Part shown: positions 1-64,000 of the stretch, piece by piece
Numbering within the stretch: position 1 is the stretch's first letter
Layout of the letters: the number at the start of each line of letters is the position of its first letter
Source: Citreicoccus inhibens
Lineage (GTDB): Bacteria > Myxococcota > Myxococcia > Myxococcales > Myxococcaceae
Length of the DNA: 64,000 nucleotides
NCBI RefSeq assembly: GCF_019039035.1
Contig: NZ_JAHNZT010000001.1
Location: 584,049 to 648,048, forward strand
Direction of reading: 5' to 3'
Notes under the pieces: model-generated
The model's input: the letters and a program-made list of their open reading frames with translations, nothing else
What the model was told of the DNA's origin: nothing
Databases searched by the model: none
Made by a program: the position numbers and the translations under genes

Positions 1-698
1 ATGCTCACGTTGCCCGCCCGAGGCGCGGCCCGCCGACGGCGGCGTCCTCCGGCCCAGCGCTGGAAGCGGTCCTGGAACATCATGCGCCACGTGGCCAGGA
101 AGCAGCGCTCCAACTCGTGCACCGCGGGCCCCTCGATTCGCAGCACGTCGTCGCGCCAGGGCGCGCACTCGCCCTCGGGCGCCCAGTGCTCCGCGATGTT
201 CACGCCCCCGGTGAAGGCCAACTCCCCGTCCACCACGAGAATCTTCCGGTGGTCTCGCGTCAGCAGGTGGCGCAGGCCGCGAGACAGGCTGAACGGTTTG
301 AACGGGCGGATGTCCACGCCCCGCTGGCGCAGGGACTCGAAGAAACCGCGCCGACTCGTCCATGAGCCGACCGCGTCGTAGAGCACCTTCACATGGACGC
401 CGCGCTCGGCAGCCTCGATGAGCGCCTGGCCGAACAACTCGCCCACCGCGTCGGCCATGAACATGTACGTCTCCAGCCGCACGTACCGGCGCGCGCGGCG
501 GATGGCCGCGAGCATCGCCGGGTACGCCTCCACCCCGTCGCGCAGGAGCTGGCACGCGTTGCCGCCGAGGATGGCGTGGCCGCGAGGCAGGTAGTGCCGG
601 GCCAGCAACCGACTGGAGACGCCCGGGCTCCACTCCGGACGGGGTGCGTCTGCATCCACCGCCGGGGCTGTCTCGTGCCGCACCTCCAGCTCGCGCAT
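1..698 (-). CDS. Phospholipase D / cardiolipin synthase-like protein (C-terminus cut by window edge)
   Basis: About 232 residues are visible, starting at an ATG at 698; the rest lies left of the window. The protein contains one clear HKD motif (H150, K152, D157 in a DHRKILVVDG context) followed by a TGGVNI-like stretch, the signature of the phospholipase D superfamily. Upstream of it is the typical core segment with a LETYMF-like strand. Bacterial members with two HKD motifs usually make cardiolipin from phosphatidylglycerol at the inner membrane; the second motif would lie outside the window. No N-terminal membrane helices are seen, so this resembles the ClsB-type soluble or peripheral enzymes more than ClsA. 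Family assignment is firm; the substrate is inferred. An open frame on the other strand is treated as a shadow. Confidence 0.88.
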   Translation of the reverse strand, partial: MRELEVRHETAPAVDADAPRPEWSPGVSSRLLARHYLPRGHAILGGNACQLLRDGVEAYPAMLAAIRRARRYVRLETYMFMADAVGELFGQALIEAAERGVHVKVLYDAVGSWTSRRGFFESLRQRGVDIRPFKPFSLSRGLRHLLTRDHRKILVVDGELAFTGGVNIAEHWAPEGECAPWRDDVLRIEGPAVHELERCFLATWRMMFQDRFQRWAGGRRRRRAAPRAGNVS

Positions 699-790
699 GG
701 TGCGGCAACGGTGCGGATGACGCGACGGCGCGGCAACCCCGCGACCGTCGCGTCAACGACCCCAGGGCCGTTGCGCTGTCCTGGACCGGA

Positions 791-2365
791 CTACAGCCCG
801 TACTCGATGCGCTTGTTCTCCGCGCGGGTGGCGCAGGGCTGGTCGTACTCGGGGAAGTACTCCTTCATGTGGTCCAGCGTGGAGGCGGCGGCCTTGTAGT
901 TGCCCTGGTTGTAGTAGCCCTCCACCTCCAGCAGCAGCTTGGAGCAGGTGCGGTCCAGCTCCTGCTGGGCCGCCTTCATCCGCTCCTGCGCCTCGAAGTA
1001 GAGGTCGGGCTTCGGATCCGGGTGGGCCTCCAGCATCAGCCACGCCTCACGGAAGGACTTCCAAGCCTCGTAGCGGTTGCGCGCGCCGATGTCCGGCGTG
1101 TCGAAGTTCTTGCGCCCGCGCTTGTACGAGTCCGAGGCCGCCTGCACGAGCTGCGCGGGAGGCAGCTCCGGCAGCAGCGCCTTCTCGACCCACACGTTCC
1201 AGATGCGCCAGGTGTCCTCGCCCGGGGGATTCTTCGTGTTGTCGAAGATGATGCGGTTGGGCTCGCCCTTCTTGAGCTGCTGCGGCGGAATCATCAGCTC
1301 CAGCGAGCGGTCCATGCTGCCCAGCGTGTCCGGGAGCACCTTGCCCACGTCCACGCCGTTCACGCTCACCACGACCTCGTCCTTGGAGATGTTCTGGGCC
1401 TGGTAGTGGAGGATGACGACCGCGCGCGTCGCGGCGGTGTACTCCCACTCGAACACCTTCATGTCCGGGCGGTTCCACGTCACGTCGGGCCCCAGGCCGA
1501 ACGAGTCGGTGATGGGCTGCTGACTCAGGCGCACGGGCTCTTCGCCCTTGGCCTGCTTGTCGCCGTTGCCGCCGAGCACCAACCAGTACGCCACGCCGAA
1601 CAGCGCGAGCACCACGGCCACGCCACCGCCCATGATGGACGTGCGGACCGTCGAGCTAGCCTCCGCCCAGAACAGCCGAAGGTTGGCCACGAGGCCCGGA
1701 GACTCACGACGGATGCGTGCGCGATCCGCCGCGGACAACCCGCCCCCCTTGGCCGCGGGCGCCGGCCGAGCCACCGCCGCCGGACCCGCGGGCCGACGCG
1801 TCGCCGGAGGCCCCGAGGGGGCGGCCTTCGCCAGCGCGGCGCGGCTCCCGCTCCCACCCGACTGGGATGGCGCAGCGCGAGAAGGCCGAACGGCGGCCAG
1901 GTCCATGCGCGTGGACTGCTCGCGGATGCTCGACAGCTCCCGCTCCTCGGCCCCCGCGGGCGCGAGCGCCGAGCCGCCCCGGTTGCGCTTCTGCTTCAGC
2001 GCGTCCACGGAGACGATGCGCGTGCTGTTCGCTTCGTCCTGGGCAGGGACCTCTTCCTCGCCGGTCGTGGACTCCTGCGCCAGCGCGAAGACGAAGGTCA
2101 CCGGACCGAGCGTCAGCGTGTCGCCGTCCGCGAGCGGATGGCTCGTCGCCTGCGAACCGTTGACGACGGTGCCGTTCGAGCTGCCCGCGTCCTCCACGAT
2201 GTAGCTATCTCCATCGAGGAAGATGCGACAGTGGCGACGGGACACACCCGGATCGTAGAGCACGACATCGCACTCGGAAGTGCGACCGATGAGCACGGAG
2301 TCCTGATCGAAGACGAACTCCTTGCCAGCATCTTTTCCTTCGGAGATCGTCAGCTGGAAGGCCAT
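791..2365 (-). CDS. FHA domain membrane protein with periplasmic C-terminal region
   Basis: 524 aa. Residues about 5-95 form a forkhead-associated domain (GRTSECDVV, SRRHCRI and SSNGTVVNG motifs), which binds phosphothreonine on partner proteins. A Pro/Ala-rich linker follows, then one membrane helix at about 242-264, then a globular region of about 260 aa with a beta-rich part and a helical, TPR-like tail. The layout (cytoplasmic FHA, one helix, extracytoplasmic domain) is common in myxobacterial proteins and recalls scaffold subunits of secretion systems, but no family is recognised for the C-terminal part. It is transcribed away from the PLD-like gene region with a 92-bp gap, and its start lies 24 bp from the end of the WYL gene, so it could be the last gene of that minus-strand unit. 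Confidence 0.85.
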   Translation of the reverse strand: MAFQLTISEGKDAGKEFVFDQDSVLIGRTSECDVVLYDPGVSRRHCRIFLDGDSYIVEDAGSSNGTVVNGSQATSHPLADGDTLTLGPVTFVFALAQESTTGEEEVPAQDEANSTRIVSVDALKQKRNRGGSALAPAGAEERELSSIREQSTRMDLAAVRPSRAAPSQSGGSGSRAALAKAAPSGPPATRRPAGPAAVARPAPAAKGGGLSAADRARIRRESPGLVANLRLFWAEASSTVRTSIMGGGVAVVLALFGVAYWLVLGGNGDKQAKGEEPVRLSQQPITDSFGLGPDVTWNRPDMKVFEWEYTAATRAVVILHYQAQNISKDEVVVSVNGVDVGKVLPDTLGSMDRSLELMIPPQQLKKGEPNRIIFDNTKNPPGEDTWRIWNVWVEKALLPELPPAQLVQAASDSYKRGRKNFDTPDIGARNRYEAWKSFREAWLMLEAHPDPKPDLYFEAQERMKAAQQELDRTCSKLLLEVEGYYNQGNYKAAASTLDHMKEYFPEYDQPCATRAENKRIEYGL

Positions 2366-2389
2366 GAGCTTTCGATAAGCCTAGCGAAT

Positions 2390-3316
2390 TTATCCAAGAG
2401 AGGCACGTGCCGCGCGGGCAACAGCGGCACGGGCGGCCTGAGGCTCCACCACCTCCGCCTCGCCGCCGAATGACAACACCCACTGCGTGAGCCAGCGCTC
2501 GCTGTCGCCAGCGACCAGCACCTCCACGCCCCCGTCCGAGAGCGGGCGGGCGTCACGGCCAAAGCGCTCCTTCACGTACGGAGCGGCGATGGGCGAGAAG
2601 CGCACCCGCACGGACGCCTCGGTCCGGCTGCGGGCGGGGTTGGGGACGTCCGCCCGGGCGTTGGGGGGCGGCTCGAACGCCGTGTCCGTGACGGCGAGGG
2701 CCTCCATGCGGTCCAGCCGGAACAGGCGCGCGTCCTGGCGCGTGTGGCAGAAGCCTTGGAGGTACCACTGGCCTCGGTGGCTGAGCAGTTCGTACGGCCG
2801 CACCCGGCGCGGTTCCGACGGGCGTCCCGGGCTGGCGTAGTCGAACATCACCTCGCGTCGCTCCAGGATGGCCCGAGTGAGGGGCCCGAGCGCCTCGGGG
2901 GCCTCGGCGGAGGCGTCAATCTTCCGGTACATGCCGCGGAAGCGCTCCAGCGCGGCGGGCGGGATGATGCCCTCCAACTTCTGGAGCGCGCTGCGCAGCG
3001 CGTCCCCCGTGGCCGGGCGGAGCAACTCCGCCGAGGCGGCCAGGGCCGCTGCCTCACCCGCGGTCAGCCGAGGCGGCGCGAAGAGGCGCTGGTCGAGGTC
3101 CACGTAGACGCGGTCATTGTCCACGTAGATGTCGATGTAGTCGTCCGGGTTGAAGGGCGGGCGGCCCACGCACGTGAGCAGGTCCAGCTCCTCCAGGAGG
3201 TCCTCGCGGCTCACGTTGAGGGCGCGGGCGAGCGCCTCCACCGTCACGCCGGGGTGCTTGGACACGTACGGGACGAGGAACAAGAGGCGGCGCAGCCGCT
3301 CGTGGACGTTGCTCAT
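2390..3316 (-). CDS. WYL-domain transcriptional regulator, PafC-like
   Basis: 308 aa. The N-terminus (LLFLVPYVSKHPGV followed by LNVSREDLLEELDLL) matches the degenerate winged-helix of PafC-type regulators. The middle carries the LTAGEAAAL-like linker, and the WYL domain follows with an HRGQWYLQGF core and an arginine-rich ligand strand (LFRLDRMEAL). WYL domains sense nucleic acid or small ligands and control transcription, often after DNA damage. The start codon overlaps the stop of the upstream WYL gene in an ATGA, so the two proteins are translationally coupled and probably act as a heterodimer, as PafB and PafC do in actinobacteria. The WYL assignment is firm; equivalence to PafC is inferred from order and sequence style. 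Confidence 0.9.
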   Translation of the reverse strand: MSNVHERLRRLLFLVPYVSKHPGVTVEALARALNVSREDLLEELDLLTCVGRPPFNPDDYIDIYVDNDRVYVDLDQRLFAPPRLTAGEAAALAASAELLRPATGDALRSALQKLEGIIPPAALERFRGMYRKIDASAEAPEALGPLTRAILERREVMFDYASPGRPSEPRRVRPYELLSHRGQWYLQGFCHTRQDARLFRLDRMEALAVTDTAFEPPPNARADVPNPARSRTEASVRVRFSPIAAPYVKERFGRDARPLSDGGVEVLVAGDSERWLTQWVLSFGGEAEVVEPQAARAAVARAARASLG

Positions 3317-4338
3317 GCGCTCACCTTGTCCCCGACCTCGGGGGCGTGCTTCTCCACAATCCGCGTGGCCATGTCGTGCAGCCGAGACCGGGCGCCCTCG
3401 GGTGACTCGACCCGGCAGTCCGCGCCGAGGGACAGGCAGAAGCGGATGAGGCCATCCAGGTAGGTGACGGGCAGGCGGGCCCGCACGACGCCACCTTCAG
3501 CGGCCTCGAGCACCGCGCCGGGGAACAGCCCCGCCGCGCGAGACGCCAGGGCGCCGGACAGCCGCAGCACGACCTCCTCCACCGCATGGATGCGGTGCTG
3601 CCACGGGAAGTACGCCACGTGCGCGTCGAGCGAGAAGTCCGCCGGCACCTCGAAGTCCGCCGTGCGTGGCTTGGCGGTGTTCACCTTCAGCTCGCGGATG
3701 CGGTGGACCTGGAAGGCGCGCAGACCGCCGCGCAGGTGGCAGTGCCCCACGAGCGTCCAGACGCCACGGCGCAGCGCGAGTCCGTAAGGGTCCACGCGGC
3801 GCTCGGTGACGCTCGGGTGCTTGGGGCTCGCGTAGACGAGCTGCACCCACTTGTGCGTGGCGCAGGCATCCCAGAGCAGCTCCAGGCGGGCCGAGACTTC
3901 CTTCTCCTGGCCCTCCTGGACCGCGCCCAGCTCCATGCGCACACGAGGGGTGGGCAGCGACTCGCCAGCGAAGAAGCCAATCTTGCGCAGCGCGTGCGCC
4001 AGGTCGTCCCGGCCCGGGAACGCGCCAGAGGCCAGCGCGGCAGAACCCGCCGCATAGAGGACGGCCAGCTCCTCCTTGGAGAGGTCCGCCTCGGGCAGGT
4101 AGTAGGCGTCGCGGTCGACGATGTAGCCGTCGCGGCGCTCGTCATCGCCCTGGACGTAGGTCAGCGGGAAGCCCAGTTCGACGAGTTCCGCCTTGTCGCG
4201 CTCGAACTTGCGCTCGGCAGCGTCATCCGAGCCGCCATAGTCGGACGGGAAGTGCTCCCGAAGCTCGGCCCACGAGGTGGGTTCACGGGCGTCGAGCAGC
4301 AGGGCCACGAGGTCGAGGATGCGTTCCGTGCGGTCCAT
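3313..4338 (-). CDS. WYL-domain transcriptional regulator, PafB-like
   Basis: 341 aa from an ATG at 4338 (MDRTERILDLVALLL); the frame stays open upstream but that part does not look like protein. The N-terminal winged helix contains the PafB-like feature of a long wing with FERDKAELVELGFPL. A WYL domain follows, with WTL in place of the canonical WYL triad (GVWTLVGHCH) and the FQVHRIREL ligand strand. It is the first gene of a coupled pair with the next WYL gene. In actinobacteria PafB and PafC together activate an SOS-independent DNA damage regulon; whether the myxobacterial pair does the same cannot be read from the sequence. The long AT-richer gap upstream is the likely promoter. Confidence 0.9.
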   Translation of the reverse strand: MDRTERILDLVALLLDAREPTSWAELREHFPSDYGGSDDAAERKFERDKAELVELGFPLTYVQGDDERRDGYIVDRDAYYLPEADLSKEELAVLYAAGSAALASGAFPGRDDLAHALRKIGFFAGESLPTPRVRMELGAVQEGQEKEVSARLELLWDACATHKWVQLVYASPKHPSVTERRVDPYGLALRRGVWTLVGHCHLRGGLRAFQVHRIRELKVNTAKPRTADFEVPADFSLDAHVAYFPWQHRIHAVEEVVLRLSGALASRAAGLFPGAVLEAAEGGVVRARLPVTYLDGLIRFCLSLGADCRVESPEGARSRLHDMATRIVEKHAPEVGDKVSA

Positions 4339-4666
4339 TCGAGAAGACCGGCGACGATGACGGACAGGACCCGGGAGATCAAGGGACCCGCGAGTAGCCG
4401 GGCGTGAGGACGGGGAAAAACCTGGGGCGCGGGTTTGCACGGGGCGATCCGTAGCCCCCAACACCTGAACAAGCAAGCAGGTAACGCAAGGTGCGAGGCC
4501 GTTCGTTCGGCAAGCATCGGACGACCTTGGACGTGGGGCTCGCGATCGGCCTGCGACTGGGATATTCCTTAGCGATATTCGATTTGAGAAGCGCCAGGAG
4601 GCAGGCGCACACTGGCTGCCCGTCACGAGGCCGACGCGACGGACGGTTGCTTCCCGAGGGACCACC
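4339..4666. other. Divergent intergenic region with a 7-bp direct repeat
   Basis: This 328-bp gap separates the divergent WYL regulator pair and a secreted protein gene. It must hold promoters for both directions. Near 4561-4580 is the only AT-rich patch, containing the direct repeat GATATTC (4561-4567 and 4574-4580, 13 bp apart), a spacing close to one helical turn. This could be a regulator binding site or overlapping -10 elements. No convincing coding frame or RNA gene was seen. Confidence 0.4.
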
Positions 4667-5137
4667 GTGAATCACACCCCCCTCTTCCTGAAGTGGGCCG
4701 CCGGCTTGGTGCTGGTGGTGCTGGCCTTCGTCGGCACGCCCGCGCTCGCGCGCAACGAGCCCCTCTATTTCGCCCTCGAGGTCCGGCGAGACGGTCGGCT
4801 CATCGCGCAGCCCAAGCTGCTGGGCGAGTCCGGCCGCATCCTGCGCGCCGAGCGCCGCATCCCGGGTGCGCTCGTCCCCGATTACAGCCTGGTACTGACA
4901 CCCAAGGGCGAGGGAAATTCCTTCCGCCTGGAGTTGGACCTCACGCTGCCGGAGGCCCACGGGCACTCCGAGCTGGCCCTGCTGCACGGCCAGGAGCGCA
5001 AGCTTCAGCTCGGCCGGGTGCCGGGCGAGTTGGAAGTCTCGCTGCTGCTCATGAAGGTGGACTCGCCGGAGTTCCGCGCGCTCATGGACCTGGGCGAGGA
5101 CAACGGCACGGTCACCTCGGCCTCCTGCTCGATGTAG
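4667..5137 (+). CDS. Small exported protein of unknown function
   Basis: 156 aa. The first 28 residues form a signal peptide (hydrophobic core LVLVVLAFVG, cleavage after ALA). The mature part is beta-rich (YFALEVRRDGRLIAQPKLLGE), a pattern seen in small periplasmic proteins, with one cysteine near the end (SCSM). No named family was recognised. The gene is divergent from the WYL pair and convergent with proB, 23 bp away. The reading frame has the codon bias of its neighbours, so it is very probably real. Confidence 0.75.
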   Translation: MNHTPLFLKWAAGLVLVVLAFVGTPALARNEPLYFALEVRRDGRLIAQPKLLGESGRILRAERRIPGALVPDYSLVLTPKGEGNSFRLELDLTLPEAHGHSELALLHGQERKLQLGRVPGELEVSLLLMKVDSPEFRALMDLGEDNGTVTSASCSM

Positions 5138-5160
5138 GAGGCCCCCTGCGGCCATCGGGC

Positions 5161-6288
5161 CTAGAGCACCGCCAGGTCATCGCGGTGCACCGCCTCGTCC
5201 AAGTAGCGGTAGCCCAGAACCCCTTCAATGTCCGAGCTGTGGTGGCCCGCGATGCGGCGAAGCTCGTTGGCGTCGTAGGCGCTGAGGCCCCGCGCGAACG
5301 CCTGCCCCGTGCCGTCCACCAGGTCCACGGGGTCCCCTCTGCCAAAGTCGCCGTCCACGCCGCGCACGCCGCTCGGCAGGAGGCTGCGCTTGTGCTGGAC
5401 GATGGCCTCACGCGCGCCCGCGTCCACCTGGATGCGGCCTCGGGGACGCAGCGCATGGGCAATCCAGGCGGTGCGCGCGCTGCGGCGACCTCCAGACGGC
5501 TCGAACAGCGTGCCCACGGGCTCGCCCTCCAACACGGCCCTCAGCCGGCCGGGCACCGCTCCCGAGGTGATGACGCACGGGATGCCCAACTCGGAGACCT
5601 GCCCGGCCGCGCGCACCTTGGTCGTCATTCCGCCGGTCCCCACGCCGCTGGAAGTGCCACCCGCCAGCGCGAGCACCTCGGGCGTCACCGACTCCACGGA
5701 TTCCATCAAACGCGCGGTGTCATCACGGCGGGGATCCGCGGTGAACAAGCCCTCCACGTCCGACAACAGGACCAGGGCATCCGCCTCCACCACGCCCGCC
5801 ACCAGACCGGCCAGGGTGTCGTTGTCGCCGAACTTCAGCTCGTCCACCGACACGGTGTCGTTCTCGTTGATGACGGGCACCACGCCAGCATCCAGCAGCC
5901 GCGCCAGCGTGTGCTTCACGTTGAGATAGCGGCGGCGCTCCTGGACGTCCTCGTGGGTGAGGAGGACCTGGGCCACGGCCCGTCCCTCGCGACCGAACGT
6001 CTCCTCGTAGGCCTGCATCAAGCGGCTCTGCCCCACCGCCGCGCACGCCTGCTTGCCGGGGATGTCCTTGGGGCGGGAGGGAAGCGCCAGCCGCTCGACG
6101 CCCAAGGCGATGGCGCCGCTGGACACCACCACCAGCTCACGGCCCTGCGCGGCCCAGAGGAGGTCGTGCCCCAGGGCCTCGAAGTGTTCACGGTTGAACC
6201 GGCCCGTCGTGGACGTCAGGGCATTGGTTCCAATCTTCACCACCACGCGACGAGCCCCACGCAGGGCCTTGCGTCCGGATACGCTCAC
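5161..6288 (-). CDS. proB: Glutamate 5-kinase
   Basis: 375 aa. It phosphorylates L-glutamate to gamma-glutamyl phosphate, the first step of proline synthesis. The amino acid kinase domain (about 1-255) shows VVVKIGTNALT, VVSSGAIALG, the substrate-binding INENDTVSVDELKFGDND segment and GTGGMTTKVRAA. A PUA domain (about 275-360; GRIQVDAGAREAI) completes the common bacterial two-domain form. Feedback inhibition by proline acts on the kinase domain in known enzymes. No proA lies next to it in the window. The start is the ATG giving MSVSGRKALRG. The assignment is secure. Confidence 0.97.
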   Translation of the reverse strand: MSVSGRKALRGARRVVVKIGTNALTSTTGRFNREHFEALGHDLLWAAQGRELVVVSSGAIALGVERLALPSRPKDIPGKQACAAVGQSRLMQAYEETFGREGRAVAQVLLTHEDVQERRRYLNVKHTLARLLDAGVVPVINENDTVSVDELKFGDNDTLAGLVAGVVEADALVLLSDVEGLFTADPRRDDTARLMESVESVTPEVLALAGGTSSGVGTGGMTTKVRAAGQVSELGIPCVITSGAVPGRLRAVLEGEPVGTLFEPSGGRRSARTAWIAHALRPRGRIQVDAGAREAIVQHKRSLLPSGVRGVDGDFGRGDPVDLVDGTGQAFARGLSAYDANELRRIAGHHSSDIEGVLGYRYLDEAVHRDDLAVL

Positions 6289-6452
6289 GTCGCGCAGCGT
6301 AGGACGGAAACGGAAAGGACGCGCGCGCCCCGTGTGTTGTCAGCGGTCACGGGTATTCCGGTGGGGGGCCGTCATGAAACCCGCCGGGCCGCGGTCCATC
6401 GGAAGTTCCGGAAGGGGCTCGGGCCACTCGCCCCGGCCAGGAGAGCGAACGT

Positions 6453-8105
<1,653 letters not shown>

Positions 8106-8154
8106 CGGCGGGCGGGTTGCGAGCGGCGGAGGGCTCCCCTAGAGTCGGGGAGCC

Positions 8155-8616
8155 GTGTCCAATCCGCTCAGCCTGCTCGTCCCGCTGCTGACGCTTCAGA
8201 TTGAAGGGCTGCCGGGGCAGGACCCGGGACCGCAGTACGTGAAGCCGGTCTCGTCCCTGTCCCCGAAGTACTTCGAGTTCCTGGAGCAGAACAGCCACAT
8301 CATCTACCCCGCCATCGCGGTGTTGACGCTCGTCATCATCGCCGCCGGCATCCTCCAGGCGTGGAGGACGCAGGACCTGGACGGCCTCCAGAAGAACCAG
8401 TTCAAGAAGGCCATCGTCAACGAGCTGCGGCGCAACATCAGCGGCCTGCCCGGCGACGTGCTGGCCAAGGCCGTGGGGTTGGACCGCCTGAAGACGAACC
8501 GCCTGCTGGAGCAGATGCAGCAGGAGGGCATGGTGCTGAGCCACACCAACTCCCAGCGGCTCACCGTGTGGCGCGTGCGCGGCGCGGCGCCCGACGCGAA
8601 CGTGCGCCGGGCCTGA
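8155..8616 (+). CDS. Membrane-anchored winged-helix-like protein
   Basis: 153 aa, starting at a GTG. A membrane helix at about residues 44-66 (IIYPAIAVLTLVIIAAGI) is followed by a cytoplasmic helical segment resembling a winged helix (LAKAVGLDRLKTNRLLEQMQ, then a short beta wing ending in LTVWRVRG). Such a fold might bind DNA or another protein, but no named family is recognised. It lies 49 bp after hflX in the same direction and could be co-transcribed; it is convergent with gpsA with an 18-bp gap. Confidence 0.75.
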   Translation: MSNPLSLLVPLLTLQIEGLPGQDPGPQYVKPVSSLSPKYFEFLEQNSHIIYPAIAVLTLVIIAAGILQAWRTQDLDGLQKNQFKKAIVNELRRNISGLPGDVLAKAVGLDRLKTNRLLEQMQQEGMVLSHTNSQRLTVWRVRGAAPDANVRRA

Positions 8617-8634
8617 GGTCCGCGCCCTCCCCGC

Positions 8635-9642
<1,008 letters not shown>

Positions 9643-9673
9643 GGATGACCTCTTGTCGTGGAGAAAGCGGGCC

Positions 9674-10603
9674 TCACCAGAGGGCCGAGACCACGCCGAC
9701 GGATATCGCCGGCATGAACGAAGCGCTGCCCGCCGCGCGACGGTGGAAGTCGCCGCCGAAGGACAGCACGTAGGAAGTTCTCGCGGTGATGGGCGACTCG
9801 AAGCCCGCGCGCGCGAGGAAGGCGCCCGTCGTCGTCGACGCGGGAGGCAGGCCCCCCAGCGGCGTGCGCTGAAGGGGCTCGGTGTCCCAGGCGAGTTGGT
9901 AGCGCAGGTCCAGGAAGAGGCGCTTCGCGCGCGGCGACTGCCCCTGCCATGACGCCACCACGCCGGACTGGAGGTTCCAGTTGCGGCGCCCGCTCAAGTA
10001 GCGCGCGCCCCGCTCCTCGGCCTCGGCCGGGCGGAGGAACAGCGCACGGCCGCCCTCCACCACGAACCCCAGCGCCGCGCGACCGTTGTCCACGCCGTCC
10101 AGCAGCGTGAGGCGCGCGCCCAACCGGCCCTCGTTCATCATTCCGTAGACGCTGTCGACGCCCAGCGCCACGTCGAGCTGGGGGAGCACGCCCACCACCG
10201 CGCGCGCGGACAAGAAGGGAAAGCCCACCAGCAGCCCCACCAGGACCCGCCCCGTTCCCGAAGAGCGAGCCCCGAGGAGTCCGAGCCGATTGGGCTCCAG
10301 CGGCGGGCCGGCGGCCAGCACCTCGTCCGAGGCGGACGGGGGCGGCGCGGGGAGGACGAAGGTCGATGGGGACGGGCCCTCGGGTGGGGGGGTGGGCGGG
10401 GCCGACGAAGTGACCTGCGCCTCGGGGAGCGGCGAGACAGGGCCGGGATAGGCCTGCCACGAGTCGTCATCGACGACGGCGCTGGACGGAGACGACTCCG
10501 CGGGAGCGCGGCTTCCCGAGGCACTCGGCGACGCGGGCGTCTGCGCGCGGGCGAGCGGTCCGAGGAGGAGGGCCGGCAGGAGGAGGAGTCGGGAGGCACG
10601 CAT
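9674..10603 (-). CDS. Exported protein, probable outer-membrane beta-barrel
   Basis: 309 aa. A signal peptide (MRASRLLLLPALLLGPLARAQ) is followed by about 90 residues of Pro/Ser/Ala-rich linker. A region from about 110 to the end has the alternating hydrophobic pattern of an outer-membrane barrel (FLDLRYQLAW, SYVLSFGGDF and a final VGVVSALW ending in an aromatic residue). The terminal tryptophan and alternating pattern support export to the outer membrane via the BAM complex. No named family is recognised. It lies directly upstream of gpsA. Confidence 0.75.
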   Translation of the reverse strand: MRASRLLLLPALLLGPLARAQTPASPSASGSRAPAESSPSSAVVDDDSWQAYPGPVSPLPEAQVTSSAPPTPPPEGPSPSTFVLPAPPPSASDEVLAAGPPLEPNRLGLLGARSSGTGRVLVGLLVGFPFLSARAVVGVLPQLDVALGVDSVYGMMNEGRLGARLTLLDGVDNGRAALGFVVEGGRALFLRPAEAEERGARYLSGRRNWNLQSGVVASWQGQSPRAKRLFLDLRYQLAWDTEPLQRTPLGGLPPASTTTGAFLARAGFESPITARTSYVLSFGGDFHRRAAGSASFMPAISVGVVSALW

Positions 10604-10792
10604 GGGAACGCGGCCGGCAGCTTAGTCCACGGCGCGCCAGGGAAACGAGGGCGGCTCGCCCGTGGGCCAGCCGGCCGTGCGTCGGCCTTCCGGAAACCGC
10701 CACGAGTCCCCACCAATGGGTGGCCACGCGGCACCCTCCCCGGTCTACCATCCGCGCCCGCGTTCGGTGCGAAACCGAGGAGAGACGACGGG

Positions 10793-11860
10793 ATGAGGGT
10801 TGGACGGGGCGCACTGTTGTTCGCATTGGCGCTGAGCGCGTGCAAGCCGCGCGCTGGCACGGAGGCGGATGCGGGCGCGGCTTCGGTGCCTGGCCGGCCC
10901 GGGACCGTGACGCTGCCCGGCTGCGAGACCCTGTTCCCCGCCGACGTGCGCGAGCTGACCCTCAACGGCTTCACCGTGAAGGAGTCTCGCGCGTGTCCGA
11001 CGTGCGGACCGGTGTGCACCTTCCGCTCGGCGGCGGAGCCCGAGACCACGGTGTCCATCGTCTATGACTGCCAGGAGCACTACGCCACCGCGGACCTCCA
11101 TGCGCTGCTCGAGCCCACGCTGAACGCGGGAGGCATCGAGGTGCCCGCCCTGGGACGCGCCGCGGCGCGCCGCAATCCAGTGCAGGGCATGACGCAGGTG
11201 GTGGCCTGGGATGATGACTCGCCCTGCGCCGTCGTCGTCACGTGGCTCGGAGGAGACACGGAGCGGGCGCTCGATGTGACGCGGCTCGCCCTGCAAGTTC
11301 ATTCGGATCCCGGGCGCGCCGCGCACCCCGCGTCCGCCGCGGAGGACACCGCGCTCACGGGCACAGGCGGCACTCCGCTCCCTGGCGCACCGACCGCGCT
11401 GGGCTCGCGCGAGGACACGCTTCTGCCTCCCGACGTTCCGACTCCGTCCGCCGCCCTCTCGCCGCCCGCGCCCGCACGCCGTCCGACCACGCCCGCGACT
11501 TCGGCGCCCGCGGTGCGCCCGAGTCTCGTTGACGCAGGCGCTCCCTCGAACGCCGTCCCCTCGGCGCCCGTGACGCCTTCGCGCGGAGGGGCCGTGCCCA
11601 CCGGAGGACGTGCGCTCGGCCTGGATGCGGGGACGGTTCTCGGAGTTCCCAGCGGCGTGCCGGCACCGCATCCCGTGACGCACCCTGTGCGCCCGACAGA
11701 GGAGACGGGGCGTGACGCGGGCGGGTTGGCTGCATCACCTCATGCCGTGAGTGCTCACGACGCGGGCTCGCATCTGGACGCAACACCGCCCCACGCACAG
11801 GTCGCCCCCCATCTGGCTGCCGACGCGGGAGCGCCTGCGTCCATCGGCGCGCACGAGTAG
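10793..11860 (+). CDS. Lipoprotein with long Pro/Ala/Thr-rich tail
   Basis: 355 aa. The lipobox LSAC places the lipidated cysteine at about residue 18. Residues 35-170 look globular, with a CPTCGPVCTF cysteine cluster and a VVAWDDDSPCAVVVTWLGG segment. Residues 175-355 are low complexity and rich in Pro, Ala, Thr and repeated DAG, probably a disordered tether. No family recognised. It is divergent from the barrel gene; a strong hairpin lies downstream before the next gene. Confidence 0.75.
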   Translation: MRVGRGALLFALALSACKPRAGTEADAGAASVPGRPGTVTLPGCETLFPADVRELTLNGFTVKESRACPTCGPVCTFRSAAEPETTVSIVYDCQEHYATADLHALLEPTLNAGGIEVPALGRAAARRNPVQGMTQVVAWDDDSPCAVVVTWLGGDTERALDVTRLALQVHSDPGRAAHPASAAEDTALTGTGGTPLPGAPTALGSREDTLLPPDVPTPSAALSPPAPARRPTTPATSAPAVRPSLVDAGAPSNAVPSAPVTPSRGGAVPTGGRALGLDAGTVLGVPSGVPAPHPVTHPVRPTEETGRDAGGLAASPHAVSAHDAGSHLDATPPHAQVAPHLAADAGAPASIGAHE

Positions 11861-12025
11861 TCGCGACGTCGAGACCTCGCGCCATGGGGCCTCCTTCGTG
11901 GCCCTGTTGCTCGCGAGACAACATGGGCTCGTCGAGGGGTTGCCCTCACGGCAACACGCCATGCCTGTCCTGCTGGCGGTCCTAGAGGGAGAAGGCACCA
12001 CGCGGTGATTCGGCACGCGCCCTGC

Positions 12026-12064
12026 TTTGGGTCCGGCCACGGCTCGATGAGCCGCGGACCCAAA
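12026..12064 (+). promoter_or_regulatory. Two-tier hairpin just upstream of the 730-aa protein gene
   Basis: TTTGGGTCCG (12026-12035) pairs perfectly with CGGACCCAAA (12055-12064). Inside it, CGGCTC (12040-12045) pairs with GAGCCG (12049-12054) around a GAT loop, leaving a 4-base bulge. The hairpin ends 11 bp before the ATG at 12076, so it borders the ribosome binding site. There is no T-run after it. It may be the terminator of the upstream lipoprotein gene or an RNA element controlling the operon that follows. Confidence 0.6.
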
Positions 12065-12075
12065 CAGGACGACAC

Positions 12076-14268
12076 ATGCATACGACCCTCGCCTCTCTCT
12101 TGAAGGCACGACCGCACCGCGTCTGGTGGGCGGGCGCCTCCGTGATGGCCCTGCTCCACAGCGCCACCGCGCTGGCCCAGACGTGCCCCACCCCCACGGT
12201 GGCCCTCTGCCAGCAGATGGACTTCCTGCAGAGCACCTGCGGACAGCAAAGCCAGACGAAGTGCGGCGACATCCTCTCCGCGGAATGGAAGAAGAAGCTC
12301 TCGACCTTCCCCAAGCGCTCGTCCCAGCTCCCGGCGTCCATGGGCGGCCAGGTCGTGACCACCAGCTACCTGGCGCGCGATCCATCCAAGGATCAGCTCT
12401 CCGGCCTGGAGGACACCTTCGCGGGCACCGTCCTCAAGAACCAGCAGCTCTATCGCAAGCAGTTCAAGAACCTCAACGAGGGAGACAAGCTCCAGCAGGA
12501 GCTGCTCACCAAGTGGGCTGGGAATGGCGAGGCCGTCGCCTCGTGCCAGGAATACGTCGACGAGAAATACAACGACTACAGCCGCTTCGAAGCGCGCGTG
12601 GGCCAGTTCGGTACGGACTACCTCGCCGTGTTCAACGCGGCCAATGCCGCGGAAGGCGGCATCTCGGACCGCAAGCTGTATGACCGCTCGGGCAACACGC
12701 TCGCGCCCATCTGGACGACGCAGCGGCTGGAGAAGAACGCGTACTACCTGTTCGCCCCCGGGCCCTACCCCGACGGGACCACGGCGTATGTCTTCAGCGA
12801 CAGCCTCGTGAAGCAGGTCAGCCCGAAGGGCCGCACGTGGTTCGTCGCCACGGACAAGTGGCACCAGACCCTGGCCACCGCGCTCGCCAACTATCACGTG
12901 GACGAGCTGAACGGACTCCAGGCGCAGCAGGAGGACTTCTCCGCGCTGCTCGATCGCCGGGCCCAGGCGTGGAGCTTCTACCAGGCCGAGCTGGCGCGCA
13001 TGAAGGCCGCGGACCAGGACCCCAAGGAGCTCAACCAGCTCACCGCCAAGAGCCTGTATGAGATGGACGCCGCCATCGAGCGCGGCCTCGAGGACGGCGC
13101 CAAGCAGGGCTGCCTCAACCTCGCCGCCAACACGAAGTGCGACTGGTCTCCGCGCCGCTACAAGAAGATGCTCGACGCGGCGATGTTCCCGCGCCGGCAG
13201 GCGGACTATCAGCGCTGCCTGACGCTCACCGCCAATGACTTCGGGCCGGACAGCTTCGTTCGCAACTCGGACAAGCTGGGCATCGATGGACTGAAGGGTG
13301 ACCGCACCCTCAACGTGGCCCTGCTGGATGACTACCTCACGCGCTATGCCGCCCAGCTCGTGGGCATGCTCACGCCGGTCGATCCCTCCACCGGCCTGCG
13401 CCGCGCTGGCGCCGAGCGCAGCGGCAACAGCCTCCTGGGCAACGACACCTTCGGGCTCGCGTATGACTATGCCGGAGGCTGGGGGCTGGACTTCGGCGCC
13501 GCGCCCCTGGGCATCAACTCAGCCGGTCCGCGGATGTGTGACGCGAACCTGCGCCTGTATGGACGCTTCACCGCGAACGCCGTCGTCTTCGGCGGCCGTG
13601 CCGAGGTCATCAACGCGAGCGCCCTGGGGGAGACCGAGACCGCCAGCGTGCACCTGCAGGCCAACCTGCGCGTGCTGGGCATGGACATCGCGCCCTTCCC
13701 GTACGATCAGCACTTCCCCGCGCGCTTCAACGTCTCGGCGAGCCCGTCCCGCGCTGGCACCATCTTCTCGGCCAGCGGCACCTACGTCGTCGTCTTCATC
13801 CCGGTCACGGTGACCGCGGGCCTGAACGGCGCCGTGGGCCTGCAGCTCGGCCTCAACGGTGGCGTGGCGCGCGACTGCGTCAATGACACCGTGGGCGTGG
13901 ACCTCAATGGAAACGTCACGCCGTTCGCGCGACTGGATGCGCTCGCCTCCGTGACCGTGGGGCTGCCGGGGATCGCCGCCGCGGGCATCATGGGCACCCT
14001 GAACCTGGTGCGCGCGGACATCCCGCTCACGGGCCAGTTGGGCCTGTACGTCACCTCGCCGTCGCACCCCACGTTCCCGTCCATGCTCGTGCTGCACACG
14101 GGCACGTCCATGGGGCTGAACCTGGAGGCGCTGTCGGGCCGGGTCGTCGTCTTCGCCACGCTCGGCCCCTACTACGGTGAGCTCGAGCTGGCCTCGTGGG
14201 CGGGCCTCGCCTACCACACGACGCTGTTCAACGACTCGTTCGAGACGCCGCTGGCCTCGCTCCGCTAG
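12076..14268 (+). CDS. Large exported protein of unknown function
   Basis: 730 aa with an N-terminal signal peptide (cleavage near residue 35, ALAQT). The N-terminal half is helical and charged, with several cysteine pairs (CPTPTVALC, CGQQSQTKC, CLNLAANTKC). From about residue 470 the protein is beta-rich and glycine-rich, with long alternating strands (VHLQANLRVLGMDIAPF, YVVVFIPVTVTAGLNGAV). No named family is recognised. It is the first gene of a plus-strand block with the next three (gaps 88, 37 and 21 bp), so it probably works with the HEAT-repeat and HAF-repeat proteins in the cell envelope. Confidence 0.8.
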   Translation: MHTTLASLLKARPHRVWWAGASVMALLHSATALAQTCPTPTVALCQQMDFLQSTCGQQSQTKCGDILSAEWKKKLSTFPKRSSQLPASMGGQVVTTSYLARDPSKDQLSGLEDTFAGTVLKNQQLYRKQFKNLNEGDKLQQELLTKWAGNGEAVASCQEYVDEKYNDYSRFEARVGQFGTDYLAVFNAANAAEGGISDRKLYDRSGNTLAPIWTTQRLEKNAYYLFAPGPYPDGTTAYVFSDSLVKQVSPKGRTWFVATDKWHQTLATALANYHVDELNGLQAQQEDFSALLDRRAQAWSFYQAELARMKAADQDPKELNQLTAKSLYEMDAAIERGLEDGAKQGCLNLAANTKCDWSPRRYKKMLDAAMFPRRQADYQRCLTLTANDFGPDSFVRNSDKLGIDGLKGDRTLNVALLDDYLTRYAAQLVGMLTPVDPSTGLRRAGAERSGNSLLGNDTFGLAYDYAGGWGLDFGAAPLGINSAGPRMCDANLRLYGRFTANAVVFGGRAEVINASALGETETASVHLQANLRVLGMDIAPFPYDQHFPARFNVSASPSRAGTIFSASGTYVVVFIPVTVTAGLNGAVGLQLGLNGGVARDCVNDTVGVDLNGNVTPFARLDALASVTVGLPGIAAAGIMGTLNLVRADIPLTGQLGLYVTSPSHPTFPSMLVLHTGTSMGLNLEALSGRVVVFATLGPYYGELELASWAGLAYHTTLFNDSFETPLASLR

Positions 14269-14356
14269 CGGCTGCTCCGCAGTCGCAGTCCCTGGCCCCG
14301 GAGCGCTCCCTCGCGCTCCGGGGCCCCTGCCCCACCGCATCGCCCGAGGACCTCCC

Positions 14357-16264
14357 ATGCTCCGCAATTCCTCTCTTGTCGCCCTCGTGGCGGCCACCGT
14401 GCTGTTCGCCCTGGGGATTGTCTTCTTCCCCCGCCTGGGCCTGGACTCCGCTCGCGCGCCGACAGGCTTCGCGGTGAAACCAGACTGGGTGCCCGGCACG
14501 CGCTATGCCTATGCGCTGCATTGGCAGAGCCTCCAGCGCGTCCCCAGCCTGCTGCCTCAGGGCCAAGGGAATCCCTCGCTGATGGAGGCCCAGCTGCGGC
14601 TCTCCGGCACGCTCGTGCTGAGCGCCCTCGAGCGCAATGACGACGGCTTCGTCCTCGGTGCCTCGCTCGAGGACCTGACGGAGCACGCGCTGGAGTTCCA
14701 GGGCCAGGAGGTCTTGCCGGACGATGCCTCCGTCGCCGCGGCCTTCCACGGGCACGAGGCGTGGGTGGAGCTGAGCCCGCAGGGCACGCTCCGCGCCATT
14801 CGCTTCGCCCCGGACGCACCGGAGCTCTTCAAGCAATCACTCCAATGGCTCATCACCGAGACGTTTCCCTCGCTCCCCACCACCCCGGAGCAAGCGCGCG
14901 CCGGAGCATGGGACTCGGCCGAGGCCACGGCCCTGGGCCATGTGTCCGCGCATTACGCGGTGGCTCCTGATGCGTCGCTGACGCTGCGCCGCACGCGAGG
15001 CCTCTACACCCAGTTCCACAGCGCGCCCGCCGGAGTACCGCCGCACGCGGTGACCTCCGAGGCCCGCTTCACCTTCGCGCCCGAAGGGCACCTGACCGAC
15101 GTCATCCATCACGAGGCGGTGCGCGCCGAGGAGGAAGACGGCCTGGATACGCGCGAGGTCTTCCAGCTCCACCTGCGCGCGGTGACGCGCTTCGAGCCCA
15201 CGGGCAAGTTGGACCTCGCGTCGCGCTCCGAGGTGCGCCAACCCGGCGCGCTGTACACGTCCGCGGACGCCGAGCAGAAGCTGCTGACCCAGCGCGCGGA
15301 CGGGTTGACCTTCGACACGCTGCTCAACGACCTGTTCACCCACGGCAACGCGGGAGAGATGCCCGAGAATGGCCGCTGGCTGTGGCGCGCCACGGGCTTG
15401 CTGATGCTCCATCCCGAGCGATGCAAGGAATTGGCGGTCTACTTCCAGGACCCGGGGACCGAGCCCTCGGGACAAGCGCTGGTGCTCGACCTGCTCGTGG
15501 GCGCGGGCCACGCCGAGGCCCAGGCCGAGCTGCGCCGCCTCGTGGATGACCCCGCCGCGCGCCGCACGCCCGAGGCCCATGGGCTGCTCTTCCAGCGCCT
15601 GGGGCTCGTTGCGCACCCGACTCCCGAGACCGCGGACTTCATCGCCCACCACCTCGCCGCGGCCATCGCGCAGAGCGACACGGGCCTGCGCGACGCCAGC
15701 GCTCATTCGCTCGGCGCGGTGGTGGGGCATCTGAGCGTGGACGCGGATCCAACCGTGGTGGCGCGCTACAACCAGGTGCTGACGGAGGGGCTCGCCAGCG
15801 CGGCGACGCCCGACGCGCAGCGCACGTATCTGCGAGCCCTGGGCAACGCGGGCCTCGCCGAGAACATCGCGCGCGTGCTCCCCTTCGCCGACGCGGCCGA
15901 CCCGGGCGTGCGCGAGTCCACCGCCGCGGCCCTGCGCAAGACGCCCAGCCCCGACGCCACCGCCACGCTCCTGCAACTGGCGCGCGCGCCCGAGCAGCGC
16001 GTGCAGGCCGCGGCGCTCGACTCGCTGCGGGAGCATCCGCTCGATGCGACCTCGCTCACGATGCTGCGCGACGTCGTGGTGGGCGGCGCGCTGCGCCCCG
16101 GCTCCGAGTCGCTCGTGGCGACGCTGCTGGAGCGCCGGCTCGACGGCGGCCCCGTCGTCGTCCAGGCCCTCCAGGCCCTGTCCCTGCGCGCGCGCCAGGA
16201 CCCCGTCCTGCGCGCCCGCGTGCTCCAGCTCCTCGCGCGGGCGGCCCTGGTGGCCTCGCGCTGA
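14357..16264 (+). CDS. Exported HEAT-repeat protein resembling the lipovitellin N-terminal module
   Basis: 635 aa from the ATG at 14357; the frame is open further upstream but that would overlap the previous gene. A signal anchor (VALVAATVLFALGIVFF) is followed by a beta-rich region of about 300 aa (PGTRYAYALHW, LRLSGTLVLSALE, LYTQFHSAP). A helical HEAT-like region from about 370 to the end follows, with repeats such as GLRDASAHSLGAVV and PGVRESTAAALRKTP. The order beta-barrel then alpha-solenoid recalls the vitellogenin/MTP lipid-transfer N-terminal module. That resemblance is by pattern only and needs a profile search. If correct, it suggests lipid handling in the envelope. Confidence 0.75.
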   Translation: MLRNSSLVALVAATVLFALGIVFFPRLGLDSARAPTGFAVKPDWVPGTRYAYALHWQSLQRVPSLLPQGQGNPSLMEAQLRLSGTLVLSALERNDDGFVLGASLEDLTEHALEFQGQEVLPDDASVAAAFHGHEAWVELSPQGTLRAIRFAPDAPELFKQSLQWLITETFPSLPTTPEQARAGAWDSAEATALGHVSAHYAVAPDASLTLRRTRGLYTQFHSAPAGVPPHAVTSEARFTFAPEGHLTDVIHHEAVRAEEEDGLDTREVFQLHLRAVTRFEPTGKLDLASRSEVRQPGALYTSADAEQKLLTQRADGLTFDTLLNDLFTHGNAGEMPENGRWLWRATGLLMLHPERCKELAVYFQDPGTEPSGQALVLDLLVGAGHAEAQAELRRLVDDPAARRTPEAHGLLFQRLGLVAHPTPETADFIAHHLAAAIAQSDTGLRDASAHSLGAVVGHLSVDADPTVVARYNQVLTEGLASAATPDAQRTYLRALGNAGLAENIARVLPFADAADPGVRESTAAALRKTPSPDATATLLQLARAPEQRVQAAALDSLREHPLDATSLTMLRDVVVGGALRPGSESLVATLLERRLDGGPVVVQALQALSLRARQDPVLRARVLQLLARAALVASR

Positions 16265-16301
16265 GTCCGCAGTCCCACTCCCGCCTCATGACGGACCTCG
16301 C

Positions 16302-18077
16302 ATGAAACCTAGACCTCTCTCGCTCCTCCCTGGCCTGTTGCTCTCGGCGCTGGTGCTCTCCAGCACCTCGCGCGCGAGCCCAGCCGATGACCTCATCCGT
16401 GGCGCCGGCCTGCGCGTCAATCACGCCACGGTGACCTTTGACAACCACGCGTACAGCGCGACGGACTATGTGATTGCCAAGCCGGCCGGCACGCTGAACT
16501 TGGTCCTGAAGGCACAGGACTTCGGCTTCGCGTCCGACCTCGTGGTTCACATGACGGGCGCGCGCTCCGGCGACACCGTGACGTGGGACTTCGACGACTG
16601 GCTGCCCACGCCCTATGACCTGGGCGGCTTCTACTCCTTGAAGCGTGTCTACGGGCACCTCGTGGCGAACGTGGAGCTGGTGCACGGCACCGACGCGCCC
16701 TCCTGCGGCACCGCGCTGTGCCCCTACAACGTGCGGCTGCGGCTCGGCGGGGGGACGTGGCTGCGCGTGGCGGGGAGCGGGCCGTTCTGGCACCCCAGCT
16801 TCGACGAGGCCGTCTCCGTCTCCACCTTCACCGCGTTCGGAGGGCTGCCGCGCCCTCGCCTGTCCGGACTCACCCTGCTGCGCCCCACGCGCTATTGCCT
16901 GGGCAGCGCGCCCACGTACTTCTCCGGCGAGGTGACGCTCAGCACTCCGGCGCCCACGGGCGGAGCCTGGGTGGACTTCACCAGCAGCTATGGCGCGGGG
17001 GTCTCCGTGGCGGGCCTGTACCTGGCCCAGGGGCTGACGCGTGGCCGCTTCGACGTGCGCGTGGCACCGGGCTTCGAGGGGAGCGCGCGACTGACCGCCT
17101 CGTCCGGCGGCGCGATGGCCTCCGAACTGGTGGAGATGAAGCAGAGCCCCCTCTGCTTCAAGTCCCCCGACTGGCTGAACATCAAGGCGGTGCTGTGCGA
17201 GAAGTGTCTGCTCGTGCGCGGTGTCAACGCGCGCGGCGACGTGCTGGGCCAGCAGGCCGGCTCGGACGTCGTGGTGACCGCGCAGGGGACGACCCTCAGC
17301 CTCGCCAAGCTCATGGGCGCGGAGCGCGTGGATGGCTCGCGGCTCAATGCCTGGGGTCAGGTGACGGGCACTGCCCTCATCAACGGCACGGCACAGTCGT
17401 TCCTCCTCGACACCTCGAACCTCAAGACGAAGCCCACCGTGTTGAAGCCGGGCACGGCGCTCGGGCTCAACGACGTGGGCACCGTGGTGGGTTCGCTGAC
17501 GGAGGGCAAGACGACGCGAGCCTTCCTCTTCGATGGGCAAGAGGTGCGGTCGCTGCCGCTCCAGGCCGAGTGGAGCACCGCGGTCGCGGTGAACAACCGC
17601 GGCGTCGTGGCGGGCAGCTATGACAACGGCAAGGGGCACCGCGCGTTCCGCGCGTACCTCGACACCGCCGAGGACCTGGGCGACCTGGGCGGCGGAGAGA
17701 GCGAGGCGCGCGCCCTCAATGAGCAGGGTGTGGTGGTGGGCACCGCGAAGACCGAGAAGGGAACGTGGACCGCCTTCCTGTCGCGGCCCAAGGAGGGCCT
17801 CAAGGACCTGGGCTCGCTGTCGAAGCTTCCGTTCAGCGTGGCGACCGCCATCAACTCGGCGGGCTGGGTGGTGGGCACCTCGCACGACGGCAAGCCCGAC
17901 GGCACGCGCCGCGCGTTCCTCTACACCCCCGCCGAGGGCCTCATCGACCTCACCTCGCGCGTCTGGCCCGACGCGAAGCTGACCGTGCTGGAGGCGCTCG
18001 ACCTCGATGACGCCGGACAAGTGCTCGTCCGTGCCCAGCGCGATGGCCAAGTCGGCTTCTACCTGCTCGCTCCCTGA
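16302..18077 (+). CDS. Exported HAF-repeat protein
   Basis: 591 aa from the ATG at 16302. A signal peptide (LLPGLLLSALVLSSTSRA) is followed by about 270 aa of beta-rich sequence without a recognised family. From about residue 300 there are about six repeats of the HAF type (GVNARGDVLGQ, ALGLNDVGTVVGS, AVNNRGVVAGSY, ALNEQGVVVGTA, AINSAGWVVGTS, ALDLDDAGQVLV). These repeats form a beta-propeller or related fold and are found in extracellular proteins. The gene follows the HEAT-repeat gene by 37 bp. Confidence 0.82.
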   Translation: MKPRPLSLLPGLLLSALVLSSTSRASPADDLIRGAGLRVNHATVTFDNHAYSATDYVIAKPAGTLNLVLKAQDFGFASDLVVHMTGARSGDTVTWDFDDWLPTPYDLGGFYSLKRVYGHLVANVELVHGTDAPSCGTALCPYNVRLRLGGGTWLRVAGSGPFWHPSFDEAVSVSTFTAFGGLPRPRLSGLTLLRPTRYCLGSAPTYFSGEVTLSTPAPTGGAWVDFTSSYGAGVSVAGLYLAQGLTRGRFDVRVAPGFEGSARLTASSGGAMASELVEMKQSPLCFKSPDWLNIKAVLCEKCLLVRGVNARGDVLGQQAGSDVVVTAQGTTLSLAKLMGAERVDGSRLNAWGQVTGTALINGTAQSFLLDTSNLKTKPTVLKPGTALGLNDVGTVVGSLTEGKTTRAFLFDGQEVRSLPLQAEWSTAVAVNNRGVVAGSYDNGKGHRAFRAYLDTAEDLGDLGGGESEARALNEQGVVVGTAKTEKGTWTAFLSRPKEGLKDLGSLSKLPFSVATAINSAGWVVGTSHDGKPDGTRRAFLYTPAEGLIDLTSRVWPDAKLTVLEALDLDDAGQVLVRAQRDGQVGFYLLAP

Positions 18078-18098
18078 CACCTTCCCGGTACTCCTTCC

Positions 18099-18800
18099 AT
18101 GAAGAACTCTCTTCTGAACTGCATTCTCTTGGTGGCGGCCAGCGCGGTGATTGCATCGGGCTGCAACGGCTGCGGTGGCGGCTCCACCTGTGACAACTCC
18201 CGCATCGCGCAGCAGGGTGGATGCTGCCGCACCGACAGCGCCACGCCCTGCGATGGCTCGCTCACCTGCAACAATGGCGCGTGCACGCCCTGCGGCGCCG
18301 CGGGGCAGCAGTGCTGCAACACCGGCGTGACGGAGACGTGCGCGGCGGGCCTGAGCTGTGAACTCCAGTCGAGCGGCCTGCACACCTGCAACGACTGCGG
18401 CGGACTCAACGAGCGCTGCTGCCAGGGCAACCGCTGCGAGAACACCTTCACGTGCAACACGGACACGAATCGCTGCATCAGCGCGGCCTCGGTCCACTGC
18501 ACCGGTGGTGCCAACCACTACGTGATTGGCGTGAGGGACAGTCAGCTCTGCGGCCAGAGCACCCTGGACATCAACGCCGATACGCCCGAGCAGGCGTTGG
18601 AGTGCGCGCGCACCATGCCCCTGCCACCGGGCGGCACGCTCATCCCCGCCCCGGCCGTGCTCCAGACGTTCTCGATGTGCTTGTCCACCACGACCATGGG
18701 AGTGCAGCGGCGCAACATCCGCGCGTTCAGTGACTACGACGCGCGCCAGTGCGCCTTGAACACCTGCGAGAACTGCACCGACGCCCGCTTCGACTGCTGA
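18099..18800 (+). CDS. Cysteine-rich lipoprotein
   Basis: 233 aa. The lipobox region is IASGC (cysteine about residue 22). Residues 22-130 contain more than twenty cysteines in short spacings (GGCCRTDS, QQCCNTG, ERCCQGN), as in small disulfide-knotted extracellular modules. The C-terminal 100 aa contain a globular part with several more cysteines. No enzyme motif. It is the last gene of the four-gene envelope block, and a hairpin follows. Confidence 0.78.
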   Translation: MKNSLLNCILLVAASAVIASGCNGCGGGSTCDNSRIAQQGGCCRTDSATPCDGSLTCNNGACTPCGAAGQQCCNTGVTETCAAGLSCELQSSGLHTCNDCGGLNERCCQGNRCENTFTCNTDTNRCISAASVHCTGGANHYVIGVRDSQLCGQSTLDINADTPEQALECARTMPLPPGGTLIPAPAVLQTFSMCLSTTTMGVQRRNIRAFSDYDARQCALNTCENCTDARFDC

Positions 18801-18832
18801 AGCGCCCTTCCCGCCCACGTCCCGACGGAATG

Positions 18833-18850
18833 CTGACAGCCTGCTGTCAG
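18833..18850 (+). terminator. Hairpin terminator after the Cys-rich lipoprotein gene
   Basis: CTGACAG (18833-18839) and CTGTCAG (18844-18850) form a perfect 7-bp stem with a 4-base loop, 33 bp after the stop codon. There is no T-run, which is usual in this high-GC genome, so termination strength is uncertain. Confidence 0.5.
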
Positions 18851-18921
18851 GAAGAGGGCGATACGGATATGTCTCCGTCGCTGGCGGCGGTGTGCGTCAG
18901 TGACGGGGACTGGGAACGGGA

Positions 18922-20106
18922 ATGGTGAAGCGGAACTCCGGAGTGATGGGCCCCCGCGCGCTCAATCGCGCGCTGCTCGCTCGGCAGTTGCTGTTGCGGC
19001 GTGCGCGGCGCTCCGCGCTGGAGACCATCGAGCACCTCGTGGGCATGCAGGCCCAGGTACCCAATCCTCCCTACGTGGGGCTGTGGACACGGCTGGAGCG
19101 CTTCACGCAGGACGAGCTGTCACAGCTCGTCCTCGCGCGGCAGGTGGTGCGCATCGTGATGATGCGCAGCACCATCCACCTGGTCTCCTCGCGGGACTGC
19201 CTGGCGCTGCGCCCCGTGCTCCAGGGCTTCCTGGAGCGGGCCATGCTTGGGAGCCGCCACGGCAAGGGCATCGCGGGCATCGACGCCGCCGAGCTCATGG
19301 CGGCCGGACGCGCGCTCATCGAGGAGCGCCCGCTCACCCTCGCCGAGCAGGGCGCGAAGCTGGCGGAGCGCTGGCCGAACGCGGAGCCCACGGCGCTCGC
19401 CCAGGCCATCCGCACCTGGGTCCCCTCCGTGCAGGTGCCCCCCCGAGGACTCTGGGGCGGCAGCGGACAGGCCCAGGTCACGTCCGTCGAGGCGTGGCTC
19501 GGACAGCCCCTGGGCACGGACACCGCGCCGGACGCCCTGGTGCTGCGCTATCTGGCCGCCTTCGGGCCCGCGACCGTCAAGGACGTCCAGCTCTGGTCCG
19601 GGTTGACGCGACTGCGCGAGGTCACCGAGCGGCTCAAACCCCAGCTCCGTGTCTTTCACGACGAGCACGGCGACGAGCTGCTCGACCTCCCCGATGCGCC
19701 CCGCCCCGATGAGGACACCCCTGCTCCGGTGCGATTCATCGCCGAGTTCGACAACCTGACGCTCTCGCACGAGGACCGCTCGCGGGTCATCTCCGCGGAG
19801 GACCGCTCGCGCATCGCGACCCTCAACGGCATCGTGCCCGGACTCATCCTGGTGGACGGCTTCGTCGAGGGGACCTGGAAGCTGGAGCGCCAACGCACCG
19901 CCGCCACGCTGCACATCCTGCCGTTCCGTCCCTTGACGGCTTCGGACCGAACGGCCCTCGCGGACGAGGGCGCGAAGCTGCTCGCGTTCCTCGCCGGGGA
20001 CGCTCCGGCTCAGGACGTGCGGTTCGGCGCGGAGAAGCGCTCCGCGCCGCCCCAGCCTAAAGCGTCTGCAAGTACTCCACGAGGTCGTCCAGCTCGGCGG
20101 AGTTGA
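18922..20106 (+). CDS. AlkZ-like winged-helix DNA glycosylase (HTH_42 family)
   Basis: 394 aa. The N-terminus has the family pattern of LARQLLLRRA followed by VGMQAQVPNPPYVGLW. The Gln-Ala-Gln at 43-45 matches the QxQ catalytic motif of AlkZ-type glycosylases, which remove bulky alkylated bases or unhook interstrand crosslinks. IRIVMMRSTIHLVS-type and LPFRPL-type segments also match the family. The last 50 bp overlap the end of the convergent cytochrome lipoprotein gene. Family members with QxQ often sit in antibiotic clusters as self-resistance genes; no such cluster is visible here. The family is confident, the substrate is inferred. Confidence 0.85.
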   Translation: MVKRNSGVMGPRALNRALLARQLLLRRARRSALETIEHLVGMQAQVPNPPYVGLWTRLERFTQDELSQLVLARQVVRIVMMRSTIHLVSSRDCLALRPVLQGFLERAMLGSRHGKGIAGIDAAELMAAGRALIEERPLTLAEQGAKLAERWPNAEPTALAQAIRTWVPSVQVPPRGLWGGSGQAQVTSVEAWLGQPLGTDTAPDALVLRYLAAFGPATVKDVQLWSGLTRLREVTERLKPQLRVFHDEHGDELLDLPDAPRPDEDTPAPVRFIAEFDNLTLSHEDRSRVISAEDRSRIATLNGIVPGLILVDGFVEGTWKLERQRTAATLHILPFRPLTASDRTALADEGAKLLAFLAGDAPAQDVRFGAEKRSAPPQPKASASTPRGRPARRS

Positions 20107-22081
20107 GGTCCGCCGTCTGTCCGTGCGCGTTGGTCGTGCGGCCCTGCTCCAGACGCTCGCGGAGCGTCGCCGCGCTGCCGTCGTGCAGGTACGGCGCCGT
20201 GCGTGCCAGGCCCAACAGCGAGGGCGTGTTGAGTCCGGCGCTGATGACCTTCGCGTCGTCACGGACGAGCCCCACCGTCACGAACGTGCCCACGTTGGCG
20301 TTCTTGTTGTTGGTCAACGCGGCGCCCTCGTGGCACGTGCCGCAGCCCGCCTTGAGGAACACTTGGGCCCCTCGCGCCTGCGCCGCGCTGGGCGCCGCGT
20401 GCTTGTAGGGGTTGTCCGCCGCGGGAATCGTGTCGATGAATCCACCGAGCTGCGCCACCAGCGTGGCGTCCAGCGAGCTGCCGCCCATGCGCTGGCGCAC
20501 GGTGGCGTTCATGAACTCGCGCAGCGTGGGGAACTCGCCGCTCCAGTGGAACGGGCTGGTGGACGTGGTCATGCGGCCCGCGAGGCTGGGCGTCTGCCGC
20601 GGCCCATCCGGGAAGCCCCACACGTGGCCGTCCTCGCGCCCCTCCAGGTGACACGAGCCGCACGACACGCTCACCGTGGGGCTGGTCATCCGCGAGTCCA
20701 GCGCGGAGAAGAACAGGCGACGACCCGCGACCACCTCCGGCGCCAGCAGCTCGCCCGCGAGCGCCAGCCGAGGCCCCTCCTCGCGCACGTTGGCGTCGCT
20801 CTCCGTGCCGCCGCTCACCAGCGTGCTGAGCGTGTGGTCAAACGCGTTGTAGACGTAGGCCCGCTTGCCGTCCCGGGTGATGGCGATGCCCGTGGGCCCC
20901 GAGCCTACCGGGAGCAGCTGCCGCACCGAGCTGTTCGAGTTCGTCGACAGGTCGTCGCCCGTCCGCCGGTTCGTGGGGAGGATGGCGACGTTGTCCGTCT
21001 CGCGGTTCACCAGGAACAGCCACGAGCCCGAGGGGTCCACCACCGCGGCCGCCGGGCCCTGGATGGGATTGCCGAACTGCGGGGAGGTCACCATCGTCGG
21101 CGGGAAGTCCGGGGTCTCGCCCGGCGGCGGGCCGCAGTGGTTCAGCTCATCCACCACCGGCCGCGCGTCATCCGACTCGAAGGTGATGAGGCCCGGGGTG
21201 ACGACGCCGCCGCCCGTGGCATTGCACGGAGTGCCGCCGCCATACAGCGAGCCACCGCCCTGATTGGGCGTGGGCGTGGCCGACACCAGGGGGTCCGCGC
21301 GCGCCCACATCATCGGAGCAAAGAGGCGCCGCCCGTCCGGCGTGGAGACCACGTCCGCCATGCCACGCGCGCGGAAGGAGTGCGGCACGGAGCCCACCCC
21401 TCCCGGCATGGTCGTGTCCGAGCCCGGGTCAGAGGCGTTCGCGCGAACCCGATTGGCGCGCGCCAGCAGGTCCGTCCCCTCGCGCGTCAGGCGGGGGCGC
21501 TCCGCGTCCGACAGGTCCACGGACACCACGTCGCCCTGGCGGAACAGCGAGAGGACCGCGCGCCGGCCCTCGTCCAGGAGCGCGATGCCCCGCGGCTCCT
21601 CACCCACGGGAAGCTCCCAGCGCGTCGCCAGCGAGCGCGTGTCGATGGCGGTGAGCGTGCCGTGCGCGGTGGAGTCCAGCGCGGTGCTGTTCACCACGTA
21701 GAGCGTGTCGCCGTCGGGAGACACCGAGAGGCCCGTGGGCTCCACGGACACCGGGATGCGCGCGGCCTCCGTCCACTCGCCTCGGCGGACGACGGAGACG
21801 CTGCGCTCGGCGCGGTTGGAGACGTAGACCGTGTCATCCGGCCCCACCACCACGCGCTCGGGGCGAAGGCCGACCTTCACCTCGCCCACCTTCTCGCGGC
21901 GCGCGGCGTCCACCACGGCGAGGATGCCGTTGTCCGCGTCCACCACGTAGACGAGCGAGTCATCCCGGCTGAGCGCCACGGAGCCAGAGGCATTGCTCCA
22001 CGTGGCCTCCACCCGCCGCTCTCCACATCCCGCCAGGCCCAGCACCGCCACCATCGCCGCGGTCCGCAGGTGACGCTTCAT
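20057..22081 (-). CDS. Lipoprotein with beta-propeller and di-heme cytochrome c peroxidase-like domain
   Basis: 674 aa from the ATG at 22081 (MKRHLRTAAM); an open frame upstream was not used. The lipobox is GLAGC. Residues about 30-430 contain YVTN/NHL-like propeller blades (VYVVDADNGILAVVD, DTVYVSNRAERSVSVV, DTLYVVNSTALD, AYVYNAFDHTLSTL). The C-terminal part has two heme c motifs, CGSCH near residue 477 and CGTCH near residue 580, plus the TPSLLGLARTAPYLHDG segment typical of MauG and bacterial cytochrome c peroxidases. It probably acts in the periplasm or on the cell surface in peroxide reduction or protein oxidation. It is convergent with, and overlaps by 50 bp, the AlkZ-like gene. Confidence 0.88.
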   Translation of the reverse strand: MKRHLRTAAMVAVLGLAGCGERRVEATWSNASGSVALSRDDSLVYVVDADNGILAVVDAARREKVGEVKVGLRPERVVVGPDDTVYVSNRAERSVSVVRRGEWTEAARIPVSVEPTGLSVSPDGDTLYVVNSTALDSTAHGTLTAIDTRSLATRWELPVGEEPRGIALLDEGRRAVLSLFRQGDVVSVDLSDAERPRLTREGTDLLARANRVRANASDPGSDTTMPGGVGSVPHSFRARGMADVVSTPDGRRLFAPMMWARADPLVSATPTPNQGGGSLYGGGTPCNATGGGVVTPGLITFESDDARPVVDELNHCGPPPGETPDFPPTMVTSPQFGNPIQGPAAAVVDPSGSWLFLVNRETDNVAILPTNRRTGDDLSTNSNSSVRQLLPVGSGPTGIAITRDGKRAYVYNAFDHTLSTLVSGGTESDANVREEGPRLALAGELLAPEVVAGRRLFFSALDSRMTSPTVSVSCGSCHLEGREDGHVWGFPDGPRQTPSLAGRMTTSTSPFHWSGEFPTLREFMNATVRQRMGGSSLDATLVAQLGGFIDTIPAADNPYKHAAPSAAQARGAQVFLKAGCGTCHEGAALTNNKNANVGTFVTVGLVRDDAKVISAGLNTPSLLGLARTAPYLHDGSAATLRERLEQGRTTNAHGQTADLNSAELDDLVEYLQTL

Positions 22082-22329
22082 GTGACGCTCCTTCGCGGCC
22101 TCGCGCGGCGCGGGGGGTGCCTCCCTGCCCGACGCATGGCTGCTGTCCTGCCGAGGAGAGGCGGCCGGCCCTGATCGCTCACCCTCCCGAGGCCCCCCAT
22201 GCTCGCTCATCCCGGCTCCGAAAGTCGATTTCTTCCACACCGAGCGTCCGGGTGGCGGACAGTGCCACGCGTCCGCTGGGTGAAACGTCGCGAGCATGGG
22301 ACGGCCGGGCCGTGTAAAGGAGGGGAGTC

Positions 22330-23862
22330 GTGTCCCGCCAAGCGCCCGTCATCCTCAGCTTCCGGCGCACCTTCGCGCTGCTGCTCCTGCTGGTCGTCCT
22401 GCCGTCCGCCGGCCTGTCCGGCTTCGGCGTGGTGGCCATCATCAACGAGCGCGCCGCGGTGGAGAAGCGTCTGGAGGCCGCGTGGCGGGGCACCCTCGAG
22501 ACGCTCTCCCAGGAGTTACCGCTCGCCATGGAGTCCGGGCGCTTGGAGGAGCTGGGCGGCGGCCTCTTGCGCTTCGCGCTCCCCAACGGAGAAGTCCTCT
22601 CCGACCCGGACAGCACCTTCCACGTGGTGGATGGCAAGGTGAGCACGCTGGACCCTCAGCTCGCCGAGTCCCTGATCACCCTGGTGCCCGAGGTGGGCGC
22701 GCTGCCCACTCGCCCCACGGTCTTCTCGCTGTCGGCCGGAGGCCGGGCGGTGCTGCTGGCCGCCGAGCGCGAGGGCAACGGGGCGCGCGGCGTGCGGCTG
22801 TCCGGGCGAGCCGTGGAGGAGCTGCTGTCGGACAAGGCGGACCGGCGGGTGAGCAACTCGGAGCCAGTGCGCTTCGCGCTGTTGCCGGTGCCGCGTGACG
22901 CGGGCGAAGGCGGGCTGGTGAACCGGCTCATGTCCGAGGTGGCGCAGGCGCGGCAGAACGCGCTGGGGCCGCCGGTGCTCGCCGAGCGGGTGCTGCCCTC
23001 GCCGCTGCAGGACTTCCGCCTGGTGGTGCTGCCCACCGGCGAGGACCCCGTGGCGCGCGCCTCCACGCGCAACCGAGCGGTGTACGGCGTGCTCCTGGGC
23101 CTGTTCTATCTGACGCTCACCTTCGGCGTCGTCTACACGGCGCGCGTGTTGTACCGCGAGGCCCGGCTGTCGCGCATGAAGACGGACTTCGTGTCGCTGG
23201 TGAGCCACGAGCTGCGCACGCCGCTCACGTCCATCCGGATGTTCATCGAGACGCTCGCCCAAGGTCGAGTGAAGGACCCGAAGCAGACGCAGGAGGTGTT
23301 GAACCTGCTCACGCAAGAGACCGAGCGCCTGTCCAACCTCATCGAGCGGGTGCTCGACTGGGCGCGCATCGAGAGCGGGCGCAAGGTGTACCAGCGCGAG
23401 CCTCGGCCCGTGTCCGAGGCGATGGACATGGCGCTGCAAGCGTTTCGCGCGCAGCGGCTGGAGGGCGGCATGGACCTGCGCGTGGATGCGCCGGTGTCGC
23501 TGCCCCGCGTGGAGATGGACCGCGACGCGGTGGCGGGCGCGCTGCTCAACCTGCTTCAGAACGCCTACAAGTACAGTGGCCCCTCGGACCGGCGCATCCG
23601 GCTCACGGTGCACCAGAGCCGCAAGTGGGTGGAGCTGTCCGTGGAGGACAATGGCGTGGGAATCGCTTCCAAGGAGCGCCGCCGCATCTTCGAGCGCTTC
23701 TACCGGGTGGATAACCTGCTGACGCGAAAGACCGAGGGCAGTGGCCTGGGACTCGCCATCTCCAAGCGCATCGTGGAGGCGCACGGCGGCCGCATCACCG
23801 TGCGCAGCGAGGTGGGCAAGGGCAGCCGCTTCACCATTCACCTGCCGGTGAGCAAGGCATGA
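22330..23862 (+). CDS. Sensor histidine kinase
   Basis: 510 aa from a GTG start with a strong AAAGGAGGGG ribosome binding site. Two membrane helices (about 12-38 and 253-275) enclose a periplasmic sensor region of about 215 aa with no recognised fold. The HisKA domain has the phospho-accepting histidine H293 (VSHELRTPL). The ATPase domain has the N box ([11 protein letters not shown]), G1 (VEDNGVGI) and G2 ([13 protein letters not shown]). The stop overlaps the start of the response regulator gene in an ATGA, so the pair is coupled. The signal is unknown. Confidence 0.95.
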
Positions 23863-24554
23863 GCGAGGAGAAGACACAGCGCATCCTGGTGGTGGAGGAC
23901 GACCTGTCCATCCTCACCGGCCTGTCCATGAACCTGCGCTTCGAGGGCTACGAGGTCCTCCAGGCCCAGGACGGGCGCACGGGCCTGGCTCGCGCGCTGG
24001 ACGAGGCGCCGGACCTGATGGTGTTGGACCTGATGTTGCCGGAGTTGAACGGCTACGAGGTCATCCGCGAGCTGCGCCAGCGCGGCCGGGACACGCCCGT
24101 GGTGGTGCTGTCCGCTCGGAGCATGGAGACGGACAAGATTCTCGGGCTCAACCTGGGCGCGGACGACTACGTGGTGAAGCCGTTCGGGTTGCAGGAGCTG
24201 CTGGCGCGCATCAAGGCCGTGCTGCGCCGCCGCTATGGAGGTACGCCCGCCGCTCCGAGCGTGACGTTCGGAGACGTGAAGGTGGACCTCGGCCTGCGCA
24301 CGGTGGCCCGTGATGGCCAGCCCGTGGAGCTCACCGCGCAGGAGTTCAAACTGCTGGCCCACTTCCTGGCGCACCCGGGCCGCACCTTCACTCGCGAGGA
24401 GCTGCTGTCCGGCGCGTGGGGCTACAACTACGAAGGCAGCGCGCGCACGGTGGACAACTTCATGCGCCAGCTGCGCCTCAAGTTCGAGCCAGACCCCGAG
24501 GCACCCCGCTACTTCCTCACCGTGCGCGGCCTGGGCTACCGCTTCGAGCGCTGA
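23859..24554 (+). CDS. OmpR-family response regulator
   Basis: 231 aa. The receiver domain has the acidic pair in LVVEDD, the phospho-acceptor D57 ([13 protein letters not shown]) and the lysine of VVKPF. The winged-helix domain (about 135-231) ends with [15 protein letters not shown] and [10 protein letters not shown], typical of OmpR/PhoB regulators. It is the partner of the histidine kinase just upstream. The last 298 bp of the gene are repeated at 27624-27921 as the leading edge of a tandem duplication; this copy is intact. Confidence 0.96.
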
Positions 24555-24568
24555 GTTGAACCGCGGGG

Positions 24569-24585
24569 CTCACCCTCCAGGTGAG
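24569..24585. terminator. Hairpin between the response regulator and the convergent immunity gene (copy A)
   Basis: CTCACC (24569-24574) and GGTGAG (24580-24585) pair perfectly around CTCCA. It lies between two convergent genes and could serve both. The same hairpin occurs in the duplicated copy at 27931-27947. Confidence 0.45.
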
Positions 24586-24602
24586 GGCCAGGCATCTGGC
24601 AC

Positions 24603-25358
24603 TCACCGAAGGGCCGGAGTCCATTCATAGACTTTGACCTCCACTGAGGTCTCCATTGCGATGGCCCCGAGGAGCTTCCTGAGAGCCCCTGCGTCGCTGC
24701 CTCCGAACATGAAGGCTTGAGTGTCGACGGGCCCGTCTCGCAATGCGCTCTTGCAGACCATGACCGCATCGGGTCGCTCGTACAGCCCGCAGAACGGCCC
24801 TACGGGAACCGGTTCCGTGAACCCAAGGCGGCGTAAGAGAGGTGCAAGCTGAGACGGCACATCCGGAGTGTTGCAAGAGAAGGTGCCCTCACACTGTTGA
24901 GGCATCTTCTCAACCCCGAAGCTCAAGAGAGCCCCCCACGCCAACATTTCTCGCAGCGTCTCGAACCGGTCATGCGGTTCACCGCCGTGCGCATATCGCA
25001 TCGTGACTCGCGCATCTTCTCGGGCTGGTGCATCGAGGTCGTAGAAGAGATGCAACGGCATCAACTCATCGGACGACTCCGCGACAAACAAGAACCGGGG
25101 ATGCACTGCAATGAGTCGATCCGAGTAACAGGCCAGCACGCGCCGCGAGGAGAAGTCGAGCCGCGGATAGGCCAACTGCCCCATGCTTTGCCCCATTCGA
25201 GACAGGAACCAGCGATAGAAGGGAGGCAAGGGCCGGCCCGCAATCCGCTCAATCTGGTCAATCGCTTCGGGTTCGGCCCCAAACCACTGTTCCGCGAGGC
25301 CTGGTACGACTCGAAGGAGAAACGCCTCCATCTCAGGCTCTAAATCTTGTGCTGGCAT
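24603..25358 (-). CDS. SMI1/KNR4-like immunity protein (copy A)
   Basis: 251 aa. The segment IERIAGRPLPPFYRWFLSRMG near residue 40 is the hallmark of the SMI1/KNR4 (SUKH) superfamily, whose members neutralise contact-dependent and polymorphic toxins. A strong AAGGAGGAGA ribosome binding site precedes the ATG. The gene begins 19 bp inside the end of the PAAR-like effector gene, as expected for a toxin-immunity pair. Copy B (27965-28720) has the same length with substitutions scattered throughout. The cognate toxin is inferred from position. Confidence 0.85.
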   Translation of the reverse strand: MPAQDLEPEMEAFLLRVVPGLAEQWFGAEPEAIDQIERIAGRPLPPFYRWFLSRMGQSMGQLAYPRLDFSSRRVLACYSDRLIAVHPRFLFVAESSDELMPLHLFYDLDAPAREDARVTMRYAHGGEPHDRFETLREMLAWGALLSFGVEKMPQQCEGTFSCNTPDVPSQLAPLLRRLGFTEPVPVGPFCGLYERPDAVMVCKSALRDGPVDTQAFMFGGSDAGALRKLLGAIAMETSVEVKVYEWTPALR

Positions 25359-26494
25359 TTCTCCTCCTTGTCACCGGGGCACAGCATCAATGGGACGATG
25401 AGTTCGCAAGACTGACACGGAGGAACCGTCTTGCCCTCGTCAAAGGGCCTCACAGCCACCTTCCCCAGGCTCTCATCGAAGAACCGTATCGGGGCGGCCG
25501 TGGGTTTTCTCGCGCTATGAAACCACCGCTCCGTGAGTCCACCTGGGTAGGCACCATCAACCAGAGCGAGCATGAGGGCCTTCTGGGCAGCACAGGTTCC
25601 CGGCGGATAGGCAGCAGGTCCAGAGCGATTGCGGTCGCTCTTTTCAGCACGGGCATCCGCCAAGTCCCAAATTGACTTCACCGGGGACTCCCCGCAACGC
25701 GCGCGAAGGAAGGCCAGCAACCGTGCACGCGTCGCGGTGTAGACCTCGTCCCCCACGTCCCGGACATCGATTGAGAGGGCACCATCAGGCGCGACCCATT
25801 CCAGGTCGGCAACGGCTTCGCTGAACTCCAGAAGTGTCACACCCGACTGATCCGCATATTTTCTCTTCTTTCCACACTTGCACTGGACCACGCCCAGCAT
25901 CGTTACCAGGCGGCGCCCCTTCCTGGCGTTGACCATGACCTCGAGCTTCGCGGCCAGGGCCGAGGCATCCACCTTCGTTTCCTGCGTCTCCTCCAATGCG
26001 CCGTGCTGCCCCTCACACAGCGGGCACGGCTCTTTCCCGTCGACCACCGTGACCCGACCGCTCGTCTGGAGCACTCCCATCATCGTCGCCGAGTTCGCCG
26101 GACTCCCGCTCGGTCCACAGTTGTTCAACATCGGGTCGCCTAGCAACTGGACGTTCTTCCCCTCAATCTTCACATCCATGGACCCAGGGCCCGCGAAGCG
26201 CGTGGGGCCTTCCACGTTCGCGGAGACCACTCCTCCTCCAGTCCCCTTGCTGGCCACGTCCCCCACGGAGCCGAAGGTGGCGCCACGAATCGCGACCTTC
26301 TTGCCTTCAATCGTGACGCTCTTTGAGTAGTTCTTCGGCTCCGTCCCGCTCTTGCCAATATTGGGCAGTGGCGTCGGCACGAACGGAGCCGGCGGTCCTG
26401 GCATCTTGCACATGTTCGGCAACGTGGCCGCGGCGAGCCCGTCGGACTCTTCTGTCACCGGAGTCTTGGGCGCATTCACTGAGACCTTCGGCAT
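25340..26494 (-). CDS. PAAR-like (DUF4150) effector with deaminase-like C-terminus (copy A)
   Basis: 384 aa. Residues 1-150 are a DUF4150 PAAR-like domain (MPKVSVNAPKTPV, LPNIGKSGTEPKNYSKSV, LGDPMLNNCGPSGSPANS), which sharpens or loads the VgrG spike of type VI secretion systems. CPLCEG and CKCGKK near 165-220 could bind a metal. The C-terminal 165 aa form the putative toxin tip. C301 (TCAAQK) and C360/C363 (PPCQSC) sit where the zinc ligands of the deaminase fold would be, but the expected glutamate after the first cysteine is an alanine, so activity is uncertain. An immunity gene overlaps its 3' end. No vgrG lies nearby. Confidence 0.82.
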   Translation of the reverse strand: MPKVSVNAPKTPVTEESDGLAAATLPNMCKMPGPPAPFVPTPLPNIGKSGTEPKNYSKSVTIEGKKVAIRGATFGSVGDVASKGTGGGVVSANVEGPTRFAGPGSMDVKIEGKNVQLLGDPMLNNCGPSGSPANSATMMGVLQTSGRVTVVDGKEPCPLCEGQHGALEETQETKVDASALAAKLEVMVNARKGRRLVTMLGVVQCKCGKKRKYADQSGVTLLEFSEAVADLEWVAPDGALSIDVRDVGDEVYTATRARLLAFLRARCGESPVKSIWDLADARAEKSDRNRSGPAAYPPGTCAAQKALMLALVDGAYPGGLTERWFHSARKPTAAPIRFFDESLGKVAVRPFDEGKTVPPCQSCELIVPLMLCPGDKEEKCQHKI

Positions 26495-26506
26495 CGGAAT
26501 GTCTCC

Positions 26507-27559
26507 TCATGACACCTGCGGCGCTTGCAGCACCATGGCGCCCCGCAGCCCGGAATCAGAACCTGCCATCACCAGCGCACGCGGCCCTCGCGCATACCCG
26601 CGCGCGAACGCACGAATCGCCAGGATGCTCCCGAGCGCTCCGAACGCGGCGCCCACATCCCCCCAGCAATCACTGGGGGCCTTGTACCCCGCTGACTTCC
26701 ACGCCGACGGGGCACGCAGCGCGACGAACCCCCACTCCTCACTCCGGTAGCGCTCGCCATTGAGGTCCGCATACACGACGTCGGCGCCCTCGCGAGGAAG
26801 CTCGAGCCCCGAGACCGCGCCTTGAACAGCGCGGGTCATCCCCACGCCCAGCGAGCCCGTGTCACTGTCGCGCAGGAGCTGCTCCTGCGCCGTGCTCGCT
26901 CCTCGCACTGCGGCCAACCGCGGGAGATGCAGGCGACGGCGCAGCCCTGGGCTCATCAGCTCCAGGGCCCCCACGCCCTCGCCGGGCGTGAATCCACTGC
27001 GGACTCCGGGCTGTGCGAAGCGGCGGTTGCGCTCCAACCACGCAAACGTCTCCGCGTGGAGATAGCTATCGGCACCCAGCACCAGAAACAGACCATTTCC
27101 GCGCTCGGAGCCCACTTGCAGCACTCGCTCGACGGCGCGAATGGCGCCAGCGTGTCCACGCCCCGCGATCTCGACACGCGCATGGCGCGTCTTTTCCCGG
27201 AAGCGCGCAGCCACAGCGTCAGCGAGCCAGACGGCGTCCTCCTCCGAAAAACCCGGGCGGGTTTCCGGAAGCGAGAGCAATACCTCGAGCCTGCCCCCCA
27301 AGAAGACCTTCGGCTCGAGCTTGGCCTCGAGTTCCTCCAGGACGCCCTCGACCATGGGCAACAGGCGCTCGCGTCCTTCAAGTCCGCGCCCGAGAAGTGA
27401 GTCGGCGGCAACGATGACAGGGGTTCCGCGCACATCCACGAAGGGATACTCAGCGTAGCGAGAGATGCCAGCCCGCACGGCCGCCGCACTGCTCTCCGCC
27501 GAGAGTCCCACGGGTGTCCGTGCGGCAACGGCCACGATGTCGACAGGGGCGCTCATCAT
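26507..27559 (-). CDS. Ketosynthase-like (thiolase-fold) protein of the effector cassette, active-site Cys absent
   Basis: 350 aa. The sequence follows the thiolase/ketoacyl synthase fold (DIVAVAARTPVGLSAESS at the start, FTPGEGVGALEL and GDVGAAFGALGSILAI late). The nucleophile-elbow region reads AGRGHAGAIRAVERVL, without the Cys of active ketosynthases; the only visible cysteine is in SDCWGDVG. It is probably a pseudoenzyme acting as an adaptor or chaperone for effector loading, as such genes recur beside DUF4150 and DUF2169 in myxobacteria. It starts right after the truncated DUF2169 end (ATGA overlap) and is followed 12 bp later by the effector gene. Confidence 0.72.
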   Translation of the reverse strand: MMSAPVDIVAVAARTPVGLSAESSAAAVRAGISRYAEYPFVDVRGTPVIVAADSLLGRGLEGRERLLPMVEGVLEELEAKLEPKVFLGGRLEVLLSLPETRPGFSEEDAVWLADAVAARFREKTRHARVEIAGRGHAGAIRAVERVLQVGSERGNGLFLVLGADSYLHAETFAWLERNRRFAQPGVRSGFTPGEGVGALELMSPGLRRRLHLPRLAAVRGASTAQEQLLRDSDTGSLGVGMTRAVQGAVSGLELPREGADVVYADLNGERYRSEEWGFVALRAPSAWKSAGYKAPSDCWGDVGAAFGALGSILAIRAFARGYARGPRALVMAGSDSGLRGAMVLQAPQVS

Positions 27560-27628
27560 GGACTCCCCTCCTCAACGACCACTGTCTCGTCGAGGTAGTC
27601 CGCCTCCGACGCACGAACGCGCAGAGCG
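27556..27628 (-). pseudogene. 3' remnant of a DUF2169 gene at the duplication junction
   Basis: These 73 bp encode only the final 23-24 residues (ALRVRASEADYLDETVVVEEGSP) of the DUF2169 protein found complete at 30325-31332. The remnant is cut at GAGCG, where response regulator sequence begins. It overlaps the start of the ketosynthase-like gene exactly as the intact gene overlaps the broken ketosynthase gene. It cannot be expressed as a useful protein. Confidence 0.85.
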
Positions 27629-27921
27629 TGACGTTCGGAGACGTGAAGGTGGACCTCGGCCTGCGCACGGTGGCGCGTGATGGCCAGCCCGTGGAGCTCA
27701 CCGCGCGGGAGTTCGAGCTGCTGGCCCACTTCCTGGCGCACCCGGGCCGCACCTTCACTCGCGAGGAGCTGCTGTCCGGCGCGTGGGGCTACAACTACGA
27801 GGGCAGCGCGCGCACGGTGGACAACTTCATGCGCCAGCTGCGCCTCAAGTTCGAGCCAGACCCCGAGGCACCCCGCTACTTCCTCACCGTGCGCGGCCTG
27901 GGCTACCGCTTCGAGCGCTGA
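27624..27921 (+). pseudogene. 3' fragment of the response regulator gene (DNA-binding domain only)
   Basis: This is a near-identical copy of 24257-24554 encoding the last 97 residues of the OmpR-type regulator, that is, the complete winged-helix domain without the receiver. Visible changes include a Gln-to-Arg and a Lys-to-Glu substitution (AQEFKLL becomes AREFELL). An open frame of 135 codons runs into it from the junction side at 27514, but its first 40 residues come from the antisense of other genes. It is probably silent; if expressed it would be a constitutive, unphosphorylatable DNA-binding fragment. Confidence 0.8.
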
Positions 27922-27930
27922 GCCGCGGGG

Positions 27931-27947
27931 CTCACCCTCCAGGTGAG
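27931..27947. terminator. Hairpin after the response regulator fragment (copy B)
   Basis: CTCACC (27931-27936) and GGTGAG (27942-27947) around CTCCA, identical to the hairpin at 24569-24585. It would terminate the immunity gene of unit B. Confidence 0.45.
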
Positions 27948-27964
27948 GGCCAGGCATCTGGCAC

Positions 27965-28720
27965 TCACCGAAGGGCCGGAGTCCATTCATAGACTTTGAC
28001 CTTCAGTGACGCCTCCGTAGCAATGGCTCCGAGGAGCTTCCTGAGAGCCCCTGCGTCGCTACCTCCAATCATGAAGGACTGAGAACCACCGGGGCTGTCC
28101 CGCAAAGCGCTGCTGCAGATCATGACCGCATCGGACCGCTCGTACAGCCCGCAGAACGGCCCTACGGGAACCGGTTCCGCGAATCCCAGATCACTCAAGA
28201 GGGGCGCGAGCTGAGACAGCACATCGGGCTCGTTGCTAACGAAGGTGCCCTCGCACTGTTGCGGCATCCTCTCAACCCTGAAGCGTGAGAGGGCCCCCCA
28301 CGCCAACATCTCTCGCAATGTCTCGAACTGGTCGTGAAGCTCACCGCCTCGGGCATGTCGCTTCGTGACCCGCGCATCTGCTCGGGCTGGCGCGTCGAGG
28401 TCGAAGAAGAGGTGGAGCGGCATCAACTCATCAGACGACTCCGCGATAAACAGGAACCGAGGATGCGCTGCAATCAACCGATCCGAGTAACAGGCCAATA
28501 CGCGCCGCGCGGAGAAGTCGAGCCTCGGGTAGGTCAGTGGCCCCATGCTTTGCCCCATCCGAGACAGGAACCAGCGATAGAAGGCGGGGAGTGGCCGGCC
28601 TGCAATCCGCTCGATTCGGTCAACCTCGTCGGATGAGGCTCCATGCCACTGCTCCGAGAGCCCAGGTACGACTCGCAGGAGCAACGCCTCCATTTCAGGC
28701 TCTAAATCTTGTGCGAGCAC
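27965..28720 (-). CDS. SMI1/KNR4-like immunity protein (copy B)
   Basis: 251 aa from a GTG at 28720, chosen because it aligns exactly with the ATG of copy A and keeps the same AAGGAGGAGA ribosome binding site and 19-bp overlap with the effector gene. A longer form from 28783 is possible but would overlap much more. The SUKH signature IERIAGRPLPAFYRWFLSRMG is kept. Compared with copy A the substitutions are scattered over the whole length, which suggests adaptation to the diverged toxin tip of copy B. Confidence 0.83.
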   Translation of the reverse strand: MLAQDLEPEMEALLLRVVPGLSEQWHGASSDEVDRIERIAGRPLPAFYRWFLSRMGQSMGPLTYPRLDFSARRVLACYSDRLIAAHPRFLFIAESSDELMPLHLFFDLDAPARADARVTKRHARGGELHDQFETLREMLAWGALSRFRVERMPQQCEGTFVSNEPDVLSQLAPLLSDLGFAEPVPVGPFCGLYERSDAVMICSSALRDSPGGSQSFMIGGSDAGALRKLLGAIATEASLKVKVYEWTPALR

Positions 28721-29853
28721 GTCTCCTCCTTCTTGTCGCCAGGACAAAGCATCAACGGAATGATGAGCTCGCAGGACCGACACGGAGGAACCGTCGAGTC
28801 ATGCTCGAAGCGTTTCTCGTCCACCTTCCCTTTTCCCTCATCAAAGAACTCTATAGGGGCGGCTGTTGGCTTTCTCTTGCTATGAAACCACCGTTCCGTG
28901 AGTCCACCTGGGTAGGCACCCGCCTCAAGAACGAGCGCGAGGGTCTTCTGGGCAGCACAGGTCCCCGGTGGGTAGGCAGCAGGCCTCGAGCGATCGTTGT
29001 CGCTCTTCTTCGCACGGGCCTCCGCCAGGTCCCAAATGGGGCCCACCTGCGTTTCCCCCCAATGGGTCACCAGGAAGGACAGCACCTGAGCACGCGTCGC
29101 GGCGTAGACCGCGCCCTCTACATCCGGGACATCGATTGAGAGAGAACCCTCGGGCGCATGCCACCCCAGCTGCGTCACGGCTTCGCTGAACTCCCGCAGT
29201 GTCACGGCGGATTGGTCCGCGTATTTCTTTCCACACTTGCACTGGACCACGCCCAGCATCGTGACCAGGCGGCGCCCCTTCCTGGCGTTGACCATCGCCT
29301 CGAGCTTCGCGGCCAGGGCCGAGGCATCCACCTTCGTTTCCTGCGTCTCCTCCAATGCGCCGTGCTGCCCCTCACACAGCGGGCACGGCTCTTTCCCGTC
29401 GACCACCGTGACCCGACCGCTCGTCTGGAGCACTCCCATCATCGTCGCCGAGTTCGCCGGACTCCCGCTCGGTCCACAGTTGTTCAACATCGGGTCGCCT
29501 AGCAACTGGACGTTCTTCCCCTCAATCTTCACATCCATGGACCCAGGGCCCGCGAAGCGCGTGGGGCCTTCCACGTTCGCGGAGACCACTCCTCCTCCAG
29601 TCCCCTTGCTGGCCACGTCCCCCACGGAGCCGAAGGTGGCGCCACGAATCGCGACCTTCTTGCCTTCAATCGTGACGCTCTTTGAGTAGTTCTTCGGCTC
29701 CGTCCCGCTCTTGCCAATATTGGGCAGTGGCGTCGGCACGAACGGAGCCGGCGGTCCTGGCATCTTGCACATGTTCGGCAACGTGGCCGCGGCGAGCCCG
29801 TCGGACCCTTCTGTCACCGGAGTCTTGGGCGCATTCACTGAGACCTTCGGCAT
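28702..29853 (-). CDS. PAAR-like (DUF4150) effector with deaminase-like C-terminus (copy B)
   Basis: 383 aa. Residues 1-210 are almost identical to copy A (only a few base changes over about 620 bp), covering the PAAR-like domain and the CPLCEG and CKCGKK cysteines. After CKCGKK the sequences diverge, with many substitutions and small indels over the toxin tip. The cysteines that resemble deaminase zinc ligands are kept (C299; C358/C361 in PPCRSC), again with CAAQK and no glutamate. The immunity gene of copy B overlaps its 3' end. Confidence 0.82.
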   Translation of the reverse strand: MPKVSVNAPKTPVTEGSDGLAAATLPNMCKMPGPPAPFVPTPLPNIGKSGTEPKNYSKSVTIEGKKVAIRGATFGSVGDVASKGTGGGVVSANVEGPTRFAGPGSMDVKIEGKNVQLLGDPMLNNCGPSGSPANSATMMGVLQTSGRVTVVDGKEPCPLCEGQHGALEETQETKVDASALAAKLEAMVNARKGRRLVTMLGVVQCKCGKKYADQSAVTLREFSEAVTQLGWHAPEGSLSIDVPDVEGAVYAATRAQVLSFLVTHWGETQVGPIWDLAEARAKKSDNDRSRPAAYPPGTCAAQKTLALVLEAGAYPGGLTERWFHSKRKPTAAPIEFFDEGKGKVDEKRFEHDSTVPPCRSCELIIPLMLCPGDKKEETCSHKI

Positions 29854-29865
29854 CGAAGTGACTCC

Positions 29866-30328
29866 TCATGACACCTGCGGCGCTTGCAGGAGCATGGCGC
29901 CCCGCAGCCCGGAATCAGAACCTCCCATCACCAGCGCACGCGGCCCTCGCGCATACCCGCGCGCGAACGCACGAATCGCCAGGATGCTCCCGAGCGCTCA
30001 CCAGGCCGTCCCCGCGCTCAGCGAGCACCCGCAGGACTCGCTCGACGGCGCGAATGACGCCAGCATTCCCTCGCCCCGTGCTCTCGACACGCGCGTGGGG
30101 CGCCTTTCGCTGAATTCGCGCGGCCACGGAGGCCGCGAGCCAGACCGCGTCCGCCTCCGAGAACCCCGGACGGGTCTCCGGGAGCGAAAACAACACATCC
30201 AGCCTTCCGCCCAGATACTCAGCGTAGCGAGAGATGCCAGCCCGCACGGCCGCCGCACTGCTCTCCGTCGAGAGCTCCACGGGTGTCCGTGCGGCAACGG
30301 CCACAATGTCGACAGGGGCGCTCATCAT
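29866..30328 (-). pseudogene. Broken ketosynthase-like gene of unit B
   Basis: Relative to the intact 1053-bp copy this version is 463 bp. About 48 codons are missing in frame after SRYAEY. A second loss of roughly 445 bp after RAVERVL...GDGL shifts the frame, so the translated product stops after about 137 aa with an unrelated tail. The last 130 bp match the intact gene again, out of frame. The ends are nearly identical to copy A while the middle shows clear substitutions, so the fragment looks like a recombination mosaic and not simply a deleted copy. It still overlaps the DUF2169 stop in an ATGA. Confidence 0.85.
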
Positions 30329-31332
30329 GGACTCCCCTCCTCAACGACCACCGTCTCGTCGAGATAGTCCGCCTCCGACGCACGGACGCGCAGAGCGCTC
30401 TGCCATACCAACGAGAGGCGTCTGTCTTCAGGCTCCACCAGGACCGTGACCAGGCGAGCGCCGTGCTGCTCGCGTCTCGTCCCGATGCGGGTCTCGAATC
30501 CGAGCGAGATGCGCGGAAGCTCGAAGCACAGGGCGCCATCGGGCGTCATGTTCAGGAGCTCGACACGCTCAGCCCCCACCAGGGAGGTCCCGAGTCGCTG
30601 GTCCGTGGGGGCACTCAGCGCGAACGCCGCATCGAAGTCATCCGGTAGCAACGGTTTCTTCGATTGCGCCCACCGCGCGTCATACGTCCCCGCGAGCTTG
30701 CGTCGCGGCAGCCAGGCCGCGTCGATGGGGCCAAATCCAGCCGGTCCCATTTCCGAGGGCGCGCCACGGGGATACTCAATGGAGTGGGCAGGCTTTCCGT
30801 CCACATGCGCCACCCGGACACAGAAGCCACGACCGATCGGGTTCCGCTCATCAAGCCGATGCTCTCGCGGATCACGCGCGGCGCCATCCCTTCCCCCGAA
30901 GGCGAATTCATAACGAATCGGCTGCGTGGTGAAGGGCCGCGGCGGTGTCATGCTCACGCCACGCCAGCCCGCCTCATACCGGCGCTCGCCATGAACAAGC
31001 AGTTCCTTGCAGAGCCGCCCCACACGAAGCGAGACCGGCACCATTCGGGCAGGAGCCCCGCGCGGGGCATGCGCATGCGCGTTGACCAGGATGTCCGTTC
31101 CTGGCTTTGCCGCGAGCAGCTCGGAGTCGTAGCGCAAGCTCGATTGACCTGGCTCGCCAAAGTACTCGGGCGCCAAGACCGGCGGCCGCTGCGCATCTGC
31201 GAGCAGTAGCCTTCCCTCCGGCGAAATGGCAAACGTGGCCCGGACCGCGACAAGCCACCAGTGGACTCCGTGCTTGTCACGAGTCCAATTGCGCTCGACC
31301 GCGAGGGCCGTGCGATTCTTTACCCCCCACAT
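30325..31332 (-). CDS. DUF2169 protein (type VI effector cassette adaptor)
   Basis: 335 aa from the ATG at 31332 (MWGVKNRTALAVERNW), which matches the usual start of DUF2169 proteins. A TTG at 31437 would add 35 residues; neither has a clear ribosome binding site. The family signature is present: WLVAVRATFAI, APEYFGEPGQSSLRYDSELL, DILVNAHAHAP and RYEFAFGG. DUF2169 proteins accompany PAAR, VgrG and DUF4150 genes and are thought to help load type VI effectors. This is the only complete copy; its 3' end is repeated at 27556-27628. It is the first gene of the unit B cassette. Confidence 0.85.
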   Translation of the reverse strand: MWGVKNRTALAVERNWTRDKHGVHWWLVAVRATFAISPEGRLLLADAQRPPVLAPEYFGEPGQSSLRYDSELLAAKPGTDILVNAHAHAPRGAPARMVPVSLRVGRLCKELLVHGERRYEAGWRGVSMTPPRPFTTQPIRYEFAFGGRDGAARDPREHRLDERNPIGRGFCVRVAHVDGKPAHSIEYPRGAPSEMGPAGFGPIDAAWLPRRKLAGTYDARWAQSKKPLLPDDFDAAFALSAPTDQRLGTSLVGAERVELLNMTPDGALCFELPRISLGFETRIGTRREQHGARLVTVLVEPEDRRLSLVWQSALRVRASEADYLDETVVVEEGSP

Positions 31333-31472
31333 GAAGGTGACGTTAGGGAGCGCCACCGCCACTGTCAAAGACTGCTCAGGAAGGCTTGCGCGACCGACGC
31401 TGAGAGGACTTGGCAGGGAGGAGCCAGCATTCGTCAATTCCCAAACACTGCACAGGGAGCCCAGACGGACTC

Positions 31473-31491
31473 CGAGGAGGTTGCCTCCTCG
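31473..31491. terminator. Hairpin in the gap between the methyltransferase and DUF2169 genes
   Basis: CGAGGAGG (31473-31480) and CCTCCTCG (31484-31491) form a perfect 8-bp stem with a TTG loop. It lies about 70 bp beyond the stop of the methyltransferase gene and upstream of the effector cassette, so it may insulate the two. No T-run. Confidence 0.5.
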
Positions 31492-31557
31492 AAGGCAGCA
31501 AGGAGCCGCAGTGTCTGGGGATGGGCGCAGCCGCGAGGCATCGAAGGGCCGTGGGGC

Positions 31558-32256
31558 TCACAGCCCCGCGACACCGAGGTAGCGGCTGTCTTCCAGATCG
31601 AACGGTTTGCCGTCGAAGCGGCCGTAGCGCTCGCGCGGGATGAGCCCGATGGCGGTGAGCGCGGCCTCCAGTTCGTCCGGCGTGAAGTGGCGCAGCTTGA
31701 GCCTTCGGATGGGGCTGGCGCCGCCGGGCACGCGCCGCTCGCGCAGATGCCGCGCGAACAATGGACGCTTCGGTTCCACCGCGCCGCCCGGCGCATCTTC
31801 GTCGCGCGCGAGCACCGGCTCCCGGGGCGCGTTGAGCACGTCGAAGACGAACGTCCCGCCGGGCGACAGGTGGTGGCGCACCGTCGCGAGGAAGCCATCC
31901 AGGTCGTCGCGCGTGGACATCAGGCCGAGCGCATGCTGCGGCGCGAGCACCAGCGGGAAGCGCTCCTCCAGGCGCAGCGCGCGTGGGTCCACCGAGAGGA
32001 AGCGCGCGCGCGCGGAGACGTCGTCGGACTCGACGCCGCGGCGCTCCTCGGACAGGCGGACCATCACCTCGGAAGGGTCCACGCCCACCACCGTGAAGCC
32101 GTGCCCCGCGAGCGCCCATGGCACCCGGCCGTTGGCCGAGCCCAGCACCAACACCGGCCCGCCATGCTCGGCGGCCTGTCGCGTATAGAAGAGAAGGTCC
32201 GGCTCCTGTCCCACCAGGGACAGCGGGGTCCGCCCGCGCGCATCGTTCCCAGACAT
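31558..32256 (-). CDS. SAM-dependent class I methyltransferase
   Basis: 232 aa from the ATG at 32256 (MSGNDARGRTPL); a start at 32274 would add six residues. Motif I is VLVLGSANGRVPWALAGHGF, the acidic loop is VVGVDPSEVM, and the LSPGGTFVFDVLNAP segment is motif III/IV. This is a small-molecule type methyltransferase; the substrate is unknown. It lies immediately outside the effector cassette on the same strand, 225 bp upstream of DUF2169. Confidence 0.85.
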   Translation of the reverse strand: MSGNDARGRTPLSLVGQEPDLLFYTRQAAEHGGPVLVLGSANGRVPWALAGHGFTVVGVDPSEVMVRLSEERRGVESDDVSARARFLSVDPRALRLEERFPLVLAPQHALGLMSTRDDLDGFLATVRHHLSPGGTFVFDVLNAPREPVLARDEDAPGGAVEPKRPLFARHLRERRVPGGASPIRRLKLRHFTPDELEAALTAIGLIPRERYGRFDGKPFDLEDSRYLGVAGL

Positions 32257-32462
32257 TTGCTCAGGCACTAGCACGGTTCGGGCTCGGGCCGGGACCTCCC
32301 GTACCCACCATGGGAAGGTGGCTGCCCACGCCCTGTCCGGGAGCGGACGCCCCGCGCGGCCCGGACTCCCGGATTCCCTGGCATCGGGCTTGCGAGGCCA
32401 CGGATGCGGAAGCGGGCCTCCCTACGAGTGCCCGACTTTTCCTCCTGGGGGATGGGCGGCCT

Positions 32463-34130
32463 ATGAAGCGGGGATGGAGAGCGACCCATGCGCTCGTCAT
32501 GGCGAGCGCGATGTGGCTGGCGGGGTGCGGTTCGAGCGGAGGCCATCCGGCGCAGGGAGCGGATGACGCTTCCACGGACCCCACGGGAGAACCCGGGCCT
32601 CCGGACTCGGGGACCGACCTTGGGGACGGCGGCGACTCGATTCCGGACGCGGGGGACGACGCGGGCACTCCAGATGCCGGCCCTCCCGACGCGGGGACGG
32701 ATGCGGGCACTCCAGACGCGGGGCCTCCCGACGTGGTGCTCACCCTCCCCACGACGCCGGGCTGGCAGTTCTACGGGCCGCAGCAAGGCGGGCCGCGCTT
32801 CGTCTTCGCGGTGTCCTCCGACCAGGGCGGCAACATCTGGGTGGCGGGCGGCGAGGAGGGGCTCTTCCTGCTGAAGAGGGGCGAGACCACCCTCCGCCAC
32901 TTCACGATGGCGGACGGACTGCACCCCTACGGCCTCATGCGCGACGGCAAGGGCGGACCGCCGCCAGGGGACAAGTACCTCAAGGTCATCTCCGTGGCGG
33001 GCGGCAAGTCGGGCACGGTGTTCGTGGGCTACGAGGGCAAGCCCGTGGCGAAGGGCAAGCCCACGTGCGAGGACGAATGGGACCAGGCGGACAACGAGGG
33101 CCGCCCACCCGACGCGAGCGTCTACAAGAGCGGCGACGCGGACAAGGTCTCGCTCCAGCAGGACGGCACGCTGCGCGTGGTGCACTACGACATCCACACG
33201 GGGCCCAATCGAATCGCGGTGGAGATGCGCGGGCGCGAGAAGCTCTGCACCATCTACCGCATCGCGTATGACCCCAAGACGAGCAGCGTGTGGTTCGGCG
33301 GCAACCACGGCTTCGCGCGGGGCGACGCCGAGTTCGACGGGCATGTGCCTTCGTGGTGCTTCGATCCGCGCCCGTACACCCAGCCGGGCTTCCGCTGGGA
33401 CTACGTCTGCACGGGCGTGCTGGAGCACGTGCACCCGGCCATCAACGGCAGCACCGCCAACGGCGGCGACGTGCTCTTGACGGACCGCTACTTCGGCGTG
33501 GCCATCACCGCGAACAGCGACGTGTTCTTCGGCGGGCAGATCCGCTCGACGCGCTTCTATTACGGCTCCAACGCGAACAATTACTGGGAGGCGCAGAAGC
33601 AGACCGAGAACGCGCCCTACGTGTCCAACCGCATCGACATCTGGCAGGACCACGTCCAGGGCGAGAGCTGGCCCTACCCCACCGAGGCGGACCGCGTGGA
33701 CGACCACGTCTCCGCGATGTCCATGGCCGACAACGGCGACGTCTGGGTGGCCTCGTTCGTCCACGGCCTCGCGCGGCTCAGCCCGAGCGGCCAGCTCCAA
33801 GGCACCGTGACGAGCCAGCTCATCAACTACACGCCCGCGGCCCGAGGCAAACCCTCCATGGCCCCCACGTCCGCCGTCGCGGTGGACCCCTGGGACGGCA
33901 GCGTGTGGGCCGGTGGCAACTGGTGGGGCGGCATCACCCGCCTGAAGGGCGGCTCGGCGATTCCGTATGGAGACGCCACGCTGGGGCGGCAGTTCGTCTT
34001 CGGCAGCGTGGCGGACATCCAGATGGACCGCTCCAGTTCCAACCGGAAGGTGCTCGTGGGCTTCGCGGGCTACGTGGGCACCGATGGGCGCGTGGTCCCC
34101 GGCGCCCTCGGCATCTACACCGGCGAGTGA
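32463..34130 (+). CDS. Lipoprotein with Asp/Pro/Gly-rich linker and propeller-like domain
   Basis: 555 aa from the ATG at 32463. The lipobox is WLAGC. Residues 35-95 form a repetitive linker (PDAGPPDAG, DAGTPDAG), common in myxobacterial surface lipoproteins. The rest has propeller-like blades of the type found in two-component regulator propellers (NIWVAGGEEGLFLL, SSVWFGGNHGFARG, GDVWVASFVHGLARL, GSVWAGGNWWGGI). It probably sits on the outer membrane. It ends 3 bp before the convergent amidohydrolase gene. Confidence 0.8.
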   Translation: MKRGWRATHALVMASAMWLAGCGSSGGHPAQGADDASTDPTGEPGPPDSGTDLGDGGDSIPDAGDDAGTPDAGPPDAGTDAGTPDAGPPDVVLTLPTTPGWQFYGPQQGGPRFVFAVSSDQGGNIWVAGGEEGLFLLKRGETTLRHFTMADGLHPYGLMRDGKGGPPPGDKYLKVISVAGGKSGTVFVGYEGKPVAKGKPTCEDEWDQADNEGRPPDASVYKSGDADKVSLQQDGTLRVVHYDIHTGPNRIAVEMRGREKLCTIYRIAYDPKTSSVWFGGNHGFARGDAEFDGHVPSWCFDPRPYTQPGFRWDYVCTGVLEHVHPAINGSTANGGDVLLTDRYFGVAITANSDVFFGGQIRSTRFYYGSNANNYWEAQKQTENAPYVSNRIDIWQDHVQGESWPYPTEADRVDDHVSAMSMADNGDVWVASFVHGLARLSPSGQLQGTVTSQLINYTPAARGKPSMAPTSAVAVDPWDGSVWAGGNWWGGITRLKGGSAIPYGDATLGRQFVFGSVADIQMDRSSSNRKVLVGFAGYVGTDGRVVPGALGIYTGE

Positions 34131-34133
34131 GCG

Positions 34134-36812
34134 CTACCGGGGCAAGGTCCGGTACTTCTCCAGCAAGGCCTGCTGCCGGCTCACCAGCGACACCTGCCGC
34201 CCCGCGAGCCACATGCCCAGCGGGCGGCTGGACACCTCCAGCGGATCTCCGTTCCAGAGCACCACGTCCGCCGTGGTGCCCGGCGCAATCCGGCCGACGT
34301 CCAGGTTGAACGCGTCGGCCACGTTGGCCGTCATCGCGCGCAGGGCCTCGGTGTGCGGCAGGCCCCAGGCCACCGCGTTGCCCGCCTCCTGCGCCAGCGT
34401 GCGCACCATGCCGGGCTCGCCCATCCCCGAGACGAGGACCTTCACCCCGGCCTGGGTCAGCAGCGCCGCCGCGTCCTGCCGGCTGCTCAGCCGATCGAAG
34501 TCCTCGGGCAGGTTCTGCGTGGGATGGAGGATGACGGAGACCCTGGCCGCGGCCAGCTCCGGCGCCACCCGCCACGCCTCGCCGCCTCCGGCCAGCACGA
34601 GCTTCAGGTTGTACTCGCGCGCGAGTGACAGCGCCGCGCGGATGTCCGACTCACGGTCGGCGCGCACCACCACCGGCATCGAGCCCGCGAGCACCGGCTG
34701 CAACGCCTCCAGGTCCAACCGGCTCGCCGCCAGCTCGCGCAGTCGGCGCGCGTCGAACTCCGCCTTGCGCCGACCGTACTCGCGCGCGTCGAACAAGACT
34801 TCGCGCAGCCGCTCCAGGACCATGGCGCGCGAGCCCGAGACCGCGTTGCGCCCCGACAGGCCCAGGTTCACGTGCAGGGCCAGCGACGCGCGGCGCAGCC
34901 GCCCGTCCGTGTCCACCGCGGCGCTCTGCCCCGCCACCAGTCCGCCCGCGGGCACCGACACCACGCTCGTCACGCCTCCCAGGCGCGCCACCGGGAACGC
35001 CGCCGAGGCGGGGTTGAGGCTGTCGCTCACCTGGAGCGCCGCGCGCAGGTCCTTCTTCGCCGCGTCGCCGCGCGGGCTCACGTCCTGCGTCGACTCCTCG
35101 TTCAGCACCTCCACCAGGCCCAGCCCGGTGAACGGCTCCACGAAGCCCGGTGTCAGCACCCGGCCCTTCCCCTCCACCTCGCGGCATCCCGCCGGCACCG
35201 AGACGCCCGCGCCCACGCGCGCCACCTTGCCGCCGTCCACCACCACCGTGGTGTCGCGCAGCCACTCCGCGCCCGTGAAGGCCGTCACGCCGCGGAACAC
35301 CGTGCAGGCCCCCGACTCCACCGCCAGCGGCCGCGAGCACGGGGCGTCCTGGCCCGCCTCGCAGCGCGCCGTCAGCCCCAGCGCCGCGAGCGTGGGCGCG
35401 GACGCGGGCCGCGCCACCAGGTGACCGATGGCCTCGGACAGCGCGCCCACCTCGAAGTCGCTGTCGTCCACCGGGCCCGTGGCGGCGTCAAACGTGACGA
35501 CGCCGTCCGCCCAGACGCGCTCCGCCCGCGCGTAGACACTCAGCGGGTGTCCTCGCCACAGCACCACGTCCGCCATCTTCCCGGGCTCCAGCGAGCCGGT
35601 GACGTCATCCACGCCCATCACCCACGCGGGGTGGAGCGTCACCCAGCGCAGCGCCTCTTCCTCGGAGACGGGGATGCCCGACTCGCGCGCGCGCCACAGG
35701 GCCTTGGCGGCCTCTTGATTGAGCCGCTGGATGCCCAGGCCCGAGTCCGAGTGGATGACGGCCCGGCCCCCCGCCTGGGACACCAGCCCCGCGTTCTCCG
35801 GGATGCCGTCCCACGCCTCCATCTTGTAGCCCCACCAGTCCGCCCAGGTGGCCACCGCCACCTGCTCGCGCGCCAGCGTGTCTCGCAGCTTGTAGGCCTC
35901 CAAGCCGTGGTGGAAGGCGCGAATCTGGAAGCCCGCCTCCTTCGCCACCTGGAGCATCACGGCCATCTCGTCCGCGCGGTAGCAGTGGTTCTGCACCAGG
36001 ATGTGGCCGCGCAAGACCTCCGCCAGCGTCTCCAACTTGAGGTCTCGCAGCGGCGCGGGCCCCGCGTCCTCGCCCTGCTTCTCATGCTTGCGGCGCCAGT
36101 CGTCCCACTTGTCCAGGTACTCGCGCGCCTGCGCGAAGGCCTGCCGGTAGCCCGCCACGTTCCCCATCCGGGTCGAGGGCGCCACCTTCCGCTCCAGACC
36201 GTATGTGTTCCGAGGATTCTCGCCGCACGCCATCTTCAGCGCGTCGCGCGCGCCCGGGAAGCGCATCTCGGCGGCGGAGCGCCCGAAGTGCAACTTCACC
36301 GGGAAGCCGCGCCCGCCAATCAGGTTGGCGCTGCCGGGCAGCACCAGCAGGGAGGTGATTCCGCCCGCCGCGGCCCGGCGCAGGCCTGGATCCTGCGGCC
36401 AGAAGGAGTGCTCGGCGGAGACCTCGGCGGTGACGGGGGCGGTGGCCTCGTTGCCGTCATCGGTGCCGAAGGTGGTCGGCATGGAGTAGACGCCCAGGTG
36501 GCTGTGCGCGTCGATGATGCCCGGGGTGACGTACATCCCCGTGCCATCCACCTCCTCGGCGCCGGGCGGCGAGCGCACCTCGGCGTTCGGGCCCACCGCG
36601 ACGAGCCTCCCCGCCACGAACGCCACCGCGCCATCCGCGATGGCTGGCCCCGAGGCCGGCATCACCGTGGCGTGACGCACCACCACGGCCCGAGGTTGCG
36701 TCCACGTCCGGAGGGGCGCGGCGGGTTCGCGCAGTTCCTTGGAGTCCGGGAGCGTGGGCGGGACGGTCGCGCAGGCCGTCACGAGGAGCAGCAGGCAGGA
36801 GCGCTTCATCAT
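34134..36812 (-). CDS. Lipoprotein with two tandem amidohydrolase domains (second one degenerate)
   Basis: 892 aa from the first of two adjacent ATGs. The lipobox is LLVTAC. The first domain (about 40-470) is an imidazolonepropionase-like amidohydrolase with the metal motif DAHSHLG (H103, H105), QNHCYRADE, FHHGLEAYK, HSDSGLG and a final GSLEPGKMADVVLW. The second domain (about 500-890) repeats the layout (GRVLTPGFVEPFTGLG, then GRIAPGTTADVVLWNGDP) but has lost the HxH pair, so it is probably not catalytic. The substrate of such periplasmic enzymes is usually unknown; dipeptides or cyclic amides are typical for the family. Confidence 0.87.
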   Translation of the reverse strand: MMKRSCLLLLVTACATVPPTLPDSKELREPAAPLRTWTQPRAVVVRHATVMPASGPAIADGAVAFVAGRLVAVGPNAEVRSPPGAEEVDGTGMYVTPGIIDAHSHLGVYSMPTTFGTDDGNEATAPVTAEVSAEHSFWPQDPGLRRAAAGGITSLLVLPGSANLIGGRGFPVKLHFGRSAAEMRFPGARDALKMACGENPRNTYGLERKVAPSTRMGNVAGYRQAFAQAREYLDKWDDWRRKHEKQGEDAGPAPLRDLKLETLAEVLRGHILVQNHCYRADEMAVMLQVAKEAGFQIRAFHHGLEAYKLRDTLAREQVAVATWADWWGYKMEAWDGIPENAGLVSQAGGRAVIHSDSGLGIQRLNQEAAKALWRARESGIPVSEEEALRWVTLHPAWVMGVDDVTGSLEPGKMADVVLWRGHPLSVYARAERVWADGVVTFDAATGPVDDSDFEVGALSEAIGHLVARPASAPTLAALGLTARCEAGQDAPCSRPLAVESGACTVFRGVTAFTGAEWLRDTTVVVDGGKVARVGAGVSVPAGCREVEGKGRVLTPGFVEPFTGLGLVEVLNEESTQDVSPRGDAAKKDLRAALQVSDSLNPASAAFPVARLGGVTSVVSVPAGGLVAGQSAAVDTDGRLRRASLALHVNLGLSGRNAVSGSRAMVLERLREVLFDAREYGRRKAEFDARRLRELAASRLDLEALQPVLAGSMPVVVRADRESDIRAALSLAREYNLKLVLAGGGEAWRVAPELAAARVSVILHPTQNLPEDFDRLSSRQDAAALLTQAGVKVLVSGMGEPGMVRTLAQEAGNAVAWGLPHTEALRAMTANVADAFNLDVGRIAPGTTADVVLWNGDPLEVSSRPLGMWLAGRQVSLVSRQQALLEKYRTLPR

Positions 36813-36937
36813 GGCGGTCGGTCGTAGCACGAGCACCCAGGCCACGGCCCGCGCCTGCCTGGCAACGGGGCGACCACGACGCAGGGGCGCAGGAAATCAC
36901 CACGCGGCGCGAAGCCGTCTAGAATGCGAACCCGTTC

Positions 36938-38302
<1,365 letters not shown>

Positions 38303-38310
38303 CGCAGGCC

Positions 38311-39129
38311 TCAGGGCGCGCGGCACGCCGGATCCAACAGCTCCGGCCGGTACTCGAAGTGCATCGTGTCGTAGTGGTACCAGCGCCCACCCCAGATGAA
38401 GCCCTCCGCCTCGAAGGCGTCCACGAGCACCTGGGGAATGGCGTTGGCCCAGCGCACCGGCTCCTTGGGCTTCTGCCATTCCCAGTAGTGCGAGCGCGCC
38501 ACGTTCAGGTCGAGCGACACGCCGTAGGAATGCGCGCTCTGGCGCTTCGTGTTGGCGATGGTCCGCCAGTTGAACGTGCCGCCCACCTTGCTCACGAACG
38601 GGCGCAGCGACGCGTCGGCCGCGAGCAGCGCCTCCACGCGCTCGGCCACGCGGCGGAACGCGGGCGCCACCTTCGCGTGGACCTTGAGCGTCGTGCCCGC
38701 GAAGACCACCGGCACCAGCGCCGCGCGCACCTGCTCGGCCGAGGCGCCGTAGGTGGCATGGAACAGCGGATCGAACCGGATGCGGCCCGGGTCCTCATTC
38801 ACGCCCGTCACCGGCACCACCGGCCCGGCGCGGTACGGCAGCGACAGCGCGTCCTCCAGGTCCGGTGACTCCAGGCGCTCGTCGAACGACTTCACCCGCC
38901 CGTCGTCGAACGCATACGTGGGCCCCCCCGCCGCGAGCTGGAAGCCCCAGCGCCCGCCTTCCTCTTGAACGGGCCGCACCCCCGGGTACCACTTCGCCAG
39001 GCACGCGAGCCCAGGCGGCGGGGCGGCGCTCCCCGCGTCGGGCTCGGAGGCCCAGGCAGCGGACGAGGAGGCGGCGAGGACGAGCAGCGCGAGACGCGGA
39101 AGCCGAAGGGGGATGGGCACGGGCGGCAT
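38311..39129 (-). CDS. Exported M15-family peptidase (D-Ala-D-Ala carboxypeptidase or L,D-endopeptidase like)
   Basis: 272 aa from the ATG at 39129, which puts the signal peptide (LALLVLAASSSAAWA) at the N-terminus; upstream starts at 39171 and 39186 exist. The zinc site of family M15 is visible: AHSYGVSLDLN gives H200 and D207, and MHFEYRPEL gives H257. The family cleaves peptidoglycan cross-links or stem peptides. It is convergent with the sigma-54 activator, 8 bp apart. Confidence 0.85.
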   Translation of the reverse strand: MPPVPIPLRLPRLALLVLAASSSAAWASEPDAGSAAPPPGLACLAKWYPGVRPVQEEGGRWGFQLAAGGPTYAFDDGRVKSFDERLESPDLEDALSLPYRAGPVVPVTGVNEDPGRIRFDPLFHATYGASAEQVRAALVPVVFAGTTLKVHAKVAPAFRRVAERVEALLAADASLRPFVSKVGGTFNWRTIANTKRQSAHSYGVSLDLNVARSHYWEWQKPKEPVRWANAIPQVLVDAFEAEGFIWGGRWYHYDTMHFEYRPELLDPACRAP

Positions 39130-39264
39130 CTTCTCACCCCCAGGCGCGGAGGGGGACCCAATGGCAGGCATCGGACATCTCTTCAAAACCCGCCCAGTCG
39201 GCTGAACCCTCGTGGCATGGTGAGACGGGATTCGCTGTCAGCCCCCCATCCAAGGAGGATGAAG

Positions 39265-39909
39265 ATGCGTCGATCTCGCTGGCTCGGAGTGACGGTTGCG
39301 GGCTTCCTGGCGCTGCAGGCCACGGGATGCTTTGGGTCGTTCGGCCTGACCCGGAAGATCTGGCAGTTCAACAAGGACGTGTCCGGGAACAAGTTCGTCC
39401 AGTGGCTCATCTTCCTCGTCTTCGTCATCGTCCCGGTCTACGAGCTGGGCACGCTCGCGGACGCGCTCGTCGTCAACAGCATCGAGTTCTGGTCCGGTGA
39501 CAAGGTCGTGGGCAGCGCGGACAGCCCGGACGGCAACACGCGCATCGTGCGGCTCAACGACACGGACACGCTGGAGATGTCGCGCGACGTGGACACGGGC
39601 GTGATGCGCATGGAGCTGCGCCGCGAGGGACAAGCGCCGGTGGTGCGCTACTTCGAGCCGCTCGAGGACGGCATGGTCGCGCGCGACGACAGTGGCGCCC
39701 TGCTCATCCGCGCACAGGAGCAGCAGGATGGCGCGGTGGTGGTGACCAACGCCGAGGGCACCGCGCTCACCGTGCACGCGCGCGACGCCGTGGACACCGC
39801 GCGACAGCTCTTCCTCCAGGGCGGCGCCGAGGCCCTGGCCCAGTACGCCACGCACCAGGCCCCGCTGGCCTCGCAGGCCGTGGCGCTCAACACCTGCACG
39901 GCGCGCTGA
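39265..39909 (+). CDS. DUF3332-like lipoprotein
   Basis: 214 aa. The ATG at 39265 was chosen over the one at 39259 because the AAGGAGG ribosome binding site (39252-39258) would touch the earlier ATG. The lipobox is LQATGC. A membrane segment follows (WLIFLVFVIVPVYELGTLADALVVNSIEFW), the DUF3332 hallmark, then a beta-rich domain of about 130 aa. The function of the family is unknown. A strong hairpin lies downstream. Confidence 0.82.
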   Translation: MRRSRWLGVTVAGFLALQATGCFGSFGLTRKIWQFNKDVSGNKFVQWLIFLVFVIVPVYELGTLADALVVNSIEFWSGDKVVGSADSPDGNTRIVRLNDTDTLEMSRDVDTGVMRMELRREGQAPVVRYFEPLEDGMVARDDSGALLIRAQEQQDGAVVVTNAEGTALTVHARDAVDTARQLFLQGGAEALAQYATHQAPLASQAVALNTCTAR

Positions 39910-39931
39910 AAGCCCCGCCGCGCAGACCGAC

Positions 39932-39959
39932 CGCGGAGCCCCGTGAGAGGGGCTCCGCG
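39932..39959. terminator. Bidirectional hairpin terminator
   Basis: CGCGGAGCCCC (39932-39942) and GGGGCTCCGCG (39949-39959) form a perfect 11-bp stem with the loop GTGAGA, between two convergent genes. Confidence 0.7.
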
Positions 39960-39973
39960 CGTCGCCCCGCGGC

Positions 39974-40528
39974 TCAGGGTTGTGCGGGAGGCGTCTTCAC
40001 CTCGCCCGTCTCGGGGCCGAAGCCCGCGTCGAGCGCGGTGGCGGAGAAGGTGCCCTCCAGGCTGCGTCCCGCGCCGTAGGCATCTCCCTTGCGGAACGAC
40101 AGGGAGAAGTCACCCGAGGTGGCCTCGCCCGGGTTGCCGCCCCTGTCCAGCACCAGGTCGCCGCGCTCCACGGGGCCGAACGCGCGCGCGGGCTCGCCCG
40201 CCGCCACGTGCACCACCGACGCGCGGTCCTTGCCCGAGGGCGTCATCCCGCCCAGTGGGAGCTTGGCGCCCGGCTTGAGGTCCAGGCCCTCGGTGTCCAC
40301 CGTGAGGCGCGCCACCAGGTCCACATCCATGCCGTTGTTGCGGAAGTAGCTGACCTGGAAGGCCTCGGCGTTGCGGCGCACCTCCACGCGCGACACGTCG
40401 CCCGTGGGGAACAGCTCCGACACGCTGCCCGACAAGGAGTTGTCCCCGCGTCCACACGCGAGGATGCCCGCCGCGCACGCCAGGCCCGCGAGCCCCAGGG
40501 ACAAAAGCCCCCGGCCTCCGCGCGTCAT
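39974..40528 (-). CDS. Lipoprotein of unknown function
   Basis: 184 aa from the ATG at 40528, which overlaps the stop of the upstream gene as ATGA. The lipobox is GILAC. The remainder is beta-rich (VEVRRNAEAFQVSYFRNNGMDVDLVARLTV). No family recognised. It is coupled to the larger lipoprotein gene before it, so the two likely act together. Confidence 0.78.
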   Translation of the reverse strand: MTRGGRGLLSLGLAGLACAAGILACGRGDNSLSGSVSELFPTGDVSRVEVRRNAEAFQVSYFRNNGMDVDLVARLTVDTEGLDLKPGAKLPLGGMTPSGKDRASVVHVAAGEPARAFGPVERGDLVLDRGGNPGEATSGDFSLSFRKGDAYGAGRSLEGTFSATALDAGFGPETGEVKTPPAQP

Positions 40529-41847
40529 CGCTCCACCGCGAGCGTGAGGGTGCCCGAGGACGGCACGCGATAGAGCACCACGCGCTTGCCCGACGACAGG
40601 AACGCCAGCTTGGGAGACCAGCCGCCCGCGCTGTCCACCAGCACCTCGCGCCACGTGCCCGAGATGCGCGTGGAGATGAGGAGCTGATCATCCGCGGGCG
40701 TGCAGCTCGTCTCGTTGCGGCCCGCCTCCTGCGAGCAGACGTGGAACGCGATGGCCGGCTCGTGCGTGGTGGGGTCGAACGCGAGCGACGGGTACCAGCC
40801 GCCCGAGCCCGCCTGGTACACGGGGAACGGCAGCGACCAGTCTCCCGGCACCGTGCACTTCGTCGCCGTGGTGCCGGCGCACTCCGTATACGTGAGGCGG
40901 TCCGAGTTGCGGTCCACCACCGCGATGCCAAAGCCCTCCTGCGCGTCATACGCCAGCGAGGCGCCGAGCTGCGTGTTGCCCACCGTCTGGACCTGCAGCG
41001 GCGCGGACCACGTGGCGCCATCCGCGTTGCGCCGCTGGAACAACACGTTCTGGCCCGTGGCGTCCGGTCCACCATAGGCCTGGTCGCTCACGAGCGCCGG
41101 CTGGCCGCCCGCCATGACCATGTTGATGTGGCCACCGTAGGCCTTCTTGGTGTCACCGCCCGCGGCGACCACGCGGTGCTGCCACGTGGTGGGGCCACCG
41201 GTGGCCACCTCCAGGTCACTGCCCGCCCAGTCCTGCTGCGGGAACTGGCCGTCGTGTCCATCGCGGTACGCCACGATGGCCTCCGAGCCCGAGAACACGA
41301 GCGCGGGGTTGAGCCCCACCAGCAGGCCCGTGTCGCTGACGGGGCTGTTCACCTTGGCTTCGTCGCCCCGGCGCACCGCGATGCGCTCCGTCCACGTGCC
41401 CTGGGCGCCGCGGTACGACAGCGCCATGTCGCTCTGCAGCCAGAGCACGGACCCGTCGCTCCCGCCGCCCAGGTACGCCACGACGGGCTGACCATCCGGC
41501 CCGAACGACAGCGACACGCCGAACACGCGCTGCACCGTGGCGATGGGCTCGAAGGTGCTCTGCACCTGGCCGTCACGCACCTCGCGGTAGCGCAGCTGGA
41601 AGTCCTTGTCGTTCAGCTTGGCGAAGTACGCCACGCCGATGCGGTTCTCGGGCCCCACCGCCAGCGCGATGGACGAGATGCGGTGCAGCTCGCTGGGGTC
41701 GGAGTCGACGGTGAGCCGCACGAAGGGAGAGCCCGCGTTCGGGTCCTCCCCGGGCTTCGGCCCCCCATCCGGGTTGGCCGGCTTGTCGTTGCCACACCCC
41801 AGCGCGAGCGCCAGGCACAGCGCATAGGCGTGCCGTCTCATGTGCAT
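40525..41847 (-). CDS. Lipoprotein with repeated beta segments (propeller-like)
   Basis: 440 aa. Starts at 41847 and 41841 are both possible behind an AAGGAGA ribosome binding site; 41847 is used here. The lipobox is ALGC. Repeated segments (IALAVGPENRIGVAYFAK, VSLSFGPDGQPVVAYLGG, SLAYDAQEGFGIAVVDRN, SLAFDPTTHEPAIAFHVC) suggest a beta-propeller of sialidase-like topology but no catalytic motifs are visible. It is coupled to the downstream lipoprotein gene. Confidence 0.78.
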   Translation of the reverse strand: MHMRRHAYALCLALALGCGNDKPANPDGGPKPGEDPNAGSPFVRLTVDSDPSELHRISSIALAVGPENRIGVAYFAKLNDKDFQLRYREVRDGQVQSTFEPIATVQRVFGVSLSFGPDGQPVVAYLGGGSDGSVLWLQSDMALSYRGAQGTWTERIAVRRGDEAKVNSPVSDTGLLVGLNPALVFSGSEAIVAYRDGHDGQFPQQDWAGSDLEVATGGPTTWQHRVVAAGGDTKKAYGGHINMVMAGGQPALVSDQAYGGPDATGQNVLFQRRNADGATWSAPLQVQTVGNTQLGASLAYDAQEGFGIAVVDRNSDRLTYTECAGTTATKCTVPGDWSLPFPVYQAGSGGWYPSLAFDPTTHEPAIAFHVCSQEAGRNETSCTPADDQLLISTRISGTWREVLVDSAGGWSPKLAFLSSGKRVVLYRVPSSGTLTLAVER

Positions 41848-42055
41848 CGTCTCCTTGGTTGTCTGCCGCATCGGGACGCCATCCTATTCCAGCGCCCCAT
41901 GCGTGCACCTCGCGCGATTGCATGCCTGCTCGTCACTGACATGTCGCGGGAGGGAGTGGTGGCTGCACCCCACATGACGTGGACTCCCACCCCCACTTCG
42001 TGCTCGCGTGGCGATGCAATACAGCGCGCCGCGCACGCGCTAGGCTCCGCGCCCT

Positions 42056-42709
42056 ATGGCTCGCGCGCGTTCGTCCTCGAAGCGGCTGTCCCGGCGCTCT
42101 TTCATCCAACGCCTGACATTCCTCGGAGGCGGCGTGGTGCTGCTGGGAGGCATCGCGTGCAAGCGCGGCTCGGAGGCGCCGCCCGCCCCCGCCGCTCCCG
42201 CGACCACCGGCACCACGGCGAAGGGGCAGGCGCTGCACACCTTCTCGCGCTTCGAGTACGCCGCCGTGGCCGCCGCCACCGAGCGCCTGCTCCCGCGCGA
42301 CGAGGACCCCGGCGCGCTGGACGCGGACGTGCCGCTCTACATCGACCGCATGCTCCAGACGCCCGAGCTGAAGCAGATGCACCAGGACTTCGTCACGGGC
42401 CTCGCCGCGCTGGAGCGCCGCGCCCAGCGCATGTTCCAGACGGGCTTCGCGCAGGCCACGCCCGCGCAGCAGGACGAGCTGCTCGCCATCTTCAAGGACA
42501 GCCCACAGGGCAGCGGCGAGGCGCACTTCTACGAGCTCTTGATGGTGCTCTCGCTGGAGGGCTTCCTCGGAGACCCGTCCTACGGCGGCAACCAAGGCAA
42601 GGTGGGCTGGCGCCTCATGGGCTTCGACATGGTGGGCACCGTGGCCATGGCGCCGCCCGAGGGCTACGACGGACCGAAGTGCCTGCGCGAGTGCGGGAGC
42701 CACCGGTGA
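42056..42709 (+). CDS. Gluconate 2-dehydrogenase subunit 3 family protein, Tat-exported
   Basis: 217 aa. A twin-arginine signal (LSRRSFIQRLTFLGGG) is followed by a lipobox-like GGIAC. The core has the family pattern ATERLLPRDEDPGA near the start and DPSYGGNQGKVGWRLMGFD near the end. In known complexes this small subunit is needed for folding and co-export of the FAD-containing GMC subunit. Its stop overlaps the GTG start of the GMC oxidoreductase gene (GTGA). Confidence 0.92.
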   Translation: MARARSSSKRLSRRSFIQRLTFLGGGVVLLGGIACKRGSEAPPAPAAPATTGTTAKGQALHTFSRFEYAAVAAATERLLPRDEDPGALDADVPLYIDRMLQTPELKQMHQDFVTGLAALERRAQRMFQTGFAQATPAQQDELLAIFKDSPQGSGEAHFYELLMVLSLEGFLGDPSYGGNQGKVGWRLMGFDMVGTVAMAPPEGYDGPKCLRECGSHR

Positions 42710-44358
42710 GCAAGCCCGAGGTGGATGTCTGCATCGTCGGCAGCGGCGCGGGCGGCGCGCCCCTGGCGCTGGAGTTGGGCCGCGCGGGCTTCAAGGTCGT
42801 GGTGCTGGAGAAGGGCGCGCACTACCAGCCGCGCGACTTCGTCCACGACGAGATTCTCAACAGCCGCCGCAACTTCTTCATGCCGCTCCCGTGGGAGGAG
42901 CCGCACCTGGTGCGCCGCGGCCCCAAGGAGCGCTACGAGCGCAGCAACTCCGCGTGGACCGCCAACTGCGTGGGCGGCGGCACCGTGCACATGAGCGGCT
43001 ACTTCTACCGGCTCAAGCCGGTGGACTTCCGCCTGCGCTCCACGCTCGGCCCCATCCCCGGCAGCACGCTGGCGGACTGGCCCATCGCCTACGAGGACCT
43101 GGCGCCCTTCTACGACAAGGCCGAGGCCGAGATGGGCGTATCCGGGCAGGCCGTGGCCCACCCCTTCCTCGAGCCGCGCTCCGGTCCCTATCCCCTCCCG
43201 CCGCTCGACACGCACCCCATCTCGGGGGAAATCGACAAGGTGTGCTCGGCGCTCGGCTGGCACTCGCTGCCCACCGCGCGCGGCATCATCAGCCGTCCGT
43301 ACAAAGGCCGCTCCGCCTGCGCGTACTGCGCGCTGTGCGGCAGCTACGGCTGCGAGATGGGCGCCAAGAGCGGCACCAACGCGAGCCTCATCCCCGCCGC
43401 GCTCGCCACCGGCAACGTGGAGCTGCGGCCCGGCTGCATGGCGCGCTCCATCGAGGTGGACACGCGGGGCCGAGCCCGCAGCGTCGTCTACCTGGACCCC
43501 GACGGCGTCGCGCAGGAGCAACCCGCGCGCATCATCGTGTCGTCGTGCACCGCGGTGGAGAGCGCGCGACTGCTGCTCAACTCCACGTCCAACCGCTTCC
43601 CCAAGGGGCTCGCCAACGGCAGCGGGCTGGTGGGCAAGAACCTCCTGTTCAGCTCCTTTGGTGAGTCGCGCGCCACCTTCCGCGTGTCCAAGCAGAAGGC
43701 CGCGCGGCCCTGGCTGGCGGACCCCTCGCCCTTCGTGAACCGCAGCCTCCAGGACTTCTACCTGATGCCGGACACGCGCTTCGGCTTCCGCAAGGGAGGC
43801 ACGCTCGGCTTCATGTGGACGCACCCCAACCCCATCTTCGCGGCGGTGGGGATGGCGGGCTCGGGCAAGAGCGGCGTCTTCGGCAAGGAGCTGAAGGACC
43901 GCATGCGCGCCTACCGCGACTCGCGCATCCTCCAGTTCGAGGTCTACGCGGAGTTCCTCCCCACGCCGGGGACGTCGGTCACCGTCGAGTCCGGGGTGAA
44001 GGACAAGTACGGCATCCCCGTGGCCGCCATCACGCTGGACCGCCACCCCATGGACTTCGCCGCCACGCGCTTCCTCGTGGACCGCGGCGAGGAGGTCCTC
44101 ATGCGGTTGGACCCAGACGACGTGCAGCGCGTGGGCATCGCGGGCGAGACCACCATCCTCCAGCACGGCACGTGTCGCTTCGGCGATGACCCGGCCACGT
44201 CGGTGCTGGACAAGAACTGCCGCGCGCACGAGGTGCCCAACCTCTACGTCGTGGACGGCAGCTTCATGCCCACCGGCGGCAGCGTGCCCTCCACGCTGAC
44301 CATCGCCGCCAACAGCTTCCGCGTGGCGGACCACCTGGTGCGCACGCTCAAGGGCTGA
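42706..44358 (+). CDS. GMC-family FAD-dependent sugar/alcohol dehydrogenase, large subunit
   Basis: 550 aa from a GTG overlapping the previous stop. The FAD motif GSGAGGAPLALELG is at 12-25. Cysteines C205, C208, C211 and C216 (CAYCALCGSYGC) match the cluster that in FAD-dependent glucose and fructose dehydrogenases holds an iron-sulfur centre. The C-terminal active region has HGTCRFGDDP and VVDGSFMPTGGSVPSTLTIAANSFR. It probably works with the Tat-exported subunit 3. A membrane cytochrome c subunit, present in the three-part enzymes, is not next to it. The sugar or alcohol substrate is unknown. Confidence 0.93.
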   Translation: MSKPEVDVCIVGSGAGGAPLALELGRAGFKVVVLEKGAHYQPRDFVHDEILNSRRNFFMPLPWEEPHLVRRGPKERYERSNSAWTANCVGGGTVHMSGYFYRLKPVDFRLRSTLGPIPGSTLADWPIAYEDLAPFYDKAEAEMGVSGQAVAHPFLEPRSGPYPLPPLDTHPISGEIDKVCSALGWHSLPTARGIISRPYKGRSACAYCALCGSYGCEMGAKSGTNASLIPAALATGNVELRPGCMARSIEVDTRGRARSVVYLDPDGVAQEQPARIIVSSCTAVESARLLLNSTSNRFPKGLANGSGLVGKNLLFSSFGESRATFRVSKQKAARPWLADPSPFVNRSLQDFYLMPDTRFGFRKGGTLGFMWTHPNPIFAAVGMAGSGKSGVFGKELKDRMRAYRDSRILQFEVYAEFLPTPGTSVTVESGVKDKYGIPVAAITLDRHPMDFAATRFLVDRGEEVLMRLDPDDVQRVGIAGETTILQHGTCRFGDDPATSVLDKNCRAHEVPNLYVVDGSFMPTGGSVPSTLTIAANSFRVADHLVRTLKG

Positions 44359-44368
44359 AGCCGCGACG

Positions 44369-44394
44369 GCGCGAGCGCCCCACCGCGCTCGCGC
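44369..44394. terminator. Hairpin between the GMC oxidoreductase and a convergent lipoprotein gene
   Basis: GCGCGAGCG (44369-44377) and CGCTCGCGC (44386-44394) form a perfect 9-bp stem. It touches the stop codon of the convergent gene. Confidence 0.55.
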
Positions 44395-44900
44395 TACCGG
44401 TTGCGCAGCGGCGTCACGTCCACCTTCACCACGTAGCGCGCCTGCATGTCGGACTGAATCTGGATGAGGTGGTCGCCCACGCCCGTCACGTCCGCCTCGC
44501 GGGTGAACTCGCCGAACTTCTCCATGCTGTCGATGGCGAGCTTGCCGGTGATGGCCACGCGCTTGCGCGAGCGGCAGCCCTCCTCCTGGAAGACGATGGC
44601 GGTCTCCTCTCCGGCCGCCGTCACCTCCTCCAGATAGAAGTGCACCGTGATGGTGGAGGCCTCGGGCACCTGGACGATGAGCTGCGTGGAGCCCGGGAAG
44701 CGGCCCTCCGCGTAGCTCTCCGGCCCGAGGATGCAGCCCGCAATCTGACTGCACACGGGCCACGAAGCGTTGCAGGCATCCAACACGCGCGGCCCGATGA
44801 ACTGCTCACGCGAGCCGCCACAGGCAGACAGCAGCGCCAACGACAAAACACTCATCACCATCTGGGCCCGTCGGCCAAACACTGTTACAAGTGAAACCAT
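44394..44900 (-). CDS. Small lipoprotein of unknown function
   Basis: 168 aa from the ATG at 44900 (MVSLVTVFGRRAQMV). The lipobox is LLSAC. The mature part is beta-rich, with several cysteines (CNASWPVCSQIAGC) and a possible carbohydrate-binding or PPC-like sandwich (TQLIVQVPEASTITVHFYLEEV). It is divergent from the next lipoprotein gene with only 31 bp between starts, so the promoters must overlap. Confidence 0.75.
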   Translation of the reverse strand: MVSLVTVFGRRAQMVMSVLSLALLSACGGSREQFIGPRVLDACNASWPVCSQIAGCILGPESYAEGRFPGSTQLIVQVPEASTITVHFYLEEVTAAGEETAIVFQEEGCRSRKRVAITGKLAIDSMEKFGEFTREADVTGVGDHLIQIQSDMQARYVVKVDVTPLRNR

Positions 44901-44931
44901 CTTCTCAACCTCATCCAAGGAGTGGATGTCC

Positions 44932-45366
44932 ATGCGCCTGAAGACCTTGTGGCTGCCCATCATCCTCATTGCCGCTGCGGGCTGTGGAAACGATGACGAG
45001 AACCTGCCCAACTCGCCCCAGTTGGTCATCGACCGCAATGCCATGCAGTTCGACACCGAGTACAACAGCGGCACCTACGTCGGGCGCTCCACCTACAACA
45101 CCCTCTACATCCGCAACGGGGGCCTCCAGACGCTGGAAATCACCGACATCGCCGTCTCGGGACCGAGCGAGTTCAAGCTCACGCCGCCCGAGGGCTGGGT
45201 GGCCGGACAGCCGCTGAAGCTGGAGACGAACGCGAAGACGTTCATCCAGGTGACGTTCTCGCCCAAGAAGGCGGGTGACTTCACGGGCAAGCTCACCGTG
45301 CAGTCCAACGCCGCCAATACACCGTCGCTGGAGATTCCGCTGACGGCCAAGGGCATCAATCCGTAA
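44932..45366 (+). CDS. Lipoprotein with an Ig-like (ASPM/SPD-2/Hydin type) domain
   Basis: 144 aa from the ATG at 44932; the AAGGAG site is too close to the ATG at 44926. The lipobox is IAAAGC. The rest is one Ig-like beta-sandwich (LYIRNGGLQTLEITDIAVSG, FIQVTFSPKKAGDFTGKLTV, IPLTAKGINP), the pattern found in choice-of-anchor-D proteins of myxobacteria. It is a probable surface structural protein. A strong hairpin follows. Confidence 0.82.
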   Translation: MRLKTLWLPIILIAAAGCGNDDENLPNSPQLVIDRNAMQFDTEYNSGTYVGRSTYNTLYIRNGGLQTLEITDIAVSGPSEFKLTPPEGWVAGQPLKLETNAKTFIQVTFSPKKAGDFTGKLTVQSNAANTPSLEIPLTAKGINP

Positions 45367-45377
45367 CACGGAACACC

Positions 45378-45403
45378 CGGGCGGGAGCGATGGCTCCCGC
45401 CCG
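45378..45403. terminator. Bidirectional hairpin terminator
   Basis: CGGGCGGGAGC (45378-45388) and GCTCCCGCCCG (45393-45403) form a perfect 11-bp stem with the loop GATG between convergent genes. Confidence 0.7.
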
Positions 45404-45446
45404 CGCGCATCGCCGGGCGGAATGTCTGGCATTGCCGCCACCGCGC

Positions 45447-47852
45447 TCACTGGCGGGTGAACTGGCAGCCTCCCGCCCACTTCGAACCCGCGCCGCCATC
45501 CGGCAGCGCCGTGCCACCGTCCTGGGTCACCACCGGGCACTGGTACTCATTCTTCCCATCCGCCGTCACATACGAGCGCGGATACGTCCCGTAGCCGGTG
45601 CGCAGCGTGTAGTTCACGTGCGCGTAATCCGTGCGCTCCGTGGCGGACACCGCCAGCTTCATCTGCCCGCCCCGGATGAAGCGCCGCTCCAGACAGGCGC
45701 AGGCGTAGGGCGCCAGCGTGACGGTGGTGGTCGTCGGCGTCTTGTCCATCTTGTAGAGCGGCTGGTAGCTGCTGAGCGGCGCGGAGTTGGTGGTGTGCCA
45801 CGCGCGCATCGCGTCCCCGCGGAAGGCCAGCGTCAGCGGGTCTCCCGTGCTCACCGTGGAGACGGGGTAGCAATTGGGGCCCATGCCCGCGTCGGGCACG
45901 GTGCCACCGTCCGGCGCGCCGCCCTTCATGTCGCCGTCGCAGAACGTCACGTCCAAGGCCAGCCCGTGCGGCGTGCCACCATCCGCCAGGTTCTGCACCT
46001 GCCACTGCACCAGCCACGCGGAGTCCTCGGGCTCGGGCAGCGCGGGGAGCTGGTAGATGTACGTGTCCACGTCGGACGGCACGGCGTCGTAGTCGTTCGG
46101 TCCGCGCACGCCCAGGCCGGTGGCGCGGTCATTGGGGCGCAGCCGGCCGTAGCCATGCGACAGCTCGCCCGACACGGCGAAGGCGCTGTCACTGCCCGGC
46201 GGCGGCAGGCTGCCCGCGCCCACGCTCGCGAGGGTGAGGGAGTGCGGCTGCTCGACGCCGCCGCTGTAGGCCGCCACCTCGTCGGCGTCCTCCGCGTCCC
46301 AGACCACCTCCAGCTTGTAATCGCGATCCTCGGCCCACCGCTTCGTCTCGCGCACCACGAAGACATACGTGATGGAGCCACCGTGGCCGGGCACCGGAAG
46401 GGCGCCCTGGAAGTTGCTCAGGTTCGGGAAGCGCGCGGGGTCCGCCTCCGAGCGCGAGGAGTGCACGCACATCGCCTGGGTGGACGCGTTGCAGTAGCTC
46501 TCCACCAGCGAGCGGGCACCCGGGTTCTCCGAGTAGCCCTTGGGGCACGCCACGGGGTCCGTGACGCAGGCCGTGCGCTGCGCCGGCAGGCCCGTGCCCG
46601 TGACCACCTGGGACAGGACCAGCACCTCGCGGTCCGGGAACACGCCCAGCGGCAGGGGCAGCGGCTCAAACCGGCCGCTGTTGGCTCCGCCCGACTGCGG
46701 CACCACGCGGTAGCGCAGCACCGAGGGCGCGGACGCCGCCGGCAGTCGCACCGCATACCAGTCCGAGTCCGCCGTGTAGCCCAGGCGCCCGGTGAACGTC
46801 AGCGTCGCGCCCACGCTCCCCGGCGTCGTGCCGTCCATGGTGAGCAGCGTGGCGCGCTCCGCCACGTCGTTGTCGCTGTTCTGGTCCTGCTTGTCCTCCT
46901 CGTCCATGACGCGCACCTCCACGTCATAGGGTTGGCGCAGGTCACCTGACGGCGCCTCCTTGTCCGTCCCCGCCTGATACCCCTTCACCACCAGCGTCCA
47001 CGTGCCCGTGTCCTTCACCTTGCGCGCCGTGGCGAGCACGCCCGGATGAACCTTGGGCGCCACCTGGTCCTCGGACTCCTTGCCCGCGGTGCCTGGACGG
47101 CGCAGCTCATAGGACAGGCGGTAGTTGGGCATGAAGCCCTGGTCCGGCGCGGTGACGCGCACGTAGGCAATCTTCCCCGCGGTCAGCGGGAAGGAGTACT
47201 GGTCCACGTCCCCCTGGGTGGACAGGTAGCCGTGCTGCGTGCCCACCATCACCGCGCCCTGCGCCGCCAGCGGGATGGCCGTGGGCGTGGTGTCATTGGG
47301 CTCGTTCACGTCGGGGTCTTCCACCACCTCCACCGTGAGGCGGTACGGATTGCGCGCGTCGAAGTTGGGCCGCGAGGGGTTGCTCGGGGAGTCCTGCACG
47401 AGCAGCAGGAGGCGCGTGCCGCCCTTGGAGTACGGCAGGATGATGTCCACCGGCTGGGGCTGGCCCTGGCCCGGCACGTCCTTCTTCATCACCAGGCTGC
47501 GGTCCTTGCCGTCCGCGCCCGTCTCCAACAGGTTCAGCGTCAGGTTCACCGCGGTGCTCGACGCGAGGTACGCGCCGGTGACGTGCACCAGCGTCCGCGC
47601 GTTGGCGTTGGCCGGGATGGAGATGCTGTACCAGTCCTGATCTCCCCCCTTCACGTCCCCTTCCAGCGCCAGGAAGCGGTCCAGGGGCTGGCCGGGCTTC
47701 AGCTCGCAGTCGGGCAGCGTCAGCGCCTCCTCGCGGGTGTTGCACAGGTCCACCACCGTGGGGTTGTCGGTAGGGGGCGGCTTCTCGCCCTCCGAGGAGC
47801 AGGCGGCGGCGAGGAGCAGGGCGACGGGCAGGAGTCGGGCGTGGGTGCGCAT
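45447..47852 (-). CDS. Large lipoprotein with PPC-like beta-sandwich domains
   Basis: 801 aa. The lipobox is LLAAAC. At least three segments have the pattern of bacterial pre-peptidase C-terminal (PPC) domains: DQDWYSISIPANANARTLVH, DVDQYSFPLTAGKIAYVRVT and DSDWYAVRLPAASAPSVLRY, each with a following beta sandwich. Such domains bind calcium or polysaccharide on secreted proteins. No catalytic domain is seen. It is the last gene of the minus-strand block that contains the VWA lipoproteins, 12 bp behind the previous gene. Confidence 0.82.
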   Translation of the reverse strand: MRTHARLLPVALLLAAACSSEGEKPPPTDNPTVVDLCNTREEALTLPDCELKPGQPLDRFLALEGDVKGGDQDWYSISIPANANARTLVHVTGAYLASSTAVNLTLNLLETGADGKDRSLVMKKDVPGQGQPQPVDIILPYSKGGTRLLLLVQDSPSNPSRPNFDARNPYRLTVEVVEDPDVNEPNDTTPTAIPLAAQGAVMVGTQHGYLSTQGDVDQYSFPLTAGKIAYVRVTAPDQGFMPNYRLSYELRRPGTAGKESEDQVAPKVHPGVLATARKVKDTGTWTLVVKGYQAGTDKEAPSGDLRQPYDVEVRVMDEEDKQDQNSDNDVAERATLLTMDGTTPGSVGATLTFTGRLGYTADSDWYAVRLPAASAPSVLRYRVVPQSGGANSGRFEPLPLPLGVFPDREVLVLSQVVTGTGLPAQRTACVTDPVACPKGYSENPGARSLVESYCNASTQAMCVHSSRSEADPARFPNLSNFQGALPVPGHGGSITYVFVVRETKRWAEDRDYKLEVVWDAEDADEVAAYSGGVEQPHSLTLASVGAGSLPPPGSDSAFAVSGELSHGYGRLRPNDRATGLGVRGPNDYDAVPSDVDTYIYQLPALPEPEDSAWLVQWQVQNLADGGTPHGLALDVTFCDGDMKGGAPDGGTVPDAGMGPNCYPVSTVSTGDPLTLAFRGDAMRAWHTTNSAPLSSYQPLYKMDKTPTTTTVTLAPYACACLERRFIRGGQMKLAVSATERTDYAHVNYTLRTGYGTYPRSYVTADGKNEYQCPVVTQDGGTALPDGGAGSKWAGGCQFTRQ

Positions 47853-47864
47853 GGGGCTCTCGCT

Positions 47865-49637
47865 CTAGGGGGTGGGCCGGCCGAAGCAGCCGTCCACGAA
47901 GTCCTCGGGGTTGACGCGGATGACACCGTCCGGCGGGGACTTGATGCCGGCCACCGGGTAGCGCACGTTGTCCACGCGGAAGGTGCGCACCAGCGTGCGC
48001 GAGGAAGGTTCATCCGCGGGCACCATGGCGATGGACAGGTACAGGTCGTTGTAGCCCGCGCCGCGCAGCACCACGCCCGCGTCCGGGCCACCGGCCACGC
48101 CGCCGTCGGACACGAAGTCCTGCGTGGGCGCCAGGAGCACGTTGTCCACGCGGAAGCGGTAGCACTGCCGCCCGTTGACGTCCGGCGGGCCATCCGCGAC
48201 CACGTTGTAACGGTAGCCGTCCGACGCCAGGTGCGCGGTGTCCGCCGTGAGCGGGCGCATGTGCATGCGCAGCTCCGCGCGGCTCGTCAGCCCGTCGTTG
48301 TCCGGGTCCTCGTCCAGGTCATCGCTGGAGCCCTGCGTGCCGCCCCGCCACTCGACGCCATCCGGGACGCCATCGCGGTCGCTGTCCACCAACGAGGCGT
48401 TGGTGCCAATGAACTGCTCATCGCAGTCCAGCAAGCCGTCGCAGTCAGTGTCCTGCGCGCGCAGCGCGGGCGGGCAGCCCTTGTCCAGGCCACCGCCGTC
48501 CGGCAGCGCCACCTGCGTGGGGTTGAAGTCCACGCCGCGCTCTCGGTAGTAGACCTCCACGCCGTCGCTGAAGCCGTCCCCGTCCGTGTCCTTGAGGTTG
48601 GGGTTCGTGCCCAGCTCCGCCTCGCGCGCGTCGCTGAGGCCGTCTCCATCCGTGTCCGCCTCGCCCAGCGGGCTGCCCGGCGGCGCGGAGAAGTTGGAGG
48701 CCACCAGCTCCTTCAGCGTGAAGGCGCGGCGCACCTGACCGAACTGGAAGTTGAGGAAGTTGATGGGCTCGTTGTTGCGGAAGTCTCGGAAGTTGCCGCC
48801 GCCCCGCCCCGCCATGTCCTCCAGGAGCTGCGCGTCCTGGTTGATGATGCGCAAGGGGCAGCCCCCGTCACCCACCTCTCCCGTGTCCGTGACATCGCAG
48901 CGCGTGGTGACCGGCTGCGTGGGATTGAAGACGTGCACGGTGTTGACCTTCACGTCCTCCACCAGGTCGCGAAGCTGGCGGATGCGCACCACCGCGTCGC
49001 CGCCCACCAGCTCGTCGCGCTGGTCATTCGTCGGGTGACCGTCCGACAGGAAGATGACCGAGTAGCGCGCGAGGGCCAGCGCCTGCGCGCCATCCGGGTT
49101 CTGGCGCGCGCGCGAGATGTCCGTGTTGATGAGCGAGTAGATGTCCGCCAGCGGCTTGACGAAGTCCGTCGAGTCCCGGTTCGGCGAGGTGTCCTGATTG
49201 CGGAAGGTGAGCAGCTGCTCGGTGAGCTTGTTGCGCGCGGCGGCGTCCAGCTTGGACACCTGCACGAAGCCATCCTCGGGCGGCGGGCCGGGGTTCTGGG
49301 TGAGGAACGCCGTGGTGCTGCCGGCGAACAGCATCACCGCGATGGCCACCTCGTCGTCCTGCGGCAGGTTCTCGATGAGGTCCACGAGCGCGGTGGCGCG
49401 CGTGCCATCGGGATCGCTCACGCGCATGGACTGGCTGGCGTCCATGGCGATGACAATCTTGATGGGCCGGCGGACCTCGTTGGCGCCGAGGGTGCAGAAG
49501 CGCCCCTCGAACGCGACGGCGCGATCCGCGGGCACCTCCGTCTCGCGGCGCGGGTCGTAGAGGTAGCTGTCGGTACAGGCCACCACCACGGCGAGCGCCG
49601 CCAGGCTGGCCACGAGCAGACGTCCGGTGCGACTCAC
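47865..49637 (-). CDS. VWA-domain lipoprotein with thrombospondin type 3 calcium repeats (paralogue 1)
   Basis: 590 aa from a GTG at 49637, only 2 bp after the previous stop. The lipobox is VVVAC (C21). The VWA domain (about 58-300) has an intact metal-dependent adhesion site D66-x-S68-x-S70 (AMDASQSM) and a later SDGHPT. Thrombospondin type 3 calcium motifs follow (DTDGDGLSDARE, DTDGDGFSDGVE, DSDRDGVPDGVE). A C-terminal beta domain of about 120 aa (YRFRVDNVLLAPTQ) is shared with the two paralogues. Probably a surface adhesin. Confidence 0.88.
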   Translation of the reverse strand: MSRTGRLLVASLAALAVVVACTDSYLYDPRRETEVPADRAVAFEGRFCTLGANEVRRPIKIVIAMDASQSMRVSDPDGTRATALVDLIENLPQDDEVAIAVMLFAGSTTAFLTQNPGPPPEDGFVQVSKLDAAARNKLTEQLLTFRNQDTSPNRDSTDFVKPLADIYSLINTDISRARQNPDGAQALALARYSVIFLSDGHPTNDQRDELVGGDAVVRIRQLRDLVEDVKVNTVHVFNPTQPVTTRCDVTDTGEVGDGGCPLRIINQDAQLLEDMAGRGGGNFRDFRNNEPINFLNFQFGQVRRAFTLKELVASNFSAPPGSPLGEADTDGDGLSDAREAELGTNPNLKDTDGDGFSDGVEVYYRERGVDFNPTQVALPDGGGLDKGCPPALRAQDTDCDGLLDCDEQFIGTNASLVDSDRDGVPDGVEWRGGTQGSSDDLDEDPDNDGLTSRAELRMHMRPLTADTAHLASDGYRYNVVADGPPDVNGRQCYRFRVDNVLLAPTQDFVSDGGVAGGPDAGVVLRGAGYNDLYLSIAMVPADEPSSRTLVRTFRVDNVRYPVAGIKSPPDGVIRVNPEDFVDGCFGRPTP

Positions 49638-49639
49638 GT

Positions 49640-51652
49640 CTATTTGCTCCCCTGCGTCGGCGTCACGCCGACACACTGTCCCTGGTCCTTCCACGGGTCC
49701 GTCATCTGCCGGGGCTCACGGAAGTCACTGCTCTCGAAGGCCAGCTCGGGCCCCAGCGGAACACGGATGCTGGGGGGAGCGTACTGCGCCCAGGCACAGG
49801 CCGTGTGCCACACGCCGTAGTCGGTGGCCACGCCACTCTCCGGGGCCTCCGCGAACCAGACCTTGAAGAGGTTGAAGCCCTGCTTCACGCCGGGCCGCGA
49901 GGGCTTCGGCTTCTTGGACTCGTCCGTGCTGTCCTGCGTGGTGACGAGCTGGAGGTTCGTCACCGTGAAGTCGTAGCAGATGCTCTGGTCGGGCCGCACC
50001 TCGGCGATCTTCGTCTCGTACTGGTAGCCGAAGCGCTCGTAGAAGGCGCGGTCGCGGCGCGTGGGGTCGCTCCCGGCGCGCAGCTCCGCGTCATCCGGGA
50101 TGCCGTCTCCATCCGTGTCCAGCCCGGCCACGGTGGGCTGCAACGGATTGAGGCCCCACTTGGCCTCGAGCCCATCCGGCGCGCCGTCGCCATCGCTGTC
50201 CACGATGCCCTCGCGCGTCTTGAGGTACTGCTCGGCGAACTGCGACAGCGAATCGCCGTCCGTGTCGCTGCACGAGCACTTGGGCGTCAGCGGGGACGCG
50301 GGGTTGCAGCCGCGCGCGTCCAGGTCGTTGGCCGGCCGGAAGCCCTGGTCCCACCGCCGCCACTCGAAGCCGTCATCCAGGCAGTCGCCGTCGCTGTCGG
50401 TGTTGAAGGGGTTCGTCTTCAGCTCGACGCTGTTGTCCAGGTCGTCCGGGACGCCGTCGCCATCGCTGTCCAGCACCCGCTTGTCCACGCCGGGCGCGGA
50501 GCTGAGCGACTCCACGAAGAGCGTCTTCATCACGTTGGGCGAGGCGAAGGACGAGTAGTCCAGCGCGCCCAGGCCCAGGTTGGAGATCTCCGCCGTGTCG
50601 TTGAACTCCTGGTAGACGCCGTTGCCCATGTCCGCGAACCGCTTGAGCAGCCACGAGGCGATCTTCTTCGCCGCCTGCGGGTACTGCGCCTCGGGCACGC
50701 CGGGATACGTGCCATAGATGTCCTGACAGATGGGGCCACACGCGCGCACGGCCTCTTCGTTGAAGAGCAGCACGGTGTGCATGCGCACGTCGCCCACGTT
50801 GTACTGGTCCTTCAACTCCATCAGCCGGCGCACGTAGCTGAAGAGCTGGTAGTTCTGGTTGCGGTCCGTCCCCACCTCGAAGCCGGTGATGGCGTCCGTG
50901 GTGCTGGTGGCGTTGCAGAAGCTGGTCAACGAGTCGCGCCACGTGAGGTCCGGGGAGTCCGGGCTCGCGTAGGCCGTGAGGTTGTCGTTGGCCGAGCAGC
51001 GCGGGTACGGCGTGCCGTCCGTGAGGAACACCACCACGTAGCGCGTGCGAGGCAGCAGCTCCGGGTTGCTCACGGAGGTCTTCTCGATGTCGCTCGCGAT
51101 GACGCCATACGCGTAGCTGAGCGCCCCCTGGTAGTCCGTGCCCTTGCCGAGCTGGGACTGCAGGCCGCTGATGTAGCTGTCGATGTTCGCGTCCGGCTTG
51201 GCGAACCGGTCCCCTGTCACGTTCGCGGGCCAGACGTTCTTCACGTTGGTCTCGAACGGCGCGACGGACACCGTGATGTTGCCGCCGCGGTTGTCGTTGA
51301 TGTCGCGGAACTGCTTCACCAACTTCTTGAGGGCGCGCACGCGCGCGGGCTCGGTGACGCCGGGCGGGATGATGGCCTGCACCTCGGCGCGCTCGCAGAA
51401 GCCGCTGCCCTCCTGCGAGCCCGGCGGATCCGACACGCACATGCTGCCGGACTCGTCGACGACCACCACGACCTTCACCGGGAACCCCGAGGGGTTGGGT
51501 GGGCGGGTGCACACCCGGCCGGTGAGGGTCAGGCGGTCATCGAGGTTCGTCTTCTCCTGAGCCTTGGGCTCCAGCAGCGTGTCGGAGCAGGACAGGAGGG
51601 TTGCGGCCAGGAGGCCCGTCACCCAGAGCGGTGAAGCGGTGATACGGCGCAT
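49640..51652 (-). CDS. VWA-domain lipoprotein with thrombospondin type 3 calcium repeats (paralogue 2)
   Basis: 670 aa from the ATG at 51652, which follows an AGGAGG site by 10 bp; an ATG at 51673 lies upstream of that site and is less likely. The lipobox is LLSC (C22). The VWA domain has D66-x-S68-x-S70 (VVDESGSM) and FLTDGTPYP. Several calcium motifs follow (DSDGDGVPDDLD, DTDGDSLSQFAE, DSDGDGAPDGLE, DTDGDGIPDDAE). A C-terminal beta domain (CYDFTVTNLQLVTTQ) matches paralogue 1. It begins 31 bp after the MYXO-CTERM gene and is probably in the same operon. Confidence 0.88.
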   Translation of the reverse strand: MRRITASPLWVTGLLAATLLSCSDTLLEPKAQEKTNLDDRLTLTGRVCTRPPNPSGFPVKVVVVVDESGSMCVSDPPGSQEGSGFCERAEVQAIIPPGVTEPARVRALKKLVKQFRDINDNRGGNITVSVAPFETNVKNVWPANVTGDRFAKPDANIDSYISGLQSQLGKGTDYQGALSYAYGVIASDIEKTSVSNPELLPRTRYVVVFLTDGTPYPRCSANDNLTAYASPDSPDLTWRDSLTSFCNATSTTDAITGFEVGTDRNQNYQLFSYVRRLMELKDQYNVGDVRMHTVLLFNEEAVRACGPICQDIYGTYPGVPEAQYPQAAKKIASWLLKRFADMGNGVYQEFNDTAEISNLGLGALDYSSFASPNVMKTLFVESLSSAPGVDKRVLDSDGDGVPDDLDNSVELKTNPFNTDSDGDCLDDGFEWRRWDQGFRPANDLDARGCNPASPLTPKCSCSDTDGDSLSQFAEQYLKTREGIVDSDGDGAPDGLEAKWGLNPLQPTVAGLDTDGDGIPDDAELRAGSDPTRRDRAFYERFGYQYETKIAEVRPDQSICYDFTVTNLQLVTTQDSTDESKKPKPSRPGVKQGFNLFKVWFAEAPESGVATDYGVWHTACAWAQYAPPSIRVPLGPELAFESSDFREPRQMTDPWKDQGQCVGVTPTQGSK

Positions 51653-51683
51653 GCGAAACGAGCCTCCTGTCATGGCGATGAGA

Positions 51684-53000
<1,317 letters not shown>

Positions 53001-53113
53001 GTTGACTCCTTTCAGCGCGGGACTCTTAGCAAGAGGCGATCCGTCGCCCGGTGATGCATCGAGTTCAGCAGTTTCAGGCCCTTGGATGACGCCAAGGGCG
53101 TTGCAAGGCCGGT

Positions 53114-53158
53114 GTGTGGGGGGCGCTCCCCAGTGAGAGCGAGGGGGAGACCCCACAC
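53114..53158 (-). terminator. Hairpin after the third VWA-like lipoprotein gene
   Basis: GTGTGGGG (53114-53121) pairs with CCCCACAC (53151-53158), with an inner CTCCCC/GGGGAG pair (53126-53131 and 53144-53149). It lies just beyond the stop of the 53169-54806 gene and upstream of the MYXO-CTERM gene, separating two transcription units on the same strand. Confidence 0.55.
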
Positions 53159-53168
53159 CTTCGCGGCA

Positions 53169-54806
53169 TCAGATTCCGAGCACGAAGTCCTCGGGAACGA
53201 AGCGAACGGTGCCCGCCGGCGTGCGGCCGTCCTGGGGGCTGTAGTGGAAGTCCTGGATGAAGAGCGAGCCGATGCCCGCGCCGCGCGGATCATTGTCCCG
53301 GCCGACTTGCAGGTACAGGTAGACCTCGTTCGTGCCCGCGGGGATGCGCACCCCGGGGATGACGGGGTTGGGGCGCTCCAGCGTGGGGACCAGCGAGACG
53401 TTCTCCACGCGGGCCCGGTAGCACGGGCGATTATCCACCGAGGGCGGGGCCTCCTTCAGCGAGTAGCCGTAGCCGCGGTCGCGGTGGAAGTCGAGGTCGG
53501 CGCTGAGCGGATCCGAGTGCGACTCCACCTCCTGCACGTTGGTGAGGCCGTCGCGATCGCTGTCCTGGAGGTCCTCGGGGACGAGCGGGTTCGTGTGAGA
53601 CAGCGCCTCCACCAGGTCCGGCAGGCCGTCACCGTCCGTGTCGCCCATGCAGGGGTTGGTGCCCAGCACGCGCTCCTCGCAGCTGTTGAGCCGGTCGCCG
53701 TCCTCGTCCAGGTTCACGTTGCAGCCGCTGATGACATCCGCCTTCAACGGATCCAACCCCATGCGCAGCTCGATGCCGTCCATGAGGCCGTCCTGGTCCG
53801 TGTCCGGCTGCGTGGGGTCCAACCCCATGGCGCGCTCGTCGTCGTCCGACACGCCGTCGCCGTCGCTGTCCGGCATCAGCTTGCCGTCGCGCACCTGCAC
53901 GTTGCGGTTGAAGGCGAAGAAGCGCTTGAGCTTCAGCGCGTTGTTGAGCGGCGCGTAGTTGAGCGAGCTCAGCGCGGAGGGCAGGCCCGCGATGTCCGTC
54001 TCGATGGGCTCGCTGCCGCTGGCCTTGGCGATGGCCGCCACCTCCGCGCGCGTCACCGGATCCGCCGTGGCGCCGCGCACGTAGATGGGCTGCACGGAGA
54101 CCTCGCCCGCGCTGTACTGCTCGGCGAGCGCCTTGAGCTCGCCCGTGGCCGCGGTGAGTTCGCACTTGCTGCACTCGGCATCACACAAGCGCTGCGCGGC
54201 GGCGCTCTCACTGCAGGTGGCGCCGCTGCGCAGGGCCTTGCAGCGCGAGTCGATGCCCTCGTTGAAGCCAGGGTTGGCGCAGCTCAGGTCCTCGCTGCGC
54301 ACGACCAGCCCCACGACGTAACGCGTGCGCGCCACCGCGCCGCGACACGCGGTCTGCATGTCGCCGGACATCAGGCTCTTGGAGAGCTTCAGCGCGGAGC
54401 GGATGCTGTTGGGGCCCGACTCCTGATAGCTGGAGTAGCGCGGCAGCACCTCCTGGAAGCTGGAGGCATCCGTGAAGCTGCCTTGAATGCCCGTGGCGAA
54501 CGTGTGGTACGCGACGAGCCCGAAGGTGATGTACGGGCCGGCGAAGCGGCTGGTGAGCGAGGCGAGCCCATCCGTCGCGTAGCCCACCATCTCCGTCTCC
54601 ACGCCCGCGCCGCCCTGCAACGCGAAGAGCGCCTTGACGGGGAACGCATCGCCTCCGGCCACCGGGACGCAGATGTCGCCCTCGAACGCGGCGCGGTCCT
54701 TGGCGCCGCCCGCGCGGCCCTCGAGCGCGTACAGCCCCGCGTCGGAGCAGGACAACAGGCACAGGACTGGAACGAAGAGCGGAGCCGCCCGCAAGAGTGC
54801 GCGCAT
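53169..54806 (-). CDS. VWA-like lipoprotein with thrombospondin type 3 repeats, metal site lost (paralogue 3)
   Basis: 545 aa from the ATG at 54806; no clear ribosome binding site. The lipobox is LLSC (C20). The region aligned with the VWA metal site reads PVKALFALQGGAG, so D-x-S-x-S has become Q64-x-G66-x-G68 and metal binding is probably lost. The middle has a cysteine cluster (LCDAECSKCEL). Calcium motifs follow (DSDGDGVSDDDE, DTDQDGLMDGIE, DTDGDGLPDLVE, DSDRDGLTNVQE), then the same C-terminal beta domain (CYRARVENVSLVPT). It is transcribed as its own unit. Confidence 0.85.
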   Translation of the reverse strand: MRALLRAAPLFVPVLCLLSCSDAGLYALEGRAGGAKDRAAFEGDICVPVAGGDAFPVKALFALQGGAGVETEMVGYATDGLASLTSRFAGPYITFGLVAYHTFATGIQGSFTDASSFQEVLPRYSSYQESGPNSIRSALKLSKSLMSGDMQTACRGAVARTRYVVGLVVRSEDLSCANPGFNEGIDSRCKALRSGATCSESAAAQRLCDAECSKCELTAATGELKALAEQYSAGEVSVQPIYVRGATADPVTRAEVAAIAKASGSEPIETDIAGLPSALSSLNYAPLNNALKLKRFFAFNRNVQVRDGKLMPDSDGDGVSDDDERAMGLDPTQPDTDQDGLMDGIELRMGLDPLKADVISGCNVNLDEDGDRLNSCEERVLGTNPCMGDTDGDGLPDLVEALSHTNPLVPEDLQDSDRDGLTNVQEVESHSDPLSADLDFHRDRGYGYSLKEAPPSVDNRPCYRARVENVSLVPTLERPNPVIPGVRIPAGTNEVYLYLQVGRDNDPRGAGIGSLFIQDFHYSPQDGRTPAGTVRFVPEDFVLGI

Positions 54807-54945
54807 CACAAGGATTGTAGACCTCAGGCCCCCGAGGTGACGCAAGTCACGCCGTGGAAACCCATGACCGGCACGCAGCGGGGCCCGGGAATTCGGCCGG
54901 TCGTGGAACAAGGTGGCGCGGGCGGACCGCGACACATGCTCGGGG

Positions 54946-57252
54946 TTACAGCGTGAGCAGGAATCCGAGCAGATCATCCCGCTCCTCCGGAGTCAGTGCC
55001 GAGGCGTTTCCGTGACGCGGCCCCGACATGTCGAGCACGGCGCGCAGCGCGAAGCGCGAGCCCACCGTCAAATGGTCCCCCTCCACCGCGTACCCCGCGG
55101 CGCCGCTGGTGAGCATGGGCCAGATGTCCCACGCGCCCACCAACGAGGGCGGCGCCGCGCCGGCCACCAGGTCCTGCATCTCCAGGCGCAGGGGCAGCGC
55201 CACGGGCGTGCCCACGTCCAGGTACTGGCCCCGCGTCTCGGGTGACTCGTCCAGAGTGTAGAGCGGTGCAGGGTGACAGGCGACACACCCGCCCTTGCCC
55301 TCGAACAGCTCGCGCCCGCGCGCGGGATGACCCAGGTGACCATCCGGCAGCGCCACCTCGGTGCGCGGAGCGCCGGCCGCGTCCCGGTAGGGATTGGGCG
55401 GCGTGCTCATGAGCGAGGTGAAGAGCGTGAGCGCCTCCACCTCCTCCTCGGTGGGGTTGGGGTTGTGGAAGCGGTTGCGTCCGCCCACCGTGCGCACCGT
55501 CTCCGCGATGCTGTGCGTGCTCGCGGGCGTGAAGTACGGCGGGGTGTCGCGGCTGCCCAGCGCCGTGGTGGAGCGGTAGACGCGCATGGGCCGCGTCTTC
55601 TCGTAGAAGACGCCTCCGGTGTGCCCCTCCAGATGGCACGCGTCACAGCTCATGCCCGTGCGCCCCAGGTCCGCGTAGTAGAGCACCTGCCCCAACCGAC
55701 GCCGGGCCTGCGCGCGCGACGTTCCCACGGGGAGCTGGCGCAGCACGCGCGCCCCACCCTTGCGGGCCTCGCTCACATCCACGACCGCCACCGTGTGCGT
55801 GAAGCGGTTGAGCACATAGAGCGTGCGCCCATCCGGAGACAGCGCGAGCGAGCGCGGGCCGGAGTGCAGCTCGTCTCCTGCTCGGCCCTTCGTCGCCAGG
55901 TCGCTCGCGGGACGGATCCGCGGCGTGCCGTCCGGAGGGGCGATGGCCAGCTCCTGGAGCACCGCGCCACGCGCCGCCTCGTCGCCCGTCACCAGGGCCT
56001 TCACGTCGAGCACGCGCACGCGCCCCAGGGCCACGTCCGCCGCGTAGAGGAGCCCCGCCGCGTCGTCCAGCGCGAGCCCCTCCGTGATGCCCGCGCCGAA
56101 GCCTCGGTGCCGCACCAGCTGGCGCCGCGCGGGGTCCAGCACCGCCACGCCGCTGTTCGCGCTCACCTCCATGCGCTGGGCGTTGGGCCCCACGTTCGGC
56201 CCCAGGCTCGCCATGAAGATGCGCGCCCACCTCGCGCTGGCCACGAGCGCGCGCGGTGCCTTGCCGCCCATCACCTGCGCGCGAAACGGCTCCGTGTTAC
56301 CGCCCACGATGGACACGCCGGGCCGCGGCACCACCGTGCCCACCTCCGCGCCGTCCTCCTCACGCAGCAACAGCACTTGCCCGGTCTGGAGACTGCCCAC
56401 CGACAACAGCCCCTGAAGCCGCGCGAGCGCGCGAGGGTTGGGGTCCACCGGCGTCGCCCAGCGCTCGCGACCGTCGTCCAGGCCCAGGGCGCGCACCGTG
56501 TCGCGGATGTGCTCGGCCACGAAGGCCACGCCGCGCGCGCCGTCCACCTCCAGGCCCTCGGCGCCCTCGGGCGCGGGGAGGAGGCGGGGCGGCTGGTCCA
56601 GCGCGTCCAACGCATACAGCCGCAGCTCCGGGGCGAAGCGATGCGCCACCCCCAGCCACGCGCGGCCCGCAGCGTCCTTCCAGGTCGCGAGCGCGCTGGG
56701 ACCATCCCCTGTCGCGAGCGACACCACGCCCCCCTGCGCCACATCCAGCGCGTACACGGTATCGGTGGGTGGCGAGGCGATGAACAGCGTGCGCCCATCC
56801 GGCGAGGACACCATCGCCGCGAGGTCCGCGAACGCCGCGTCGTTCACCACGGTGAGCCGTGCCGAGCCTTCCGGCGTGAGGCCCGCATCCACCGCGAGCG
56901 TCACGTCCACCACGGCCTGGGGCAGATCGGCATCCAGCGCGACATCCGCCGGCAGGCGCGCATAGGCATGACGCGCATCGACGACCGAGAGCGGAAGCTG
57001 GCGCGAAAGCGGAGCCCCCAGGGCCAGCTTCAACCCCGGCACCAGGTTCTCGCCGTACACCGCCAACGGCTGGGAGGTCTGATTGCTGGTGAGCTTGGGG
57101 CCCACCGACACGAGCCGCGGCCGAGGCCCCACCACGGGGGGCGCGGAAGACACCCCCGACGCGGGCGTGCCGCCGCGCAGCATGAAGAAGCCCGTGGCGC
57201 AGAGCACCAGCGCGAGCGCGCAGAGCACCACTCCGTTGCGAATCCCACCCAT
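54946..57252 (-). CDS. Membrane-anchored beta-propeller / di-heme cytochrome c peroxidase-like protein
   Basis: 768 aa from the ATG at 57252; an ATG at 57291 would add 13 residues, and neither has a clear ribosome binding site. A membrane helix (VVLCALALVLCATGFFML) anchors the N-terminus. Residues about 120-520 contain propeller blades (DGRTLFIASPPTDTVYALD, GLLYAADVALGRVRVLD, DGRTLYVLNRFTHTVAVVD). Heme motifs CDACH (about 537) and CVACH (about 657) mark the C-terminal peroxidase-like part. It has the same architecture as the lipoprotein at 20057-22081. It probably works in the periplasm. Confidence 0.85.
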   Translation of the reverse strand: MGGIRNGVVLCALALVLCATGFFMLRGGTPASGVSSAPPVVGPRPRLVSVGPKLTSNQTSQPLAVYGENLVPGLKLALGAPLSRQLPLSVVDARHAYARLPADVALDADLPQAVVDVTLAVDAGLTPEGSARLTVVNDAAFADLAAMVSSPDGRTLFIASPPTDTVYALDVAQGGVVSLATGDGPSALATWKDAAGRAWLGVAHRFAPELRLYALDALDQPPRLLPAPEGAEGLEVDGARGVAFVAEHIRDTVRALGLDDGRERWATPVDPNPRALARLQGLLSVGSLQTGQVLLLREEDGAEVGTVVPRPGVSIVGGNTEPFRAQVMGGKAPRALVASARWARIFMASLGPNVGPNAQRMEVSANSGVAVLDPARRQLVRHRGFGAGITEGLALDDAAGLLYAADVALGRVRVLDVKALVTGDEAARGAVLQELAIAPPDGTPRIRPASDLATKGRAGDELHSGPRSLALSPDGRTLYVLNRFTHTVAVVDVSEARKGGARVLRQLPVGTSRAQARRRLGQVLYYADLGRTGMSCDACHLEGHTGGVFYEKTRPMRVYRSTTALGSRDTPPYFTPASTHSIAETVRTVGGRNRFHNPNPTEEEVEALTLFTSLMSTPPNPYRDAAGAPRTEVALPDGHLGHPARGRELFEGKGGCVACHPAPLYTLDESPETRGQYLDVGTPVALPLRLEMQDLVAGAAPPSLVGAWDIWPMLTSGAAGYAVEGDHLTVGSRFALRAVLDMSGPRHGNASALTPEERDDLLGFLLTL

Positions 57253-57516
57253 CAAGATGACTCGGAGCCTCCGCGCGACAGCATCCAACATCCCTCGTGC
57301 CGCCGCGATGACTTCGGTTGCATCTGCTCACATGAATTGCAAGCGGCGCATGAGGATTCTCACGCCACCTTTCCAGTCGGCTGGCAATCCCGACCGCTCG
57401 GCGTGGAGCGTCCGCCACACTGGGGTGGAGTGCCCCCCACACTTGATCCCACGCACACGTCACGCGGCACGGGACTGTGCGTTGACAGCTTGGGGCGAGC
57501 ATCGCTTAACCTGCCG

Positions 57517-57936
57517 ATGATGCGACGCTTCCTTCTCTTCTCCGCCGTCGCCGTTGCGCTCGGCCTCGGACCGCTCCCCACCGCCAGCGAATCTTGGGCC
57601 CAGGGACGGACTCGCTCACCTCGAACCGCGAAGGCCGCCAAGCCCGTGTCCGGCAAGGCCCCCAAGAAGGGTGGCAGCAAGACGCCGCCGCGCATCGAGC
57701 CGCGCGCGGGTGCCGCTGTGAATGACCCGGTGACGGGCGACGCGGCCACCGCCTCGGCGGCGCCTCCGCAGCGCGGACCGGCTCGCATCGACTTCGATGA
57801 CCGGCTCATCCAAGGCCAGACAAACAAGTCCGGTGCCGTGTATCTGTATGACCGCAAGGAGCTGAAGACCCGGTCGATGATCCGCGAGCGCGAGAGCTTC
57901 CGCTCGGAGACGCTCGCCACGGTGTACGACCAGTAG
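57517..57936 (+). CDS. Small exported protein preceding the Glt/Nfs-like operon
   Basis: 139 aa with a signal peptide (LLFSAVAVALGLGPLPTASESWAQ). A basic Lys/Pro/Ala-rich stretch follows (KAPKKGGSKTPP), then a conserved-looking C-terminal segment (ARIDFDDRLIQGQTNKSGAVYLYDRKELKTRSMI). No named family, but a short protein ending in this pattern often precedes envelope-complex genes of myxobacteria. It lies 39 bp ahead of the FHA-TonB-C gene in the same direction, so it is likely part of the operon. Confidence 0.75.
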   Translation: MMRRFLLFSAVAVALGLGPLPTASESWAQGRTRSPRTAKAAKPVSGKAPKKGGSKTPPRIEPRAGAAVNDPVTGDAATASAAPPQRGPARIDFDDRLIQGQTNKSGAVYLYDRKELKTRSMIRERESFRSETLATVYDQ

Positions 57937-57975
57937 GGCGGCGGCGCCCACCAGCCCTCGAAGGGAGCGTCACCG

Positions 57976-60273
57976 TTGAGCGGTCAGCCCACTGTCCTGC
58001 AAGTCGTTATCCTCCGCGACGGCCTCCTCGTGGGCACGGAGGTGTTCATCCCCGGCACGTACGCGCTGGGCTCCGACCCGTCGTCTGATTTGCGATTGGA
58101 CGACCCCACGGTGGGGCCGCGCCACGCGGTGCTCTATTTCCAGAACGGGCGCACCGCCATCCAGGACGCGGGCTCCGCCACGGGCGTCTTCGTCAACGGC
58201 CACCGGGTGTCCGCGTGTGAGATCCGCTCCGTGGACGAGGTGCTGTGCGGCCCCTTCGTGCTGAAGACGCGCGTGCTCGCGCAGCGCCCGCCCGAAGCGA
58301 AGCCCCAGCCGCCGCCCGAGGTCGCCGCGCTCCTCGGCAGTCCCGCGCCCGCGCCCGGTGCACCCCAGCCGCCCGCTGCTGCGCGGCAGATTCGCCCCAC
58401 GCCAAGCCCGGTGCCGCCCACTTCGCAGCCGCTGGCCGCCACCGTTCCCGCCGCGCGCGTGCCCCTTTCGATTCGCCCGCCCACGGAGGCGCCCCAAGCG
58501 CCCGTCGCCGCACCGCCCGCCATGGCGCCCGTGCGCGCCGCGCCGCAGCCAGTCCCCCCGCAGCAGCCGATGCACGCGCAGCAGCCCATGCATCCGCAGC
58601 AGCCCATGCACGCGCAGCAGCAGGCGATGCATGCACAGCAGCCCATGCATCCGCAGCAGGCGATGCACGCACAGCAGCAGGCGATGCACGCGCAGCAGCC
58701 CGCGCATGCGCAGCCGATGCACGCGCAGCAGCCCATCGCTCCGGTTCCTCCCAACACCGTGCCGTCCGTGCGCCGGCGCTCGTCGCCGGAGCCCGAGGCC
58801 ACCGAGTCGGGGCTGCTCCTCGCGGACGATCTGCTGGCGGACATGCCGCCCATGCCGGTGGCCCAGGATGACGGGCCGCTGCTGCGCGAGACCGCGCTCC
58901 CCACTCGGCCCACGCATGCGCCTCGCATCGAGGGCGGCAAGGGCGCGCCGCAGCTCTACCTGGATCTGTACTGGGGCGCCGTGCGTCGCGACGCGCGCCG
59001 CTTCGCGCCGGACGCGAAGAAGCCCGTGCTGGCCTCGCAGGACGAGACCGCGCCCATGCCGCTGTGGGGCTTCACCCTGCCCCAGCAGGACGCCGCCTTC
59101 GTCCTCGCCGAGTCGCGCAACGGCGCCTTCCGCCTCTACGTCCCGCCCGGAACGGACATCGAGAAGGCCAGCTCGGATGGTCGCTTCGCGCCCATCACCA
59201 CCGCGGCCCTCGAGTCCGATGGCAGCCGACGCTTCATCACCCTGCGCCAGGGCGCCGCCGCGCGACTCACCCAGGGCCAGATGTCGCTGGTGGCCTACTC
59301 CGCCCTCGTGCCCGAGCGCGTCTTCGTCAACCCGCTCAAGGGCCTGCCGTGGCTGACGCTCGCGCTCCTCGCCCTCTTCGGCGGAGGGCTCGGCGCATTC
59401 ATCGTCACGCGCCCCAAGCGCTCGGACACCGCGGACTTCACGCAGAAGAACCTGCCGCCCGTGGCGCTGCGCCTCATCGCTCCCGAGCCCAAGAAGAAGG
59501 AAGAGGCGAAGAAGAAGCTGGAGGCCATCAAGAAGAAGGCCGAGCCCGTCAAGGAGAAGGTCGTCGAGAAGGCGCCGCCCAAGCCGGTCAAGGAAGTGGC
59601 TCCGCCGGTGAAGCCTCCCCCGCAGGTGGAGAACAAGGCCCTCAAGGCGCTGGCGAAGCTGTCCGCCGCGGGACCTCCCGCCAATGACCTGCTCGCCGCG
59701 GTGGACAAGCTGGGCAGCGGCCCGGGCAGCAAGAACGTCAAGACCTCCAACTACAAGCTGTCCGGACTCATCGGGAAGGCGCCCATCGCCAACGCCGGCA
59801 CCGGCATCTTCGGGCTCGGCGGTGGCGGCAAGGGCGGCGGCGCCACGCTCGGCGCGGAGCTGCTGCGCGGCAAGGGTGGCGGCGGAATCGGCGCGCTCGG
59901 CGCGGGCAGCGTGGGCAAGGGCGCGGTGGGCGGCACCGTCACGCGCGCCACCGCGCGCAGCATCTCGTCCACCCAGGGCACCGTGGATCGCGAGGCCGTG
60001 GCCAAGGTCATCAACAGCCACCTGCAGGACGTGCACTCCTGCTACGAGCGCGCGCTGCTCAAGGACCCGGGGCTGGCCGGCAAGGTCGTCCTGGAGTGGA
60101 GCATTGGCCTCAACGGCAGCGTGACGTCCGCGAAGACCAAGTCCTCCACCCTCCGCAATGCCTCCGTCGAGGCCTGCATCCTCAGCAGCTTGAAGACGTG
60201 GACCTTCCCCGCCCCGAAGGGCGGCATTGTCATCATCACGTATCCCTTCCTCTTCAACTCGGTTGGCTACTGA
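57976..60273 (+). CDS. FHA-TM-AgmX/PglI C-terminal domain protein (GltG-like)
   Basis: 765 aa from a TTG start behind GAAGGGAG. An N-terminal FHA-like domain (about 20-95; YALGSDPSSDLRLDDPTVGPRH) lies in the cytoplasm. A Pro/Gln-rich linker with HAQQPM-type repeats (about 196-255) and one membrane helix at about 457-478 follow. A Lys-rich coil and glycine-rich stretch lead to a periplasmic TonB-C-like domain (about 670-765; VINSHLQDVHSCYERALLKD, LEWSIGLNGSV). This order matches GltG of the Myxococcus gliding machine and its sporulation counterpart NfsG. It may couple inner-membrane energy to envelope transport. Confidence 0.9.
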   Translation: MSGQPTVLQVVILRDGLLVGTEVFIPGTYALGSDPSSDLRLDDPTVGPRHAVLYFQNGRTAIQDAGSATGVFVNGHRVSACEIRSVDEVLCGPFVLKTRVLAQRPPEAKPQPPPEVAALLGSPAPAPGAPQPPAAARQIRPTPSPVPPTSQPLAATVPAARVPLSIRPPTEAPQAPVAAPPAMAPVRAAPQPVPPQQPMHAQQPMHPQQPMHAQQQAMHAQQPMHPQQAMHAQQQAMHAQQPAHAQPMHAQQPIAPVPPNTVPSVRRRSSPEPEATESGLLLADDLLADMPPMPVAQDDGPLLRETALPTRPTHAPRIEGGKGAPQLYLDLYWGAVRRDARRFAPDAKKPVLASQDETAPMPLWGFTLPQQDAAFVLAESRNGAFRLYVPPGTDIEKASSDGRFAPITTAALESDGSRRFITLRQGAAARLTQGQMSLVAYSALVPERVFVNPLKGLPWLTLALLALFGGGLGAFIVTRPKRSDTADFTQKNLPPVALRLIAPEPKKKEEAKKKLEAIKKKAEPVKEKVVEKAPPKPVKEVAPPVKPPPQVENKALKALAKLSAAGPPANDLLAAVDKLGSGPGSKNVKTSNYKLSGLIGKAPIANAGTGIFGLGGGGKGGGATLGAELLRGKGGGGIGALGAGSVGKGAVGGTVTRATARSISSTQGTVDREAVAKVINSHLQDVHSCYERALLKDPGLAGKVVLEWSIGLNGSVTSAKTKSSTLRNASVEACILSSLKTWTFPAPKGGIVIITYPFLFNSVGY
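58561..58735 (+). repeat. Minisatellite encoding HAQQPM-type repeats
   Basis: About nine units of 15-21 bp, each variants of CAGCAGCCCATGCACGCG, run in frame through the linker of the GltG-like gene. They encode Gln/His/Met/Pro-rich repeats such as MHAQQPMHPQQ. In-frame units allow length change without loss of function. Confidence 0.85.
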
Positions 60274-60328
60274 CGCGGGGTCCCCCTCCCCTCGCCACGG
60301 CCCGCCACCCGCCAGGAAACACCCCACC

Positions 60329-60964
60329 GTGCGATCCGTTCTGCTCATCCTCCTGTGCCTGGTGCCCGGCTTCGCGCGCGCGCAGGCCGAGGCGCTCGAG
60401 AATCCCGGCACCGTCTCCGCGGTGCAGGACCGGCTCTACCGCATGCACCACGAGCTGACGCTCGGCGTGGGCGTGCTGCCCGCTGACGCCTTCTACAAGG
60501 GCTTCGTCGGCGCGCTCGGCTACACGTACCACTTCAGCGACACGTTCGCGTGGCAGGTGGGCCGTGGCATGTACAGCTACAACGTGCAGACGGGGCTGCG
60601 CCGCCAGTTGGAGCGCGACTTCGACGTGGCGCCCACCGCGACCGCGTTCGAGGACCAGGTGCAGTGGATGGTGGGTTCGGACCTCGTGTGGAGCCCGCTG
60701 TACGGCAAGACGTCCATCCTCAACAGCAGCGTGGTGCACTTCGAGGCGTTCCTCCTGGGCGGCGGCACCGTGGTGAAGGTGCACCGCTCGGATGGCTTCC
60801 GCCCCGCCATCAACCTGGGCGTGGGCCTGCGCATGTTCTCCGGCAAGACGGTCTCGTTCCGGCTCGACGTGACCAACAACGTCGTGTTCGCGGGCACCTC
60901 CCGCATCATCAACGTCCCCACTGTTCAGCTGGGCACCGCGTTCAACTTCGGCGCCACGGAATGA
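60329..60964 (+). CDS. Outer-membrane beta-barrel domain protein
   Basis: 211 aa from a GTG at 60329 (AGGAAA site upstream). A signal peptide (VLLILLCLVPGFARAQA) is followed by alternating strands: GVGVLPADAFYKGFVGALGYTYHF, AINLGVGLRMF, VSFRLDVTNNVVF, with a final QLGTAFNFG. The pattern fits the small myxobacterial outer-membrane barrel family that accompanies Glt/Nfs-type genes. Its stop overlaps the next start (ATGA), so it is coupled to the TPR gene. Confidence 0.85.
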   Translation: MRSVLLILLCLVPGFARAQAEALENPGTVSAVQDRLYRMHHELTLGVGVLPADAFYKGFVGALGYTYHFSDTFAWQVGRGMYSYNVQTGLRRQLERDFDVAPTATAFEDQVQWMVGSDLVWSPLYGKTSILNSSVVHFEAFLLGGGTVVKVHRSDGFRPAINLGVGLRMFSGKTVSFRLDVTNNVVFAGTSRIINVPTVQLGTAFNFGATE

Positions 60965-62553
60965 CACCCCGCCCCTTCATCGCCGCCGCGCTTGCGAGCG
61001 CCGCGCTGCTCGTGTTCCCACCGGCCGCCTCCGCCGCTGTCCCGGACGGGGGGCTGGCCATGCCCCCGCCCCCGACGGGCACCACCACGCGCGCCAACGC
61101 CTCCCCCGCGGACGCAGGCACGCCCCTGCCCGCCGATGGCGGCACCACCGCGGCCGCCGCCGAGCCGCCTCCCCCTCCGCCCAAGAAGGTGGAGGCCGGC
61201 GTCTTTGACCAGGCGCTGCAGGACTACTTCGCCGGCAAGCCGCGCGCCGCCGCGGGCCCGCTGTACGCGTGGCTCCAGGCCACGCCTCGCACGGACGAGA
61301 ACTACGCCTGGGGCCAGTACTTCCTCGCCAAGAGCCTCATCGACCTGGGCCTCACCCACGCGGGCGCGTCCTATCTGGCGCGCATCGCGCGCGAGCGCAC
61401 CAACCCCAACGTGCTGCCCCGCGCGCTCGACGCGCTCAAGGACCTCACCGACCGGCCGCACGACGAGGTGATGATCGACGAGCAGGTGTTCGGCGCGCTC
61501 GACCTGGGCTTCCTCCCGGACGAGACCGGCGCCTACGCCCACTATCAACAGGGCATGGTGGACCTGCGCGTGGGCAACGAGCGCTGGGCCAACACGCACT
61601 TCTCCAAGCTGCCCGAGTCCTCGTCCGAGGCCAGCCGCGCCAAGTTCGCGCTGCTCGTGACCCGGCTCAAGCAGGTGAAGGAGCCCTCGGACGAGATGGT
61701 GAAGGACTTCCTCGGACTGTCCGAGGACGACAAGCTCACCCGCGACGCGCGCAACGAAGCGGCGCTCGCCGTGGCGCGCCTGCGCTATGAGCGCAAGGAC
61801 TACCCCGGCGCGCTGGAGGCCTACGGCAAGGTGAAGCTGCCGGAGTTGGATCCCGGCCGCGCCAGCCTCTACCTGGAAGAGGCGTGGACCCGCTACAAGC
61901 TGGGCGAGGTGCGCGCCGCGCTGGGCATCCTCACCACGCTGGACGCGCCGTCCTTCCGCGACGAGTTCCTCCCGGACAAGTACCTCCTGCGCGCGCTCAT
62001 CTTCCGCGACCTGTGCCAGTACCTGCCCGCCAAGCGCGCCGCCAAGGAGCTGACGCGGCGCTACGCGGACTCGCTGGAGTCCGTGCGCGGGCGCGAGGAC
62101 CTGACGCAGGACGTGCGCCTGCGCCGCGCCGCCAACGCCCACGGCGGCACGCGCCGCGCCGCGCGCTTCGTGGAGGTGCTGGACCTGGAGGGCGAGCGAC
62201 TGGGCCGCTACGCCGGCAGCTTCGGCGACCGGCTCTTCGCGCACCTCACCAAGCTGTATGACCTGGCCCACGCCGAGGGCGTGCGCGTGTACGAAGCGCG
62301 ACTGGCCGAGGCCGTGCGCCAGGAGGCGGACACGCTCCTGCGTGCGTCCGAGCAGGTGCGCCTCATGGAGTACGAGGTGGGCCTCAAGCTGTACGAGCGC
62401 GTGAAGAAAGGCGCGAAGGTCGTGTCGCCACAAGACGAAGAACTCCTGTCGCCCGCTCAGGTCGCCTTCCACTTCGACGGGGAGTACTGGAACGACGAGC
62501 TCAAGTCGTACCGGGTCCGCATCGAGAGCCGCTGCATCGAGGAAAACCCATGA
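60961..62553 (+). CDS. TPR-repeat exported protein of the Glt/Nfs-like operon
   Basis: 530 aa. A signal peptide (AAALASAALLVFPPAASAA) is followed by a Pro/Ala linker and tandem helical repeats from about residue 75 (FDQALQDYFAGKPRAAAGPLYAWL, AYAHYQQGMVDLRVGNERWA, AALAVARLRYERKDYPGALEAYGKV), ending in FDGEYWNDELKSYRVRIESRC. In the gliding machine the corresponding TPR proteins (AglT/GltE type) form the periplasmic part. Translational coupling on both sides (ATGA) shows it belongs to the same complex. Confidence 0.87.
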   Translation: MTPRPFIAAALASAALLVFPPAASAAVPDGGLAMPPPPTGTTTRANASPADAGTPLPADGGTTAAAAEPPPPPPKKVEAGVFDQALQDYFAGKPRAAAGPLYAWLQATPRTDENYAWGQYFLAKSLIDLGLTHAGASYLARIARERTNPNVLPRALDALKDLTDRPHDEVMIDEQVFGALDLGFLPDETGAYAHYQQGMVDLRVGNERWANTHFSKLPESSSEASRAKFALLVTRLKQVKEPSDEMVKDFLGLSEDDKLTRDARNEAALAVARLRYERKDYPGALEAYGKVKLPELDPGRASLYLEEAWTRYKLGEVRAALGILTTLDAPSFRDEFLPDKYLLRALIFRDLCQYLPAKRAAKELTRRYADSLESVRGREDLTQDVRLRRAANAHGGTRRAARFVEVLDLEGERLGRYAGSFGDRLFAHLTKLYDLAHAEGVRVYEARLAEAVRQEADTLLRASEQVRLMEYEVGLKLYERVKKGAKVVSPQDEELLSPAQVAFHFDGEYWNDELKSYRVRIESRCIEENP

Positions 62554-64000
62554 CCGGCACGCTCACCGGCCTCATCGCCGCCGCGCTGCTGACCGCCACG
62601 CCCCCCAGCGGCGCTGCCCGCCCCGGCCCCAACCTCAACCCCATCGTCTCCAAGGCGAAGGAGCGCGAGGAGCTCATCGCCAAGCTCAAGCGCGACATCT
62701 TCAAGGTGGACCGCGCGCTCGGCGAGACGGAGAAGCTCATCTCCAAGAGCCGCAACGCGCCGTACCTGCCGGACCTGCAGTTCCGGCTGGCCGAGCTGTA
62801 CGTGGAGAAGAGCCGCTACGTCTATTACCTCCAGGCCGAGTCCCGGCCCGAGGGTGCCAGCGGCGCGCTCGTCTCTCCGGAGACGCGCCTGCTCAAGCAG
62901 AAGGCGGTGCAGCTCTACTTCCGCCTGCTGCGCGAGTACCCGGACTTCAAGGACGGCGACCAGGTGACGTTCTATCTGGCGCACGAGCAGCGAGAGCTCG
63001 GTCAGTTCGACGAGATGCTCAAGACGCTCGGGGACCTGACGCACAAGTTCCCCAACAGCCCGCTGCGCCTGGAGGCCGAGCAGATCCTCGGCGACCACTT
63101 CTTCGACAAGGCGGACCTCGTCGAGGCGGAGAAGCACTACCAGGCCATCCTGGAGGCGCCGCCCTCGCCGGTGCACGACCTGGCCCGCTACAAGATGGGC
63201 TGGATCCGCGTGAACCAGGCCAAGCACGCCGAGGCCGTGACGTTCTTCGAGGCCGCCGCCGCCAGCGCGCCTTTGCCCGGCGTGGACGTGAAGAAGGCCC
63301 TCAACGTGAAGCGCGAGGCGCTGCTGGACCTCGTGTACAGCTACACCGAGGCCCGTCCGCCCAAGGGCGCGCTCAACTACTTCGAGAAGCTCAGCGAGAG
63401 CCGCGCCACGTACTCGCTCGCGCTCGACAAGCTCAGCAACCGCTACTTCATCAAGCAGCAGTACGAGTGGGCCATCCCCGCGCTGCGCAAGCTGATGGAG
63501 ATCCAACCGGACCCCGAGCTGGACCTGGAGCGCAGCCAGAAGCTGTATGACTCGCTCAAGGCCGCCAAGGGCAAGGTGCTGCCCGACCCCGAGGACATCC
63601 GCTTCCTCGTGCGCGCCGCGGTGCAGAGCAAGACGGACCCCGAGCTGGCCGAGGGTGAGCGCAAGAAGCAGCTCGCCGAACTGGAGGAGATGGGCCGCGA
63701 CCTCGCCACCCAGGTGCACCTGGCCGCGCAGAAGAAGGACGAGAAGGACCTCTACGTGAAGGCGGCCGCCGCCTACCGCGAGTACCTGGGCCTGTTCCGG
63801 CCGGACCAGTACGTGCGGCCCATCATGAAGAACCGCGCGGACGCGCTCTTCGCGGCCAAGGAGTTCCCCGAGGCGGCCCGCCAGTTCGAGGAGCTGGCCC
63901 GCTACGAGGAGAAGGCCAAGGACGGCAAGGCGGTGGAGGCGGCCATGTACGGCGCGCTGCTCGCCCACTTCTCCACGCTCAAGCCCGAGGAGGCCCTCAA
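62550..64000 (+). CDS. Large TPR protein, GltD/AgmU-like (cut by window end)
   Basis: The first 483 residues are visible and no stop is reached. A short signal peptide (GTLTGLIAAALLTATPPSGAA) is followed by TPR-like repeats (PDLQFRLAELYVEKSRYVYYL, DQVTFYLAHEQRELGQFDEML, SPLRLEAEQILGDHFFDKADL). The start overlaps the previous stop (ATGA). Repeats of this type and position match the large periplasmic TPR proteins of Glt and Nfs gene clusters (AgmU/GltD, NfsD). Confidence 0.87.
   Translation, partial: MTGTLTGLIAAALLTATPPSGAARPGPNLNPIVSKAKEREELIAKLKRDIFKVDRALGETEKLISKSRNAPYLPDLQFRLAELYVEKSRYVYYLQAESRPEGASGALVSPETRLLKQKAVQLYFRLLREYPDFKDGDQVTFYLAHEQRELGQFDEMLKTLGDLTHKFPNSPLRLEAEQILGDHFFDKADLVEAEKHYQAILEAPPSPVHDLARYKMGWIRVNQAKHAEAVTFFEAAAASAPLPGVDVKKALNVKREALLDLVYSYTEARPPKGALNYFEKLSESRATYSLALDKLSNRYFIKQQYEWAIPALRKLMEIQPDPELDLERSQKLYDSLKAAKGKVLPDPEDIRFLVRAAVQSKTDPELAEGERKKQLAELEEMGRDLATQVHLAAQKKDEKDLYVKAAAAYREYLGLFRPDQYVRPIMKNRADALFAAKEFPEAARQFEELARYEEKAKDGKAVEAAMYGALLAHFSTLKPEEAL

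Follow-up and report, generated by a model that had tools for sequence, protein, structure and literature searches.

Two adjacent genes of Citreicoccus inhibens, located in the 64,000-nucleotide stretch of DNA that was analysed as a whole (the window), may specify a two-chain system of the envelope that is related or analogous to the large lipid transfer proteins (LLTPs) of animals, a reading to which we assign a probability of about 0.5. The product of the second gene (designated as V) has a predicted fold and a profile match that lead to LLTPs, and its gene is very frequently paired with a gene encoding another conserved domain (designated as B), which in the window forms the C-terminal part of the first gene product. 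From these observations we infer that V and B touch physically, with B as the lipid-binding half, a lipid as the cargo and the envelope as the compartment.

Gene locus and conserved unit

The features of the locus are shown in Table 1. The genome that holds the window consists of 9.05 Mb in 123 contigs. All four genes lie on one strand and are separated by gaps of 88, 37 and 21 bp, and the head-to-tail arrangement described in the initial annotation agrees with the coordinates of the open reading frames (ORFs). An identical arrangement of the four genes was present in a genome of the same genus (L034), in Myxococcus and in one further genus (L050). The identities of V and of the B protein were 93% and 95%, respectively, in the same-genus genome, and 36–39% and 39–41% in Myxococcus. 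Because of this recurrence in relatives, the four genes are real, conserved coding sequences. The other proteins had been described as an exported protein (gene 1), a HAF-repeat protein (gene 3) and a Cys-rich lipoprotein (gene 4). In agreement with these descriptions, inspection by eye found a signal-peptide-like N-terminus (MHTT...ALAQ) in the gene 1 product and a lipobox-like IASGC in the Cys-rich gene 4 product, and the gene 3 product matches TIGR02913 with an E-value of 1.2e-19.

Table 1 Features of the four-gene locus (positions in the window; residue numbers refer to the respective protein).
Feature	Position	Strand	Description
Gene 1	12076..14268	+	730-aa partner protein with signal-peptide-like start and all-beta domain B at the C-terminus
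B domain of gene 1 product, residues 444–730	13405..14265	+	About 14 antiparallel strands, several very long; lipovitellin and MTP fold matches of middling confidence
Gene 2 (V)	14357..16264	+	635 aa from ATG; lipovitellin-like protein
V N-terminal hydrophobic helix, residues 5–22	14369..14422	+	Putative signal or anchor (model)
V barrel region (N-sheet-like), residues 49–279	14501..15193	+	11 strands, helix at 156–169 (model, fold matches)
V HEAT-type helical domain, residues 303–634	15263..16258	+	HEAT_2 and model; Vitellogenin_N (Pfam) at 373–542
V L495-G496-N497	15839..15847	+	Aligned with MTP L477/N479
Gene 3 (HAF-repeat protein)	16302..18077	+	591 aa, signal-peptide-like start; accessory, lineage-limited
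Gene 4 (Cys-rich putative lipoprotein)	18099..18800	+	233 aa; accessory, lineage-limited

The HAF-repeat and Cys-rich genes follow the V and B genes in the window, in L034, in L050 and in 14 Myxococcus reads (L035–L041 and L084–L090, which represent 13 distinct loci with L039 and L089, from contigs of the same length, counted as one). They were not found next to the pair in six reads from Corallococcus (L042, L043 and L091–L094, representing five distinct loci with L042 and L091 counted as one for the same reason) or in any of the other paralogue groups that were read. The two proteins are lineage-limited accessories. Since V and B occur at these loci without adjoining HAF-repeat and Cys-rich genes, the four-gene operon was rejected as the conserved unit. 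Of the operon proposed initially, genes 1 and 2 are kept as a pair, and the HAF-repeat and Cys-rich genes adjoin this pair in only part of the loci read.

Predicted structure of V

The structure of V was predicted by AlphaFold2 on an alignment of 35 rows (A1). For this alignment, 66 unique V proteins were thinned at 75% identity and 550 aa to 35; one sequence (L008) was omitted, the window sequence was substituted for its own copy (L003), and a distant row (L080) was added. The mean pLDDT of the model is 89.9. Its 11 strands are followed by 19 helices of at least 9 residues, plus one helix of 4 residues. Lipovitellin is described with 13 strands, 11 of which are in the barrel, and 17 helices (PMC5538283). 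Of 82 unique V proteins, 67 have a hydrophobic 18-mer upstream of the V domain.

A Foldseek search of the model against 350,542 PDB chains placed MTP, apoB-100, lipovitellin and honey-bee vitellogenin at ranks 1–11 with E-values from 1.2e-14 to 9.9e-9, followed by an engineered protein at rank 12 (9.5e-5). Ten of these 11 matches span the whole protein (613–740 columns), and the remaining one is an apoB barrel chain (396 columns). Their TM-scores by query length are modest (0.28–0.46) and their rmsd values high (8.6–21 Å); a differing hinge between the two domains would explain these values, and the arrangement may differ in detail. With VIA-align 2, six of the best 50 rows start before residue 300, and all six belong to the animal LLTP superfamily. 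V aligned with 1lsh over 532 residues (V 43–618, Z-score 18.6) and with 9bd8 over 307 residues (V 40–391, Z-score 19.5). None of the other 44 rows aligns before V residue 301, and these cover the helical half only, where alphaRep and other HEAT proteins reach Z-scores similar to those of the LLTPs. The training set of AlphaFold2 includes lipovitellin. As a predicted model, V holds as a lipovitellin-like module at the fold level.

Sequence relationships of V

The family profile of A1 matched lamprey lipovitellin (1lsh) in one stretch, with profile positions 114–498 aligned to residues 92–507 (E 1.2e-14), and matched MTP with an E-value of 1.5e-8. Designed alphaRep HEAT proteins outscore lipovitellin with this profile, through the repeats only. 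The Pfam family Vitellogenin_N was matched by 30 of the 35 V family members at E ≤ 0.01 (best 1.8e-18) and in none of 14 control genomes. The V protein of the window itself scored 23.8 bits against a cut-off of 24, and 25.2 bits in the genome scan. The initial annotation had described the 635-aa protein as a beta-rich region followed by a HEAT solenoid, and had likened this order to the N-terminal module of vitellogenin and MTP. The order is borne out by the model and by ordinary HEAT_2 repeats at residues 473–558 (E 4.4e-9). The likeness is supported by the first 11 Foldseek matches, the profile match to lipovitellin and the Vitellogenin_N matches; the model does resemble that module.

The sequence signal is consistent with the fold but unevenly distributed. 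The Vitellogenin_N match ranges, as listed, fall entirely or largely within the helical half, and barrel sequences gave weak matches to this family in 2 of 35 cases (best 0.0019). A barrel-only profile (A2) searched against PDB chains at E ≤ 10 gave no LLTP match. With a profile covering the barrel and the first helices and ending before the conserved HEAT repeats (A5), lipovitellin was lost and MTP was the only match (0.0012). Because the barrel profile is unmatched and A5 loses lipovitellin, homology of the barrel rests on the predicted fold. Two short ORFs, G099 (352 aa) and G103 (364 aa), also exceed the Vitellogenin_N cut-off. They are probably plain HEAT proteins, and a Pfam match was for this reason rejected as the sole proof of V identity.

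Window V alone aligned weakly with MTP (E 0.2), and in this alignment L495 and N497 fall on MTP L477 and N479. In MTP, L477 has a role in the packing of helix 10, and N479 links the helical domain by a bond to the C-sheet forming the lipid site (PMC7444587). Among the 83 unique V proteins of 124 rows (alignments longer than 450 residues), Asn occupies position 497 in 77 and Leu occupies position 495 in 72. This conservation supports the relationship and does not decide it, because ALG-x motifs are common in HEAT repeats. In the same set, 74 of 83 proteins have no or one cysteine in the aligned region, and the animal barrel disulphide is absent from V.

The last helix of the V model ends at residue 634 with nothing beyond, at the point where the animal proteins continue into the sheets of the lipid pocket. 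V is thus without a lipid cavity, and the model of the 635-aa protein has no lipid-binding sheets. In lipovitellin, the helical domain touches little lipid and the first sheet none (PMC1940002), so that V alone need not bind lipid. Since the sheets are missing from the model and the corresponding parts of lipovitellin contact little or no lipid, V by itself would not be a lipid carrier of the known design, and we do not class it as an LLTP.

The B domain of the partner protein

The N-terminal region of the gene 1 product contains no known domains. The model of its B domain is of middling confidence, with block means of 43–76 within the domain, a pTM of 0.47 and strands of up to 26 residues. 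Foldseek ranks 1–3 against the PDB were 1lsh and two MTP chains (6i7s), with E-values of 2.9e-5, 5e-5 and 4.4e-4, and rank 4 was a porin (1.1e-2). The best VIA row was 6i7s_H (Z-score 8.6, 201 residues, rmsd 10.9), in which model residues 461–723 align with MTP 632–880. This segment falls inside MTP ~604–894, which forms the lipid-binding C-terminal domain. The outer-membrane proteins EspP (8.1), Pla (7.8) and OpcA (7.7) are in the tie range with MTP, and no clearly separated fold family was present among the VIA matches listed. Searches with the partner profiles A3 and A6 against PDB chains gave no LLTP. Pfam gave nothing useful on the partner proteins; 1 of 42 members matched the S1 domain at 0.001.

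In one large group the B protein ORF is only about 390–490 aa. In more distant families, B forms the end of proteins with 1,434–3,129 aa (L106, L114, L153, L154 and L156), two of which (L114 and L153) contain Laminin_G_3 domains. The B core is internal in L109 (525–681 of 1,535 aa) and L105 (467–637 of 1,460 aa). Because the distant B domains are found in very large proteins, two of them with Laminin_G_3, the B proteins are probably exported.

Pairing of V and B across Myxococcota

The pairing was surveyed in 195 genomes of the phylum Myxococcota, using profile A1 for V and a 279-position profile (A6) for B. The A1 profile gives matches in 176 of the 195 genomes, many at weak E-values, and the weak ones are taken for generic HEAT. 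Owing to these and to the probable plain HEAT ORFs described above, the count was limited to the listed V matches (down to about 2e-52), excluding the second fragments of the V genes G062 and G053. B was found within 3 kb of 115 of the 148 listed V places, and a listed V at 115 of the 134 B places. After DNA reading of 12 of the 19 exceptions, V was alongside 127 of the 134 B places; the seven B places outside this re-reading are G009:C608, G011, G025, G026, G074:C378, G080:C627 and G090. At the level of genomes, 67 of the 70 with a listed V also have B. The B gene lies upstream of V 84 times, downstream 24 times and on the opposite strand 7 times, so that the link between V and B is not tied to a single fixed gene order. 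Pairs were read in ten families (f1, f2, f3, f4, f6, f13, f17, f24, f30 and f31), and the genome of the window has two further V–B pairs, on C123 (L047) and on C33 (L048, divergent). V and B distances correlate with a Spearman coefficient of 0.77 over 62 pairs (maximum of 200 permutations, 0.19); this shows shared inheritance, not contact.

Among the 33 listed V places without B within 3 kb, about 23 were assigned by eye to a subfamily linked to dnaA, and dnaA beside V was confirmed by domain search at L049 and L098. The main V group without B is apparently this subfamily. No B was found near the V genes of L097–L099 (dnaA-linked or similar) with at least 6.8 kb read on either side. In G191, which is counted among the 33, B is the next gene. 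No fused V–B polypeptide was present among the loci read. At L157, a 39-position B match lies within the V frame, in addition to the main B match in a different frame. A search of a plasmid collection with one V protein and a genome contig scan with P0006 alone gave no match; the contig scan with A4 gave 11 loci, all in Myxococcus or Corallococcus.

Proposed mechanism and alternative explanations

In the mechanism that we propose for genes 1 and 2, V would be anchored or exported via its N-terminal hydrophobic helix and would provide the N-terminal barrel and a helical cradle. From the C-terminal end of the exported gene 1 product, the B domain would add a large amphipathic sheet of beta strands, docked onto the cradle of V partly via the conserved Leu and Asn of one HEAT helix. 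Together, V and B would close a hydrophobic pocket, in which lipid or a different apolar ligand may be carried across the envelope or out of it.

The strongest rival, which we still regard as unlikely, keeps the contact between V and B and makes V a dedicated chaperone or docking factor for secreted B proteins, with neither protein mainly carrying lipid. The V model without lipid-binding sheets is consistent with such a role, and the very large distant B proteins, two of them with the lectin-like Laminin_G_3, are like surface proteins that have a dedicated partner. MTP provides a parallel, as its N-sheet and helical domain bind apoB (PMC5538283). However, the best PDB matches of the B model are lipid-binding proteins, and the short B ORFs of the one large group would suit a functional subunit better than a tag. 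B might also be an outer-membrane beta-barrel or surface sheet unrelated to lipid transfer, with V as its periplasmic escort. The VIA scores of EspP, Pla and OpcA close behind MTP, the porin at Foldseek rank 4 and an aromatic last residue in some B proteins point in this direction, but the aromatic residue is present in only 24 of 59 distinct B ends (a count in which ORFs truncated at locus or contig ends and proteins with internal B are included), the strands of B reach 26 residues, and the B core is internal in L109 and L105. We consider this explanation quite improbable.

Lowest in our estimate is convergence, by which an unrelated beta domain would have been fused to ordinary HEAT repeats. 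Generic HEAT proteins do score well on the helical half of V and the barrel alone is without a sequence signal, as this explanation would have it. Against it, all 11 leading Foldseek matches belong to one superfamily and 10 of them run across barrel and solenoid, and the profile match to lipovitellin is collinear from profile position 114. The preferred reading remains a two-chain relative or analogue of LLTPs.

Comparison with known systems

The large subunit of MTP (6I7S and 8EOJ) has a barrel followed by a helical domain in one chain, as in V, and is its best Foldseek match (E 1.2e-14). The Leu and Asn of the sheet-docking helix of MTP are conserved in V, and the B model aligns with the MTP segment given above. 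In contrast, the lipid-binding sheets of MTP are in the same chain, whereas here they would be in a separate exported protein, and V is bacterial and has no barrel disulphide. MTP also has a second subunit, PDI, and no PDI was seen with V and B. Lipovitellin and vitellogenin (1LSH, 9ENR and 9ENS) and apoB-100 (9BD1) likewise have a barrel and a helical domain in the order of V, and are represented by the 1LSH profile match (E 1.2e-14) and Foldseek ranks 3–6 and 8–11. They differ in that V has no open sheet or VWD domain after the helical domain, and in size (635 aa for V versus ~950–4,500 residues for their PDB chains). Bacterial HEAT-repeat proteins and alphaRep share the ordinary HEAT_2 repeats at residues 473–558 but match only the helical half of V.

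Implications for the superfamily and for Myxococcota

Lipoprotein assembly and yolk depend on MTP, apoB and vitellogenin, which the literature searched describes in animals only. No bacterial relative of LLTPs was found among the papers listed by full-text searches (including PMC7444587, PMC8727950, PMC1783640, PMC5538283 and PMC1940002), which covered few subscription papers and no preprints. Beyond the initial annotation, what is new is that V is one half of a V–B pair, with B as the candidate lipid-binding half. A tentative wider view, to which we give somewhat less than an even chance, is that Myxococcota possess a split LLTP, encoded by paired genes of which each genome has several paralogues, and that the animal superfamily belongs to a broader family that bacteria share via gene transfer in either direction. 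If this is true, the superfamily of yolk proteins, MTP and apoB would not have been invented by animals. The origin of the superfamily would become testable through a bacterial protein of barrel and cradle whose candidate lipid-binding half is encoded separately.

Members of the Myxococcota act as predators. Myxococcus xanthus is described as making triglyceride lipid bodies in development (PMC4048283). The V–B pair would give a small two-chain model of MTP, and would point to a new class of carriers for lipids or other apolar ligands in the myxobacterial envelope.

Variation in the V–B gene pair and its surroundings

In distant Myxococcota loci, the gene for V (the protein with a predicted lipovitellin-like fold) lies adjacent to genes for proteins of 1,434–3,129 aa that include the all-beta B domain of its usual partner, and two of these very large proteins (L114 and L153) also contain Laminin_G_3 lectin-like domains. 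The V and B genes of some paralogue groups are arranged head-to-head on opposite strands (loci L048, L102, L103, L104, and L105). At L107 (1–3855, plus strand), a single V gene is preceded by a tandem pair of B-domain ORFs. A single open frame at L157 (298–8745, minus strand) comprises V and a short B match while the main B match is in a different frame, a layout that may be due to fusion, a frameshift, or an assembly error.

Within the window, three neighboring genes have no evident link to the V–B pair. A 920-codon open frame (16056–18818, minus strand) runs opposite the genes for the HAF-repeat and Cys-rich proteins and is most likely an artefact of high GC content.

At the two loci checked with Pfam (L049 and L098), dnaA is the neighbor of V genes from a subfamily that lacks B. 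V is also close to the contig start in three surveyed genomes (G069:C1, G072:C1, and G077:C1).

Table Coordinates of genes around V and B.
Feature	Location	Strand	Remark
V subfamily without B, next to dnaA	L049:10715-12685	+	dnaA by Pfam
V subfamily without B, next to dnaA	L098:8096-10114	-	dnaA by Pfam
Very large B-domain protein beside V	L153:1086-10475		
Very large B-domain protein beside V	L114:1-4350		
Very large B-domain protein beside V	L106:473-4777		
Very large B-domain protein beside V	L109:9987-14594		
NAD-glycerol-3-phosphate dehydrogenase	window 8635-9642	-	
AlkZ-like DNA glycosylase	window 18922-20106	+	
Protein with matches of beta-propeller and cytochrome c type	window 20057-22297	-
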